From Yarrowia lipolytica (lineage: Eukaryota > Ascomycota > Dipodascomycetes > Dipodascales): DNA of 64,000 nt. The notes below the pieces were generated by a model. It was given only the letters and a program-made list of their open reading frames with translations. It was not told the origin of the DNA and did not search any database. Both the position numbers and the translations under genes were made by a program. The stretch is from positions 1,302,001 to 1,366,000 of the forward strand of contig NC_090775.1 of assembly GCF_001761485.1 (NCBI RefSeq). The letters are read 5' to 3'. Of the stretch, positions 1-64,000 are shown one piece after another (the first letter of the stretch is position 1; each line of letters opens with the position of its first letter).

Positions 1-253
1 AACCAATGATATACTCACCAAGCAGCTCCAATCACACTCAGAGTGATACACATGCCAATGCCCAGATTGGCCCACATGAGCGGACTTGTGGTGGACAGAA
101 ACTCGCCGACATTGAAGGACTCGCCTTCGCCCTGGAAAAGCAGGTCTGGGTTAGTACGGTAGAAAGAGCGGGGTGCGGTAGTCGCGTCAACTCACAGCCA
201 GCAACAACTAGTCCAAACAGGAACAGTGTCGAAGCCAGGATTTTCGTAGCCAT
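1..253 (-). CDS. VMA16: V-ATPase proteolipid subunit c'' (5' part, cut by window edge)
   Basis: This is the N-terminal part of the c'' proteolipid of the vacuolar H+-ATPase, a membrane rotor subunit that helps move protons into the vacuole. Exon 1 is 253-196, intron 1 is 195-146 (GTGAGT donor, TACTAAC directly before the CCCAG acceptor), and exon 2 is 145-19. A second GTGAGT donor starts at 18, and the rest lies outside the window. The joined frame gives a hydrophobic first helix (residues about 4-22), then [18 protein letters not shown] and LSVIGAAW, which closely match yeast Vma16 (NFGKFL, TSPYMWANLGIA, LSVVGAAW). A later AG at 134-132 would break the frame, so the branch-proximal acceptor is preferred. 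The ATG at 253 is the first one in frame. The identity is secure; the gene is partial only because of the window edge. Confidence 0.9.
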
Positions 254-485
254 TTTTTCTGTTGCACTTCGAGGCTCGATGTCGTCGGTCGTGGTGGTCG
301 TCACACCGTGTGCAGTGTCTCTTGTATCGATGGGAGTATAGGGTTAGGGCATACATGGAGCTTACCAGTAGGCATAAATGGTGTGCTGGATGCAGCATAA
401 TGTGAGATCTACGGGTACGTTATCGGGAATATCAAACTACAAGTACGGATACACGATAGCTACTTGTCTTTCATTTTCGACACCA

Positions 486-977
486 ATGACCAAACGTGAG
501 TACTGTGCTAGATTTGCAGTTGGAAGTCCCCCTCTTGCCGCCCTTGTTACTAACACAGCACATCCACTACTCTCACAGGTACCCCTGATTGTATCGCCGT
601 CGATTCGACCCCCACAAGCCGTGACGCTGCCATTCGAGTACAAGTCGTTACCGGCCAACATGCCGCAGGCGGTCAATGAAGACGATATTCTCGACACACT
701 CGGGCAGCTGAGTCAGAAGCTGGAACAGCTGGAGCAGGATCATAGAGCCGCGGTAGCGACATACCAGAGCTGGCGGGAGAACGTGGACCAGCAGACCCGG
801 GAAGAACAGCGCAAGATTGCTCCTGGATACCTGGATTCAGTGGACCGAATTCTGGTGCCTCAGAAGAGGACCGAAACTGTGGAGCAGGAGCAGGAGATGG
901 ACACCGAGGAGGACGGCAAGGAGGAGGAGCCCGTCAATGAGCTGGACAAGGCCTTTGGAAAGGTCGGGCTGGAGTAA
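486..977 (+). CDS. Small coiled-coil protein of unknown function, two exons
   Basis: The predicted product has 142 residues. Exon 1 is 486-495 (ATG plus seven bases) and the intron is 496-558, with a GTGAGT donor and TACTAACACAG at its end. Exon 2 is 559-977 and stays in frame with a C that completes a proline codon. Residues about 45-95 form a charged coiled coil (LGQLSQKLEQLEQDHRAAV). This is followed by the motif IAPGYLDSVDRILVPQKR, and the tail is very acidic and glutamate-rich. There is no signal peptide or membrane segment. I do not recognise the family. The coiled coil suggests a subunit of a small complex, which is only inference. If the intron is not used, translation could start inside exon 2 at the methionine of MPQAVNEDD. 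Confidence 0.7.
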   Translation: MTKREYCARFAVGSPPLAALVTNTAHPLLSQVPLIVSPSIRPPQAVTLPFEYKSLPANMPQAVNEDDILDTLGQLSQKLEQLEQDHRAAVATYQSWRENVDQQTREEQRKIAPGYLDSVDRILVPQKRTETVEQEQEMDTEEDGKEEEPVNELDKAFGKVGLE

Positions 978-1247
978 CCACGCCGGTTGGATATTGAACT
1001 ATTTGCATATTATGAACGTTATGATTGACTGTTAGGTGTGAGTAGATAGTCTACGAGTACAAGTAGCTACTATTTCACAGATAATGTATAAAGGAGACGG
1101 GTGGACTTATCTGTTATTGTAGACCTTCACAAACAATGCCAATCCATTGCTACAATTGAACACGTTACAAACATTCCCTGTATTAAGTCCATATTCCCCC
1201 CCCCCCCCCCTCTCTACCCATCCAAACGTGCGTCAATCTCTATCTGT

Positions 1248-1979
1248 TCACGACTCACTGAGCATAGCCTCGAGGAAATGCTCGGGATCGGGTTGCTTGG
1301 CCGTCACATCCACCTTGATGTCATTCTTCTGTAGGTAGTCCAATGTGGTAGGTCCTATACTGGCAATCTTGAAGCCATGAGCAGGGTTCTTTTTGAGATA
1401 CTCCACAATCTGAGCGGTGCCAGAGGGAGCAAAGAAACAGATCCAGTTGTGCTTGGCGTCGGGGAGCGCCCCCACAGCCTTCTCAAACCGTCCAGCAATG
1501 TCGTCCAGATCAACAGTCTCATAAACAGTGTACTCCACCAGACTTCGTCCAGCCTCTCTTAACTTGTTGGGGATGGTGTCTCGTCGCACCTTTCCTGCGT
1601 AAAAGGCAAATCGCTGGTATCCATCCGACAACAGTTGCGGCACAAGAGCGGCTCCATTACCCGTCTCTTCTCCTCGAACGTCCTTGAAGCCCAGTTCGCG
1701 GAGACACCTTGCGGTAGCCGGACCAACGGTGTATGCAGGTTTGCAGAGCAGCTCTGGACTGGCGTATTCTCCGAGGATTTCAACTGCGCGGTGAGAGGTG
1801 ACAATCACGGCGTCAATACCATCCACCTCGTTGGCAATGTGTGTTTTGAGAGATTCGATTCCGACCGGAGAATGCTGCAGAAGAGGCACAAAAACAGCAT
1901 TGTGACCCTTCTGCTCGACAAACAGCTCCTGGTAGAAATCTCGCGGCGTCGTAGGGTTCTTGAGCAGTAGGATGTTCAT
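1248..1979 (-). CDS. HEM4: Uroporphyrinogen-III synthase
   Basis: The intronless gene encodes 243 residues, a usual length for the family. The enzyme closes and rearranges hydroxymethylbilane to uroporphyrinogen III, the fourth step of haem synthesis, in the cytosol. The sequence has the two-lobed HemD pattern: an N-terminal segment MNILLLKNP, the inter-lobe stretch VIVTSHRAVEIL, the glycine-rich TVGPATARCLRELGF and ETGNGAALV. The C-terminal lobe has WICFFAPSGTAQIVEYL and IASIGPTTLDYL, which correspond to the conserved FTSPS and IGPTT motifs. Sequence conservation in this family is low, but several motifs occur in the right order. It is convergent with the upstream coiled-coil gene. A run of 15 C residues (1196-1210) lies just past its stop. 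Confidence 0.92.
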   Translation of the reverse strand: MNILLLKNPTTPRDFYQELFVEQKGHNAVFVPLLQHSPVGIESLKTHIANEVDGIDAVIVTSHRAVEILGEYASPELLCKPAYTVGPATARCLRELGFKDVRGEETGNGAALVPQLLSDGYQRFAFYAGKVRRDTIPNKLREAGRSLVEYTVYETVDLDDIAGRFEKAVGALPDAKHNWICFFAPSGTAQIVEYLKKNPAHGFKIASIGPTTLDYLQKNDIKVDVTAKQPDPEHFLEAMLSES

Positions 1980-2671
1980 GATTTCCCGGGGTTGCGTGTA
2001 GCTGTAGAGAGATAGAGCTGAGTCAGATCTGGGGTCTGCATGCTGATGATCTCAAGTCACGTGATACAAATCTACGTATATCTGGAGATGGTGGATTGTG
2101 GGCGAAAAACGAAAGGGGAAATGGGCTAAGAGCACGCTGTTGCTCCTTAGGACATTTTTCACCGTTCTATGAAACTGGACATTGTCATTGGATGGTGGAA
2201 AGTGTGTGTACAATGTTAGGGTGAAACTTCTGATTCTTGTAGCACTTTTGGGAACAGGAGAGGCACTGAAAGATGGTATATTTGGCTGTGAAGACCTATT
2301 AGTGAATACATGATCATATTGGATATATCATTCTGATTCGATTAATGTTGAAAAACAGTCATTTTGAGGCTTCTTCACACCCAAATAGTTGTTGTCGTCA
2401 GGAGAAAAATGGTCAACTAAACTCAAGTATATTATAGAGTAACTTCAAGTAAGAACATGTCCACTCCATATATCCCCCTGGGGAGATAAATAATACAATA
2501 AAACCTGATGATATCAAAAAATCCAACATTACCTATATCCATTTGCAACTCTTCTCTCATCTCCCCTATACCCCATTTTACACCGGTCTAAATTCTCTCT
2601 GATCACATGACTGGAAATAAATTGTATCAAGCTGCATATCGTCTCCTAGCCTTAACCACCACCACCACATC
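1980..2671. other. Divergent intergenic region HEM4/BUD32
   Basis: This stretch of 692 bases lies between two divergently transcribed genes. It holds a CACGTG E-box with TCACGTGAT context near 2056-2063, close to the HEM4 side, and AT-rich sequence towards BUD32. I see no spliced reading frame, tRNA or repeat. Confidence 0.6.
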
Positions 2672-3418
2672 ATGATCACACTTCCAGAGCAGCTGGAGAA
2701 GCTGTCCAAGCAGGAAAATCTCATTGCACAAGGCGCTGAGTCGTTGGTGTATTCCGCCCAGCACCCCTACCTCCCCCAACAAGAATGCATCGTTAAATAC
2801 AGACCCAAGAAGCCATATCGTCTTCCGGAACTTGATGCCCAGCTCAGCAAACACAGAACGCTGGCCGAGGCCCGGGTGTTGCAGAAGCTGGCTCTTGGAG
2901 ACGTGGAAGTGCCCCATCTGGTCTTCATCGATGCCAAAAACGGACTCATCTACATGGAGAAGATCGAAGGTCTGAGTGTGAAGCAGTGGATCTGGAACGA
3001 GGAGGGAGACACCGAAGGAGGGGCCCAGGAGGCCGGAGATAAGAGCAGATCGTTACCGGATGGTGACGTGTCTTCTCTGAAGGACACCCTGGTTCTTGTC
3101 GGCCAAGAAATCGGCAAGTTGCATAAATCTGACATTGTCCATGGCGATCTGACCACTTCGAACGTCATGTTGAGAGACGGCAAGCCTGTCATCATCGACT
3201 TTGGACTCGCTTCCGTGTCCACTCTGGCCGAAGATAAGGCTGTGGATCTATATGTCATGGAGCGAGCCGTTCTCAGTACTCATCCTGTCCACAGTCAACA
3301 GTACTGCGACTGGTTGTTTGAAGGATACCTGGCTGTTGTCGGCAAGAGTCAGAAAGAGGTGATGCGAAAACTGGAGGATGTTCGACAGCGAGGACGAAAG
3401 CGGTCCATGCTAGGTTGA
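2672..3418 (+). CDS. BUD32: EKC/KEOPS complex atypical protein kinase/ATPase
   Basis: The product is 248 residues. Bud32 (PRPK/TP53RK in animals) is the small kinase-ATPase of the KEOPS complex, which makes the N6-threonylcarbamoyl modification at A37 of tRNAs and also affects telomeres and transcription. The protein keeps the lineage's features: no glycine-rich loop (it has AQGAESLVY at residues 19-27), the ATP-binding lysine K42 in IVKYR, the catalytic HGDLTTSN (D159) and the metal-binding IDFG (D176). It ends in the basic tail RGRKRSML expected for Bud32. A 25-residue acidic, polar insertion lies after WNEEGD (residues about 110-135) and is longer than in many homologues. The stop is followed by a 176-base convergent gap to PRP9. 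Confidence 0.96.
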   Translation: MITLPEQLEKLSKQENLIAQGAESLVYSAQHPYLPQQECIVKYRPKKPYRLPELDAQLSKHRTLAEARVLQKLALGDVEVPHLVFIDAKNGLIYMEKIEGLSVKQWIWNEEGDTEGGAQEAGDKSRSLPDGDVSSLKDTLVLVGQEIGKLHKSDIVHGDLTTSNVMLRDGKPVIIDFGLASVSTLAEDKAVDLYVMERAVLSTHPVHSQQYCDWLFEGYLAVVGKSQKEVMRKLEDVRQRGRKRSMLG

Positions 3419-3594
3419 AGTGACGACTGCGTAATGAATTATGTACGAAAATCACAACAAAACCATACCTAACATGAATATTGATTGTATATCAGATATT
3501 GTACCATCGAAAGATGTTCGGAATTAGCATTCACACACTGCACAGACACATCGTCTTCCCGCTATTAGGTAATATACATTATGCTATAAGTTAT

Positions 3595-5241
3595 CTACAA
3601 CAATCCCTGACGCTTGAGATCCTCGTAGGTCTTCTCACTCATGGCGTTTCCATCGCTATCCTCCACCTCGACAATGTTTTCTTCTCGAGTCTCCACCGTC
3701 TTGAGCTGTTTCTTCATTCGGTCCCACAATGCATTGGCCTCCTCAATCTTGGTGATGCCTTTAAATGCCTGAGACGGCTCGATACCAAGACATCGGAGTC
3801 CAAAGATGTGTCTGGGTGTGGAAAAGTGCTTGTCAAAGATCTTTCGGCCCCGGTAGGTGGTATTTCCACAGATCTCACATGTGTACTCAATTCCCAAACC
3901 ATGCAACTTATACAGCCAGAAAGGAATGGGTTTTCCGTCCCACCCAAGAGGCAGCTTGAGAGGGTTGGAGATGACCTCATCTTCGTCTTCGTCATCTTCA
4001 TCTCCAGTCTTTTGTTTCTTGGACCAGGGGGAGCCATCGCTCTGCTGTCCGTATCTGAGGTTTTCGTCAGTAAGACGGTCCTGGTCCTGCTGAGCCGCGA
4101 TTTCAGCCTGTCTCTCGGAATTAGTCAGCGCTTGCTTCCGTTCCAAATTGGCAACGGTGCTGTCAATAGTCGACTTCAGGAATTCAGCCAGTTCTTCCAG
4201 ATGGGCCAAAATCGTCTCAGGAGTCCGAGCGGCTGCAGTAGAAGCCTTGGGAGCAGATGTAGGTGTAGGGGTTTCACCACTCTCAGCTCGGGCAACGGCC
4301 TTCTTATGCTTCTTTCCAGGCAAATGGTTGTCGTAGACAGCCTGGTTGGTGAACTGTTTGTCACAGAACTTACAGAACAACTCAGGGTTCTCCTCCTTGT
4401 CCTGCTTGGAATCAGTCACTTTTATTGACTTTCGAATCGAGTCAATCGTCTTCTGAGGGTCCTCCAGAATGTGCTTCTTGGTGATAAACGACTCCAAATA
4501 CGAGACGATGGACTCGAGGAACACAGGGTACTTTTTGCCCAGAGCCGCACACGTCTGGGGGTCATAAATGTCGACGTTGTAAAAGGATTTGATGAATCCA
4601 ATGTATCCCACATGACCCATTCTCTGCTGCTGGTATTCAATGTATAGAGGGGTCATGTCGAGGTATCTGCCCGAGTTTTCGGCGTCTGTGTATTTCTGGC
4701 CAAAATTGATCTTTCGAGCTGTGTTGAAAATGCCTGAGGGAAGCGTGTTGCTCTCAGCCTGGCTCATAACGCTCTCCTCCTGTTCTCCGTCGTCTTCAAA
4801 CACGTCTAGAGCCGGTCGTTTGAGAGTGTAGTTGGCGTACATATCTTGAGCTTGTTCTCCGGGCACCAGTGTCTGTTTGATCTTGTCGATTTTGGCGTAA
4901 AAGTCCGTCATGACGCCTTTGAGTTCCTTGGAAGACAGATTTCGAGACCCAGATTTGCCTCTGGGGGCGTCGAGTTCGGCCTTGAGCCGTCGAGCCAGCT
5001 TCTGGTACGTATCCAGCATCGTGGCAATCTCGTGCTGGCGCAGCACTGTCTGCCTGTGGGTTGTGGGGGTGCCTACTTGTCGTGTGAAGGGCACATTTTT
5101 CAGCTTCTGTAGTCTCGGTTGGAGAGGTGAGTTGGGGGTCAGGGCCTGTGAAGGAGGCAGAATGAGCGGGTTGAAGGCCAGTCGCTCGGCAATACCGGCC
5201 TCGATCACCTCCATTTCCTCCAGAGCAGCTCTGGTTGTCAT
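3595..5241 (-). CDS. PRP9: Splicing factor 3A subunit 3 (U2 snRNP)
   Basis: The product has 548 residues. It is the SF3a60/Prp9 subunit of the SF3a complex, which joins the U2 snRNP and helps U2 bind the intron branch site. The N-terminal helical region is followed by NSGRYLDMTPLYIEYQ and the SF3A3 core (residues about 190-260). A C2H2-type finger with C290 and C293 (FCKFCDKQF) comes next. The C-terminal half contains LPLGWDGKPIPFWLYKLHGL, the matrin-type finger CEICGN...HFSTPRH (about 450-485), and ends in KTYEDLKRQGLL, the same ending as human SF3A3. The architecture is nearer to animal and S. pombe SF3A3 than to the divergent S. cerevisiae protein. No intron is needed. A UGUAGAUA motif overlaps the stop codon. 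Confidence 0.97.
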   Translation of the reverse strand: MTTRAALEEMEVIEAGIAERLAFNPLILPPSQALTPNSPLQPRLQKLKNVPFTRQVGTPTTHRQTVLRQHEIATMLDTYQKLARRLKAELDAPRGKSGSRNLSSKELKGVMTDFYAKIDKIKQTLVPGEQAQDMYANYTLKRPALDVFEDDGEQEESVMSQAESNTLPSGIFNTARKINFGQKYTDAENSGRYLDMTPLYIEYQQQRMGHVGYIGFIKSFYNVDIYDPQTCAALGKKYPVFLESIVSYLESFITKKHILEDPQKTIDSIRKSIKVTDSKQDKEENPELFCKFCDKQFTNQAVYDNHLPGKKHKKAVARAESGETPTPTSAPKASTAAARTPETILAHLEELAEFLKSTIDSTVANLERKQALTNSERQAEIAAQQDQDRLTDENLRYGQQSDGSPWSKKQKTGDEDDEDEDEVISNPLKLPLGWDGKPIPFWLYKLHGLGIEYTCEICGNTTYRGRKIFDKHFSTPRHIFGLRCLGIEPSQAFKGITKIEEANALWDRMKKQLKTVETREENIVEVEDSDGNAMSEKTYEDLKRQGLL

Positions 5242-5926
5242 GTTGTGTTTAGGATGATGGTGATGATTTGAGAGAACAGTATTAATGAACGAGATTTATT
5301 TCACTTTAGGTGGTGCATGCATGCACGTAGTGGATCTGGGGACGATGGTTAGAAGATCTTTAACAGGCATTGTTTGTATGACAGGTGAGTGGTTTTTTCC
5401 CTAGATTCTTGTCAGAAAAGATTTCTAGGACTCAATTATGACTTGAATGGCGGTTTCTACTTACTCAGTGACTCAGTTACTCAATTACCGACTCTGTTTC
5501 GTCACAGCTTTCATGAAGTATCATGTCAAGTAAGCACACAACTCCCAACTAAGCTGGGTGACTACAGTAGTAACAAAATGTATATAAAAAGGTTATTCTT
5601 TCAAAGCAAAGTTATAATTAACTGAATGTATATGCAGAAATTATAATACAGTATATATATAACTATATATATAAACCGTTTACAATGATTGAGACATCAC
5701 ACACAACAATTCACTATAAGCACTATAGTTGCAGTAGACGTATTATAACGAAAAAACCCTTCTCCAACAGTGCTACGTCCACACCACCTGCCACTGTCAG
5801 CACTAATGCATTCTTCCTCATCTATCATACCCACGTGCTTGGAGGTGCAGTATCTCCACGGCGCGCGACGATAATTTTATAGTGTGGAAATCAATTGTCA
5901 AACTTGCACCTATCAACACACACACA
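5242..5926. other. Intergenic region PRP9 / membrane protein
   Basis: This divergent spacer is AT-rich, with TATATATA tracts near 5651-5672 and a CCACGTGC site near 5831-5838. A GTGAGT at about 5386 follows a short ATG-led stretch, but no CTAAC-AG acceptor in frame follows it. I therefore see no gene here. Confidence 0.55.
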
Positions 5927-6355
5927 ATGATCCCGCGACAACCGCCACCAGCAGGCCCTCTGGGCACAGACTTTGACTACTCCGTCGCCGGTGTTGCCGG
6001 TGTACTGGTCGCTCTGGGCGCTCCCTGGCCCATGGGCCAGATTGCCGAGGTGTTGTCCGACAAGCAGCTTGGACTGGCCTTCTTCACCATGTTTCTGCAC
6101 GTTATGTACGTCGGAGGACTGGTGACGGAGGCGTGTTTCCCGGCCAACTTTGTGACCACGGCCATAAAGATCCCCAAGCCCATTTTTCTCGCCACCAAGG
6201 TGGTCTACATTGCGTTTGCATCGTGGGAGTTTTCTGGCCATGGCGACATGTCTCTCTACCTGGTGGGCATTCTGCTGGCTACTCTGGTGTTGACCGAGTT
6301 GGGAGCAGCTCTGAAGGCTAACAAACATACTGCCCAGGACAAGAAAACGCAGTAG
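5927..6355 (+). CDS. Small multi-pass membrane protein, unknown
   Basis: The product has 142 residues counted from the ATG at 5927, which follows a CA-rich leader (acacacaca) typical of genes here. The open frame extends upstream without another ATG. Four hydrophobic segments can be seen: about residues 18-35 (AGVAGVLVALGAPWP), 46-65 (LGLAFFTMFLHVMYVGGLV), 82-98 (IFLATKVVYIAFASW) and 104-124 (MSLYLVGILLATLVLTEL). The loops are short and the lysine-rich tail (KANKHTAQDKKTQ) may carry a basic retention-type signal. I do not recognise the family and propose no function. Codon use resembles the neighbouring genes, so I take it as real. Confidence 0.72.
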   Translation: MIPRQPPPAGPLGTDFDYSVAGVAGVLVALGAPWPMGQIAEVLSDKQLGLAFFTMFLHVMYVGGLVTEACFPANFVTTAIKIPKPIFLATKVVYIAFASWEFSGHGDMSLYLVGILLATLVLTELGAALKANKHTAQDKKTQ

Positions 6356-6840
6356 AGATGGGCCAGAAGACGGAGAGACAGTGAATATTTGTATTTTTAG
6401 TTGATTGGTATGAATCTAATTACTTGTAGTTGCCGTACGTCCGCCGGAGCTGGCCAATTGTACAAGTAGATGGGAGTTCACGTTGAATCGTGTTAGTCAG
6501 TTGAAAGCAAAAGGCTGGACCGCACCCCCTAAGTAGAATGAGCTTATTTACCCACTGGAAAGTAGTGAAGAACACCCAGACGACGGACTGGTTAGGAGCC
6601 GCCGATGCAAGAGATGTAGTCACGTGATGTGATTTGAGGTGAGGAAATGAGATCTCATGACTATAAATGACCCCCGCCGTCTCTCCCCCGTCTTCGGGGA
6701 CTCAGTCACTCACTCTCTACCTCTCTCATCTTTCAACATGTATGTACTGTACACACGATACCCCACTTAAAGTTGCCTAATGCGAGATAACCGAGACCAA
6801 ACAAGTGAGCGATTTGCGCTTGTCCTCACTGAACCCCCAA
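6356..6840. other. Intergenic region with promoter of the next gene
   Basis: A CACGTG site (gtcacgtgat, about 6620-6629) and a TATA-like ctataaat (about 6660-6668) lie 175-220 bases upstream of the next start. An ATG at 6739 opens an 11-codon frame ending in TAA before the main ATG. It is either a small upstream reading frame or the edge of an unrecognised first exon. Confidence 0.45.
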
Positions 6841-7380
6841 ATGTCTGAAGTTGCCGAACTGCGAATGGAGATGGAGCGCGAGCTGGAGCTGCTGCGTAGC
6901 GAGGTGGACGAGCTCAAGTCGCAGCTGATCCAGCAGGACGCGGAGCGACACGAGGCCCAAAAGAATCAGGGCGAAACAAACATCACCAAAGAGAATGTCA
7001 CGGCGGCCGGAGTCCTGTCTATTCTGTTGCTGCTTGGATCAATGGGACCGGGATGGTACATGGGATTCAGCGTCATGTTTAGTGAGGGAGATGGCACCGG
7101 AATTGGGCTGGTTATGGCCAACATGTTCCTGCCAGTGTTGATCCTTATAGTGACGTGGGTGCTACCGCTGATGGACCGTGATCGGCTCATCCTGGAAGCC
7201 ATCATGTTGCTGGGTTACGGCTCCTTCATGATCTACGAAATGACCAAGAGTGTGTGGTCACCGCTGGCCCAGATTCTCATGGTCAGCGCAGCCATCTTTC
7301 TGCGACATCTGCATCAGAACGAGATTCATCGAAGAAAACAGGGCCTTCCTGTTTCCGTTGATCTGGGTGATGATGTTTAG
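6841..7380 (+). CDS. Coiled-coil, four-helix membrane protein, unknown
   Basis: The predicted product is 179 residues from the ATG at 6841. The frame is open upstream to about 6787 but has no ATG there, so a short spliced first exon is possible. Residues 1-50 are a strongly charged coiled coil (ELELLRSEVDELKSQLIQQD). They are followed by four hydrophobic helices: AAGVLSILLLLGSMGPGW, GIGLVMANMFLPVLILIVTWV, LILEAIMLLGYGSFMIY and LAQILMVSAAIFLRH. The topology of a cytosolic coiled coil plus a membrane bundle suggests an organelle-shaping or tethering protein, but this is inference only. I recognise no named family. Confidence 0.68.
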   Translation: MSEVAELRMEMERELELLRSEVDELKSQLIQQDAERHEAQKNQGETNITKENVTAAGVLSILLLLGSMGPGWYMGFSVMFSEGDGTGIGLVMANMFLPVLILIVTWVLPLMDRDRLILEAIMLLGYGSFMIYEMTKSVWSPLAQILMVSAAIFLRHLHQNEIHRRKQGLPVSVDLGDDV

Positions 7381-7723
7381 GAGATGCGAAACACGAGACA
7401 TGGAGAAACAACACATTCAAAAGAGGCGCCGATCAAAGGCGCAATCAGTGTACCCCACTACTGGACATGTAACTTATATATATATTGGATATTTCATATT
7501 GGTGCATGTATCGTCAAGTTGTACGAGTCGGGGAGTAGTGTATTATTTCCCCTACTAAACTTCAAGTAAACTTCCAACTATTCATGCTTCAATCCTTGGA
7601 ACATAGGACCACCCCCCCCCCCCCCCCCCCCCCCCACTTATCATGCAGGTCAACTCTGATACAAGATAATTACAGTGATACAGCACACACATCACAGCCA
7701 CCACAACACTCTCTCTCATTAAC
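7381..7723. other. Intergenic spacer with long poly-C tract
   Basis: The 343-base spacer between two co-oriented genes contains AT repeats near 7472-7484 and the long C-tract listed separately. The short leader of VPS34 follows (ctctctcattaac before the ATG). Confidence 0.5.
7612..7635. repeat. Poly-C homopolymer, 24 bases
   Basis: An uninterrupted run of 24 C residues lies about 90 bases upstream of the VPS34 ATG. The opposite strand is a G24 run able to form quadruplexes. Its length is likely to vary between strains. Confidence 0.9.
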
Positions 7724-10238
7724 ATGAACGGCAAGGTTATCACGTTCGCCAGAAGTGGCGATCTGGACGTGCCAGTCAGAATCAAGGCGTGAGTATCACC
7801 GGCCCCGCTTTCTATCCCACTGCCTCCACTAACTCAGTGACTCTCTTGAGGGTACTTTCCCTCTGCTGTCTCTCAGTGAACAGCTTGTGGACCCCCAAAA
7901 AGCGCTTGCCAAACACAGAGTCGACGCCACCTCCGACCTCACACTTACTGCTCAGGTCTGGGCCAATGGCAAAGCTCTCACCGGCCAGATTGCCACGACA
8001 TACAAGTCGTTCAAGTCCAAGAGACGCTGGAACGAATGGCTGCAGTTTCCCATCAGGCTGAGCCAGCTGCCTCTGGACGCCGAGGTCCGCTTCCAGTTCT
8101 GGGACTACGACGGTAACGACATGCTGGTGGCCCGGGCAACAATTCCCTTTTTCGACAGCAAAAACGCCGTACTCCTGAGAGGAAGACAAAAGGTGGATGT
8201 GGTCATAGACGACGAGGACGAACAGGAGAAGGAAAACAAATTTAACGACAAGACCAAGGCAATTGCGAATAACAACTCGGGTTACTCGGAAATGGACCGG
8301 CTGGAAAAACTCATCAAGAAACATGAGCTGGGAGACATGCCTCGATTGGACTGGCTGGACAACCTAGCATTTCGACAAATCGAGCTCGTCAACACCAAAC
8401 ACACGACAAAGTCCGATCTCTTCTTGTACGTGGAGTACCCCCAGTTCCAGCATGTTGTGGTCTATTCACCTCCACCAGTCCTGTTGGCTCCCCAGCCTCT
8501 AGAACCTCCCCAGATCCAGCAGATTCAAAACACACAGACCGATAATCCCATCGAGAGCAAGTACCGACGATTGCTGCGAAGCCACAAGACAGGTCCGCTA
8601 GACAAGGATCTCAAGCCGAACGCCAAGATGCGAGACGAGCTCAACCTGATCTTCAACTACCCTTCAGCCCAGGAGCTCACAGAGAACGAGAAGAACTTGC
8701 TGTGGAAGTTCCGGTACTACGCTACCCGTGATAAACGGGCTCTTACCAAGTTTCTCAAGTCCGTTTCATGGGATGACGCTTCGGAAATGAGACAGGCTAT
8801 TGCATTGCTACCCATGTGGAAGGAGGTGGATATTTCGGATGCCCTGGAGATGCTGGGTCCTGGGTTTGCAGATCATCCTGCTGTGCGAGCGTTTGCGGTA
8901 GACAGACTTAGGGCTTCTCCTGACAAGGAGCTGGAGCTGTATCTGCTTCAGCTGGTTCAGGCTCTGCAGTTTGACAAGGACCGTGTTGTTTCGCAGTTCC
9001 TCATCTCTCGAGCTGTCGCTTCTCCAGTGCTAGGAAACTACTTTTACTGGTATGTGCATGTGCAAACACAGTCTGAGCAAACTACGGGACCCTTCAAGGA
9101 GGCCATTAGTGACTTTCTGTTGGCTCTACAGACGTCTGAAAATGGTGCCGAGAAGATTGTGGCTCTCAAGCGTGAGTCCAACTTTGTGGGCAAGTTGGTT
9201 AAGTTGGCTCAGGACGTGCGTGCATGCAAGGAGGCTCGTCCCAAAAAGGTGGAGCTGCTTAAAAGCATGATTGCTGACCCCAAGTTGGAGTTGAAGGAGC
9301 TGCCGTACCCTGTGATTCTTCCCCTGGACCCTACACAACGAATTGTGGGCATTGACGAGAATGATTGCTCAGTGTTCAAGTCGTCTCTGACTCCGCTAAA
9401 GCTCACCTTCAAGATGGAGGACGGCTCTCTGTACCCCATCATTTTCAAGAGCGGAGACGATCTTCGCCAGGACCAGCTGGTGATTCAGATCATCACTCTG
9501 ATGAATCAGCTCTTGCTCAACGAGAATCTGGACCTGAAAATTACGCCTTACCGCATTCTTGCCACGGGCGCTGTGGACGGTGCTATTCAGTTTGTTCCCA
9601 ACCAAACTCTTGCATCTGTGCTGTCTGACTACCCCGGTGGCATTCTCCAATTCCTGAAGGAGAAGGCGCCCATGACTGAGGAGCAACAGGCGCTATTGCC
9701 ACCAGGATCTCTGTCTCTCGGGGTCCGCCCGGAGGTGATGGATACGTTTGTTCGTTCCTGCGCCGGCTACTGCGTTATGACATACATTCTTGGAGTCGGC
9801 GATCGGCATCTGGACAATCTTTTAATTTCAGACGATGGTCACTTTTTCCACGCCGATTTCGGGTACATTCTCGGCCGAGACCCTAAGCCCTTCCCCCCGC
9901 TGATGAAGCTCCCCATTCAGATCATCGACGGTATGGGCGGTATTCACTCGGAAAACTACACAAAGTTCCGAAACTACTGTTTCACGGCGTACACGACGCT
10001 CCGGAAGAGTGCCAACCTCATTCTCAATCTCTTTTCGCTCATGACGGAGGCCAACATTCCCGACATTGCCATTGAGAAGGACAAGGCTGTGCAGAAGGTA
10101 CGGGACCGGTTCTGTCTGGAGATGAGTGACGAGGAGGCGATTGTGCATTTCCAGAACCTCATCAACGACTCTGTGTCTGCCTTTCTACCCATGGTTATTG
10201 ACCGCCTGCATTCCTTGGCGCAATATTGGAGGGCGTAA
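7724..10238 (+). CDS. VPS34: Phosphatidylinositol 3-kinase, class III
   Basis: There are two exons: 7724-7788 and 7838-10238, with a 49-base intron (GTGAGT donor, CCACTAACTCAG end). The joined product is 821 residues. Vps34 makes PI3P on endosomal and autophagic membranes, together with Vps15 and Vps30. The splice restores the conserved N-terminal stretch SLEGTFPLLSLSEQLVDP, which matches yeast SLEGHKPLLKPSQKILNP. The order is C2-like domain (about 1-180), the PI3K motif NPIESKYRRLLRSH, the helical PIK domain (about 240-480), then the kinase domain. The kinase domain has FKSGDDLRQDQLV, the catalytic GDRHLDNLL, HADFGYILGRDPKPFPP, and the C-terminal membrane-binding helix ending LHSLAQYWRA. It is a host gene of normal length, and the start is fixed by the short leader and the homology of exon 1. 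Confidence 0.98.
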
Positions 10239-11434
10239 TTAGTACGGGTAGGCGGAGAGATAATGTATGGTTTCAAACAATACGTTCTTTCTTCGGCACA
10301 TGTACCAGTATCTATATTTTTATTTATCATTCCCTTTTAGCACAACGTCTATTTTCCCCGGGGGTGCCTCAATCAGCGGTCTATCAGCTGCCATTCAGCT
10401 GCTTCAACTACCTCCGACCCCATAATAATCAGCCGACTGGGTTCGTATCGTCAATCGTCTATCATGCAGCCTGACAATGTAAACACCTCAATAGCGCCAA
10501 CTCTATATATAGCCGAGCCAGATCTCTTGATGAACCTTTTTGTTTGGGCCCTTCAGGCTTGTGCGTGGTCAATGGCATGCATCTTTTCGTCATTGATCGT
10601 CTCCACAGGCCATGCAAGGGACGCCGGGGTTCGTTATAAATAGTTTTTTCGGTGTTTGACCACAACTTAGGGGGTCCGGGAGATTGGCTGTATGATGGAG
10701 TCTGGGGATATTTTCCCCCTGTGCGCTTGTATAATTTATTTATTTTCGTTTTGGACGGGTCAGTTTTGACACTTTCTGAAGTTGCTCTTTGACTGACCAC
10801 CCAAACATAGTCCATCAGCACTGGCACTCAATGTATGGTACGAGCACCAGTTGCTCCCATAAACTCGCCGGGGGCCTGTCGCACCTTTCTTTTGCTTTTG
10901 GCTCTGTGGAATGTGCCTGGACAGTCAGGTATGCGCCTTGGCTTTGGGGTTTGCGGGCAGAGGCCTGCATTCCTGCTAAAACAGCACATCTCCGACACTT
11001 TGTATTTTGTTTGACATTCAGAGTTTAATGCAACTCTAACTGACGCGCTTTGTCGTGACCTGGGCGTGTTATATATACTGGGGAGGCGTCTAGAGGGGCG
11101 GGGTTGGCTATTTTAGCACTTGAATTCCGCACGCATTTTCGGCCGCCGTCGGTTCTACAGCTCCACAGGACCACCACGCGTCACTTCTGTCGACACAACG
11201 TGTACCCACTCACTCACTCAACACTCTCTTTTGGCACTCCCGGCTACAAGTACAGTATACAGAGCGTGTATCACCCTACACCTTAAAGCCAGAAAGCCAG
11301 TTTCACAAGTCTAGTGCAGCGGAAAACTCAAGTTTCAGGTTGGATGCAAATCACTACTCTTTTTTGCGCCTCCATTTTCGACTCCTGCCCTCTTGCACTC
11401 TTGCACTCTTGCATCCACCATCGCCACCTACACA
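10239..11434. other. Long intergenic region upstream of the CENP-B-like gene
   Basis: About 1.2 kb without a convincing gene on either strand. Near the downstream gene there is a TATA-like atatatact (about 11070-11079) beside GC-rich gaggggcggggtt (about 11092-11104), then a pyrimidine- and CA-rich leader. Short open frames here have no splice-supported continuation. Confidence 0.5.
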
Positions 11435-13186
11435 ATGAACCAAACACCGCAACGAATGCCGCCGGAGAACATCTACAGAAAGGAGCAACCCACCCTGTTC
11501 CCTCACGGCTACCCTACTCCAGTCTCCTCCAACACCAGCATCAACCTTCCTCTACCCAACTCGGGGTCGCCGCTACCCATTCCTTACACCCCAGCTCCAG
11601 TCAAGTTCGAGTACTCGTTCCAGCAGTCGCCCTCCTTCCCCAAGTATGCAAAATACCAAATCAACCCGTCCTTTGACTTCTCAAAGACAGGCATGGCCCA
11701 CCTTGGCGTCAATTCGCCGGTTCCTATCACTCCGGTGCTTCCCCCACCTAGCTCCATGGCTGCTCCTCCCATCTTCCAGAGCCGGACTCTAACAAGACCT
11801 TTGTCCAGCCCCGACAAGACTCCCTGCAAACGTTCCCGTGTAGAGGAACGGCAAGAGGTGTCTGATTACGACAGAAAATGGGTCCGAATGCAGTTTGGTC
11901 TGCCCCGAACCGGAGGTTACCAGAAGCCGTTCCGAAAGCGCCAGACTGACGTTCAGAATGAGTTCCAGGAACGTTTCGGACGATCCCTGTCTCCTTCAAC
12001 CATCTCCAAAATCCTCTCGGACGACTACTCGTACCTGGACACAATGTCGCTGAACGAGGTGTCCAAGTCTGTGTACAGAAAGCGAAAGCCGCGGTTCGAA
12101 ATGCTAGAAGACGCAGTTTCGTCCTGGTGCGAACTGTACACCCGAAGAGGCTGTCTTAGCGAACGAGTGCTCAAGGAGGCTGCCGAGAGACTCCACGCTC
12201 ATCCTCTTATCGACACCAGCACCGCCGACGAAGAGGCCCCCGTGTTCTCAAACGGCTGGCTTCACAATATCAAAACAAGACGAGATCTGTCTCGGCTTCT
12301 GTGGGACAGCACCATTTCTGAGCAGGAAACCTGTGTCTCCACTCTCAACCACATTCGAGAGACCATCACACGACTGGGCCTGACTCCAAAGAGCGTCTAT
12401 GCTGTTGGAGATACTCAGCTGTACCCTTCGGCCACTCCTGGATCCCGGTTTGGAAACGACTCCACCCCCTGTACTGCTCGAACCGTGCTCATTTGCACTA
12501 ATGCCGATGGTTCGTCCAGGCAGAAGATGTACCCAACCATGGTGGGTCCGGATATTGCCGACGCCAACAACCGAAGTGCTACCAGCCTTGTCTACTCGCC
12601 TACAGGCACTCCCGAAACACAGAACTTCCTGGACTTTCTGTTTGACTTTGACAATTCGCTCACGGAGCCCTCGCTGCTGATTCTGGCTCAGCATCCCCAC
12701 TATGAGAAGGCTACTCAGATCTTCCGTCACCAGACAAACAACTCCAACCTCCACATCATTCTAGTGCCAGCTCGAATCAAAAAAAAGCTGCTAGCCACCG
12801 ACCTCGGAATCGCAGGAGACCTCAAGGTGGCATACAAGATCAACCGGTTGTACACGCTCCCTCACAAGCGAATGAAGACCTCCAAGATCCTCCGGTCGCT
12901 CGACACCGCCTGGGGCAATGTCAGCGAGGAGACCATTCTCAAGGCCTGGAGAGAAACTCGCATCTTCGCCACTCTCAACTTCCCCGAGCTCGCCGATACT
13001 GGTGCATCTCAGCCCGACCTCAAGCTGATTCGAGCAATTGCAGGAGTCCAGGCTTCGCTGATGAACCAGCAGGTTGCCTTTTCGGAGAGCCAGTACCAGA
13101 GTTTTTTCAACCACGACGGAGAAGACGACCCGTTGGCTGTCAAGGATTGCGTCGAGCAGTACGCCTCCATTGTTCAGAACCGCTGA
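11435..13186 (+). CDS. CENP-B/pogo-type domesticated transposase-like DNA-binding protein
   Basis: The intronless product has 583 residues from the ATG at 11435. It reads as a fungal CENP-B-like protein derived from a pogo/Tigger DNA transposase. The N-terminal 130 residues are a proline- and serine-rich disordered region. A CENP-B-type helix-turn-helix follows (about 140-200: QNEFQERFGRSLSPSTISKIL), then a Tc5-type second DNA-binding domain (about 215-285: LEDAVSSWCELYTRRGCLSE, ending in a basic ILH-like SNGWLHNIKTRRDL). Residues about 310-475 have the RNase-H fold pattern: D326 in YAVGDTQLY and D456 in ATDLGIAGDLK match the first and third catalytic acids. The usual middle LLIDN-H motif reads LLILAQHPH (414-422), without the aspartate. 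The intact frame and normal codon use point to a host-exapted gene, like S. pombe Abp1/Cbh1/Cbh2, not an active element. No terminal repeats were seen. Confidence 0.8.
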   Translation: MNQTPQRMPPENIYRKEQPTLFPHGYPTPVSSNTSINLPLPNSGSPLPIPYTPAPVKFEYSFQQSPSFPKYAKYQINPSFDFSKTGMAHLGVNSPVPITPVLPPPSSMAAPPIFQSRTLTRPLSSPDKTPCKRSRVEERQEVSDYDRKWVRMQFGLPRTGGYQKPFRKRQTDVQNEFQERFGRSLSPSTISKILSDDYSYLDTMSLNEVSKSVYRKRKPRFEMLEDAVSSWCELYTRRGCLSERVLKEAAERLHAHPLIDTSTADEEAPVFSNGWLHNIKTRRDLSRLLWDSTISEQETCVSTLNHIRETITRLGLTPKSVYAVGDTQLYPSATPGSRFGNDSTPCTARTVLICTNADGSSRQKMYPTMVGPDIADANNRSATSLVYSPTGTPETQNFLDFLFDFDNSLTEPSLLILAQHPHYEKATQIFRHQTNNSNLHIILVPARIKKKLLATDLGIAGDLKVAYKINRLYTLPHKRMKTSKILRSLDTAWGNVSEETILKAWRETRIFATLNFPELADTGASQPDLKLIRAIAGVQASLMNQQVAFSESQYQSFFNHDGEDDPLAVKDCVEQYASIVQNR

Positions 13187-13944
13187 ATCCACTGAATCCG
13201 CGCATATTTATATATTTATTAATCCATCGTAGTTGTTTAGCAGAAGTCGTTAGAGTTATCTGTACTTGGATTGTGCGGGAATCCTCTAGTTGTATCGTGC
13301 GAGTATTGCACATATAAATTACAAGGAGTACAATTATGTTCAATTACGTACAAGTAGTACTTTGAAGAGAAGTCGTTTGTCCATTGCTGTGAAAAGACGG
13401 ATACAGTAACAAATTACTTTTCAAAGTGTCTACTTGTACTTGTACTAAGACACATCTCGTTAATAGCTACTGTAAACACTCATACATAATATACCTATCA
13501 TCATACATGCTGTACCTACCATCATATCTAGAAATGTTGTTCACAATATATACAGCAAGCAATTGTCCCGTCTTCTAATTCTGTCTTCAGCCACTTTCCA
13601 ACTCCCAGACCCACCCCACTCGACTCTCTTTGCAAGATTGCTTACAGGTTTAACCTCCAAGGTGGTCCAAGCTCTTCTCTACCATTGCATATAAGGCTGG
13701 TATTCTGCTCACCAACGTGCACTTGTACTTACACCCAGCAAGAAGAGCTGAAAAGACCAATTGATCGTGCCGGTCGCAATACTGTTCAATTGAACATCTC
13801 TCAATTGACTACGGCATGCTTCTGCACACGATACCACCATGATACTACGATACACAAGACACCACACTACAAGTACAGTACTTGTATTCGAACAGGAACT
13901 ATGGTGCCATGTCAAAATCAATGCATCTTCAATATTTAAGTCTC
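13187..13944. other. Convergent intergenic region
   Basis: This 758-base spacer lies between two convergent genes. It has AT-rich 3'-end signals (tatttatatatttatt at about 13205-13220) and scattered copies of the tacttgta/tacaagta word that is common in this genome. No gene is visible. Confidence 0.5.
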
Positions 13945-16606
<2,662 letters not shown>

Positions 16607-17095
16607 CTACCGACCTGCAGTGATGAACACTTGCTGGAGAGACTTGCAGTTCTTCCGAGTGCCCTGGCTACCCGGCTTGATCTGATAGACACCCATTCCG
16701 TCATCGCAGACAACAAAGCCATGTTGAAAGTTCACCTGGCCTTGTGATCCACATTAACCAACGGTACCCGTGCTCTTGCTGAAGCTCTATGAATTGTCTT
16801 TCCAAGATGGGCCTGGATCTGGGACGTGGTACCAACAAGCACACCTCGGGTGATCATCAGCTGAACAGGTTTCTTTTGCGTCTTCTGAGACACATATCAG
16901 ATTGGTTTCTTGCTCAGATAGGTGTCTCCTCACGCCTGAGCTTGTCTGTCTCACAGAGACTCTTGACTCCTTGTTGCTGGGGGAGGTTCTGAGGGCGCGC
17001 CTGGCTTTAGGTGACTGAACTCGCGGCGTATTTATATTCTCTGGAGTTGAAGATTGGTCAAGGTCAATTTCAGGAAGTTGGGGTGTTAAGCCCAA
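16607..17095 (-). pseudogene. Possible remnant of a protein-coding gene
   Basis: On the minus strand one frame runs from an ATG at 17095 towards 16607. It is not continuously open, being interrupted in at least two places. The last 40 or so codons read like real protein (VNFQHGFVVCDDGMGVYQIK, then KPGSQGTRKNCKSLQQVFI) and end at a stop at 16607. The upstream part is polar (MGLTPQLPEIDLDQSSTPEN) and less convincing. I do not recognise the family. It may be a decayed gene or exons whose splice sites I cannot place; no good GTGAGT/CTAAC pair joins the parts. It lies between SFA1 and CAB5 on the same strand as both. Confidence 0.28.
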
Positions 17096-17425
17096 CAGGG
17101 AAAGTGGGTATTTCCAGAAGACTTCGAGATTGTTATGGTTTTGATCTGGTGCTGATGCTTACCATTGACGTGGTTTCTTGTTGTTTTTTTTATCCTTGCC
17201 GTTTTCGTCGAGGAGTGATGAAGTAGCTAGAGGGGTCTCTAACACTACGGCCGTGAGTATTGTAAGGGGAGTACTGGAAGAGGATATCGCCAATGTCTTG
17301 ACCTACTCTGTCCCCACCATCTCAATCTGGTAATCAAAGCAATTAATAAAAATATATCCCAGCTACAAGTGCATACTCCACAGCCTGTCTGTTGCACCCT
17401 TCGTCCACCCCTAGCAAACGGGAAA

Positions 17426-18151
17426 CTACAACTTTGACCGAATGTAGTTTCTGTCCACGTAGGTCCAGAGTGCGCTAGCGAGACCAATGGGAGGAATCCA
17501 GGTGAGAAAAGTCCAGATGATGCCGGGAGTGATGGTCTTGACGAGATCATCGACCTGCAGCTCCAGCTCGGCCAGCGTACCGTCGTTGGAAAGCACCTTG
17601 TCGGCTAGCTTCTTCTTATCCTGGACAGACATTTGCGACTCGATTCGCTTTTCGGCGTCGGCTCGGTCTGAGCCGTCTCGCTTCATAAGCCGTTCCACCT
17701 GGATCGGGTCCGAGCACGACACAACAACCGTCATCCCACAGTATCGGTCGAGCTTGCTCTCAAACAGAAGCGGGATATCCAGCACCACCAGCCGGTTGCC
17801 CCAGATCCAGGCGCTCAACCCCTGCCACACAATTGCCTTCCTGACGGCCGGGTGGGTCACTGAGTTGAGAAAGAGGCGGTTCTTTTCGTTTTCCTTGCCG
17901 AAAACAGCACGTCCAAGCGCCGGCCGGTTGATTGCTGCGCCCTGGCCCTTGTCCGAGTCGGGCACAAACAGATCTGTCACCTGGCCCTTGAAATGCTCCA
18001 CCACCTTCTTGTATGCTGGCTGGCCCGGTTCGAGGATTTCACGTGCAATCACGTCTGCGTCCACAATGGTGAGATCATGCTTGTCTTTGAGCAGCTTGGA
18101 CACGGTCGATTTGCCGGTGGCAATGCCTCCAGTGAGTCCCACAATGAGCAT
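17426..18151 (-). CDS. CAB5: Dephospho-CoA kinase
   Basis: The product is 241 residues from the ATG at 18151. The frame is open further upstream, but only this start places the P-loop at the N-terminus. The enzyme phosphorylates dephospho-CoA to CoA, the last step of CoA synthesis. The Walker A motif is GLTGGIATGKST (residues 6-17), followed by DADVIAREI, the CoA-domain segment VTHPAVRKAI, the strand LVVLDIPLLFES and the lid region SDPIQVERLMKRDG. The last 30 residues contain a hydrophobic stretch (IIWTFLTWIPPIGLASALW) that looks like a C-terminal membrane anchor. Fungal Cab5 proteins share such an anchor, consistent with attachment to a membrane such as the mitochondrial outer membrane. Confidence 0.95.
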   Translation of the reverse strand: MLIVGLTGGIATGKSTVSKLLKDKHDLTIVDADVIAREILEPGQPAYKKVVEHFKGQVTDLFVPDSDKGQGAAINRPALGRAVFGKENEKNRLFLNSVTHPAVRKAIVWQGLSAWIWGNRLVVLDIPLLFESKLDRYCGMTVVVSCSDPIQVERLMKRDGSDRADAEKRIESQMSVQDKKKLADKVLSNDGTLAELELQVDDLVKTITPGIIWTFLTWIPPIGLASALWTYVDRNYIRSKL

Positions 18152-18767
18152 TTTGGTGTGAGGTGAATGTGAGTGAGTGTCAAGAGCTGAGTTTAGTGCG
18201 GAGTGCAGATGGGAGGTGGGGATCATAAAGATTACACCATCATAGCTACAGTAAGACGCATCGGTATTGGTACCAGTACAGTATTCGTTACAGGAACGGT
18301 AGGAAGGCTTTGGGTAATAAATAAGAATAAATAGGTGGAGCCAGAGCACATTGGGGCGGTTATAGGTCGGGTAAAATTGCTTCCAAATAGCTCTACTGAG
18401 TCACATGAGATTGTTGGAAGTAGGTGAGCACTTGAAGACGTGTAGGTACCGTACTAGCACAGCTTGTATGACTGTGTATGCTGGTTAAAGTGACAGCTGT
18501 AGACGCAATCTATACTGTGATAGTACCGGCACGTCTAGGGAAGGTAAGGTCTTGGGTGCTGTCTCTGACTCTGGCATGAGTTCTGGCATGAGTTCTGAAG
18601 TGTCTATGCAGAATTGAGCAACTAGAGTGACCTGGGACACCACTGTCGTTTTTTTTTCAGCTTTGGCACTCTTGCTGTTCGGATTTCTCATGATCTTTGT
18701 TGTGGGTTCCAGTACTGTAGACATATTTACGTAAACTATGCCTACCTTGTCGCTGGCTTTCACGGCG
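18152..18767. other. Intergenic region CAB5 / small unknown gene
   Basis: This 616-base spacer lies between two minus-strand genes. It contains a short duplication (ctggcatgagtt twice, about 18568-18594) and a T8 run near 18650. A 92-codon open frame on the minus strand has no features of a real protein. Nothing else is seen. Confidence 0.45.
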
Positions 18768-19154
18768 CTAACCCGTCACGTAAAACCCGCCACCTGCCAC
18801 AGGAAACGGCTTGACTTTAAGTGACGGCTGGCCTGTGGTGGTGATGACAAACACGTTCTTGTCCTGAACCACGGCCTCGTAGAGGTTGTCGTTGATCCAC
18901 CTGACAAACACAGCATTGTATGTGTCCGGAATATACGCCAATGTGTCCTGTAGCTCTCCGACGAGCGTCTCAGCAAACTCCTGAAGGCCTCCGGTCACAA
19001 TACGTCGTTTTTTGGTGTTTTGCGACGCGTCTATGTTGAAACTGGGCTGGCTTGACGGCAGCGTTTGCGAGTAGGGCCGTCTGAAGGGCAGTACATTTGG
19101 CGCGCGCTGCGACTCTCCGTATTTCTTACCTCCGATGATGAATCGCGGTTGCAT
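18768..19154 (-). CDS. Small protein of unknown function
   Basis: The product has 128 residues from the ATG at 19154 (MQPRFIIGGKKYG). The open frame reaches 19226, where another ATG would add 24 residues rich in T and K. The first 60 residues are polar, with a basic patch (NTKKRRIV). The second half looks folded: LQEFAETLVGELQDTLAYIP, NAVFVRWINDNLYEAVVQDK and NVFVITTTG. No signal peptide or membrane segment is present. Codon choice fits a real gene (many CGA, GAC, GTC and CTC codons). I do not recognise a family. Confidence 0.6.
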   Translation of the reverse strand: MQPRFIIGGKKYGESQRAPNVLPFRRPYSQTLPSSQPSFNIDASQNTKKRRIVTGGLQEFAETLVGELQDTLAYIPDTYNAVFVRWINDNLYEAVVQDKNVFVITTTGQPSLKVKPFPVAGGGFYVTG

Positions 19155-20012
19155 CGGTCTTGTTGTAGGTAAGAGTGTGGTACAGTACTTGTTGGTGGAT
19201 GTTGTCTTGTACTGGTGCTGTATCAATGGTGGTGTTCAAGATCAATGCAGCATGCTGCATGCATGCACTTGGCGTAATTAGTCTACTGCAATTTTGCCAA
19301 TTTTTTATTACGATCCGGACTTGGCTGCCAATTGAGCGGTGAAAAAACGACGGACATTGAGATGATCCAGCAATTGTGGAGTAGTAGCGAGAGGAAACCC
19401 CGATCGCAATGAAAGGACTAGGCATTGGGCCTCCGAGACGCGACAACCACCAAACCATTTGGCACTACTTGCACTACTTGTAGTTAACACCGCTAGCACC
19501 GCACTAAAAGACACACTATAGCCCCTTAGTTTACTGCAACACGGCTGCTCAAAGTTTCAGCCTGGGGCGAGCCAACAGATCACAGAGCAGTACAAGTACA
19601 GTAGCTACAGTACAGGCAAAGACCAAGGCGGTGGGAACTTGTGAGACCTTCCACGAGGTTCCACTGCCGGGTAAACAGGGCTGGGACTGTCTTTACCCAA
19701 AGCGCTCGAGCCATTGCGGACACTCTGCAGCCCCACAAACGTTTTAAAAGGCCACCGTGGAACCCACCAGATGCTTCTCTCACTAAGGGTACTACTTACA
19801 GTTGCACCCATTGAGTGCACCATCATCCCCTAACACCATGCACACATCCAAGAAGGTTCTTGGGGTTGGGAGCTTACCCGGACACGTGTGTGTTTAGGGC
19901 CCAAACCTACTGTGGCGTGCAGTTCTGAGCATGGGCTTGGGACGGAAGTTTTTTCCTACAAGAATCTTCACGCACCTTTCTTTTCTCTTCGGTGAATTCA
20001 CACATATCTACA
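19155..20012. other. Divergent region upstream of EFB1
   Basis: Most of this region should be the EFB1 promoter. A TTAGGG word sits at about 19898-19903, and a pyrimidine stretch (cacctttcttttctcttc) lies 45-25 bases before the ATG, as is common for highly expressed translation genes. No other gene is visible. Confidence 0.5.
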
Positions 20013-21005
20013 ATGGGCTTCTCTGATCTTTCTTCCGCTGCTGGTGAGTATCAATTGCACGACACGGACGGCACTCTCATTCAATTGACGGTCTGCGCTC
20101 AACTACCACCGCTTGACCCTAGTCATATTCAAGCTGGTGCCCATGACAGATGATGAAATGTCACAAGCAATTACTAACTCCAGGTCTCACCCAGCTGAAC
20201 GAGTTCCTCGTCGACAAGAGCTACATTGAGGGGTAAGTACTACACACCTTGCACGCACAATCAACCTGCTGCTGTTTCCAAGCATTACATGATGATTCCC
20301 ATGGTCCGTGTTATTGAGGCGGAAGTAAGACCCCGCTGCATGATAACAAACCCATATTTTCACTTTTCCTGATCCCAGTTTGCAAACACGTTTGTGTTCT
20401 TCAAAACATGTACTAACCATAGCAACGCTGCCTCTCAGGCTGACGTGGCTGTCTACAAGGCCGTTGCTTCTGCCCCTGACGCCGAGAAGTACCCCAACGC
20501 CGCCCGATGGTTCAAGCACATTGCTGCCCAGGAGGACCACTCTGCTCTCCCCGGTACCGCCAAGGAGGCCTCTGCTTACGGCCCCGAGGGTGCCGCCGCC
20601 GCCGCTGAGGAGGAGGACGACGATGATGTCGACCTTTTCGGCTCCGACGATGATGAGGTCGATGAGGAGGCTGAGAAGCTCAAGCAGCAGCGACTCGCCG
20701 AGTACGCCGCCAAGAAGGCCGCTAAGCCCAAGACCGCCGCCAAGTCCATTGTCACCCTTGACGTCAAGCCTTGGGATGACGAGACTGATCTCGATGCTCT
20801 CCTTGAGAACGTCAAGAAGGTCGAGATGGAGGGTCTGGTCTGGGGTGCCCACCAGTGGATCCCCGTTGGTTTCGGTATCAAGAAGCTCCAGATCAACCTC
20901 GTTGTTGAGGATGACCTTGTTTCTCTCGACGAGCTCCAGCAGCTCATTGAGGAGGACGAGGACAACGTCCAGTCCACTGATATCGCTGCCATGCAGAAGC
21001 TTTAA
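20013..21005 (+). CDS. EFB1: Translation elongation factor 1-beta (eEF1B-alpha)
   Basis: There are three exons: 20013-20043, 20184-20232 and 20423-21005, giving 220 residues. The product is the nucleotide-exchange factor that recharges eEF1A with GTP. Intron 1 starts GTGAGT and ends TTACTAACTCCAG. Intron 2 starts GTAAGT and ends TACTAACCATAG. Joined exons give the GST-C-like N-terminus ([26 protein letters not shown]), an acidic linker with the conserved [13 protein letters not shown], then the exchange domain: [36 protein letters not shown], ending [12 protein letters not shown] exactly as in S. cerevisiae. Intron 2 hosts a U18-type snoRNA, the same host gene as snR18 in S. cerevisiae. Confidence 0.98.
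20285..20376 (+). ncRNA. snR18: C/D box snoRNA, U18/snR18 homologue, inside EFB1 intron 2
   Basis: The C box ATGATGA is at 20289-20295 and the D box CTGA at 20369-20372. A D'-like TTGA (20314-20317) and a C'-like TGATAAC (20341-20347) lie between them. The guide GGTCCGTGTT (20303-20312) directly precedes D' and is perfectly complementary to AACACGGACC, the conserved large-subunit rRNA sequence around yeast 25S A649/C650, the known target of snR18/U18. The fifth guide base from D' pairs with the A. Human U18 has the same TGGTCCGTGTT guide. The ends are approximate because no long terminal stem is visible. The RNA is expected to come from the spliced intron. Confidence 0.85.
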
Positions 21006-21542
21006 GTGTTTCTAGCTTATATATATGGTAAAACGGTTAATTCGGTAAAAATTGTTATTTTTTTATATTTATTCTTCGGAGTAGTTTGTCAATTATTCAT
21101 TTTCTTTCAACTGGATCAACCCTAAGAATTTTCTTCTTTACCATACGTGTCCATGCACACTTTAACCTAATTACCACCCATTGTTTATTCAGCCACACAA
21201 GTAAAATCCGTGCTAATGGCCGCGCCATGTACGATATGACGGTGACTATAAGACCCTCCAGAGCGTGAATACAAGACCCTCTGGAAGCCAGAAGTGCTAA
21301 TTTCATCATTGGTTTGTGGTTGCGAGTATGTGAGTTACCAGAGCTCCAATGGCTTACTTGTACTTGTACTTGTACTTGTACTTGTACTTGTACTTGTACT
21401 TGTACTTGTACTTGTACTTGTACTTGTACTTGTTGGTACGGTACTTTTTTTTATATATATTTATTAACATTTATTGAGTCAAGATCAACGAATTTCCACT
21501 ACTCGTACTTGTAGCTACTTGAACTTGCCATTAAGACTCAGA
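21006..21542. other. Convergent intergenic region with hexamer repeat
   Basis: This 537-base spacer lies between the 3' ends of EFB1 and the pheromone-like gene. It holds AT-rich 3'-end sequence (ttatatatatgg just after the EFB1 stop) and the TACTTG array listed separately. Confidence 0.55.
21355..21432. repeat. (TACTTG)13 tandem hexamer
   Basis: Thirteen perfect head-to-tail copies of TACTTG span 78 bases. The same word occurs singly many times in spacers of this window. It is not the Yarrowia telomere repeat (GGGTTAGTCA). Confidence 0.95.
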
Positions 21543-21706
21543 TCAGGCGATGACGCAGGAAGAAGGCTGGAAGGTTCGGTAACCTGTGTTAGTAAGGGAG
21601 ACGAACAAGATGCTGCTTTCGCACGATACTCACCACCAACAATAGTGACGTTGGAGTTGACTCGGTAGGAGTCGGTGCCGTAGTCTCGGGGAATTGCTTT
21701 GCTCAT
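21543..21706 (-). CDS. Candidate a-factor-type lipopeptide mating pheromone precursor
   Basis: Two small exons, 21706-21634 and 21583-21543, are joined by a 50-base intron with a GTGAGTAT donor and TTACTAACACAG end, the standard intron form of this genome. The joined frame encodes 37 residues ending in SSCVIA and a stop. CVIA is a CaaX farnesylation box, identical to that of S. cerevisiae a-factor (MFA1 36 residues, MFA2 38 residues, both ending ACVIA). There is no signal peptide, as expected for precursors exported by a Ste6-type transporter. The C-terminal part is GGYRTFQPSSC plus VIA; C34 would be the farnesylated, carboxymethylated residue after removal of VIA. A TATA box lies 63 bases upstream. 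Without splicing the frame runs on to 63 residues with no CaaX box. The pheromone role is inferred from length, CaaX box and gene structure; the mature N-terminus cannot be predicted. Confidence 0.78.
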
Positions 21707-21768
21707 TGTTGTAGTGTAGGTAGTTGTTACTGTTGTTTGATGCAGATCTAGAAGGACTTGAGACGGTC

Positions 21769-21775
21769 TTATATA
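21769..21775 (-). promoter_or_regulatory. TATA box of the pheromone-like gene
   Basis: TATATAA on the minus strand lies 63 bases before the ATG, followed by an A/C-rich leader without other ATGs in a good context. The spacing matches typical yeast promoters and supports a real transcript. Confidence 0.6.
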
Positions 21776-24700
21776 GATATTGGGGGATCGGTTTATTGCT
21801 TATGACGTGCCAAGTGTGTTATTGAGACTATCATTTTCGGAACAGGAGTTGATCCTCTTCTGGAAACGTCAATAGACACCCCGAGGTGGTGTGGCATGGG
21901 ATGCTTGACATCTGCACTGTACCAGACTACAGTAAACTGTAGTGTCTGAAAAGGGGATATCAATGTGCAAATGGTACAATAGGCCAAAGAATGATTGCTT
22001 TAGTCAATACAATCGACTGCCTCCAATTAGACAGTTGCACTGTCCCTTGTCCCCTTGTCAATGGCAACTTCGCCCCAGCCGTGTGGGGTGGGGTCAATGA
22101 AGTGGAAACATACCGTTAAAAGTAGTAAAACTGTGGCAAGTGGCGTTATATTGACTTCTTGGAATCTATATTTGGACTTTAATATACATATTCAAGTCTT
22201 CTTCTTGTCCTTGTCTGCCTAGCACTCTCTTCAGAGCCTTGGCCCCACGCCTTCTATACACGGAGTTAGCAGGACGATCCGAGCCGCTTAGAGGGATAAA
22301 ATGGCAGTTAAAAGATGAAAGATAGAATTAGAATAGGTCCTAAAAGCGAATTCAAAAGTTGTGCTTTCTCTGTTTCAAACACACGGCTCCATGGAGTCTT
22401 ATCAGTTGCCATGAGTGCATTTGAGACAAGCGAATGTGTGCTCTCAGAGCTATGGCTCGAGGAATACAGTAGGGGGCAAGGAGAGGAGAGAAATTGTGGG
22501 CAAGTATCGTACGTACAACAGCAATCTACTAATATCAATCAATGTAGAAAATAACTCGAAACCCTCAAGTCCCTGAAATCCTTTGTGGCTTGAATACAAG
22601 GACTGCAGCACGGTTCTGAGAAAGACCCTGTAACACCGTACAAAGACGGCTTACAAAGGAAACATGGGATTGCAAGGAAAACTTAGACCTGTGCCGTTTA
22701 GGATATATAATTCCACTTGGACGTTAATCCCGCGAGATCAGCGACTTGTCCCCGAAGCGATTGTGTGGTATCAGAGTTTGTAAAAAGAGATGATTCGTGA
22801 TAAGGAGTAACTCTGATGCAAGAAAGGCCTCCCCTTTGGTGGATGCAGTAATGGCGAGGCTCCAGCCCGGTCTCTGGGGGGCATTAAACTTGCGTCCATT
22901 AACTTATTGTCTGTCTCAGTTTCCAAATAACACTCAGATAAAGAATCCACCCTGACAGGTGGAGAGGGTGGAGGAGTGCCAAGGGAAAGTACAGCACCTG
23001 TAGTTCCGCTACAAGGGCCGAATGACGGGCAATAGTCTGGTTGGCGGACAGTCCTCGGTGCCTGCCAAGGACTGGGTTTCTTTTGTAACATCTGTCCTTC
23101 TTCTTAGCATCTGTGCGTGAGCATCTGAGACGGGTACATTAATGCGGACTTAGTACGGGTACATTGACAAGTACATACAGTAGTCGCCTCAAGACTGATG
23201 TCGACAGTTGATAGTACTTGTCTAATGGTAGTCCAGATACTGTTAAACACGTTTTTAAGACTGGACATGACACTTTAGACAACCACCCTATGTTGGCGTA
23301 ACTTCAGAGTCTGAGCTCATAGTTTTCGAGCCGTGTCGTGTGACGCTAATTTGCCGTGCTTGTAGCTGACTCCGACGCCGTCTGGATGAGCCATGAACAA
23401 TCAAAGTGAGACAGTTTCACGTATTGATGTCATTGCTGGCAGCAACCTGAGACGGGCTTCTCCACAGTCACCAGAAGGACGGTATACATGACTCCGACGG
23501 ATGCACTAGCCACGCGGAAAGAGCATGCTGGAGGCATACTCGACGTTTAGCAGGCGGGCGGTACGACCAAACGACCGCTTGCAGGGCTCCAAGAGTTTGC
23601 GACCCGCGCCATTGGTCTGACCACCAGCGCTATCGGGCACGGCCCTGGTGAGAGTTTGGAACCCGCCGGTCAGACGCAAGCTGCTATTTAAGCACCTTCA
23701 TAGTCTAGCCTTGCACACGAGAGTTTGCGAAAAACGCAACCTTAGCGGGGATCACAAGGGTCCCGAGGGACTTACGGCTTGCGGTAGCCACAGTCGACTC
23801 GTTGAGGGTTATCAGATGTGGCTGTGAGTGATTAGTCAGGTTTTCCGGTTCGGATCGGAGTTTTCTTTATCTAACACCCGATGTTTTCGGCTACAAGTAT
23901 TAGTCACCATTCTCCAGGTACATTCTCAGACGCTGCGGAAACGCACCTTGGACGACAATGGCGTGCGAAGAAGCGTGGCTTCAGCACTTTTTGGTTTTCA
24001 CTTACGTCTATTTACCCACTGACCAATGGGAGACGCGCCCGCGCTCGCAAATCGAGTCCTCGGCGTTTCTCACGCACCCCGTGAAGTTAGACCAGGTGAG
24101 GCTTGTGGCTTACTTTGATAGCAGCGTGCACTTGTACCGAGTCTGGGCGTGTAGATAACTCGACTTTAGCTGCGTAAGCGAATCCGAGCAATGGGCACAC
24201 CGCCAAGAGACCTGTGATGACATGAGAAATCGACCCCCACAAACCACTTACGACACAAGCCTTGCCAAGACACCCACCATACGGCACCATGCATGTCTTC
24301 TGATAACGTGCTGTCTCAAACCTAGCTGGTTCGGACTCTCCTTAGGAGCCCGCACGCTTGGCAGGCACAACAGGCATTATAGTCTCGGAATACCCTCTAT
24401 AGACGGCACTACAAGGGTTAGTGGGGGGTTTGTTATTGCATTAGACCCTTGGCGCGCTCTCCGAGGCCATTAGTCTCTGTCCTTGGCCGATGACATGGTC
24501 TTGATGGGTGTACTCCGTTGCACTGTAAGTATACAAGAGTTAGGCCAACAAACACGCTCGCAGTAAGAGGGGTGTCTAAGAGCGTGTCTCGGTCAAAGTT
24601 CAGCCCTCAAAGTCGGCTTATCACGGCAAAGTTAGGCTACACAGGCTCAGACTCACAGGCAATCAGAGTTGAGGGCCCTTGTTTATCTGTTCGGTACCCC

Positions 24701-24807
24701 ACAGACCGCGGGCGCCGTGTCCATCACCACGTACCGACCCGCCATGTGTGTATATATACCCCGAGTCCGTCGACAAGTCTGGATCTCCACTCATCACTAC
24801 CAAACAC
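21776..24807. other. Three-kilobase interval without a recognisable gene
   Basis: I read both strands for long frames, GTGAGT/CTAAC intron pairs, tRNA boxes and snRNA motifs and found none that hold together. The part next to the transporter has a TATA element (tgtatatatacc, about 24748-24759) 50-60 bases before the ATG at 24808. Two inverted relatives of ggtctgacc/ggtcagac occur near 23613 and 23668, and the word gagtttg recurs at 23592, 23651 and 23721. Large non-coding RNAs or a long regulatory region cannot be excluded. Confidence 0.4.
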
Positions 24808-27447
24808 ATGTCCTTTGAGAAAGACGAAAAGGAAACCAACCTAGGAGAGGTCCACGATATCGAGGAGGTGGAGCCCTCGCTGCTTGACTGGGTTGCCCAG
24901 AAGCTCGGAGTCCCCCCTAACGACATCGACGGTACTTATCCTGCCGAAGTCCATTTCATGGCCGAGAAGTTCGCCGCCATGACCGAGGATGAGGCCCTGG
25001 TCATCTGCAAGGAGAACCTGGCCTACCATCAGGTCGACCCTAACTTCCGAGAGGAGTACAAGATTGAGCTTGAGGAGCTTCTCAACTCATACCACGGCTC
25101 CCATGACCCCACACAGCAGTCCGTCTACGTGGACGAGAAGGAGGACCACGACGTGGACCCCACCGAGCGAGCTATGCTGCTACGATACTGGGCGACCATC
25201 TTTTACTGGTGGTCTCCATACCCCGAGGTGCGATCCGTCACTGACCCCTTTGACGACGTGAACCAGACCACTCTCACCTGGCGAGTGTACGTGGTGGGCA
25301 CCATCTGGGTCGCCGTCGCAGCCTTTGTCAACACCTTCTTCCATCCTCGTCAGCCCGCCATTTCTCTATCAGGCTCGGTCTGCCAACTGCTGCTCTACCC
25401 CTCCGGTCGTCTCCTCCAGTACGCTCTGCCTGACTGGGGCTTCACTATCCGAGGCAAGCGATTCACCCTCAACCCCGGAGTCTGGTCCCAGAAGGAACAG
25501 CTGCTCTGCACCATCATGGTCACCTGCGCCCTCGGAACCCCCTACATCACATCCAACGTGCTCACCCAGTACATGCCCATCTACTACAACCAGTCGTGGG
25601 CCGGTGGCTTTGGCTACTCCTTCCTCATGATGCTGGTTACCCAATACATGGGCTTTGGTCTGGCCGGTCTGCTGCGACGAGTGTGTGTCTACCCTGTGAA
25701 GTCCATGTGGCCTACTCTTTTACCCACTCTGGCCGTGAACAAGGCGCTGCTAGCCCCCAACCGAAAGGAAAAGATCAATGGCTGGTCCATCTCTCGATAC
25801 TACTTTTTCTTCCTCGTCTTCTGCGGCTCCTTTCTCTACTTCTGGATCCCCAACTACCTTTGGGAGGCCCTGTCCACCTGGAACTGGATGACCTGGATCG
25901 CCCCCAACAATGACAACCTTGCCATCATCACCGGCTCGGTTGGAGGTCTCGGATACAACCCCATCCCCACCTTTGACTGGAACATCATCAACTTTGGTAT
26001 CCAGCCCATTCTGCTGCCCCTTTACACCTCCATCAACATGTACGTCGGAGTTTTCATTTCGGGTTTCTTCATCATGGGCATCTGGTACTCCAACAACAAC
26101 TACACCAAGTGGATCCCCATCAACACTAACACCCTGTACGACAACACTGGAAAGAAGTTCAAGGTTACCAAGATTCTGACTGATTATGTATTTGACGAAG
26201 AAAAGTACAAGAACTACTCTCCCCCTTACTACTCAGCCGCCAACCTCGTTACCTATGGAGCTTTCTTCGCCATCTACCCTCTGTCCTTTGTCTACACCGT
26301 GCTGTGCAACTACGAGATGATGTGGGTTGCCATCCGAGATACTGCTCTAGCCATGAAGAACTTCCGACGATCCAACTACGAGGGTCTCGAGGACCCCTTC
26401 TCCCGACACATGAAGAAGCACAAGGAGGTTCCTGACTGGTGGTTCTATGTCATTCTGCTCATCATGTTCGGTCTGTCGATCGCTCTGGTCGAGCACTGGC
26501 CCACCAACACCCCTGTTTGGGTCATTGTTCTGTGTCTTGGTCTTGTCTTCGTCTTCATCATCCCCTTCACCCTCTTCCTGTCTTTCACCGGTGTGCCTCT
26601 ATCTCTTAACGTGTTGGCTGAGCTCATTGTTGGATATGCTCTTCCCGGTAAGTTCCAGGCTCTCAACCTGGCCAAGGCTCTGTCTGTTCAGATTGCCTCT
26701 CAGGCCCAGAACTACGCCAGTGACCAGAAGCTCGTTCACTACTCCCACCTTGCTCCTCGAGACATCTTTGCTACCCAGCTGTGGGCCACTCTTGTCAACG
26801 GTCTTGTTGCCCTCGGTGTGATGCAGTTCCAGATGCACGACGTCAAGAACATCTGTGAGCCCGATAACGCCATGAAGTTCACCTGCCCCAGCGAAACCAC
26901 CTTCTTCTCTGCCTCAATCATTTGGGGAGTCATTGGACCCAAGCGAATCTTCGACCACCAGTACCCCACTCTCAAGTGGATGTTCCTGCTCGGAGCTGGA
27001 GTCGGTCTCCTCTTCTGGTTCATCCAGGTGATGCTTCCTAAGATTCTCCTCAAGTACAAGCCCGAAAAGACCCAGGCCATTCTGCGGTACCAGCGAATTG
27101 TGACCAAGTTCCACCCCGTCATTTTCTGCCAGTCTTGCCTCAACTGGGCCCCTTACAACCTGTCCTACTTCACTGGCGGTCTGTACGCCGCCATCTTCTT
27201 CAACGGCTACGTCAAGACCCGATTCCTCGCCTGGTGGAGAAAGTACGCCTACGTCTTCTCAGCTGGCATGGACACCGGTATCGCTCTCAGTGGTATCATC
27301 ATCTTCTTTGCCGTGCAGTACAACGACTACAGCATCAGCTGGTGGGGCAACAATGTCCCGTACGCTGGAGTCGATACTCTCGGTGTCACTCATCCTCCCC
27401 TTCCTGATGTGGGCTACTTTGGTCCTGGTCCCGAAAACTATCCTTAA
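24808..27447 (+). CDS. Oligopeptide transporter, OPT family
   Basis: The product is 879 residues from the ATG at 24808 (MSFEKDEKE), the first methionine after the TATA box. It is a proton-coupled importer of small peptides (or glutathione or metal-peptide conjugates) in the plasma or another membrane. The acidic cytosolic N-terminus (about 1-140) is followed by roughly 14-16 membrane helices. OPT hallmarks are present: WRVYVVGTIWVAVAAFVNTFF (helix 1), NPGVWSQKEQLL (the NPG motif), the long cytosolic loop KHKEVPDWWFYVILL, and GYALPGKFQALNLAK with NLAKALSVQIASQAQNYASD. The C-terminus is WWGNNVPYAGVDTLG. It is nearest to the yeast Opt2-type branch by feel, not by computation. The substrate cannot be assigned. 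Codon use is highly biased (CGA, GCC, ACC), which suggests strong expression. Confidence 0.93.
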   Translation: MSFEKDEKETNLGEVHDIEEVEPSLLDWVAQKLGVPPNDIDGTYPAEVHFMAEKFAAMTEDEALVICKENLAYHQVDPNFREEYKIELEELLNSYHGSHDPTQQSVYVDEKEDHDVDPTERAMLLRYWATIFYWWSPYPEVRSVTDPFDDVNQTTLTWRVYVVGTIWVAVAAFVNTFFHPRQPAISLSGSVCQLLLYPSGRLLQYALPDWGFTIRGKRFTLNPGVWSQKEQLLCTIMVTCALGTPYITSNVLTQYMPIYYNQSWAGGFGYSFLMMLVTQYMGFGLAGLLRRVCVYPVKSMWPTLLPTLAVNKALLAPNRKEKINGWSISRYYFFFLVFCGSFLYFWIPNYLWEALSTWNWMTWIAPNNDNLAIITGSVGGLGYNPIPTFDWNIINFGIQPILLPLYTSINMYVGVFISGFFIMGIWYSNNNYTKWIPINTNTLYDNTGKKFKVTKILTDYVFDEEKYKNYSPPYYSAANLVTYGAFFAIYPLSFVYTVLCNYEMMWVAIRDTALAMKNFRRSNYEGLEDPFSRHMKKHKEVPDWWFYVILLIMFGLSIALVEHWPTNTPVWVIVLCLGLVFVFIIPFTLFLSFTGVPLSLNVLAELIVGYALPGKFQALNLAKALSVQIASQAQNYASDQKLVHYSHLAPRDIFATQLWATLVNGLVALGVMQFQMHDVKNICEPDNAMKFTCPSETTFFSASIIWGVIGPKRIFDHQYPTLKWMFLLGAGVGLLFWFIQVMLPKILLKYKPEKTQAILRYQRIVTKFHPVIFCQSCLNWAPYNLSYFTGGLYAAIFFNGYVKTRFLAWWRKYAYVFSAGMDTGIALSGIIIFFAVQYNDYSISWWGNNVPYAGVDTLGVTHPPLPDVGYFGPGPENYP

Positions 27448-28454
27448 CCACCACTATTTAATGAGTAATGTATATTTATCTTTTGCTATGTACCGATACC
27501 GCTCGGAACTGGTATAATGCCTAGTAACACAACCAGATTTGGCAAAGTAAATAAAACTTGTCTCGTGACATATCTCCGTAAGAATCAAGGAACATGGGAT
27601 TGGAATTACAACTTCTTTCTTCAGTCAGATACCCAATAGCACCAAAGCCAAAGATACCAAGATCAGCCTACTCAGCTGAGAAGGGTCTACAAGATTGGTT
27701 TGTCGCGTAACTGAAACACTGCTGATCCTGACGTTACGTTGGAGAATAAAGATGAAGAGACCCTTGAATTTTACAGATCTGTAATAGAGGAACTGCTACT
27801 CTCTTCCGTTGATGGGGTGACTCTAGATCAGGAGAATGAGTAAGGCTAGGAGTAGATCGAGAAGGAGTCTATTGAGTTCACCTACGCCGAAAGAGCTTGG
27901 AGACACGGAAAAAAGACGCCAGTGGCAATGTTTTCAAACCTGTTTCCTAGCAAAAACTGAAGTACACGATTTCAGCGACAATACCAGGCATTTTTGGGGG
28001 AGACCGAGTTGGTTGGTCTGCTCCACACCTCCCAATATAAGGCAACATTTGAGTTGCACCACACATTCGTGCACCTGCATATAGATGCATTATGGATGCA
28101 GTCTTACTTAAACCTCGGAACAATGTGGGAATATACTGGAGGAACCACAACAAGGGTGCCAGTAGTTATATATCGCCCAGAAAACAGTTTCTTTATACAT
28201 ATATTCACAAATTTAATGTTTCAATTAAAGTTTATAGCATGTACAAGTCCTTTTATTGCACAGGAGAAACCCCCATAAACACCTATCATTAGCCAATTTA
28301 TCTTCCATACCAGGATCACAAATGTCGTAAGCGATACCAAGGAAAAAAACAATTTCTCCTGAGAGCAACCAACCCAATACAAGTACGAATACTTTCATCA
28401 TACAAACGTATTACACGTCATCTAATAAAACATCATAAATCATGTTAACCTATT
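27448..28454. other. Convergent intergenic region
   Basis: About 1 kb between the transporter and PKC1 stops. It is AT-rich with several tatata stretches (27470-27480, 28168-28204). No gene-like frame or RNA motif is visible. Confidence 0.5.
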
Positions 28455-31400
28455 TCAAATAGCTTCATCACACATCCAAGTGAAGTTTCTGAATTGATCC
28501 TGCATGGCGGAGGTCAGGGTGGTGGTGACGGGAGTCAGAGCCGGGGTCTCGGAAGTGAACTCCTGGTCAAAGTTAGTCACGTCTGTGGGCGACGTGATCT
28601 TGGGCACAAACGGCGGGGGGATTCGCTTGTGATAAATATCATCAAAGTTGACGTTGGCAAAGTACGGGTGCGCCATAATCTCCTCAGCGTCTCGAGGACC
28701 CGATCCCAGACGTCGTTCGGGCTCTCGCGTCAGCAGCTGCGTCAGAATAGACACACAATTACCGGGCAGAGTGATGGGGTATCGGGGCTCATCGGCCAGA
28801 ATGGCGTCGAAGATTTCGTCCTCGTCTTCTCCTCGGAAGGGACTCTGTCCGAGTACCATCTGGTAGATGAGCACGCCAAAGGCCCACCAGTCGACAGCGA
28901 GGCCATATCGCTGCTCCAGCAGAATCTCCGGAGCCATAAACTCAGGAGTACCGCAGAAGGTACCTGTGGTTCGGCCATAGTCCATGTCTTCCTTACAGAG
29001 ACCGTAATCGGCAATCTTGACATGTCCGTCTCGGGTGAGCAGAATGTTGTCAAGCTTGAGATCTCGGTAAATGACTCCATTGTCGTGGAAGTGCTTGATT
29101 CCAAGCAGCACTTCTGCGGCGTAGAACTGGGCCCGGCCGGGCTTGAACACACCCTCCTTCTGAATGTGCCACATGAGATCTCCTCCCGACACGTAGTCCA
29201 TGACAAAGTAGACTCGGTTTTCCGTCTGGAAACATGAGTACAGATTGAGCAGGAACGGGTGCGACTCTCGGTTGGCGATCTGGAACACCCGTCGCTCGGA
29301 TCTTGTGCTCTCCACCTCGTCGTTCTCAATGATAAAGTCCTTCTTGAGCACCTTGATGGCGTACAGGTTGGTCGTCTTCTTGGACTCCGCCAACATGACC
29401 TTTCCAAAGTTACCCTTTCCGAGCACCGCCAGGAAGTTGAAATCGTCCAGCCCGATTCGCGGCCGCTTCTTCTTGCCCACAACGGAATGTCGGTTGCTAG
29501 CAGGAGCGGGAGAAGCCGGGGAAGCGCCGGCTGCCTGGGTCTGGGACGCAGTGGCAGCAACAGCGGCAGCAGCCGCAGCCTGGGCTTGCTGTGCCTGCTG
29601 GGCGGCCTGTCGTTGCTGCACCTGCTGTTGCTGCGCCTGTTGCTGCTGGTACTGTTGCTGCTGATACTGTTGCTGTTGGTACTGCTGTTCACGCATCTGC
29701 TGTTCACGCTGTTGCTGTGCTCGGAGCGCCTGCTGCTCCTTGTGCTGCTGCTCTCGAGCTCGCGCATCTTCCTCGTCCCGCTGCTGCTGCTCAGCATGCA
29801 CGCCAGGCACAGGCAGCGACTGGTAGCCTGAGTCAAGGGAGCCTGATGCACTGTGCTTCTTGTGCTGCTCGTCAATGATCATGCTCTTGGGAGGCGAGTA
29901 GCTGACGGAGGCGTCTGAGGCTTCAGGCTCGTTGTTGATGATACTCTTGTCAAACGCGTCCTCATCCTCCATCTTCACATCGTCCTCAACAGGAGACAGC
30001 ACCTGCGACGGGCTGGGTGTGGATTCTCTGTTGGGGTAGATATCGCCCACAGAAGAGTTTCGAGGCGGATACAGGGGCTGCTCCTCTCTGTCGCGCGAGG
30101 GAGACGACTGAAACTGCTGCTGCTGAGGTGACCGAGAAGGCGACTTGGGCGAAGCAGAAGTCGGTAGCACATAACCCTGCGACTCTCGACGGGCCCTTGG
30201 GTCCAGAGTCGATGCTGTGGGGTCGTACCGTTGCTGGTGGTACGCCTGTCCTCGATCGGGGACAGCAGAAGGAGGGCCAGGGGCAGGCACTCCAGGAGGA
30301 GGAATGCCAACGAGAGAGGCTGCACTCGACGACACAGAGCCTTCCTTGGGAGGCAGAGAGGGAGCAGAACCCACCTCCTTGCGCCGCACCGTGTTCTTTC
30401 GCTCGCCCCGCATGGTCGCAGTACTATTAATGCTACTGTTAGTATCGACGGGGGTCAATGACAGACGATCGGAGCTGTTGCCGGCGCCATAGCCATTCCC
30501 ATCTCTGTCTCCTGCATTGACATGCATGTGCGACGGAGTGGCACTGTACAGCGTCGACTGCTGGGACGACGAGGTCGACGTAGTGGGGTGCTGGGACGCC
30601 CGTCGGATCTTTGTCGACTTGATCTCACTGAGAATCTGATTTGCCCGCTCCATGGACATACCGCAAAAGTCGGGCACAAGGTGCTCACACTGCACGTGTG
30701 CAGTGACTCCACACTCGCCACATTTGCGCACAGACTTACGGCCCAGGGGCAAAATGTAACCGCAATGGCAGCACCAGTTGGCAGACTTATTGGTGAAGAC
30801 CTGGAAACGGTGAGGAATTCGGTGGTTAAGCTTCTCCTCGTCGGGATCCGTTTCGGTGGACGACTTGGAGATGCACTTGGTGACCACCTTGGAGTAGCAC
30901 TTGCCGTGGCACGTGAGCCGACAATCCTGACACTGAAAACCCGCTCCACTCAAAAAGTCACCACAGAGGGCGCACCGCATGATCGAGTAGAACTGCTGCG
31001 CCACAAACTTGTGGCCGTGGATCTCGTGCACGTCCTCCTTCTTTCGAATGGCGTTCTGACGGCCCAGACCCAGTCCTCCCAGCTCGTGGGGCCGCTTGAC
31101 GCCCCGATTGGTTTTCTCGAAGCCCAGAGTTAGGTAGATCTGGCCTGCGGGCTCCACTACAAACCACTCCTCGATGGTGGGGCCTGCGTAGTTGACCACA
31201 GAAGATACTGGCCGGTCAATCTGGGGCGCCTCAAGGGTAGGCAGACCCGAACCGGTGGCACCAGAGGCAGCGGCACCTCCCCGCGAAGCAGGGTCGGCAT
31301 GACCGCCAGCAGCTGTTTCGGAGGCCGCGACCCAACCTGTTGCAGCGAGCTTCTGGCCGTTCTTTCGCCGTCGAATCTCCTCTGCCACGTCGCTGATTGT

Positions 31401-32272
31401 GAGCCACAGGAGACCCACGGGCTTGAAGTGGTCGCCGTCTCGGTCGTAGATGATGATCTCGACCTCGTTGGCCTTGTCCACGGGGAACTGGAAGGTATCG
31501 TTCCACCGCTCGGTTCGGGACAGCTTGGTTCGGCCCACCAGCTTGTCCTCGCACTTAACAGTGACCATGGTTTCGGGCCGCTTGCCACGCACCGACGCAA
31601 TGTGTTCCACGTTTCGGAGGGCGTGGACGGTGATGGTGACGATTCCCGACAGAGGACGTCTAATGTTGGGGGCGTTGATGCTGTCGCTGTCAATGGCGTC
31701 GTCAATATCAATGTGCATGTCCTGGTAGCGCTTGAGCGACTTCTTTAGCAGGCCCATCTTCTGCAACGACTCCTTGCGCATGTTTTCAATCTCCTGGATC
31801 TTCTTGGGGTCCCGCTGGTAGAGCCGTAGCGCGTTCTCAAAGCCCTCCTTGTAGTTTTTCTCCACGCTCATCTTGAACTCCAGTTGCTGCAGCATATGCT
31901 GGATCCGGGGGCCGAAGAAGGGCGTGTCGTACTTGATGAGATCGAGCTTGGTGAAGTTTGCTCGTTTTTGTGTGGGGTGTGGGCCGGGGGCCATGGCTGG
32001 GTTAGTGGGGGTGCTACGGAGAGCGTGTCTTTGCCAGTTTGCGTCGGATACTCACCTTCGGGGCGGGTTCTCAGCTTGAGCTCCCGCATCTTGCTCTCCA
32101 GGTAGTTGACATTCTTCTGGTTGTCCGTGAGCTTGGACTGGCACTGCAGTTTGAACGCCGAGTCTTGGGACGCCTGGGCGGCGGCCTTGGTGCCGCGGAT
32201 GATGTTTTTCTCCACCTCAATCTGCTTGTACAGCTTCTGGATGGCCGACTCGATGTCGTCGGGGGCAGACAT
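28455..32272 (-). CDS. PKC1: Protein kinase C
   Basis: There are two exons, 32272-32056 and 31996-28455, with a 59-base intron (GTGAGTATCC donor, CACTAACCCAG end), giving 1252 residues. Pkc1 is activated by Rho1-GTP and drives the cell wall integrity MAP kinase cascade. In order: two HR1 Rho-binding repeats (exon 1, IQKLYKQIEVEKNIIRG; exon 2, YMLQQLEFKM-like HMLQQLEFKMSVEKNYKEG); a C2-like domain (VTITVHALRNVEHIASVRG); two C1 zinc fingers (HKFVAQQFYSIMRCALCGDF and HRFQVFTNKSANWCCHCGYI); a long low-complexity linker with a glutamine-rich run; the kinase (GKGNFGKVML, VIYRDLKLDN, IADYGLCKED, TFCGTPEFMAPE); and an AGC tail with the hydrophobic motif FRNFTW. DYG in place of DFG is normal for yeast Pkc1. 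The splice joins the two HR1 halves in frame. Confidence 0.97.
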
Positions 32273-33609
32273 GGCGGTCTCTCGGGCGTGTGAGGTCGAC
32301 TTTTTGTATGGGGTGCGGTGGAGGTGTGTGTGAGCTGTGCTTATTTGTAGACTTGTAGCTCGCAAATTCCCCTGGCTGGTTTAGGGGTGGTGGTGGGAGT
32401 AGGGGAGTGTGTCTGGCGGGGTTTTGCGGTGCTGGCGGGGGGCGAATGGACGAAGCTGGAGCAAAGGGCGTGAGGACAGCAAAATACCGGTTCTAGCGAC
32501 CGCTCAAGGACAACAGTGGTTCTCGTCTTGGTTGGAAACAAAAACACGGCCGGCTCTTTTGAGTTGGGTCCTTGCTGACACCAAAACACAAAATTCACGT
32601 GAGTTAGTTTTCAGCTGTCTACTGCTGCAAGTCCCGGTAGTCCCACCCACAAATACACACACCACCGCACACTCTCGCACAAGACGCACGTTAAAAACAA
32701 AACCTTGTGCGCTGTCAGGATGGCCCAAAAACTTATAAATAGTAACACGCAAGCTGGAGGGCTGTGCACCACAACCAACAGGGCAAAGCGCAAGCACGTC
32801 TGCTGGAGGGAGGTGGAGGGGAGGAGAAGGCGCGGCGGGTCATGTGGAGGAGAGCGCGGACGCCTTATCCATCCCGTCAACCCGCCGCCGAGCCGCCAAA
32901 CCGCCGAGCCGCCAAACCGCCAAACCGCCAAAGTCGCCCGTCACGTGTCTTGTTGTGTGTCGTTTCACACCTCCTTTCTCCCCAAACCGTCTTTCATGTT
33001 GCGTATTTATCAGATACCTAAAATGGAGAGTGCTACGATATATCCCATATTGTGTACCTACACGGTAGGTACTACAGGTAGTGCCAACGTGTAGACGAAG
33101 GTGGCTGCTGCTGAGCTGAGCTCCGTCACGTGATTGCCTGTCGGCGCGGACATATATCCCGTACTCGCTTCGTCTCTTGGTCTCTCCGCCTCTCAGTCTC
33201 TCGACTCGTGCACTCGTGCTGATCATGCACACTGCTCACTTTGCTATTATTAATGTGTGGTGCCTGTGCTTGTACGTGCTGAGTGCAACAAGCTCCCCGC
33301 CAAAAAAACACCGGCATCATCCCAACCCGCGCCAAACCGCAACAAGGAACACAACCACAAGTGGCCGGATCAGTTGAGGGCAGTACAGCACGGGTCCATG
33401 TATCGTGACAACGCGCTGACCGAAGGGAAAGTTGGTTTGTGTCCAGCGGCTGCTCCACATCACGTGCAGCCCATGACGTAAGAGGCGCATGTCTCTTTAG
33501 CCGCTCGTACAGGCCCCTGCTCGGTTCTCCCAAACGCACAGGTGACCATGTGGGCACAATTTTCCGAGCGCTGATGACGTCGTTGTGCGTGAGCTGCGAG
33601 AGGGCAGCA

Positions 33610-33676
33610 GGAGATATCAACAGCAGAAGATATCAACAGCAGGAGATATCAATAGCAGGAGATATCAATAGCAGGA
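33610..33676. repeat. 16-base tandem repeat with GATATC core, four copies
   Basis: GATATC recurs at 33613, 33629, 33645 and 33661, exactly 16 bases apart, within near-identical units of the form ggagatatcaacagca. Each unit carries a six-base palindrome. Confidence 0.85.
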
Positions 33677-34485
33677 GAGGGAATGAGCGGCAGAAGGGGA
33701 TGAAGGGAAAGTGCAGTACGAGTACAATACAATACTATTGTTGATGTTGATGTGCTCTTGGGTGCTAGACGTATTCACGTCGCTATGGTCTGACAATTGA
33801 TGGTAAAGTACCGACCCTTGATGGTACAGTATTGTACGAGTACTAGTACAGTACAGAACTGACAATTGATGGTGCCGTATCCACTGTACAGTACCGTACC
33901 TTGTCATACTTGCTTATGCTACACCTACGGTACAGCTTCTGATGTAGAACACAACTGTGTGAATATCCATACTGTAGAGAAGGGATCGACTGGTTCTATA
34001 GTTCCTATACATTGGTAGCCCTGCAGCATCGTAGTGCAACTGAAAACCTTTGACTTATCACAGGGACCTGGACACTGGAACCTCGTGCTGGAACTGAGCA
34101 GATGGTACTTCGGCGCATTAGAGTGGTCTAGAGTGGTCTACAGAAGCATACGAAGAAGCGTCAACAGTCTACAGCGAATCGAATTACATGCACCGTCTCA
34201 ACAGTATCGCCATAATGGGTGGTCGCAAAGTGTCTACAGTCTGGAGATATGAGATGGACCTTTATGATACATTGTACTAATCGAGAGAGTTCTTCTACAA
34301 CTTCTGGTTACTCTGGTTAACTCAAGTAATTGCAGAACTACAATACCCAGAGGCGTCAACATATCAAACAGACCATTGGAAACCCTACACCTCCATCACC
34401 TCTCCCTACACATCCCACCTCCGATCTTCAACCATTACCAATTCCGTCTCGCTCCCAGTATCGTAAATCACAGAGAATTCATAAA

Positions 34486-34493
34486 TATGTACA
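34486..34493 (-). promoter_or_regulatory. Puf3-type UGUANAUA motif in MRP10 3' region
   Basis: TGTACATA lies on the minus strand 22 bases after the MRP10 stop codon. It matches the Puf3 recognition sequence for mRNAs of mitochondrial proteins. Confidence 0.6.
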
Positions 34494-34515
34494 TGCTGGC
34501 GATGGATGACATCGC

Positions 34516-34863
34516 TTATCGTCGGTTCTTTCCCTGGGGAACCATCTTGGGGTAAAGTCGCTTGGCGTGGAAGTTGATACTGTCCTGCTGCTTGACGGGT
34601 TTAACCTGAGTTAGAATTGCAAAACGAAATTAAACCGACCCTGTCGCCTCAATCATCTCCAACCCTTCTCCTCTCATACTCACACTCTTGCAGGCAGCCA
34701 TCTTGAACTCCTGTTCAATCTCCTTGCAGGCCTCGGAGTTGACACCGTTGGATGACCAGCACGCCAAAAGTCGAGACAGAAGCTGCACGGCCTGGGGGGC
34801 CTCGGCGGTCTGCAGGTTCTTGACACGCAGATACTTGAGCTTGGGCAACTTCTGGGCGGTCAT
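34516..34863 (-). CDS. MRP10: Mitochondrial small-subunit ribosomal protein mS37
   Basis: Exon 1 is 34863-34684 and exon 2 is 34605-34516, with a 78-base intron (GTGAGTATGAG donor, TTCTAACTCAG end). The joined product is 89 residues. It resembles yeast Mrp10, a CHCH-type protein of the mitochondrial small ribosomal subunit: KLPKLKYLRVKN matches RLPPLPRLKVKK, LLACWSSNGVNSEAC matches LLQCWSSYGHMSPKC, and exon 2 gives QQDSINFHAKRLY, matching the yeast SNINYHAARLYD. Three cysteines remain of the usual four, since the first position of the first pair is alanine (AVQLLSRLLAC). Reading through the intron would give a false 77-residue product lacking the conserved C-terminus, so this gene is easily mis-annotated. 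The final stretch VPQGKNRR is basic. Confidence 0.93.
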
Positions 34864-35806
<943 letters not shown>

Positions 35807-35990
35807 ATGTATTGATTTAGTTTAGTATATTTATCTCTTGAACAAAAATCAACGCTGTAGATTGTTTAAAAATTTTCTAAGTAGAGCTGAACACCGCAGC
35901 GTCTGTTTCACGAGCGAGATACCGCTCAGTCTGTAGTTGTGTACCCGTACTTCATTCGGTCTACATCTTCGTTGCAATAAATAAAACCCA

Positions 35991-36464
35991 TCATTGACGC
36001 TGGGTGATTCCGCTCATGCCCTGTTCCAACATGGGTCTCAACATCTGGCCAAAGGGAGTGGCGAGCACGTTTTGGCTGAGCGACGAAATGTCGACCGGGA
36101 TGTCTTTGCCGGTCAGAAACTGCGACAGCTCCTGTGTGAAGTGGTTGCAGTTGTGGTCAAACAAGTTGTACTTGTCGGGGGTGTATTCGCCCCGAATCTC
36201 GTTGAGGTACTCCTGAATCAGCTCCTCAGGCACATGGGTCTCTCCCAGATCCACCACCTTGTCTGGAATGCCATGGTGGGTCTTTCCGGGTTGAGCGGAC
36301 TGGATTCCGGCTCCGTAGTACCACTCGGTCTTGTTGTCGATGACGATTGAAGTGTGCCAGATGCCGTCCACCTGGGTGCCGAGAAACTGCTGAGACATGG
36401 ACTTGGCCATGCCGTGCGAAAGATCGTACACATACAACTTGACTTTGTGGGTTTCTTCGGTCAT
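35991..36464 (-). CDS. PPPDE/DeSI-type deubiquitinase-like cysteine peptidase
   Basis: The product is 157 residues. It belongs to the PPPDE (DeSI/DUF862) cysteine peptidases, which remove SUMO or ubiquitin from substrates. The catalytic pair is visible: H37 in GIWHTSIVI and C106 in FDHNCNHFTQELSQFL. Other family signatures are VKLYVYDLSHGMA at the N-terminus, EWYYGAGIQ and YNLFDHNCNHF. The length matches a DeSI-1 type catalytic domain alone, without the PUL or thioredoxin-like extensions of some fungal homologues. The name of the substrate modifier is not predictable. It sits next to the ubiquitin gene, but the two are convergent and this is probably chance. Confidence 0.92.
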   Translation of the reverse strand: MTEETHKVKLYVYDLSHGMAKSMSQQFLGTQVDGIWHTSIVIDNKTEWYYGAGIQSAQPGKTHHGIPDKVVDLGETHVPEELIQEYLNEIRGEYTPDKYNLFDHNCNHFTQELSQFLTGKDIPVDISSLSQNVLATPFGQMLRPMLEQGMSGITQRQ

Positions 36465-37593
36465 GGTCCGCGAGTCTCTTGCAGTTTTGTGTGGGGTGTT
36501 TCTGTGTGGGTGTTAATGGCTGTGGACGGGGACCTCACCGCGTATTATACTCCCTGGTCGATATGCCATGGTCGTGTGGCGGTGGCGGAAACTTACCTAA
36601 AGCCGATCTCTTATCTGCGGTATTACTAACCGGTTAGGTGGACTTAAGACAGCTTGTGCTAACGGATGTGAGGCCTTGGAACAGGGGCGAGTGATAGCAC
36701 TCGTCTTTCCATGGGGCTCTTTTGTACTATTCGCCATCACGTGCCCTAGCATCCGTTAATGTAGGCCAATCGGCTATTGTCGTGGTATCCACCTGGAGTA
36801 TCGTAATTGCTGTTAGGTGGAGTATATACTTGCGGTAAATGCTGGTATGATGGCTGTTTGGCACTGCAGAGAATGTTCGAGAAGACGGGTGGCGACAAAT
36901 GGATCAATTTGAGGGGAAAAGTTGATGAATAAGCAGGAGCACTCTGGTTTAAGCCGTTTATCTGTGATTTTCTCTGATTTCCTGCGATTTTTCCACTCTT
37001 CCATTCACCCACCTTTTTTTTTCTTTCCCTTTTTTTCCCTTTTTCTTTCCCCTTCTTTTTTCAATACTGTAATTCTTTTTATTTTTATAATCGCTTATTA
37101 TCTCACCACGCGCCTAACCCAATCCAAAGAGGTTATTAACAACGGGGAGTTGTAGCACAAGGTCCATGTAGAACGCCATCCAGACTCGGTAAACAATGAT
37201 CCACTATCAAAATCGCATCAATTAGACGTATCAAATCGGCCGACAGCTTTTTCTGCCTGTCCTCAGTTGTCATCTCCTCAATACATCCACCGTCTTCTAT
37301 CGTTGCGGTAACACTCTACTCCACTGCCCTAAACAACGGCAACGAATCATAGAACCCCTCCATCTCGTAAACGGGCCAATAAAATGAGACCCCGAATTGA
37401 AAAAAACAATGAAAACACCGCAATCAATAGATATATCCACTTATCTCAGCCCCACAGCTTTCGTTGCGTTTTCCTTACTGGCACATTCGCCTCCCCCCAG
37501 CGGTCACGTGAGGTGGCAAAGTTACAGTGTAGGTAATCCACCCAACACTACATCACCACAAGTCCAGACGCCATCTACGCCCCAATCGCAAAA
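36465..37593. other. Divergent intergenic region upstream of RPN2
   Basis: About 1.1 kb. It holds a CACGTG near 36738-36743, a long T-rich stretch (37013-37090), a second CACGTG at 37505-37510 and the proteasome element listed separately. No gene is visible. Confidence 0.55.
37512..37520 (+). promoter_or_regulatory. PACE element (Rpn4-type site) of RPN2
   Basis: GGTGGCAAA is an exact match to the proteasome-associated control element. It lies 74 bases before the RPN2 ATG, directly after a TCACGTGA site. Confidence 0.8.
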
Positions 37594-40410
37594 ATGGCCA
37601 CCACCGCAGCCCCAATTCTGGCGCTGCTCGACGAACCAAACTACGATCTCAAGACCCATGCCCTCGAATCGCTGGATGAAAACATCACCCAGCTGTGGGC
37701 GGAGGTTTCCGACCACGTGTCCCAGATTGAAGAGCTCTACGAAGACAAGGACTTCCCCAAGCCCGAGCTCGCGGCTCTCGTGGCCTCCAAGATCTACTAC
37801 AACCTGGGCGACTACGAGTCATCCATGAAGTTTGCTTTGGCCGCTGGAAAACTCTTCAACTTCGATTCCTCCTCTGATTACGTCGAGACCATTGTCAGCA
37901 AGTGCATCCGAGAATATATTGAGGTGTCGCAACAACACTACGAGGATCCGTCTGCGCCTGTTCCCGACGCCCGTCTCGCCACGGTGCTCGACCAAATGCT
38001 GCAGCGATCGTACGCCCAGGGCCACCTGAAGCTGGCTCTCGGAGTGGCGCTGGAGGCCCGACGTTTGGACATTATCACCAAGATCCTCGAGACCGCAGAC
38101 ACCGAAACGACCGTGGAGCTGGTGCATTACGTGTTGGACTGCGTCGTAACGGTCGTCTCTTCGCGCCGGTTCAAGGACGAGGTGCTGTTGGAGCTCAACA
38201 ATGTCATCCTGGGTCTGCCCCAGCCCGACTACCACGCCATCTGCAAGATCATCGTCCAGCTCAACAGCAGCGAAGGCGCCTCTCGGCTCTTCAAGTCTCT
38301 GTTGGCCTCCAAGGACCCCGACTCCACCCTCATTGCGTACCAGTGCGCTTTTGATCTAGTGGCGTCAGGCTCGCAGCAGCTGCTCAACGAGGTTGCCGCC
38401 GAGTTCAAGGACAACGAGACCCTCGCAAAGATCCTCTCCGGCGTCCCTACCTGCGACTACGACCTCACATTCCTTAACCAGAACAATAACACCGACACAC
38501 AGATGCTCAACCGGACCAAAAACTCGCTTGACCCCAAGAGCTCCATGAACCACTCGGCCGTCACCTTTGCCAACGCATTTCTGCACGCCGGCACAGCCCA
38601 GGACTCGTTTATCCGCTCCAACCTCGACTGGCTCTCCAAGGCCTCCAACTGGACCAAGTTGTCGGCCACGGCTGCTCTGGGAGTCATTCACAAGGGAAAC
38701 CTGTCGCAGGGCCGACGAATTCTCGCTCCCTACCTGCCCCAGGGCGATAATGCTGCCTCCGGCTCACCCTACACCCGGGGAGGCTCTCTGTACGCCCTTG
38801 GTCTCATCTTTGCAGGCCATGGCAACGAGGTGCTCGACTACCTTCAGCAGCAGATTGAAGACACAGCATCCGACGACGGAGGCGATGTTGTGCTGCACGG
38901 TGCCTGTCTGGGTATCGGTGTGGCTGGCATGGGCTCCGGAAAGGCCTCTCTTTACGACAAACTGAGAGACGTGCTGTTTTCGGACTCTGCCGTGGCCGGA
39001 GAGGCTGCCGGACTCGCCATGGGTCTGGTAATGCTGGGATCTGCCGACGATGATGCCCAGAAGGAAATGTTCCTTTACGCACACGAGACTCAGCACGAGA
39101 AGATCATTCGGGGTCTGGCTCTGGGCCTTGCTCTTGTCAATTACGCACGAGAGGAGTCTGCCGAGCCCATGATCGAGCAGCTGCTGGCCGAGCAGGACCC
39201 CATTCTGCGGTACGGAGGAGCCTACACCATTGCTCTTGCCTACGCCGGCACCGGCAACAACAAGGCCATTCAGCGACTGCTGCACATTGCTGTTTCTGAT
39301 GCCTCTGATGACGTGCGACGAGCAGCTGTCATTTCGCTGGGTTTCATCCTTCTGCGTAACTACACTGCCGTCCCCCGAATGGTCGAGCTGCTGTCCGAGT
39401 CGCACAACCCCCACGTGCGGTACGGAACTGCCCTGGCCCTCGGTATTTCGTGTGCAGGCACAGGTCTCAAGGAGGCGGTGGAGGTGCTTGAGCCTCTGAC
39501 TAAGGACCCCGCAGACTTTGTGCGACAGGGTGCTCTTGTGGCTCTCGCCATGATCCTCATCCAGCAGAATGAGAAGATGAGTCCTCGAGTCAAGACTGCC
39601 CGGGAGACCTTTGCTCATGCCATTGCCTCCAAGCACGAGGACCCCATGGTCAAGTTTGGTGCTGCTCTAGCTCAGGGTATCATTGATGCCGGAGGTCGAA
39701 ATGTGACCATTGCTCTTGAGAACCCCCAGACTGGGTCTCTTAACATGAAGGCCATTGTCGGTCTGGTTGTCTTCTCGCAGTTCTGGTACTGGTTCCCCTA
39801 CACCCACTTCCTGTCTCTGTCATTCAGCACCACTGCTGTCACCGGAGTCAACGAGGACCTCAAGATCCCCCAGTTTGACTTTGTCACCTCTCACAAGCCC
39901 TCCTACTTTGGCTACCCTCCTCCTGCCGAGGAGGTGGTTGACAAGGCTCCCGAAAAGGTTGCCACCGCCGTTCTCTCTACCACAGCTCGTGCCAAGGCTC
40001 GGGCCAAGAAGAACGAGAAGGATAAGGCTGACAAGATGGAAGTTGAGGAGAAGCCCGAGGAGCCCTCCTCCGCCGCTGCAGCATCTTCAAAGCCTGCCAA
40101 GGAGGCCAAGGTGGACGAGGACGCTGATAAGCGAATCCCCGGTCAGAAGAAGTGGCGTCTTGCCAACTTAACACGAGTGCTGCCTTCCCAGCTCAAGTAT
40201 ATTTCGTTTCCTGAGGAGAACCGGTTTGTGCCCATTCGAAAGTTGCATTCTGTTGGTGGAGTTGTGGTTCTGAGAGACCAGGAGAAGGGCAAGGGCGGCA
40301 AGAAGCCTCAGTTCATCAAGACGGTCCGACAGATCAACAATCCTTTTGATGATGAGGACGACGAGGCTCCTCTGCCCGAGCCTTTCAAGTACGTCGAGGA
40401 GACCGAGTAA
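37594..40410 (+). CDS. RPN2: 26S proteasome regulatory subunit, non-ATPase
   Basis: The intronless product has 938 residues. Rpn2 (PSMD1) is the large PC-repeat scaffold in the base of the 19S regulatory particle and holds Rpn13 and other partners. The N-terminal helical rod starts ILALLDEPNYDLKTHALESL. The toroidal proteasome/cyclosome repeats run from about 380 to 720 (RGGSLYALGLIFAGHGNEVL, VLHGACLGIGVAGMGSG, YGGAYTIALAYAGTGNNKAI, VRRAAVISLGFILL, VRYGTALALGISCAGTG). A lysine- and glutamate-rich insert (about 790-850) and the C-terminal VGGVVVLRDQ...PFKYVEETE complete the usual structure. The promoter carries a PACE box, so control by an Rpn4-like factor is likely. The start follows a short A-rich leader. 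Confidence 0.98.
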   Translation: MATTAAPILALLDEPNYDLKTHALESLDENITQLWAEVSDHVSQIEELYEDKDFPKPELAALVASKIYYNLGDYESSMKFALAAGKLFNFDSSSDYVETIVSKCIREYIEVSQQHYEDPSAPVPDARLATVLDQMLQRSYAQGHLKLALGVALEARRLDIITKILETADTETTVELVHYVLDCVVTVVSSRRFKDEVLLELNNVILGLPQPDYHAICKIIVQLNSSEGASRLFKSLLASKDPDSTLIAYQCAFDLVASGSQQLLNEVAAEFKDNETLAKILSGVPTCDYDLTFLNQNNNTDTQMLNRTKNSLDPKSSMNHSAVTFANAFLHAGTAQDSFIRSNLDWLSKASNWTKLSATAALGVIHKGNLSQGRRILAPYLPQGDNAASGSPYTRGGSLYALGLIFAGHGNEVLDYLQQQIEDTASDDGGDVVLHGACLGIGVAGMGSGKASLYDKLRDVLFSDSAVAGEAAGLAMGLVMLGSADDDAQKEMFLYAHETQHEKIIRGLALGLALVNYAREESAEPMIEQLLAEQDPILRYGGAYTIALAYAGTGNNKAIQRLLHIAVSDASDDVRRAAVISLGFILLRNYTAVPRMVELLSESHNPHVRYGTALALGISCAGTGLKEAVEVLEPLTKDPADFVRQGALVALAMILIQQNEKMSPRVKTARETFAHAIASKHEDPMVKFGAALAQGIIDAGGRNVTIALENPQTGSLNMKAIVGLVVFSQFWYWFPYTHFLSLSFSTTAVTGVNEDLKIPQFDFVTSHKPSYFGYPPPAEEVVDKAPEKVATAVLSTTARAKARAKKNEKDKADKMEVEEKPEEPSSAAAASSKPAKEAKVDEDADKRIPGQKKWRLANLTRVLPSQLKYISFPEENRFVPIRKLHSVGGVVVLRDQEKGKGGKKPQFIKTVRQINNPFDDEDDEAPLPEPFKYVEETE

Positions 40411-41066
40411 GCATATTGGTAATGATTGTTGGAGAACCGAGCAAGGGCGTAGAGTGCCTGTAGATGGAGCGCACAAATGACTGGGCGTGTACACTGTTGT
40501 TGTGCAGTTGTAACCAATATATAAAGAACAGCTTGCAATGGAAGGTGCAATAGAACATGGAGTTGAAAACTAGACGACGAGAAAAGCGGGATTGAACGAA
40601 GTCCCTTCTATTGTAATGTGTTGCCACTGGTCCATGATATCGACGGCACTTCTCTTCAGCTAGATCCAACGTAAACATGACTACACTGGGCCAACTCATA
40701 AACGAGTCAGCAGCAAGACCCTAAGTATCAGCTGCCTGAAAAGGAGTGGCTCGGTGGCTCGTTATCTCATGTTCGATTCATATGAATCTGTTCGCACATA
40801 CCGGTAAAAGTACAGACAGCATGTAATCAAGAGACTACTTTCGAAACGAGCCAGTCGCTGTTGGTCTTTCACTAGTAAAGAATATCTGAAGAGACGCAGT
40901 ACAGTATTTACTCGTGTTCCCATGCCTGGGTACAAGAGATGGACCGATAAGCAGTAGCTCTTTTACTACATCTACGCGTACAGATTCACTTGGCCACTCC
41001 ATCTGTCAGCAGCCGGTCTGCTATTACTTGCCTTGTACTTTTGCTCGTTCAATATGCATAAATTAT
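40411..41066. other. Convergent intergenic region RPN2 / UTP7
   Basis: This 656-base spacer between two stops contains only AT-rich and tacttgta-like words (for example near 41033). No gene is visible. Confidence 0.5.
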
Positions 41067-42635
41067 CTATTGTCTCTGCTGAAATCTGGAGATAGCAGGA
41101 GACACGTACTCCTCCACATATCCCTCCTCCAGTCGTCGCTTTTTGTTCTCTCGCATTCGTCGCTCTCGCTCCTGAAGCTGCTCCAGTCGCATCTGCCGCT
41201 CGTCCACCACACCCTTCTTTTTCTTCTTTTGCAGCTCCTTGCTGACGGCCGTCTCCTCGTCGGCCAGATGGGGTTGCAGCTCGGGCATGTCGTCGTCCGA
41301 CTCTTGTGCCCGCTTCTTGTTGGGCTCCGTGATCTCCTCCATCTGCTCTCGGGCCGTCTTTCGTCGCCGGTCCTTGTCCATGGCGATTCGTCCAATGTCT
41401 TCGGGATCCATGGTGATCATCTCGGGCTGGAGCTTCTGCAGCAGTGTTCGCACCTCCTCCTCTCGTCGCTGGTGTCGCGTCTGGTAAGGGTTGACTTCCA
41501 GAGCGTCAAAGTTGGCCTCTCCGGCTCCGGGAATGATGAGTGAAGAGAAGCCCTCGGAGTGGCCTACTCCAAGGATGTCTTCAAACGGCACAAACTGCGC
41601 GCTGCTCACCTTCCAGTCGGGATGCATGTTGTGTTGCATATAGGGCTGCTTGGGTCGAGGAGCAGATTGCACGTCCTTCCACACGGTGATGGTGTTTCCG
41701 TGGCCCACAGAAAGCAGGTTGGAGTCAGACCAGTTAACCGTCTGGGGCGCCACCTTGGTTCGGGGCAGACGCAGCACCTCCTTGTAGGTGTTTCTGATAT
41801 CCCAGACCTTGACGGACGAGTCGGAGCCAGCCGTGGCCAGGTATCGTCCTGATCGGTCGACAGAAACGTCGTTCACGGGGCCTCGATGGGCCAGCATCTT
41901 GACCAGAGGCTCGTCCACGTTGGGCGACCACATGGTCACGGTTCCGTTGGAGTGGCCGAGATTCATGATGGCATTATAGGGGTTCTGGCACTGGGAGGTG
42001 GTGGGGCCCAGTCTGGTCTTGAAGGCAGCCACTTGCTTACCAATAGATACATCCTGGTAAAAGAGCATGCTGGTGAGACCCGACGATACGAGCAGGTAGT
42101 GGTAGGGCAGGAAATCGAGGTTGGTCATTTCGATCTGCTGCTTGAGTCTGTGTACTTCGGATCCCTGGTGGTCATAGATGAAGACATTCCTTTTCTGGGC
42201 CACAGCAAAGTATTGGTCGTTATGGAGCCACTGGACCGCACGAACAGTCTCGTTGAGGTTGAGTTCAAACTGTAGACGTCCCTCTCGCCAGTCAAACGCT
42301 GCCACATGGCCCTTTCGGCCTCCAATGAGCAGCTTTCGGCCTGTTCGGGTGAAGTTGATGTCATAGGGGCCAAAGTCGGGCAGCTTGAGGTCGTAGGCCT
42401 TTTTCTTGGTGGAAATATCAACCGACGCCTTGATCTCCTCCTGCGTCACCTTGTGGGTCGCCTCCATTTCGTTTTCGGCCTCTAGAAAGCCCTGTTCCTC
42501 CAACAGCAGCATTTCTGTCTTTTTCGCCGCCTCCTTGGCCTCCTGGGTGTGGCTCTCCACCCGCTTGAGATCCTTACGGAGCTCCTTGTTTCGGGCCGTC
42601 TTCCAGGCCGGCTTCTTCTTTGGTGCTTCAGACAT
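41067..42635 (-). CDS. UTP7: U3 snoRNP component of the small-subunit processome
   Basis: The product is 522 residues. Utp7 (WDR46/BING4) is a WD40 protein of the nucleolar SSU processome needed for 18S rRNA maturation. A basic coiled N-terminus (KKKPAWKTARNKELRKDLKR) precedes the WD repeats (about 110-370), including YDINFTRTGRKLLIGGRKGH, MTNLDFLPYHYLLVSSG, GPVNDVSVDRSGRYLATAGS with VKVWDIRN, and LLSVGHGNTITVWKD. The BING4 C-terminal domain has FEDILGVGHSEGFSSLIIPG, ANFDALEVNPYQTRHQRREEEV and LLQKLQPEMI. The tail is lysine-rich. No intron is needed. It is divergent from the SUMO-motif protein gene. Confidence 0.97.
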   Translation of the reverse strand: MSEAPKKKPAWKTARNKELRKDLKRVESHTQEAKEAAKKTEMLLLEEQGFLEAENEMEATHKVTQEEIKASVDISTKKKAYDLKLPDFGPYDINFTRTGRKLLIGGRKGHVAAFDWREGRLQFELNLNETVRAVQWLHNDQYFAVAQKRNVFIYDHQGSEVHRLKQQIEMTNLDFLPYHYLLVSSGLTSMLFYQDVSIGKQVAAFKTRLGPTTSQCQNPYNAIMNLGHSNGTVTMWSPNVDEPLVKMLAHRGPVNDVSVDRSGRYLATAGSDSSVKVWDIRNTYKEVLRLPRTKVAPQTVNWSDSNLLSVGHGNTITVWKDVQSAPRPKQPYMQHNMHPDWKVSSAQFVPFEDILGVGHSEGFSSLIIPGAGEANFDALEVNPYQTRHQRREEEVRTLLQKLQPEMITMDPEDIGRIAMDKDRRRKTAREQMEEITEPNKKRAQESDDDMPELQPHLADEETAVSKELQKKKKKGVVDERQMRLEQLQERERRMRENKKRRLEEGYVEEYVSPAISRFQQRQ

Positions 42636-43331
42636 GGTTGGTTGTCTATTGGCTGCTGTATATGGTGCTGGTCTGCTGGTGCTTGGTGATAATTCTGTGA
42701 TGTTGGGGCCTAGGGGAAAAAAATATTTTAAACTTCACCACCTACATATTGCATTGCATGATTATATAATATGGAGTAGTGGCACCGGTGAGACCACAAC
42801 CGCTTCTCTTCATCCAGAAATGTCGAATATGTTGGATTTTCCGGCAACAAACATAATGTCGCATGCTAACTACAAGTATGCAACTCTGTGTTTGTTTGCT
42901 ATCCTCGTCGGTTGCATTGAACTCAGCATCGTCACCTACCTGCTCTGATTCTCTTTATGGTTGACCTGTGCGGCTCTCTAATGGCCGGGCTATGATAGAG
43001 AAAGGTACTAAGTGTGTATGGGGATGGTTGTCTGGAGGACACGTATGTATATATATTTATATACTTGCAGTGGCCAAACTAATTTTTAGAGCACAGTCGC
43101 CACATCCCCTCTGTAACGGCTCCAGCCCCCAGCTAGCTATATATAGGTCGCCATATCCCTGTCTTATCGGGTATCATCAACAGTGCCGAAAACAATGTTG
43201 CCTGCATAACTTCAAATTTTTTTTTTCGCCCAAAGTGCATGAAGGCAAAAAAATCGAACAGTGAATTTTCGCACAACACACAACATAGTACCAAACAGAG
43301 CACAGCTACCCGACAACTGACGCCGTCAGCA
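42636..43331. other. Divergent intergenic region
   Basis: This 696-base spacer holds TATA-like words on both sides (tatataatat near 42762-42772, atatatatttatata near 43047-43061) and a T9 run near 43210. No further gene is visible. Confidence 0.5.
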
Positions 43332-44414
43332 ATGAACACAATTGACCAGCTGTTCGAGCAGGACTTTAACGACGACTGGAAGAAGGAATCGTCGCCCCAT
43401 GGAGACCCCTCCAACAGTCCCGAGCATGGCAAGAGGGCTCTAGAGACGGAGCCGGCATCTCCAGCCAAAAAGGTCAAGCTGGAGAAGGATTCCGAGGACC
43501 AGGAAATGGCGCGCATGCTGGAGCGAGATCTTGCGTACAAGTCGGAGCCCGACGACGTGAATCTCGCCACTCCCAACTCTCTGACGCCCGGATCCGAATG
43601 CGATGATAAGGATCTCAAGAAGGAGATCAAACCCATAGAGATCATCGAGATCGAGGACGATGACGAGGAGAATATCCACACGGTCTCTGCAGAGACCAAG
43701 AGGGATATCAAAACCGAGATCAGCCCCGAACCCGTAAAGATCGAAGAAATCCATAGCCCCCCCGACTCGGGCTCTCTGCCTGAGTTTCTTGCATCGACTA
43801 TGGATCTTCCACAACCCCCCTGCTACTCCTACAGCCACATTCCCTCTGTGTCCTCGTCTGCCGCCTCGTCTGTTAGTCCCTCTATGCCTCCCTCCACTCT
43901 TGCCTCCGCAACTGAGGAGCCCGAGTCCAAACAGAACATGGACGAGTACCTGGGCAAGATCTTCAACTTGTCTCCCGAAGACGACTTCTTTGCCACCGGA
44001 GGGTCAGACAACTCGGTCACAGACTCGTTTGCCTCCGTCAGAGAGCTCAAGCAGCAGCTCATGTCGCAACACACCCTTATGACGACATACACGTCGCTCA
44101 AAGACGTGTACCAGCGAGTGTGCAAGTCTCTTAAGGAGCGCAACGCCGAGAACCGTCGGCTGGCCAACCACATGAAGGTGCTGGTGGGAGTTATCGAACA
44201 GAACAACAAGAAGATTGCCGAAGTCGAAGACTCCAACAACAAGCTGCTGGCCCAGACCAAGACTCTCATCAACGAGAAGAAGGCGCTGCAGAACACCATC
44301 AAGGAGATGCACAAGTCCACCGACGGACTGTCCAAGATCGAGCTCTTGCGACTAACCATTAATCTCAGAGACGCCGAGATTGTGCGACTCAAGCACAAGT
44401 GCGGTGAGCTCTGA
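43332..44414 (+). CDS. Acidic coiled-coil protein with SUMO-type motifs, unknown
   Basis: The product has 360 residues from the ATG at 43332 (MNTIDQLFEQ). The open frame starts 31 codons earlier at another ATG, giving a serine- and histidine-rich extension that I think is leader. Residues 1-200 are disordered and acidic, with four consensus SUMO-attachment motifs (VKLE 48-51, LKKE 95-98, IKTE 126-129, VKIE 135-138). A SUMO-interaction motif (IEIIEIE 102-108, followed by DDDEE) lies among them, and a short basic patch (PAKKVKLEK) may be a nuclear signal. Residues about 215-225 (MDEYLGKIFNLSPEDDFF) precede a long C-terminal coiled coil (about 240-355). The motif set suggests a nuclear, SUMO-regulated assembly factor. 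I do not recognise a named family. Confidence 0.82.
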   Translation: MNTIDQLFEQDFNDDWKKESSPHGDPSNSPEHGKRALETEPASPAKKVKLEKDSEDQEMARMLERDLAYKSEPDDVNLATPNSLTPGSECDDKDLKKEIKPIEIIEIEDDDEENIHTVSAETKRDIKTEISPEPVKIEEIHSPPDSGSLPEFLASTMDLPQPPCYSYSHIPSVSSSAASSVSPSMPPSTLASATEEPESKQNMDEYLGKIFNLSPEDDFFATGGSDNSVTDSFASVRELKQQLMSQHTLMTTYTSLKDVYQRVCKSLKERNAENRRLANHMKVLVGVIEQNNKKIAEVEDSNNKLLAQTKTLINEKKALQNTIKEMHKSTDGLSKIELLRLTINLRDAEIVRLKHKCGEL

Positions 44415-44536
44415 TCGTTATTTATTTGCATTAAATTTATACCAAAAAAGACAACCATCAGTCAGTAGACAAAGTCTTGTAGTGTAATAGGAGAAAAAGT
44501 AAAACAAAAAAAATGAAATACCTCAGCTTGAGAGGC

Positions 44537-44540
44537 AAAA
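44537..44540 (-). terminator. Pol III terminator of the tRNA-5S unit
   Basis: TTTT on the minus strand immediately follows the 5S rRNA 3' end. No run of four T occurs between the tRNA and the 5S gene, so this is the first terminator of the unit. Confidence 0.7.
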
Positions 44541-44658
44541 GATTACAGCACCCAGGATTCTCGTATGGTCTCCCACTACAATACTAACTAGGCTCTCTGG
44601 TGCTTGACTATGGCTGATCGGACGGGAAGCCGTATTTTCACCAGGATATGGCCGTAAC
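44541..44658 (-). rRNA. 5S ribosomal RNA, downstream half of a tRNA-5S unit
   Basis: About 118 bases. The sequence begins GTTACGGCCATATCCTGGTG and ends CCTGGGTGCTGTAATC. Its ends pair to form helix I. The internal CTTCCCGTCCGATCAGCC, AGTCAAGC and GTGGGAGACCATACGAGAATC are the conserved 5S control-region and loop sequences, with close matches to S. cerevisiae 5S. It starts six bases after the tRNA 3' end with no terminator between, so both should come from one Pol III transcript driven by the tRNA promoter. Dispersed and tRNA-fused 5S genes are known from Yarrowia, unlike the rDNA-linked 5S of S. cerevisiae. Confidence 0.95.
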
Positions 44659-44664
44659 TGGAAA

Positions 44665-44748
44665 GGTCGTACCCGGAATCGAACCGGGGTTACTGGAAAT
44701 CGAAGTTTTCTTCAGAATCCAAGGTGATAACCGCTACACTATACAACC
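44665..44748 (-). tRNA. tRNA-Gln (anticodon CUG) with 13-base intron
   Basis: The acceptor halves GGTTGTA and TACGACC pair fully, allowing one G-U. The D arm is GTG TAGCGGTTA TCAC (box A), the anticodon arm is TTGGA/TCCAG, and the T arm is CCCGG TTCGATT CCGGG (box B). The anticodon CTG is at 44715-44713. The 13-base intron (44711-44699) follows position 37, the usual site. GAAG, at the 5' junction, can pair with CTTC within the intron, the normal anticodon-intron pairing. The closest S. cerevisiae match is tRNA-Gln. It provides the promoter for the fused 5S gene. Confidence 0.95.
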
Positions 44749-45094
44749 TGATGTTGAAAACTGGACTTTATGTCTACATGAGTGCAAAAATTCAAAAATT
44801 CAACGCCAATAACCCGGCTTATTAGGTATATAGCTGTAATGAATCATTAGCATAAAAAAAACCCGCTATCGTTGTAGGAGCGTTACAGACGACAAAGGGA
44901 GATATAAACGGTCATTGTTGATTGCCGCGGATACGCTATTCATTCTACACTAAACTAAACTCATCAATGGACTCGAAATAACTATCAATATTGAATTGGT
45001 TTACTATATCAAAATAGGGAAAGAACTACATTGTAGGCGGTCGAAAGCGTGAATGTGAAGCGGAAAAGAGAGAATAAATAGTTGGTAGAAATCA
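44749..45094. other. Spacer upstream of tRNA-Gln
   Basis: This 346-base AT-rich spacer holds a short repeat (caaaaattcaaaaattcaac, about 44783-44803). Nothing else is seen. Confidence 0.5.
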
Positions 45095-45634
45095 CTACTC
45101 CTTGGTTGCGCCAATGGTGAACTTGTTGGGCTTGTCACAGGCGTACTTGCCGTTGAAAACGTAGACATCGTTTCCTCCGTGAAGAGGGTCGTCGTTGGAA
45201 ACGCAAGAGTAGAACTCCTTAGTGCCGTAAGAAGAGAACTCTTTGACGGAGCCGTCACCGGAGAAGCCCCAGCCACCGTTGTAGCCCTTACCGGTCTCGG
45301 CTGGATGCTCGTTGACGACAAGCTGACCATTGTCGGCAACGTAAAGTTCCTTGGGAGGCTGGCCGTCAGAAATGACGTTGGCAAGAGCGTCGCCGATGGA
45401 GTCAACGGTAAAGTTGGAGTAGCCCTGGGTCAGGCCCCAGACAATGTTTTCTCCTCGGACCTGAAGGGGCTTCATGCCGGTGACGCCGGCTCCAGGAAAC
45501 AGGTTAAGGACGTACTTGGGGGTGTCATTGTGGTTATCCTTCTGGTCGTTGGAGGCGGGCTGCTCACCGCAAGCAACGGGGGCTGCAATGGCGGCGGTGG
45601 CGGCAGTGAGAATGGCAAGAGACTTGAAAAGCAT
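45095..45634 (-). CDS. Small secreted protein, unknown
   Basis: The product has 179 residues and a clear signal peptide (MLFKSLAILTAATAAIAA, probable cleavage after residue 17 or 18). The mature part has four cysteines or fewer (CGEQ; YSCVSND; KYACDKP), aromatic and glycine-rich loops (GYNGGWGFSGDGS) and short strands (KYVLNLFPGA, NIVWGLTQGY, FYSCVSND, DVYVFNGKYACD). This suggests a small beta-sandwich. No GPI signal is present. It probably acts in the cell wall or medium. I do not recognise the family with certainty; it could be a But2-like or wall-associated domain. A (TG)n run lies in its leader (45649-45671, GTGTGT on the plus strand). Confidence 0.8.
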   Translation of the reverse strand: MLFKSLAILTAATAAIAAPVACGEQPASNDQKDNHNDTPKYVLNLFPGAGVTGMKPLQVRGENIVWGLTQGYSNFTVDSIGDALANVISDGQPPKELYVADNGQLVVNEHPAETGKGYNGGWGFSGDGSVKEFSSYGTKEFYSCVSNDDPLHGGNDVYVFNGKYACDKPNKFTIGATKE

Positions 45635-46973
45635 TGTAGAAGTGGTTATGTGTGTGTGTGTGTGTGTGTGTTTGTTGTTGGAAAACTGACAGTTGTTTGA
45701 TATGGATTAGAGAGGGGAAGAGGTGGGGTTTATATATTGGAGTTTTTGGCACTTTTGCTGGCCACCGGGGGCTTTCTGATAGCAAGACTCTAGCAACTGA
45801 GCAAGTCTTTCTACGTCATGCTGAGTGTTCTCGCTTAAATATTCCTTGCGTTGTACATGCAGGCTAAGCAACGGGTGGAAGCAGAACAATGAGACATTTA
45901 TCTGGGGCATGTACATGTATACTTAGAGACGAGTGGACCGAGTGGATTCATGATGCCAGATCAACCAATTTACCACCCGGAACCCGCCCAATATCTCCAT
46001 ATCCATCCACTACGAGTCCCATTTAGGTCGATTGAAAAGTTCGAGGATGTTAGAGTTTGGGCAAAAATAGCACCAGTAACTTCGAAACGTCATTGCACAG
46101 CCAAACGGCACAGAGTGTGGGGGCGGTGGAAGAAAAAAGACGATTGGGGATATTAATAGAAAGTTTGCAAGGTTTTTAAAAGACGGTCGGCATTGGAGAT
46201 CTGAGGGGGAGGGGGGATACGGGGGTTGTGAGAAGATTCGGTAGTGACCATACTATGGTCTCTCTGGTTTGCACAATCCAAGCAACTACAGTAATGACAG
46301 CAGCCGTATTGGTTGCACTAGTTGTAGCGCACTCCTGATGCCCCAGCAGACTACTTGTAGAACCTTGAGACAATTATCATAACCGTTGAGTTAGGTTTCT
46401 ACGGCATCACCTTTAAACGGCATGGTTATTCAGAATGCATCGATGAAGTGGGGATAGTAGTGTTCGGAGGAAAGATCGTCTCACTGTATTGAGAGACACG
46501 TGGATACGAGTGTTGAACGATGCACTGGAGAGACACATCTAAGACAATGGAGTGTGAACCGGTGGTTAATGGTGAATACAATTATCAGTCGAGTACAACT
46601 ATTGCCATCATCATCTCTGAGAACCTACATCATCGCACATACACACCATAACTGCGAGTTATACCTTCAAAGGGCAGCAACCAATTGCCTTTGGCTAGGG
46701 GTTCACGGATCACATGAGAAGAGCACGGCTGTCTGGGTTTTTCCAGCGTCACATAGCAAGTATGTACAAGTCTTGGCAGTACGGATCGGATGGTATTGCG
46801 TGAGCGTGGTAGTGGTCAACCATCAGGTGAAGTACTTTACGTTACCAGCACGTGCTGTACTCATATACCCAATATCAGCATTGTCGTTAACCACGGTTGA
46901 ATGTATTTACATCTATAAAATTAGTTGAATCTCTTGTTTGTCTTGTCTTAGCATATTGGTCTCTCCTCACCAC
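45635..46973. other. Intergenic region upstream of the secreted protein
   Basis: About 1.3 kb between two minus-strand genes. It contains the GT microsatellite (about 45649-45671) and otherwise unstructured sequence. No supported gene was found. Confidence 0.45.
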
Positions 46974-48383
46974 TTAATACAACAGTCGGGTGGAGATCTT
47001 GAAGGGGGTCTGCTCGAGCTTCTCGTACAGAGTCTTGATGTCGGCCTGATCGACGTCAGCAATGTCGGCCATCAGGTAGGCAATATCACCACGCGACTCA
47101 GAGTACTGCTTCTCAATGTTATGGGAGGCGAAAATCTCGTTGACGGACAGAAGCACACCAGGCACGTTCTTATGCACGTACAGGATTCGCACGTGGTCGT
47201 GCTCCTCGGCGTGGTTGACCACGTTGAGGTTGACCTCGGGGAAGTTGACGGCACCAACAGAGGAACCCTCGTTGATGTACTTGGTGAGAGCGGTGCCGAC
47301 CTCGATACCAATGGCGGACTGGGCCTCCTCGGTGGAGCCTCCAATATGGGGAGACATGATGAGGTTGGGCAGGGTGAGGAGCTCATTGGTCCACTCGTTG
47401 AGGTGGGAGCCAAACTCGTTTGAGCCGTTCTTGGCAGGCTCCTTGGGGAAGACGTCGACGGCGGCTCCAGCAAGCTTTCCGGACTTCATGGCAGAGATGA
47501 GCTCGGGAATGTCAATGACCTTGCCTCGGGCGTTGTTGATGAGGTACGAGCCGTTCTTCATGCCGTCGAACTGGGCCTTGGACATGAGGTTCATGGTCTC
47601 GGGCAGCTCGGGCACGTGCAGAGAGACGTAGTCGGCCTGGGCCAGCAGCTCGGCAAGGGTGGGCACCTGCTTGGCGGTACCGAGACCCATGATCATGATC
47701 ACGTCGTAGTAAATGACGTTCATGCCCATGGACTCGGCGAGAACGGACAGCTGGGAGCCAATGTGGCCGTAGCCCACAATTCCGAGAGTCTTGCCTCGGA
47801 TCTCCCAGCACTTGGCGGAGACCTTGTTCCAGGTGCCGGCGTGCATCTCGATGTTTCGGTCGCCCAGCTGTCGCGACAGCATGATGATCTCGCAGATGAC
47901 CAGCTCGGCCACAGACCGCGAGTTGGAGAAAGGCGAGTTGAACACGGCAATACCGTTGTTGGCGGCGTACTCGAGATCGACCTGGTTGGTACCGATGCAG
48001 AAACAACCAATGGCAATGAGGTTCTTGGCCTCCTTGAGCACCCGTGAGTTGAGCTTGGTCTTGGATCGGATACCAACCACCTGCACATCTCGGATCTTCT
48101 CAATCAGCTCCTCCTCGTCCAGCGACGACTTGTGGGTCTCCACCTGGTAGCCCTGGCCCTCGAGAATGTCAATGGCTGTCTGGTTGACGTTTTCCAGCAG
48201 CAGGATCTTGATGTCGCCGGTGGAAAACGGCTTCAGCTTGTTGGTTCGCGCAGCGGTGTAAGAGTATCGTCGCTGTCGGGGCTTGCCCTGGAACGAGCCC
48301 GAGACGGGCGATCCGTACGACGTGATGGGCGAAGACGAGACCGAAACCTCGTTTTCGTTCACGGGAATGTTGACGGCGGACAT
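46974..48383 (-). CDS. SER3: D-3-phosphoglycerate dehydrogenase
   Basis: The product is 469 residues from the ATG at 48383, the same length as S. cerevisiae Ser3/Ser33. The frame is open further upstream, but those residues are not conserved. It oxidises 3-phosphoglycerate to 3-phosphohydroxypyruvate, the first step of serine synthesis. The fungal N-terminal extension includes PRQRRYSYTAARTNKLKPFS. The NAD-binding core has LGIVGYGHIGSQLSVLAESMG, and catalytic residues are in FNSPFSNSRSVAEL, INNARGKVIDIPEL and LIMSPHIGGSTEEAQ. The C-terminal ACT domain is VRILYVHKNVPGVLLSVNEI...IAYLMADI, the expected serine feedback site. A single gene could serve for both yeast paralogues. Confidence 0.97.
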   Translation of the reverse strand: MSAVNIPVNENEVSVSSSPITSYGSPVSGSFQGKPRQRRYSYTAARTNKLKPFSTGDIKILLLENVNQTAIDILEGQGYQVETHKSSLDEEELIEKIRDVQVVGIRSKTKLNSRVLKEAKNLIAIGCFCIGTNQVDLEYAANNGIAVFNSPFSNSRSVAELVICEIIMLSRQLGDRNIEMHAGTWNKVSAKCWEIRGKTLGIVGYGHIGSQLSVLAESMGMNVIYYDVIMIMGLGTAKQVPTLAELLAQADYVSLHVPELPETMNLMSKAQFDGMKNGSYLINNARGKVIDIPELISAMKSGKLAGAAVDVFPKEPAKNGSNEFGSHLNEWTNELLTLPNLIMSPHIGGSTEEAQSAIGIEVGTALTKYINEGSSVGAVNFPEVNLNVVNHAEEHDHVRILYVHKNVPGVLLSVNEIFASHNIEKQYSESRGDIAYLMADIADVDQADIKTLYEKLEQTPFKISTRLLY

Positions 48384-50632
48384 GGTGTGGCGGGGGTTGT
48401 TGGCGATGTAACGACGACTGGTCTGTTCGTATGTGCGACAATGCACCGTTTTATCTGTGGGCCGTTTTAGGTTCGAAATTTTGTCTGAACTATGACGCAT
48501 CCATTTCATGCAATCACGTGTACCTGAGACTAAGCACAAGTCGAGATAGCACCATACAAGCGGTGAATAGTCTGAGTCACGATAGATATACGATATACGC
48601 CACTTGCTGTTGATTACTCAGCCAAAACAAACAAAAAAACCCCTCCCTCCCACAACACTACATGGTCTCCATAACATAAATATATCCACTTTTACTTCTT
48701 GTCCAAACTGTGGCTGTGGCTGATGGGTGGCTAACTCCCTCAATGGACTCACAAAGTTCCTGGTCCCAGGCAGAAAAGGTTTGTCAAATTTTGATTTTTT
48801 TTTTTTGGAAGTTTTTTTTGGAAGTTTTTTTTATTTCCCCTTCTCTTGTCTTGGTCTGAGTCATCTACAGCAAGCGAGTACTCGTATCAGCGAATCAGAC
48901 GGAAAATAACTGCGTTAGAATTGACCAAACAGCGGTCACGTGACGGAAGTCTTGGTCTCTGCAACGGCCCCCTTCCCGAGCCAGACGTGTCGCCAAGTCG
49001 CTACCGGTAGCGCTCTCGTTTCCGTCGCCTTCTCCATAGTTTACGCCACAACTGCAGCCAAACCCTAAGACATGACTCTGGCCGATCCGAGTGGGCTCAA
49101 CGGTAGGAGGTGGAGCAGTACGTGGTTGAAGGCTTGAAGGAAGCAGGTGAATCGGGGCGGTGCAATACGATACGGATGTTGCAGTGGAGTGGCTACAGTA
49201 CGAGTGCGGCACTGGGCGAGTATCACTGTGGTACTCATACTTACAGTTGAGAATGGTGTTGGGTCGAAACTGGGGAGTGGGTTCTGGTTGGACGATCATG
49301 ATGCGGGTGGTGAGTGGAGCTGCGGTGACGACACAGACCGTGTCACTCCGTGGGCATATATAAAGACCGTGGTTCGTCTTGGCCTGCCTCACTCCTCACA
49401 CACATTCGTCCAGGTCAATACAAGGTCTAACATGGTACGTCAGACATGTGTGTCGCTCTGAGTCTATCATTGACCTGTCCAGAAGGGGCAGAGAGGTACG
49501 GAAGGGGAGGTCCGGAGGGAGGTCCGGGCAATGGAAAGATCTAGGGCACTCTCTAGAGTAAGTGCAAAATGCATATCAACATGGCTTTTTTTTTTTTTTT
49601 CACCGCATCAATCGCATCGCTCTGACCTTTCTGGCAACTCTCTTCAACCACTATCGACATCGACATCATGTACGACAGTTAAAGCCAAAGTCTTTTTTTC
49701 GGGGTCTGAAAAAGAGTGCAACTTTCGCCAGAAGGGGCGGAACCCGGCTGTGGAAGGAGAATGACACGGTTACGGGAGGGAAGAGTCGGCGAATCAATCA
49801 TCGAGACGGCTCCGAATCCACTGGTCTTGGTCTTGTCTCCACACTCCTCTTGGAAGGCGGCCCAAGTGGGTCCTCGTCGCACTTTGTCGAGACCAAGTGA
49901 TTTACCTCTGGACCCTGCCACAAATCTCGCAACAAAACATTGCTCCAAGGCACCATTGTCGCTGCTACTAAATGCTGAAGAAGACATGGGGATTGATAAA
50001 GGCGTCCGAAATGTCCAAGATCCTCGTTTTCCTTTTTCCAGCAAAAAAATGCCCAAAATGAACTACATTTACTCTACCATATGTACTCCTCACTTACCTG
50101 CCTTTTAGTTAGAGTTTTTAGTTGGAATTTGTTGAAAAAAAAAGTCTGCTGGGGGTTCAAAATCAATGTTGCGAAGGGAGGAGGGGAAAACCATGGACAC
50201 AAAGAGATAGCCAATGTATGGTTAGTTAACAAATGTCTTATAATATTGGGGTGTTTACATACAAATAGTTCTGGTTATCTACATATTAATCACTATCCAT
50301 CATTCTACATAGTTTCGAATAATACTTAGAGTTTACTTTACCAGTTGATAGACTACAATGTGGTACTTGGATTTGTCGATCCCATGGGCACACCACTCAA
50401 CCAGACTCGGCGTTACACACCAACATTTACCACAGTTGTGGTGTCATGGTTTCTCCTCCGCAACTTATAAAGACCTCTTTATCTCTCTATTTGGCGCTCT
50501 GACGTCCCCAACTATGTCCCTGGCTAACATGTCCACCCCGCCCGAAAATTCAGAATAGAGTTGCGCATCGCCTTAGGGACGTCTCTCGGCGACACTAGTC
50601 TCATATCTATTCCCCAGTGCCTACACAACACC
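48384..50632. other. Divergent 2.2-kb region SER3 / OMA1 with a two-way TATA element
   Basis: The region holds T-rich tracts (48793-48835, 49586-49600), a GTCACGTGAC palindrome (48936-48945) and a central catatataaag (49354-49364) that could act in both directions. Downstream on the plus strand an ATG (49432) is followed at once by GTACGT. On the minus strand an ATG (49300) leads an 18-codon stretch ending at a GTAAGTATG donor, with the only CTAACGCAG acceptor near 48913-48905. Neither gives a recognisable protein, so I do not call a gene. Confidence 0.4.
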
Positions 50633-51586
50633 ATGTGGAGACGGTTTTCCGGATGGCGACACTTTTCCAGCGCCGCGTCGCGGTCGTCGCGCTACAACTC
50701 TTTCCGGGGCTCGCACAACCAGGGCCCCTTTCCCATCCGAATCCAGTGGAACCACAAGACAGCAAAGATCGCCGGAGCCGTGGGCGCCCTGGGAGTCGCC
50801 TTCTACGTCACCCACCTGGAGAAGGCTCCGGTGACGGGACGAACCCGATTCATGTGCATTTCCGAGTCTCTGGAGCGCCAGATTGGCGATTCGGAGTTTG
50901 AACAGCAACTGCAGGAGTTCAAGCCGTACCTGCTGCCCGACAACTCACCCACGGTCCAACGGGTCAAGAAGATCATGCGCCGAATCATCGCCGTGTCGGA
51001 TATCAAGGATCTGGACTGGCGAGTGTTTGTGGTGGACAAACCGGGCATGCCTCCCAACGCCTTTGTCATGCCCAACGGAAAGGTGTTTGTCTTCTCGTCC
51101 ATCCTGCCCATCTGTGGCGATGACGACGGTCTGGCTACAGTTCTGGCTCACGAAACAGCCCATCAGGTGGCTCGACACACGGCCGAAAAGCTGTCGTGGG
51201 CGCCCATCTACATGCTTATTGGTTTTGCGCTGTATGCAGTGACTGGATCCGACGCCTTCAATCGGTTCATTGTCTCGTCGCTCATGGAAAAGCCCTCCAG
51301 CAGACACATGGAGACCGAGGCCGACTACATTGGGCTGATGATGATGTCCAAGGCGTGCTTTGACCCGCATGCTGCCATTGGTCTGTGGGAACGAATGCTT
51401 AAGGCCGAGGGCAGCAATGCGCTCATGAGCAAGATGCAGTTCTTATCTACCCATCCGTCGTCGGAGCGACGAATCCAGAACATGATCAAGTGGCAGCCGG
51501 AGGCCGACGAGGAGCGACGCAAGGCTGGATGTGATGAACATGACCATCATTGGACCGGGTTTCAGGGGCTGTCCAAACATTACTAG
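50633..51586 (+). CDS. OMA1: Mitochondrial inner-membrane metalloendopeptidase
   Basis: The product is 317 residues from the ATG at 50633 (MWRRFSGWRHFSSAASRSSR), which starts a typical mitochondrial presequence rich in R and S. Upstream in-frame codons do not fit a presequence. Oma1 cleaves inner-membrane and dynamin-like proteins under stress and overlaps with the m-AAA protease. A hydrophobic segment (about 44-60, AGAVGALGVAFYVTHL) is the membrane anchor. The M48 zinc motif is HETAH (residues 173-177) in AHETAHQVARHTAEK, and the third ligand lies in HMETEADYIGLMMMSKACFD. The C-terminal LSTHPSSERRIQNM is also conserved. A UGUAUAUA motif lies 144 bases after the stop. Confidence 0.96.
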   Translation: MWRRFSGWRHFSSAASRSSRYNSFRGSHNQGPFPIRIQWNHKTAKIAGAVGALGVAFYVTHLEKAPVTGRTRFMCISESLERQIGDSEFEQQLQEFKPYLLPDNSPTVQRVKKIMRRIIAVSDIKDLDWRVFVVDKPGMPPNAFVMPNGKVFVFSSILPICGDDDGLATVLAHETAHQVARHTAEKLSWAPIYMLIGFALYAVTGSDAFNRFIVSSLMEKPSSRHMETEADYIGLMMMSKACFDPHAAIGLWERMLKAEGSNALMSKMQFLSTHPSSERRIQNMIKWQPEADEERRKAGCDEHDHHWTGFQGLSKHY

Positions 51587-51730
51587 ACGTCGGAACAGGC
51601 CAAACGAGTCGACCTACAGCGTTGGTCTTCACCCTTGATCCTCGATTTCTTGGCTTATTGATTGAGAAGCCTTTGCTCAATCCTCTGCTCAATCCTCTGA
51701 ACACCCCTGCCAGCCGTGTTTGGGCCAATT

Positions 51731-51738
51731 TGTATATA
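51731..51738 (+). promoter_or_regulatory. Puf3-type motif downstream of OMA1
   Basis: TGTATATA on the sense strand, 144 bases after the OMA1 stop. Whether it lies inside the mature 3' UTR is unknown. Confidence 0.4.
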
Positions 51739-51916
51739 TAATAGATAGATGTTAGATGAATGGTCCATAATCAGCCTTGAAGCAGTCGAAGCGGTTGAAA
51801 CCGAGCCATTGAAGCAGTCATAATCATCGCATAGAAGCCATAACCATCGCATAGAAGATCGAAGCCATCATAATCATCGCAATGGCACACTAGCACGTGC
51901 TCGTGCTCGTACTCGA

Positions 51917-51964
51917 TCGTACTCGTAATCGTAATCGTAATCGTAATCGTAATCGTACTCGTAC
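51917..51964. repeat. (TCGTAM)8 tandem hexamer
   Basis: Eight consecutive six-base units read TCGTAC, five TCGTAA, then two TCGTAC, forming a symmetric block of variants. Confidence 0.85.
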
Positions 51965-53019
51965 CGGTTCTATGCATAGACGCACACGGAAGATGGCATA
52001 TATACGACCGGAGATAGTTTGATTGTTTCACCTGCCTCGACACCGTGAGGGATTATCATGCTGTGACCGTGGACAAAGTGGACGAAGACACGGACGAAGA
52101 CACCCACAAAGACACGGACAAAAACATGACTATCGCCGGTCGAGAGGGAAGCATAAAGTGGGCTGTTCGTAGTTGAACTCTGGAGGTGTGGGCGGATCTC
52201 CTCCGCACTCCATCTATCAAGGTCACATATCTGTAGTTCTGTTACCCCTCGGTGGCAAAACCCGAGTGCTACAAGTTGCTGTCAAAGTGCAAGGTGCCAA
52301 ATTATTTATCTCCACGTCTCGTCCATTTGCCGCAGTTCTGCCCGGTCCCTTGCTAGCCGACTTGTGCCTCCTTGTCCGGTCCGAACCTCGGTAAGTTGGC
52401 GATAGTCCTCTATCGAACTCTCAAAGAGAAGAGGAAGACAAGACGAGAAGCAAAGTTGGCATGGTTCAAAAGTGCTTTTCCCAAGTAAGACACGCTAGCT
52501 ACATTTTGTCGAACCATGGCTGGACAACTGCCTTTGCTGGCCCAAGTACTTATATACTCGTAGCTACTTATGTACTGTACAGAAATCATTCACTCACACA
52601 GCACCGACACTCAGCACAGCAACACGACTCGTTCACCTCAGTCCACCGGCTGTCACATTCTCCTACCGCTGTCACATTCTCCTACAAGTAGTCGTTCGCT
52701 ACCGCCGCCACCGTGCATCACTCTCCCTCTGCCATTAATTAACTGCTACAATACTGAAATTAGCACCGTCACGATACAGTCCCATAAAGCACTCGGGACC
52801 AGCCCAAATCCAAATTCGGAGGCCATACAAGAGTCGCAAACGGACCGAAAAGAGGCCGAAAAGGGCATTTGAAGACTCCAACCGCCTTTATCGTCGTCAA
52901 TAGTGTCCCAAACCGCTTGTCCCCCCCAAACTCGACCTCATTCACCGACTTTTCAGGCTCATTTACCGACTCAGTCTCATTTACCCCTGCCCCTCCCTAC
53001 AGTGTGTACATGCATAATC

Positions 53020-55470
53020 ATGTTCACCTCCAGAGTTTCCGAAGCAAGCACCACCAACTTTATCCGGCCGACGGCACGGTCTCACATCCACTTTTTTTTC
53101 GCCTTCATCGCCGCAACCGTCCACCAACTGCTGCTCATGCTCTACCAACTGCTTGGAGACGGCTACCTCAAGTCGTTTGTCGACACAGGTATCACGCTGG
53201 CCCAACAGTCGGGGCTTTCGGGTATCGTCAACGCCTTGACTTCAGAGGCCAAACTGCGGATCGATAAACGGTCCATCATCAAAAAGCTGCTAGAGGACCA
53301 GGAAAACGCCGAGTCGTACTTTGACTGGCTCAAGGCGTCCAGCGAACTCGACTATCTGCTCGGCAACCAGGAATGGAAGGAAAGAGACGAGTGTCCAGCT
53401 TACGATTACGAATACGTCCGACTCCGATTGGACGAACTGAGACACGCCCGAACCAATAACGACACCACCCGACTGCTTTACCTCGTGCGAACAACGTGGA
53501 GTAGAAACCTCGGCAACCTCGGAGACGTCAAGCTCTACCACAACTCCTTTACCGGAACCAAACGACTCATCGAAGACTACATTCTGGAATGCGAACTGGC
53601 TCTCAACGCGCTCCTGGCAGCCGGAAACGACAAGATCCCGGACCAGGAGCTGCTCACGGAGCTGCTCAACACCAGAAAGGCATTTGGACGAACTGCCCTT
53701 CTGCTGTCCGGCGGAGGATGTCTCGGTCTGCTCCACACCGGTGTTCTCCAGGCCCTCTCAGACACATCGCTCTTGCCCCACGTCATATCGGGTTCGTCGG
53801 CAGGCTCAATCATGGCCGCGGGACTGTGCATTCACAAAGACGAAGAACACGAGGCTTTCATCACCGAGCTCATGGAGCGAGACTTTGACATTTTCGAAGA
53901 GTCCGGAAACGAAGACACGGTGCTCGAACGAGTGTCTCGAATGCTCAAACATGGATCGCTACTCGACAACAGATATATGCAGGACACTATGCGAGAATTA
54001 TTTGGCGACATGACCTTTCTGGAGGCCTACAACCGGACTCGCCGTATTCTCAACGTTACGGTATCGTCTGCTGGCATCTACGAAATGCCTCGTTTGCTCA
54101 ACTACCTGACGGCCCCCAACGTACTCATTTGGTCGGCTGTCTGCGCCTCCTGCTCGGTGCCTCTCATTTTCAATGCCTACACTCTGCTTGAAAAGGAGCC
54201 CAAAACAGGAGCTATTCAGACCTGGAACGCTTCTTCGCTGCGGTTCATTGACGGATCCGTCTATGCCGACGTGCCCATTGCGCGTCTCTCAGAAATGTTC
54301 AATGTAAATCATTTCATTGTCTCGCAGGTAAACCCTCACGTTGCTCCTTTCCTCAAGCTCACAGAAGACAAGGCCAACCCGGACTCGGTCGACGAAATCT
54401 ACACGCTCAAGCTTTGGCACAACTTCAAGACGCTGGTCACCGACGAGGTCATGCACCAGTTGCAGGTGCTGTACGAGTTTGGCATCTTCAAGAACCTGTG
54501 TTCGAAAATGGGAGGCGTACTGTCCCAGCGATACAAGGGAGACATCACAATCCTGCCCCAGGTCCATCTCTCAGAGCTCCCGGGAATTCTTACTAACCCC
54601 ACTGCCGCATACATGAAGGACACCAACCGACGAGGTGCCCAGGCCACTTATCGAAAGATCTCGCTCATTCGAAACCACTGTGCCATTGAGTTGGCGCTGG
54701 ATCGAGCTATCCACGAACTCAAGGCCCGTATGCTCCCCTCCAAGCTTGGATCAGGACGTACATCCCCGCAAGGTACTTTTAAGCATTCGCAGTCGTCCAA
54801 CCAGATTTCTGCGCTCAAACCTCCTTCTCGTCACATGTCTGCTTCATCGGCAACCACAGCACATACGCGTCTTCGGAACCGAAAGTCGTTTTCTCATGCA
54901 CGTATCAAGAGTGATGCGGCCGCTGTGTTCGACAAGGAGCCTATTCACGAGACGCCCAAGTCGTCGCCTCAGAGCTCGTATGTCAACTTGCACCGATCTG
55001 CAAGTGAGCGGTCGAGACGACCCAAGTCTGCATTCAATCTGGGCTCTCTGCCGACCTCTCCTCTTTATCATCCGCATCTGACCCACTCCATGTCTATGGG
55101 GGGAGCCAATCAGGCGCCTCTGTACAATCCTGGGCGCGGTTCTGTGTCTCAGAACACCTCCCCTGGGACCAAAATCCCCGGAAACGCTGATCCGTCGTAC
55201 TTTGATGGACCCAACAATGTGCGTTTCCACTGGGACAGCGACGACGACGATGTGCGAGAGACGGAGTTCCTCAACAACATGTCTTCGTCGTCTTCACGAA
55301 GAGTTTCTCCTGTCCAGAGTCGTCGAGCCAGTGTTGATGGACTGCGAAACTCTGTCGTATCCACCGCCACCAGTGTCACCGACGGTTCCGTGTCCAGCAG
55401 ACCGTCCCGAGCGTGGGAGAGCATTTCCCAGCTGTTTGAAGGGGACGAGAACTGTTCTGACTCGTGCTAA
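53020..55470 (+). CDS. TGL4: Patatin-type triacylglycerol lipase
   Basis: The product is 816 residues from the ATG at 53020 (MFTSRVSEAS), the first ATG in a frame that is open further upstream. It belongs to the Tgl3/4/5 family of lipid-droplet lipases that mobilise stored triacylglycerol. A hydrophobic N-terminal segment (HIHFFFAFIAATVHQLLLML) is followed by the family DUF3336 region (WKERDECPAYDYEYVRLRLD). The patatin domain has the oxyanion glycines LLSGGGCLGLLHTGV (231-236), the nucleophile S260 in SGSSAGS, and the catalytic aspartate in RFIDGSVYADVP. The C-terminal 220 residues are serine- and arginine-rich and disordered, with probable phosphorylation sites, and end in SDSC. I use TGL4 because the Yarrowia TGL4 gene lies in this chromosomal region as I recall; TGL3 is the alternative. 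Confidence 0.9.
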   Translation: MFTSRVSEASTTNFIRPTARSHIHFFFAFIAATVHQLLLMLYQLLGDGYLKSFVDTGITLAQQSGLSGIVNALTSEAKLRIDKRSIIKKLLEDQENAESYFDWLKASSELDYLLGNQEWKERDECPAYDYEYVRLRLDELRHARTNNDTTRLLYLVRTTWSRNLGNLGDVKLYHNSFTGTKRLIEDYILECELALNALLAAGNDKIPDQELLTELLNTRKAFGRTALLLSGGGCLGLLHTGVLQALSDTSLLPHVISGSSAGSIMAAGLCIHKDEEHEAFITELMERDFDIFEESGNEDTVLERVSRMLKHGSLLDNRYMQDTMRELFGDMTFLEAYNRTRRILNVTVSSAGIYEMPRLLNYLTAPNVLIWSAVCASCSVPLIFNAYTLLEKEPKTGAIQTWNASSLRFIDGSVYADVPIARLSEMFNVNHFIVSQVNPHVAPFLKLTEDKANPDSVDEIYTLKLWHNFKTLVTDEVMHQLQVLYEFGIFKNLCSKMGGVLSQRYKGDITILPQVHLSELPGILTNPTAAYMKDTNRRGAQATYRKISLIRNHCAIELALDRAIHELKARMLPSKLGSGRTSPQGTFKHSQSSNQISALKPPSRHMSASSATTAHTRLRNRKSFSHARIKSDAAAVFDKEPIHETPKSSPQSSYVNLHRSASERSRRPKSAFNLGSLPTSPLYHPHLTHSMSMGGANQAPLYNPGRGSVSQNTSPGTKIPGNADPSYFDGPNNVRFHWDSDDDDVRETEFLNNMSSSSSRRVSPVQSRRASVDGLRNSVVSTATSVTDGSVSSRPSRAWESISQLFEGDENCSDSC

Positions 55471-55974
55471 CCTGTGGCATGGCTAACGTTGATATACAAT
55501 AGACAGTATCGGTATCGATATGACAATACATTTTGGGTAGATGAGCGATCGAAGATAGAACCAGCAACTACTAATACGCCTACGGTTAAGGCTTTCATGA
55601 GCATTTGCAGCTTATGATTGTTGTTACAGTATTTTTTCTTTCTTTCTTCTGTTTCTTGTTTCTTCTCAACTAGAGTTCACTAAAGTTGCTTTTGTTAGTT
55701 GGAATTAGTTGGGGATAATATACAGTCTTATTTGATCGACTTTACCTGAGATTTGGGCGGCAAATAACTTGATGAACCCTTCCAAATGGTCTATTGAGGG
55801 ATTCTATTTTCCTAATATTCTCTTATTGCATCATTACTTATTGGTAGGCTGTTTCTGGTCAATTACATAGTGCATATAAAGTTCAAGTTAGCACCTGCGG
55901 GAATCGAACCGCAGCGTGAAAAAACTACACCTCTTGATCCATCGCCAATCATCCAGATCATCTCACACACAAAA
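55471..55974. other. Intergenic region with a tRNA-like B box
   Basis: A minus-strand GGTTCGATTCCC (55910-55899) lies in a hairpin CTGCGG/CCGCAG. It matches the pol III B box and T-arm loop, but no acceptor, D arm or anticodon arm can be found. The rest is pyrimidine-rich 3' sequence of the lipase gene and the leader of MRPL6. Confidence 0.45.
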
Positions 55975-56586
55975 ATGCTGCGAACCCGTGCCTTTTCCAC
56001 GTCGGCGCGAGTGCTGAGCTACATTGGAAAGCAGCCCATTCTCGTTCCCGAGTCGGTGACGCTGCAGATCTCGCCCACTGAGGTGGTGGTTGAGGGTCCT
56101 CTGGGACGAGTCCAGATGTCCAAGCCGACTTTTGTCAACATTGCATCGTCCCAGGACACCATGAGCTCCGGCTCTGTGCTGTCTGTGTCGGTTAACGACG
56201 CCACCAACAAGACGCAGCGAGCCATGTGGGGCACCATGCGAGGCCTCATCAACAACCATGTGACTGGTGTGACTGATGGCCATGTCGCTCTTCTGACCTT
56301 GGTGGGAACTGGATACCGAGCTGGAGTCGAGAAGGACGCCCACACCGGCGCTCCCATTGTCTCCGTTCGATGCGGTTTCTCCCACCCCATCAACTTTGTC
56401 ATTCCTGCTGGCATCGAGGTGACTACACCCATCCCCACTCGAATTCTCATCAAGGGCGCTGACAAACAGCAGGTCAAGCTGTTTGGAGCTTCCATTCGAC
56501 TCAAGCGACCCCCGGAGCCTTACAAGGGCAAGGGAATCTACCTCGACGACGAGACCATCACCCGAAAGGCCACCAAGGTGAAATAA
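55975..56586 (+). CDS. MRPL6: Mitochondrial large-subunit ribosomal protein uL6m
   Basis: The product is 203 residues from the ATG at 55975, which starts a mitochondrial presequence (MLRTRAFSTSARVLSYIG). The frame upstream is open, but it runs through the tRNA-like B box and is not conserved. The body is ribosomal protein L6: IGKQPILVPESVTLQI, VEGPLGRVQM, TQRAMWGTMRGLINNHVTGV, LTLVGTGYRAGVE, and the L6 signature region with IPTRILIKGADKQQVKLFGA, ending PPEPYKGKGIYLDDETI. The leader ends cacacacaaaaATG, nearly the same as in MRPL9. A UGUAAAUA motif begins two bases after the stop. Confidence 0.97.
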   Translation: MLRTRAFSTSARVLSYIGKQPILVPESVTLQISPTEVVVEGPLGRVQMSKPTFVNIASSQDTMSSGSVLSVSVNDATNKTQRAMWGTMRGLINNHVTGVTDGHVALLTLVGTGYRAGVEKDAHTGAPIVSVRCGFSHPINFVIPAGIEVTTPIPTRILIKGADKQQVKLFGASIRLKRPPEPYKGKGIYLDDETITRKATKVK

Positions 56587-56587
56587 A

Positions 56588-56595
56588 TGTAAATA
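56588..56595 (+). promoter_or_regulatory. Puf3-type motif in MRPL6 3' region
   Basis: TGTAAATA starts two bases after the TAA stop of MRPL6, on the sense strand. Confidence 0.6.
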
Positions 56596-56974
56596 GATTG
56601 GTTATGAAAAGATTTGACACGACACCAGTAGCATGTGGCTTCTGTTGAGGTTAGCATGAATCGCGCAACCAACAAACCTGTAGAAACAGAACCTGTACTT
56701 GTACAGTAGCGCACGCCGCTTTGGCTATACCCTCGCATGACATATCTCGAACGATACCCCGACAAGAGGCGATGACAAGGATACCAACTCGTCTGAATGA
56801 GTATCTGAGTCTGACAGTCCGATAAGATACCGAAGCAGTTCTCGTACTACAGGCTAATGTATATATCATATCCAACAAACGGCTCGCTCTAGAGACTCTC
56901 ATTATTGATATTATCCCAAAATGGATCCATAGGCCGCTACATTCACGTCTACAACTCAAGCAGGCTAGTCATTC

Positions 56975-56982
56975 TATGTACA
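56975..56982 (-). promoter_or_regulatory. Puf3-type motif in COA1 3' region
   Basis: TGTACATA on the minus strand lies 55 bases after the COA1 stop. The surrounding TATGTACATA is a palindrome, so the motif also reads on the plus strand. Confidence 0.5.
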
Positions 56983-57037
56983 TAAGCTGAATGTCGACAG
57001 TAGCGTCGCATTCTAGGATTCGTCAACATGACAAGGT

Positions 57038-57709
57038 CTAGTTAACAAGATGTTCCTCCTCATCAATGATGAGGGGATCAATGAGTGAGTCGGCCAGGTT
57101 GACGACTCGTCCGTCTGGGAAGGTCAGAGACCACTCGAGCACTCGGAACTTTTCTCGGCCGGAGGCTCGTCGCGAGTTGAAATGCATGATGGCCTCGGCC
57201 TTGTTTCCCTTGACGGGGAAGGAGAAGTCCACCTTTCCAACAAGAGGACGAATGGTTCCCGACACCCAGGTGTAGGCACTGGCGAATCGGATACCCGAGC
57301 CCAGCTCCTCGTTGGCCAGGGGCGACTTTCGGAGCGTGTACATGCAAGATGAGACCTGCGAAGACGACATCTTCTCGTAGTTGAAGGAGAAGGCCAGAGA
57401 CACGGTCATGATGACCACAAACAGACCAAATCCGGCCCATCGGCGCATCTTGTGGCTGGTAATGTTAGGCAGCTCCGTGTCCACGGTGACAGGTGCATTG
57501 GGCACCTTTTCGGGCGTGAACGGCTCAAAGGTGTGGCCCTCGTAACGTCGCAGGTTTCGGTCTTCGGGCAGCAGCTTTTCGTCGTCCTTCTTGGCGTCGG
57601 TCGACTGCTGGTGGAGCCACAGACGGCTGGTTGTGGACAGGGGTCGGGCGACCGAGAGAGGTCGCAGCAACGAAGGCAGAGCTCGTTGGGGACGCAGTAG
57701 TCGAAGCAT
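57038..57709 (-). CDS. COA1: Cytochrome c oxidase assembly factor Coa1
   Basis: The product is 223 residues from the ATG at 57709. The upstream open frame crosses the TATA region and is not coding. Coa1 is an inner-membrane protein that helps early Cox1 assembly with Mss51 and Shy1. The first 35 residues are an arginine-rich mitochondrial presequence (MLRLLRPQRALPSLLRPLS). One membrane helix (about 92-109, AGFGLFVVIMTVSLAFSF) is followed by the Coa1/Tim21-like domain: SSCMYTLRKSPLANEELG, SGTIRPLVGKVDFSFPVKG, and EWSLTFPDGRVVNLAD. A variable-length linker makes it slightly longer than the S. cerevisiae protein (197 residues). Confidence 0.92.
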   Translation of the reverse strand: MLRLLRPQRALPSLLRPLSVARPLSTTSRLWLHQQSTDAKKDDEKLLPEDRNLRRYEGHTFEPFTPEKVPNAPVTVDTELPNITSHKMRRWAGFGLFVVIMTVSLAFSFNYEKMSSSQVSSCMYTLRKSPLANEELGSGIRFASAYTWVSGTIRPLVGKVDFSFPVKGNKAEAIMHFNSRRASGREKFRVLEWSLTFPDGRVVNLADSLIDPLIIDEEEHLVN

Positions 57710-58271
57710 TGTGTGAGTGTGTGCGAGGTGTGTGGTGGACTGCTCTGATATTGTAAGACGTACGGTATATTTGCTTTTATAGTTTGTATGGGTGTGGGTA
57801 GAAGGAGCTCTCCAAAGACCACCAGTAGCAGGTGTTTGGGAGCAAGTTGCACCGGAAAGAACTAACAGAGAGATTTGCACTGTAGATGTGGGTTGGTTTA
57901 TGGGCAATTGGGGGGAAAAAGACCCCTATCGATGGTCATACTGTCCGCTTAAGATTACTTTCACCTCAGATTAACTTACTTAACAAACAGACTCAGCGTT
58001 ACTTGAGAAATAGCTACAATTGTATCGAGGAAACAGATGACTTCAAACCAGCACCAAAAAGTGTGGGATTGAAAAAAATGACACCGGCAATCAACTTGCA
58101 GAGTCCACCATGGTATTTCAGCTCTTTCTCAGCCGTTGTCATTACCCCCCCTCGGTTCCTAAGTAAACGCAGGTTGGTCCTCCCACCTAGCTTCAAAGTT
58201 ACCCTACCGTGAAATTTCCCAAGATTTTGACATTGCAGAACCACCACCCAGATCTGATCACACACACAAAA
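57710..58271. other. Divergent promoter region COA1 / MRPL9
   Basis: A 562-base shared promoter region. It has tatttgctttta (about 57769-57780) on the COA1 side and pyrimidine-rich sequence on the MRPL9 side. No further gene is visible. Confidence 0.5.
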
Positions 58272-59126
58272 ATGTTGCCTCGACTCCGTCTCATGGCAGA
58301 GGCCACTCCCGTGCGCGTGTTCAGCCGCGGCGTGGCCCAGCTCATCTCGCCCAACGCCAACGTCCCCGCCGCCGAGGCTCCCGCTCGAAACAACTCGCCT
58401 GCGGCCGCCTACGCCCGAAAGCAGCTGGTGTCTCGAACCGGAGCTCTGGCGTTCAAGCGAGGCATGATCTCGTGGTACGACGAGAACGGCGTGCACATGC
58501 CCGCCACGGTGCTGGAGATTGATCTGTGCCAGGTGGTGGGCCACAAGACCGAGGAGAAGCACGGATACAACGCCGTCCAGGTCGGAATGGGACACAGAAA
58601 CAAGGCGCTGCAGAAGATGAACAAGAGCAAACTCGGCCAGTTTTCGGCCGCCACCGTCAACCCCAAGCAGGCGGTTGCCGAGTTTCGAATCCGCGGCAAG
58701 GACGGCCTTCTTCCCATCACCACCGAGATCACTGCCTCGCACTTCAAGGTCGGCCAGTACGTCGATGTCCAGGCCACCTCCAAGGGTAAGGGATTCTCCG
58801 GAGTCATGAAGCGACACGGCTTCTCCGGTCTGCCCGCTTCCCATGGTGTTTCGCTCAAGCATCGATCCGGAGGAACTACCGGTCAAAACACCGATCCTGG
58901 ACGAGTGTTCCCCGGACGAAAAATGGCCGGAAACATGGGTAACGAGACCGTCACCCTCAAGAACCAAAAGGTGCTATCCGTTGACGAGGACACCGGAATT
59001 GTCATTGTCAAGGGCATGGTCCCCGGCTCCAAGGGCAAGATTGTCAAGCTCAGCGACGCCCGAAACATGTACGGCGTGGCCGCCCATGATGTCAAGTCCA
59101 GACTCGGTCCTCTGGTCCCTGAATAA
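58272..59126 (+). CDS. MRPL9: Mitochondrial large-subunit ribosomal protein uL3m
   Basis: The product is 284 residues from the ATG at 58272 (MLPRLRLMAEATPVRVFSRG, a mitochondrial presequence). The body is ribosomal protein L3: RTGALAFKRGMISWYDENG (compare the bacterial GxKxGMT start), TVLEIDLCQVVGHKTEEKHG, YNAVQVGMG, and the signature region FKVGQYVDVQATSKGKGFSG with VMKRHGFSGLPASHGVSLKH and GTTGQNTDPGRVFPGRKMAG. The end is VKGMVPGSKGKIVKLSDARN. The motif UGUAUAUA begins two bases after the stop, as in MRPL6. Confidence 0.98.
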   Translation: MLPRLRLMAEATPVRVFSRGVAQLISPNANVPAAEAPARNNSPAAAYARKQLVSRTGALAFKRGMISWYDENGVHMPATVLEIDLCQVVGHKTEEKHGYNAVQVGMGHRNKALQKMNKSKLGQFSAATVNPKQAVAEFRIRGKDGLLPITTEITASHFKVGQYVDVQATSKGKGFSGVMKRHGFSGLPASHGVSLKHRSGGTTGQNTDPGRVFPGRKMAGNMGNETVTLKNQKVLSVDEDTGIVIVKGMVPGSKGKIVKLSDARNMYGVAAHDVKSRLGPLVPE

Positions 59127-59127
59127 A

Positions 59128-59135
59128 TGTATATA
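59128..59135 (+). promoter_or_regulatory. Puf3-type motif in MRPL9 3' region
   Basis: TGTATATA starts two bases after the TAA stop of MRPL9, in the same position as the MRPL6 motif. Confidence 0.6.
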
Positions 59136-59418
59136 GATCGCATAGTGCAATAACCGCGGAAGCGGATAACAGAGAATCGACGGGGTAGATAGATGGCTTG
59201 TAGAACCGCATAAGGTCGTGGACAACAGCCCTCTCCAGGCGAATCGTTGCTACAAGTAGTTGTACATACAAGATACTATTACAAGTACAAGTATACGGGC
59301 ACAAATACTCGTACTAGTATCGTACGATGGTACACAGATATTTTCAACAATATATTTACTGAATGATATGGATGGTCTCACTTACAATTTTGCTCGGATC
59401 TTTGGCTCCGCTCATGAT

Positions 59419-62400
59419 CTACAAATCCTCGTCCATATCGGCGGGCTTGACCAAACCGCCAATCTTGAGAGCCTTCTCCTTGTTCTGTCGCTCGGCCTCG
59501 ACCCGATCCCGCTCCTTGTCCTCGGCGTACAAATGCTCCGTGTTGCCTCCGCCATACTCCTTGATCTGCACCAGGAAGTCTCGCAGATTGAGCTTGAACC
59601 GGGGGAAGTCCTTGTGTAATGCAAACAGACCCTCAATGAAGTTGGACACCTGGCCCTCGGTCAGATGAGGGAAGGCCTCCAGCAGCATGTGGCCCATGTA
59701 CTGCCGCAGATAGACAGAGTTGGACGTGCCATCGGGCACCTGGCCGGGCTGGTACAGAGGCACCGAGATGGCGTTGGACTCGACCAGATCAATCTGCTTG
59801 GCCAGCACCTGGCACTGCTGCTTGAAGCCGGCCTTGTGGTCCGTGTCTGTGAGCACATGGAACATACCCTGCAGAATGTTGAAAAAGTAGTTCTGGTAGA
59901 ACTTTGCGGCAAACTCAGGTGTGGCCTTCTCGGACACGTTTTGCAGCAGCTCGTATGTCAGAGCCAGACCTGCAGACTCCACCTCTCGGTGATCGTGTTT
60001 GGAAGCCCACAGACACGCGTCCACCACGAGAGAAAAGCCCTCGTCGGGAAGAGTAACAATGGCAGCAAACGAGTACAGGTTGATGGCTCGCAGCAGCTCA
60101 AAAAAGCCAACTCGGTGCTCGGGGTAGTCGGTGAAGTTGGTGTTGATCATGTTGAGAGTGCACTCAAACACATTCTGCAGAATCATGACAACTCCGTCGG
60201 GAATCTGGCCGCCCACGCGGGTCACGACCGTGTTCATGCAGTTGAGCACCTCGGCGTCTCGAGCGTCAGGCACGTTGGAGCTGTAGTCCTCCAGGACGGC
60301 CTGGAAGAGAGGAGGCGCCAGGTTCTGCGACACATCCTCGAGGTTGTCGGCGGTGGAGACGTAGGTCTGGATCAGCTTCAGCGACTCCTTCTTGATGGTT
60401 CGCAGACCTCGAACCTTGGGGGTTCGGGTAGCAATCTGGCCCTGCGAAGCCACTGCCTCGGAAATGGTGCTGGACACGGCCCGGTACAGGTGCAGCATGT
60501 CCATGTAGATGAGCTTCAGCTGGGGCTGGAAGCCGGCGCCGAGAGCGGTGCAGGTGGCCACATTGGTTTTCATCACGTTGGAGAAAGTCTTGACGGGCTC
60601 AGGGTTGGACAGAATGTCAGGGTCGTTTCGAGCCTGGTTCATGAGCTGCTCCCAGGCCTGATTGGGGAGTCGCATGAGCTCAGAAAGCAGCCGTTCTCGA
60701 ATGGCTCGGGCGTTCTGGGCGGAAATGATATGGCCACAGGCCTCGTAGAACGTGTGGACCTGCGAGGGCTGCAGCGCCTCGGTGATCTCGCCCAGATCTC
60801 GAACGATCTCATCGATGAAAGGCTCTGTCTCGTTGGGCTGCTGGGCCACAAAGTGCCGCTTGCACTTTTGCGCAATCTTGATAAAGGTGTCACAGGCCAT
60901 ATCCTGGACACCCTCGTGGGTCTCCTTCATGAACTCAAACAGCTTCTTGACGACCGTTTTGAGGAACTTCCAGTGCGCCTTGAGGAATCGGGGGTACTGG
61001 CCGACAATGTACATGATGTCTGAGGCGACCACAGCCTTGTTGTCCTTGCCACGCATCTGGTCCGTCAGCGACAGCAGCTTCTTGACCACGGACACGAGGA
61101 ACCGCTTCTCCAGCTCCTCGTTCATGGCACCCGAAATGGAACCAATGGCCCAACAGAGGGTGTTGAGATTGTTCCAAGACCACTCAGAGCCGTCCAGCTG
61201 TCGGGCCAGTTTGTCGGACATGATTCGCTCGGTGTCAGACACGTCCAGGTGGGTCAAGTAGACCAGCACCTCCCGCATGCTCTTGTACAGAATGATGGTG
61301 TCGGACTCTCGGAAGAACTCTCGCACGATTTCTCCCTCGTCGTTCTCCACAATGAGCACCTCTTCGGGACGGGCCATATTCTCAATCATCACCAGACGCA
61401 GCTGCGACAGAACGGGGCCATACATGTGCTTTCGAAGGTTGTAGTTTTGCAGCACCTCGGGGGCAATGGCACCCTGGGCGTTCAGGTTCTGGCCAAAGGG
61501 GTTCTGAGCAAACACAGAGTTGAGGTCGTTGAGAGGCAGACTCTGGATCTCCTCGTAGAGCTGGGAGACGAGACGTCCCCAGTAGTCCAGGCACACCTTG
61601 AACAGCTCTCGCTCCTCAATCTTGGAGATTTTGATGAGGTACATGTGCGCGTTGATGAGCAGGTCCTGGCTCTCCTGTCGCTCCACAAGGTCCAGGTGGT
61701 GTGTCAGAAACGAGGTGAGGAAGATACCCAGGTTCTGAATGTACTCCTGGTCGGATGTGCTGGCCTCGGCGTAGACGGCCTTGAAGTCCGTCTGCAGGGG
61801 GATGACCCGGTTGATGATGCCGAGGGCGCCGGTGATCATGGCGAAGTACTGCTGGTCGTAGTCCTTGGTGGACAGAGACGAGATCTCGGTGAGACACTTG
61901 AGAGTCAAGTCTCGGAACTCCTCAGGCTCTAGAAACTTGTTGACCAACAGCTCCAGCACGGGGGTCTTGAAGATGAAATCCAGAGGGATCCAGCCGAGGT
62001 ATCGAAGCAGGGAGTGCAGGGTGGCCTGGATCAGCGAAGGTCGATCAGCCTTCTCCAGCACCTTGAGACACAGCTCGAAGATTTTGGAGAACTCGGAGAC
62101 CATCTGGGACTTGAGGGTGTTGGTCTTGGCCTGGGTCATGGTTTCCTGGGAGAAGTCAAAGACCTCCTCCGACAGGTATCGCAGGATGAGCATGTTGTTT
62201 TCGCAGATGTTGGCGGACATTTGCGACGATTCGACAATCTCGTCGATGAAGTTGGGCCACTCCTGGGGCCAGTCCTGTTTAAGGATCTGCACAATGGTGA
62301 GGTCGTACTTCTTGATGAGGGCCCGCTGGCTCTTGAAGGTGGCGTCGTCGTTGGAGAGGCCGACTGCGAGCGCCACGAGGAAGTTTCGAATGCCCAGTCG

Positions 62401-62923
62401 CTGTTCTTGGGGCAGCAGCTTCCATCGGGTTTTGATCATGTTGTCGAGGATGGACAGGGCGATATCTGGGTTAGTATGGGAATCATTTAGATCGCGAGGT
62501 GAAGCAAAGCGGGCAATGGCTAGGACGTGGCAGCGATTGCACTGGCAGCGATTGCATTGGCAGCGATGGCGCTGGTAGCGACATCACCTTCTGTGCCGCC
62601 ACAACCACTGCGGCAGTGGCGAATGGTGCTAACTCATGACCTGGTCTGTGCAGCATCACCACAATTGAGCCATCTGCTCTCCATCTCCTCTTCTTCTCCT
62701 CTCCTTCTCCGTGCGTCTCATACTCACACTTGGACTCGGACTCTGTGGACTTTTCTAAAATCTGATCGGCCTTGAGCCAGGCGTCGTTGTGGGCCTTGAA
62801 CTGGTTGAGCACCTGCTCGGCCTGCTTTCGCTCGGTGGCATTGGTGCCTCGGTAGAAGGCCTTGACCACGTTGTCGAACAGAGCAACGTCAAAGTCGCCT
62901 TCAAACACTAGAATTCCCTCCAT
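59419..62923 (-). CDS. CRM1: Exportin-1, nuclear export receptor
   Basis: Exon 1 is 62923-62728 and exon 2 is 62465-59419. The 262-base intron has a GTGAGTATGAG donor and a CATACTAACCCAG end. The product is 1080 residues (about 1084 in S. cerevisiae). Crm1 carries leucine-rich NES cargo out of the nucleus with Ran-GTP. Exon 1 encodes [20 protein letters not shown] and the importin-beta N domain. The splice restores [24 protein letters not shown] repeats follow, with the NES-groove region [20 protein letters not shown] and [17 protein letters not shown], and the C-terminal [13 protein letters not shown]. At the position of human Cys528 the protein has a threonine (T533, in [12 protein letters not shown]), as in S. 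cerevisiae. The intron holds a 15-base tandem repeat. Confidence 0.98.
62529..62588. repeat. 15-base tandem repeat inside the CRM1 intron, four copies
   Basis: Units of the form ggcagcgattgcact begin at 62529, 62544, 62559 and 62574. The fourth is diverged. Being a multiple of three, it keeps a minus-strand frame open through the intron, which explains the false extended reading frame there. Confidence 0.85.
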
Positions 62924-63377
62924 GGTGGTGCTATCGGGTGGTGCAAACGGTAGAGGTGAGTAGCGTTGTACTTGTAACTTTTCCACACCCTTCTCTCAAT
63001 GCAGGAAAATATAAACAGCAGACCAACTAGGTAGTACGGGGCTGTCGGGGGGTGGCGGCGGTAGAGCGGGAACTGCGGCGGTCTCTGCGGAAGCGATTGT
63101 GTACAAAGAACGGCTTGGAGGCAGCAGAGGAAGACTGTCTTGTTGTTCGTCCTTCAAATTTGCGTAGAGTAAACGCCTGTTTGGTTCGGAAAACTAAAGC
63201 AAACTCAACACTGTATATATGCCAGCTGAGTTAGCCCAGCATAAGGTCTGCGTCGGGGTTAGGGTTGCGGCACGTTGGGACTTTACCTGCTGTCCAACTA
63301 TAGACATGAGTATAACCGTGTAACAACCTGCGGGTTCGACTCAGGGCAATGTCGTAAACGTGCACCAATCCGGCAGC

Positions 63378-63618
63378 CACGTGACAGTTACTCTACTACA
63401 GGTTGTGTTGATTTGGTCGTCGTCTTTCCATACTGTCACGTGACATTACTAATACGACTTGTTGTCTTCTTCTTCTTCTTCTTCTTCTTTACTGTCACGT
63501 GACAGTGGCGCAGGGTGGCAACAAAAACAACGTGGAGCGTTGAAAGACGAGCAAATGGGATAAGCGAGTCATGTGACTGAGCGACTTGCTGGTCCAGGAG
63601 GGATAGTGTCACGTGACA
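63378..63618. promoter_or_regulatory. Cluster of four CACGTG sites, three in the 12-base palindrome TGTCACGTGACA
   Basis: CACGTG occurs at 63378-63383. TGTCACGTGACA occurs at 63434-63445, 63493-63504 and 63607-63618; the second of these extends to the 16-base palindrome ACTGTCACGTGACAGT. A near-copy GTCATGTGAC is at 63568-63577. The core fits basic helix-loop-helix factors such as Cbf1. Confidence 0.75.
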
Positions 63619-63911
63619 GAAAGCTATGTGTAGATCACCGGCCCTTTTACCGGGGGACGTTATCATTATTTTTTTTTTATTTTTTTTCTATTTATTACTA
63701 TTACCTATTGCACATCTTTAAGTGGGTGAACCCTGTTTATCCGGCAACGGTCTTTTTTCTGTCGCCGATATATCCGGCCAACTTTATGATTTAGTGAAAG
63801 AAATGGGGGAAAGGGGAAATGAGAAAAATGAAAATGGGAAAGGAATGAAAGAAGAAAAAATGAGAAAAAAATGAGAAAAAATGGAAAAAATAGGGAAAAA
63901 ATTAGGGGAAA

Positions 63912-63988
63912 ATGGAGGAGAAACGGGAAAATGGGGGAGAAACGGGAAAATGGGGGAGAAACGGGAAAATGGGTGAGAAACGGGAAAA
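63912..63988. repeat. 19-base purine-rich tandem repeat, four copies
   Basis: Units of the form atgggggagaaacgggaaa begin at 63912, 63931, 63950 and 63969. They sit in a 200-base stretch that is almost purely A and G on the plus strand. Confidence 0.85.
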
Positions 63989-64000
63989 ATGAAATAAATG

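Follow-up and report, generated by a model that had tools for sequence, protein, structure and literature searches.

Within the window (the whole 64,000-nucleotide stretch of Yarrowia lipolytica DNA that was analysed), a small spliced frame lies on the minus strand at 21706-21543, in which exons of 73 and 41 bases and an intron of 50 bases give the 37-residue peptide MSKAIPRDYGTDSYRVNSNVTIVGGYRTFQPSSCVIA (Table 1). The gene is laid out as ATG...G/GTGAGT...TACTAACACAG/GT...TGA, where slashes mark the exon boundaries. The precursor is short (under 100 residues) and carries the C-terminal CaaX box CVIA once spliced; in the unspliced reading the frame is open across the intron, but the CVIA end is absent. 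Asn17 and Asn19 stand ahead of VTIVGGYRTFQPSSC, a possible processing site at which cleavage might be expected by analogy with S. cerevisiae processing. No Pfam family matched the peptide, and a search of the public protein set for its homologs returned no candidate. With regard to the intron, the pattern GTGAGT, 20-45 bases and CTAACNCAG occurred 4 times in the window, compared with 0.02 times on average over 100 shuffles, and the intron thus appears typical of this genome.

Table 1. Features of the window gene, and its intact and decayed copies elsewhere in the genome.
Feature	Location	Strand	Description
TATA box	21768..21775	minus	TATATAAG; read from sequence
Upstream word	21734..21742	minus	CATCAAACA; about 33 bases after TATA box start; by eye
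Exon 1	21634..21706	minus	73 nt; ATG at 21706; residues 1-24 and first base of Gly25; in frame with the three intronless paralogs
Intron	21584..21633	minus	50 bases, phase 1, GTGAGT...TACTAACACAG; missing at the same place in the 3 intact paralogs and 2 relics
Exon 2	21543..21583	minus	41 nt including stop; rest of Gly25, YRTFQPSSCVIA, stop; CaaX box CVIA
C5 copy	C5:1046998-1047108	minus	intact, full-length, intronless
C6a copy	C6:2129785-2129895	plus	intact, full-length, intronless
C6b copy	C6:2134462-2134572	plus	intact, full-length, intronless
Relic	C6:754429-754503		weak row, E 4.5e-6; intronless, intact frame lost
Relic	C3:3133215-3133271		weak row, E 0.045; intronless, intact frame lost

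The first-pass annotation had placed a TATA box 63 bases upstream of the gene; the box is present and occupies the interval 62-69 bases before the ATG. The word CATCAAACA, located between this box and the ATG, is probably a transcript-start or 5' leader element. The EFB1-OPT neighbourhood named in the same annotation was borne out: a convergent plus-strand gene for EF-1 beta (EF1_GNE match) flanks the window gene, and on the opposite side, some 3 kb off, there is an OPT transporter. A perfect hexamer microsatellite (TACTTG, 13.2 copies), which is perhaps variable between strains, was observed at 21355-21433, ~110 bases past the stop of the gene.

A protein search of the genome (20.5 Mb, 6 contigs) with the window-gene peptide gave seven rows, comprising three full-length uninterrupted copies (E values of 2.4e-20, 4.0e-19 and 4.0e-19), one row for each window-gene exon, and two weak rows; as this is a repeated family, copy counts from the search are lower bounds. 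We found that the three intact paralogs, designated C5, C6a and C6b, encode the same peptide as the window gene with 0 or 1 residue different and have the same CVIA end without splicing. All three read on uninterrupted across the site of the window intron, and thus the splice sites are confirmed to the base by homology. The gene model originally proposed (exons of 73 and 41 bases, a 50-base intron and a 37-residue product ending in CVIA) was reproduced, its junction being exact in the intronless paralogs. In total, a near-identical peptide is encoded by several genes, with at least four intact copies (0-1 residue differences) and two relics found. Judged by sequence, the window gene is one of the four intact copies found and the sole intron-bearing one among them. 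The C6a and C6b copies share one orientation, are separated by 4.7 kb and both have Ala8, yet 14 of their 111 coding bases differ. Besides, all three intact paralogs were seen by eye to have a TATA-like element ahead of the leader, and the word CATCAAACA recurs in the C5 and C6a copies, whereas C6b has CCAAACA instead (also by eye). Between -600 and -100, three 7-mers and no 8-mers are common to all four copies, and the counts of ATTGT-type sites in the nearest 600 bases are 5 for C5, 5 for C6a, 0 for C6b and 2 for the window copy.

The window copy differs from each of the C5, C6a and C6b copies at 18 of 111 coding bases, with only 0, 1 and 1 residue changes, respectively; third positions account for 18 of the 18 differences from C5 and for 17 of 18 from each C6 copy. 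No other intact copy is as divergent: the remaining three differ among themselves by 9, 11 and 14 bases. All six pairs of copies show at most one residue change, and residue 8 (Asp or Ala) is the sole variable position. Residues 26-37, encoded by exon 2, are the same in all four intact copies, differences there being synonymous only. In a neutral simulation (3000 runs per pair, no selection, codon bias ignored), a mean of 11.7 residue changes was obtained for the window copy and C5, compared with the 0 observed. So few residue changes were never reached for 4 of the 6 pairs; for the remaining two, which have 11 and 9 differences, the values were 0.003 and 0.01. We infer from this pattern that the spliced frame, including the CaaX end and exon 2, is under purifying selection. 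The near-wholly synonymous divergence of the window copy thus indicates that it is constrained as a spliced protein-coding gene.

Several features of the gene are shared with known a-factor genes. MFA1 and MFA2 of S. cerevisiae encode precursors of 36-38 residues that lack a signal peptide and end in CVIA, and, as in the present case, there is more than one gene; unlike the window gene, neither is known to contain an intron. In 2023, Srikant, Gaudet and Murray reportedly found that mating of Y. lipolytica was blocked when the four related genes were all deleted in cells of the a mating type. The reported number equals that of the intact copies found here, and the window locus is therefore judged to be one of the published genes. 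Literature searches, covering papers other than the 2023 Srikant et al. text, found none containing any of three words of the peptide and none describing the window locus or its intron. Passages of PMC7243462 report, citing a 2019 thesis, that a farnesylated pheromone of Y. lipolytica was found by a bioinformatic approach and experimentally validated; according to these passages, the pheromone itself is already known. They further state that the Y. lipolytica a-factor has no similarity to that of S. cerevisiae and is of different length, that MATA is the a-like mating type, and that MATA cells deleted for ste6 mate very poorly. In Saccharomycopsis fibuligera, MFA1 and MFA2 are also two genes for small CaaX peptides with near-identical products, but they form a tandem cluster on one chromosome, and no intron is mentioned in the passages of PMC5106798 that describe them. 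Similarly, several highly similar a-factor copies per genome are described for Huntiella in part of PMC10182648, where, in contrast to the window gene, they are stated to be intronless. MFa candidates are also mentioned for Blastobotrys adeninivorans in a passage of PMC4022394.

We estimate a probability of roughly 0.95 that the window gene encodes an a-factor-type (lipopeptide) mating pheromone precursor of Y. lipolytica, as one of four intact genes of this kind, of which it alone has an intron. The a-factor-type identity put forward in the first-pass annotation is supported by the 37-residue length, the CaaX end, the near-identical copies, their near-wholly synonymous divergence, and the occurrence in the genome of a Ste3-type receptor and of CaaX-processing families. 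That annotation had, however, regarded the gene as the pheromone precursor of Yarrowia; it holds up as a precursor gene but not as the sole one, as four intact copies, the other three intronless, and two relics were found. Coincidence of splice sites and CaaX end in a chance ORF might be considered, since the exons are short and a four-residue motif could occur randomly, but the same 37 residues, plus or minus one, recur without an intron at three other loci (E down to 2.4e-20), from which the window copy diverges almost wholly at synonymous sites. The three intact paralogs and this synonymous divergence rule a chance ORF out, and we regard its probability as negligible.

A conserved small prenylated peptide with a non-mating role, for example one anchored to an internal membrane, would also fit the CaaX end and small size, which are generic. 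However, the presence of several near-identical CaaX peptides this long is typical of a-factor genes, as in S. cerevisiae. Passages of PMC5106798 describe the same for Saccharomycopsis, and the validated farnesylated pheromone of Y. lipolytica was itself found via such features, as part of PMC7243462 relates; a non-mating role is accordingly very unlikely. A different possibility concerns activity and agrees with the preferred reading on gene identity: the window copy may be an a-factor gene by descent that is now silent, the pheromone being derived from the three intronless copies only. Redundancy can make a single copy dispensable, decay has already occurred in two others, and the window copy is the most divergent (18 differences to each of the others, versus 9, 11 and 14 among them). 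Against this, across both exons its 18 substitutions left 0 residue changes relative to C5 and 1 relative to each C6 copy, and neither its splice signals nor its TATA box shows damage. A silent gene would have drifted, and we consider silence of the window copy unlikely.

If the window gene is an active a-factor gene, as we favor, its transcript would be spliced, the spliced precursor would be farnesylated on Cys34, VIA would be removed and the cysteine then carboxymethylated. The N-terminal part may be trimmed, perhaps after Asn19 to leave 15 residues, which is a guess by analogy with S. cerevisiae. The lipopeptide would then be exported via Ste6 and recognized by cells of the opposite mating type through their Ste3-type receptor. 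A survey of the genome at the family level found that a Ste3-type receptor and CaaX-processing families co-occur with the window gene. Specifically, there were one STE2-type and one STE3-type receptor match, two ICMT rows (one just at its cut-off), one match to the Ste24-type CaaX-protease N-domain (Peptidase_M48_N) and four prenyltransferase-family (Prenyltrans) rows, two of which are adjacent and probably represent one gene. The MAT alpha-box (PF04769) had no match in this genome; it had none in any of 14 control genomes either, and the search is therefore uninformative on mating type. As the CaaX end of the window copy is made only by splicing, this copy could be a distinct regulated member of the set whose pheromone output is switched by splicing, which the three intronless copies do not require; we rate this idea as improbable. 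If true, a set of otherwise equivalent copies with and without an intron would provide a natural experiment for studying how introns are lost or gained and how splicing can control a mating signal. More generally, genes for lipopeptide pheromones are very short and difficult to detect, and this case shows that splice-aware reading combined with paralogs in the same genome can locate and confirm one. Also, the positions given for the six copies (four intact, two relics), with one intron/no-intron contrast at an identical position, should be useful for studies of intron loss or gain and of pheromone dosage.

As to how the intron difference arose, regions of 10-20 kb surrounding the copies were compared by blastn, and matches among the intact copies were confined to about the transcript. 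For example, C5 and C6a aligned over 170 columns, beginning 43 bases ahead of the ATG and ending 12 bases beyond the stop. Such transcript-limited homology is as expected of mRNA-derived copies and suggests that the intronless copies may have arisen by retroposition. However, a TATA-like element precedes the leader in each intact copy, whereas an mRNA copy would be without one, and the retention of this element ahead of a conserved leader suggests instead that DNA duplication was followed by intron loss or gain. Flank matches shared by the two relics, which favor DNA duplication for that pair, likewise stand against retroposition. As for whether an intron was lost or gained, divergence is greatest for the window copy, and both relics are intronless as well; a tree of six sequences (four intact copies and two relics) had low supports of 0.25, 0.32 and 0.55. 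The two intronless relics are evidence of turnover of pheromone gene copies. Their flanks match each other beyond the gene over 59 and 61 bp (blastn, E values of 2.8e-4 and 0.001), which suggests that they may derive from an old shared duplicated segment.
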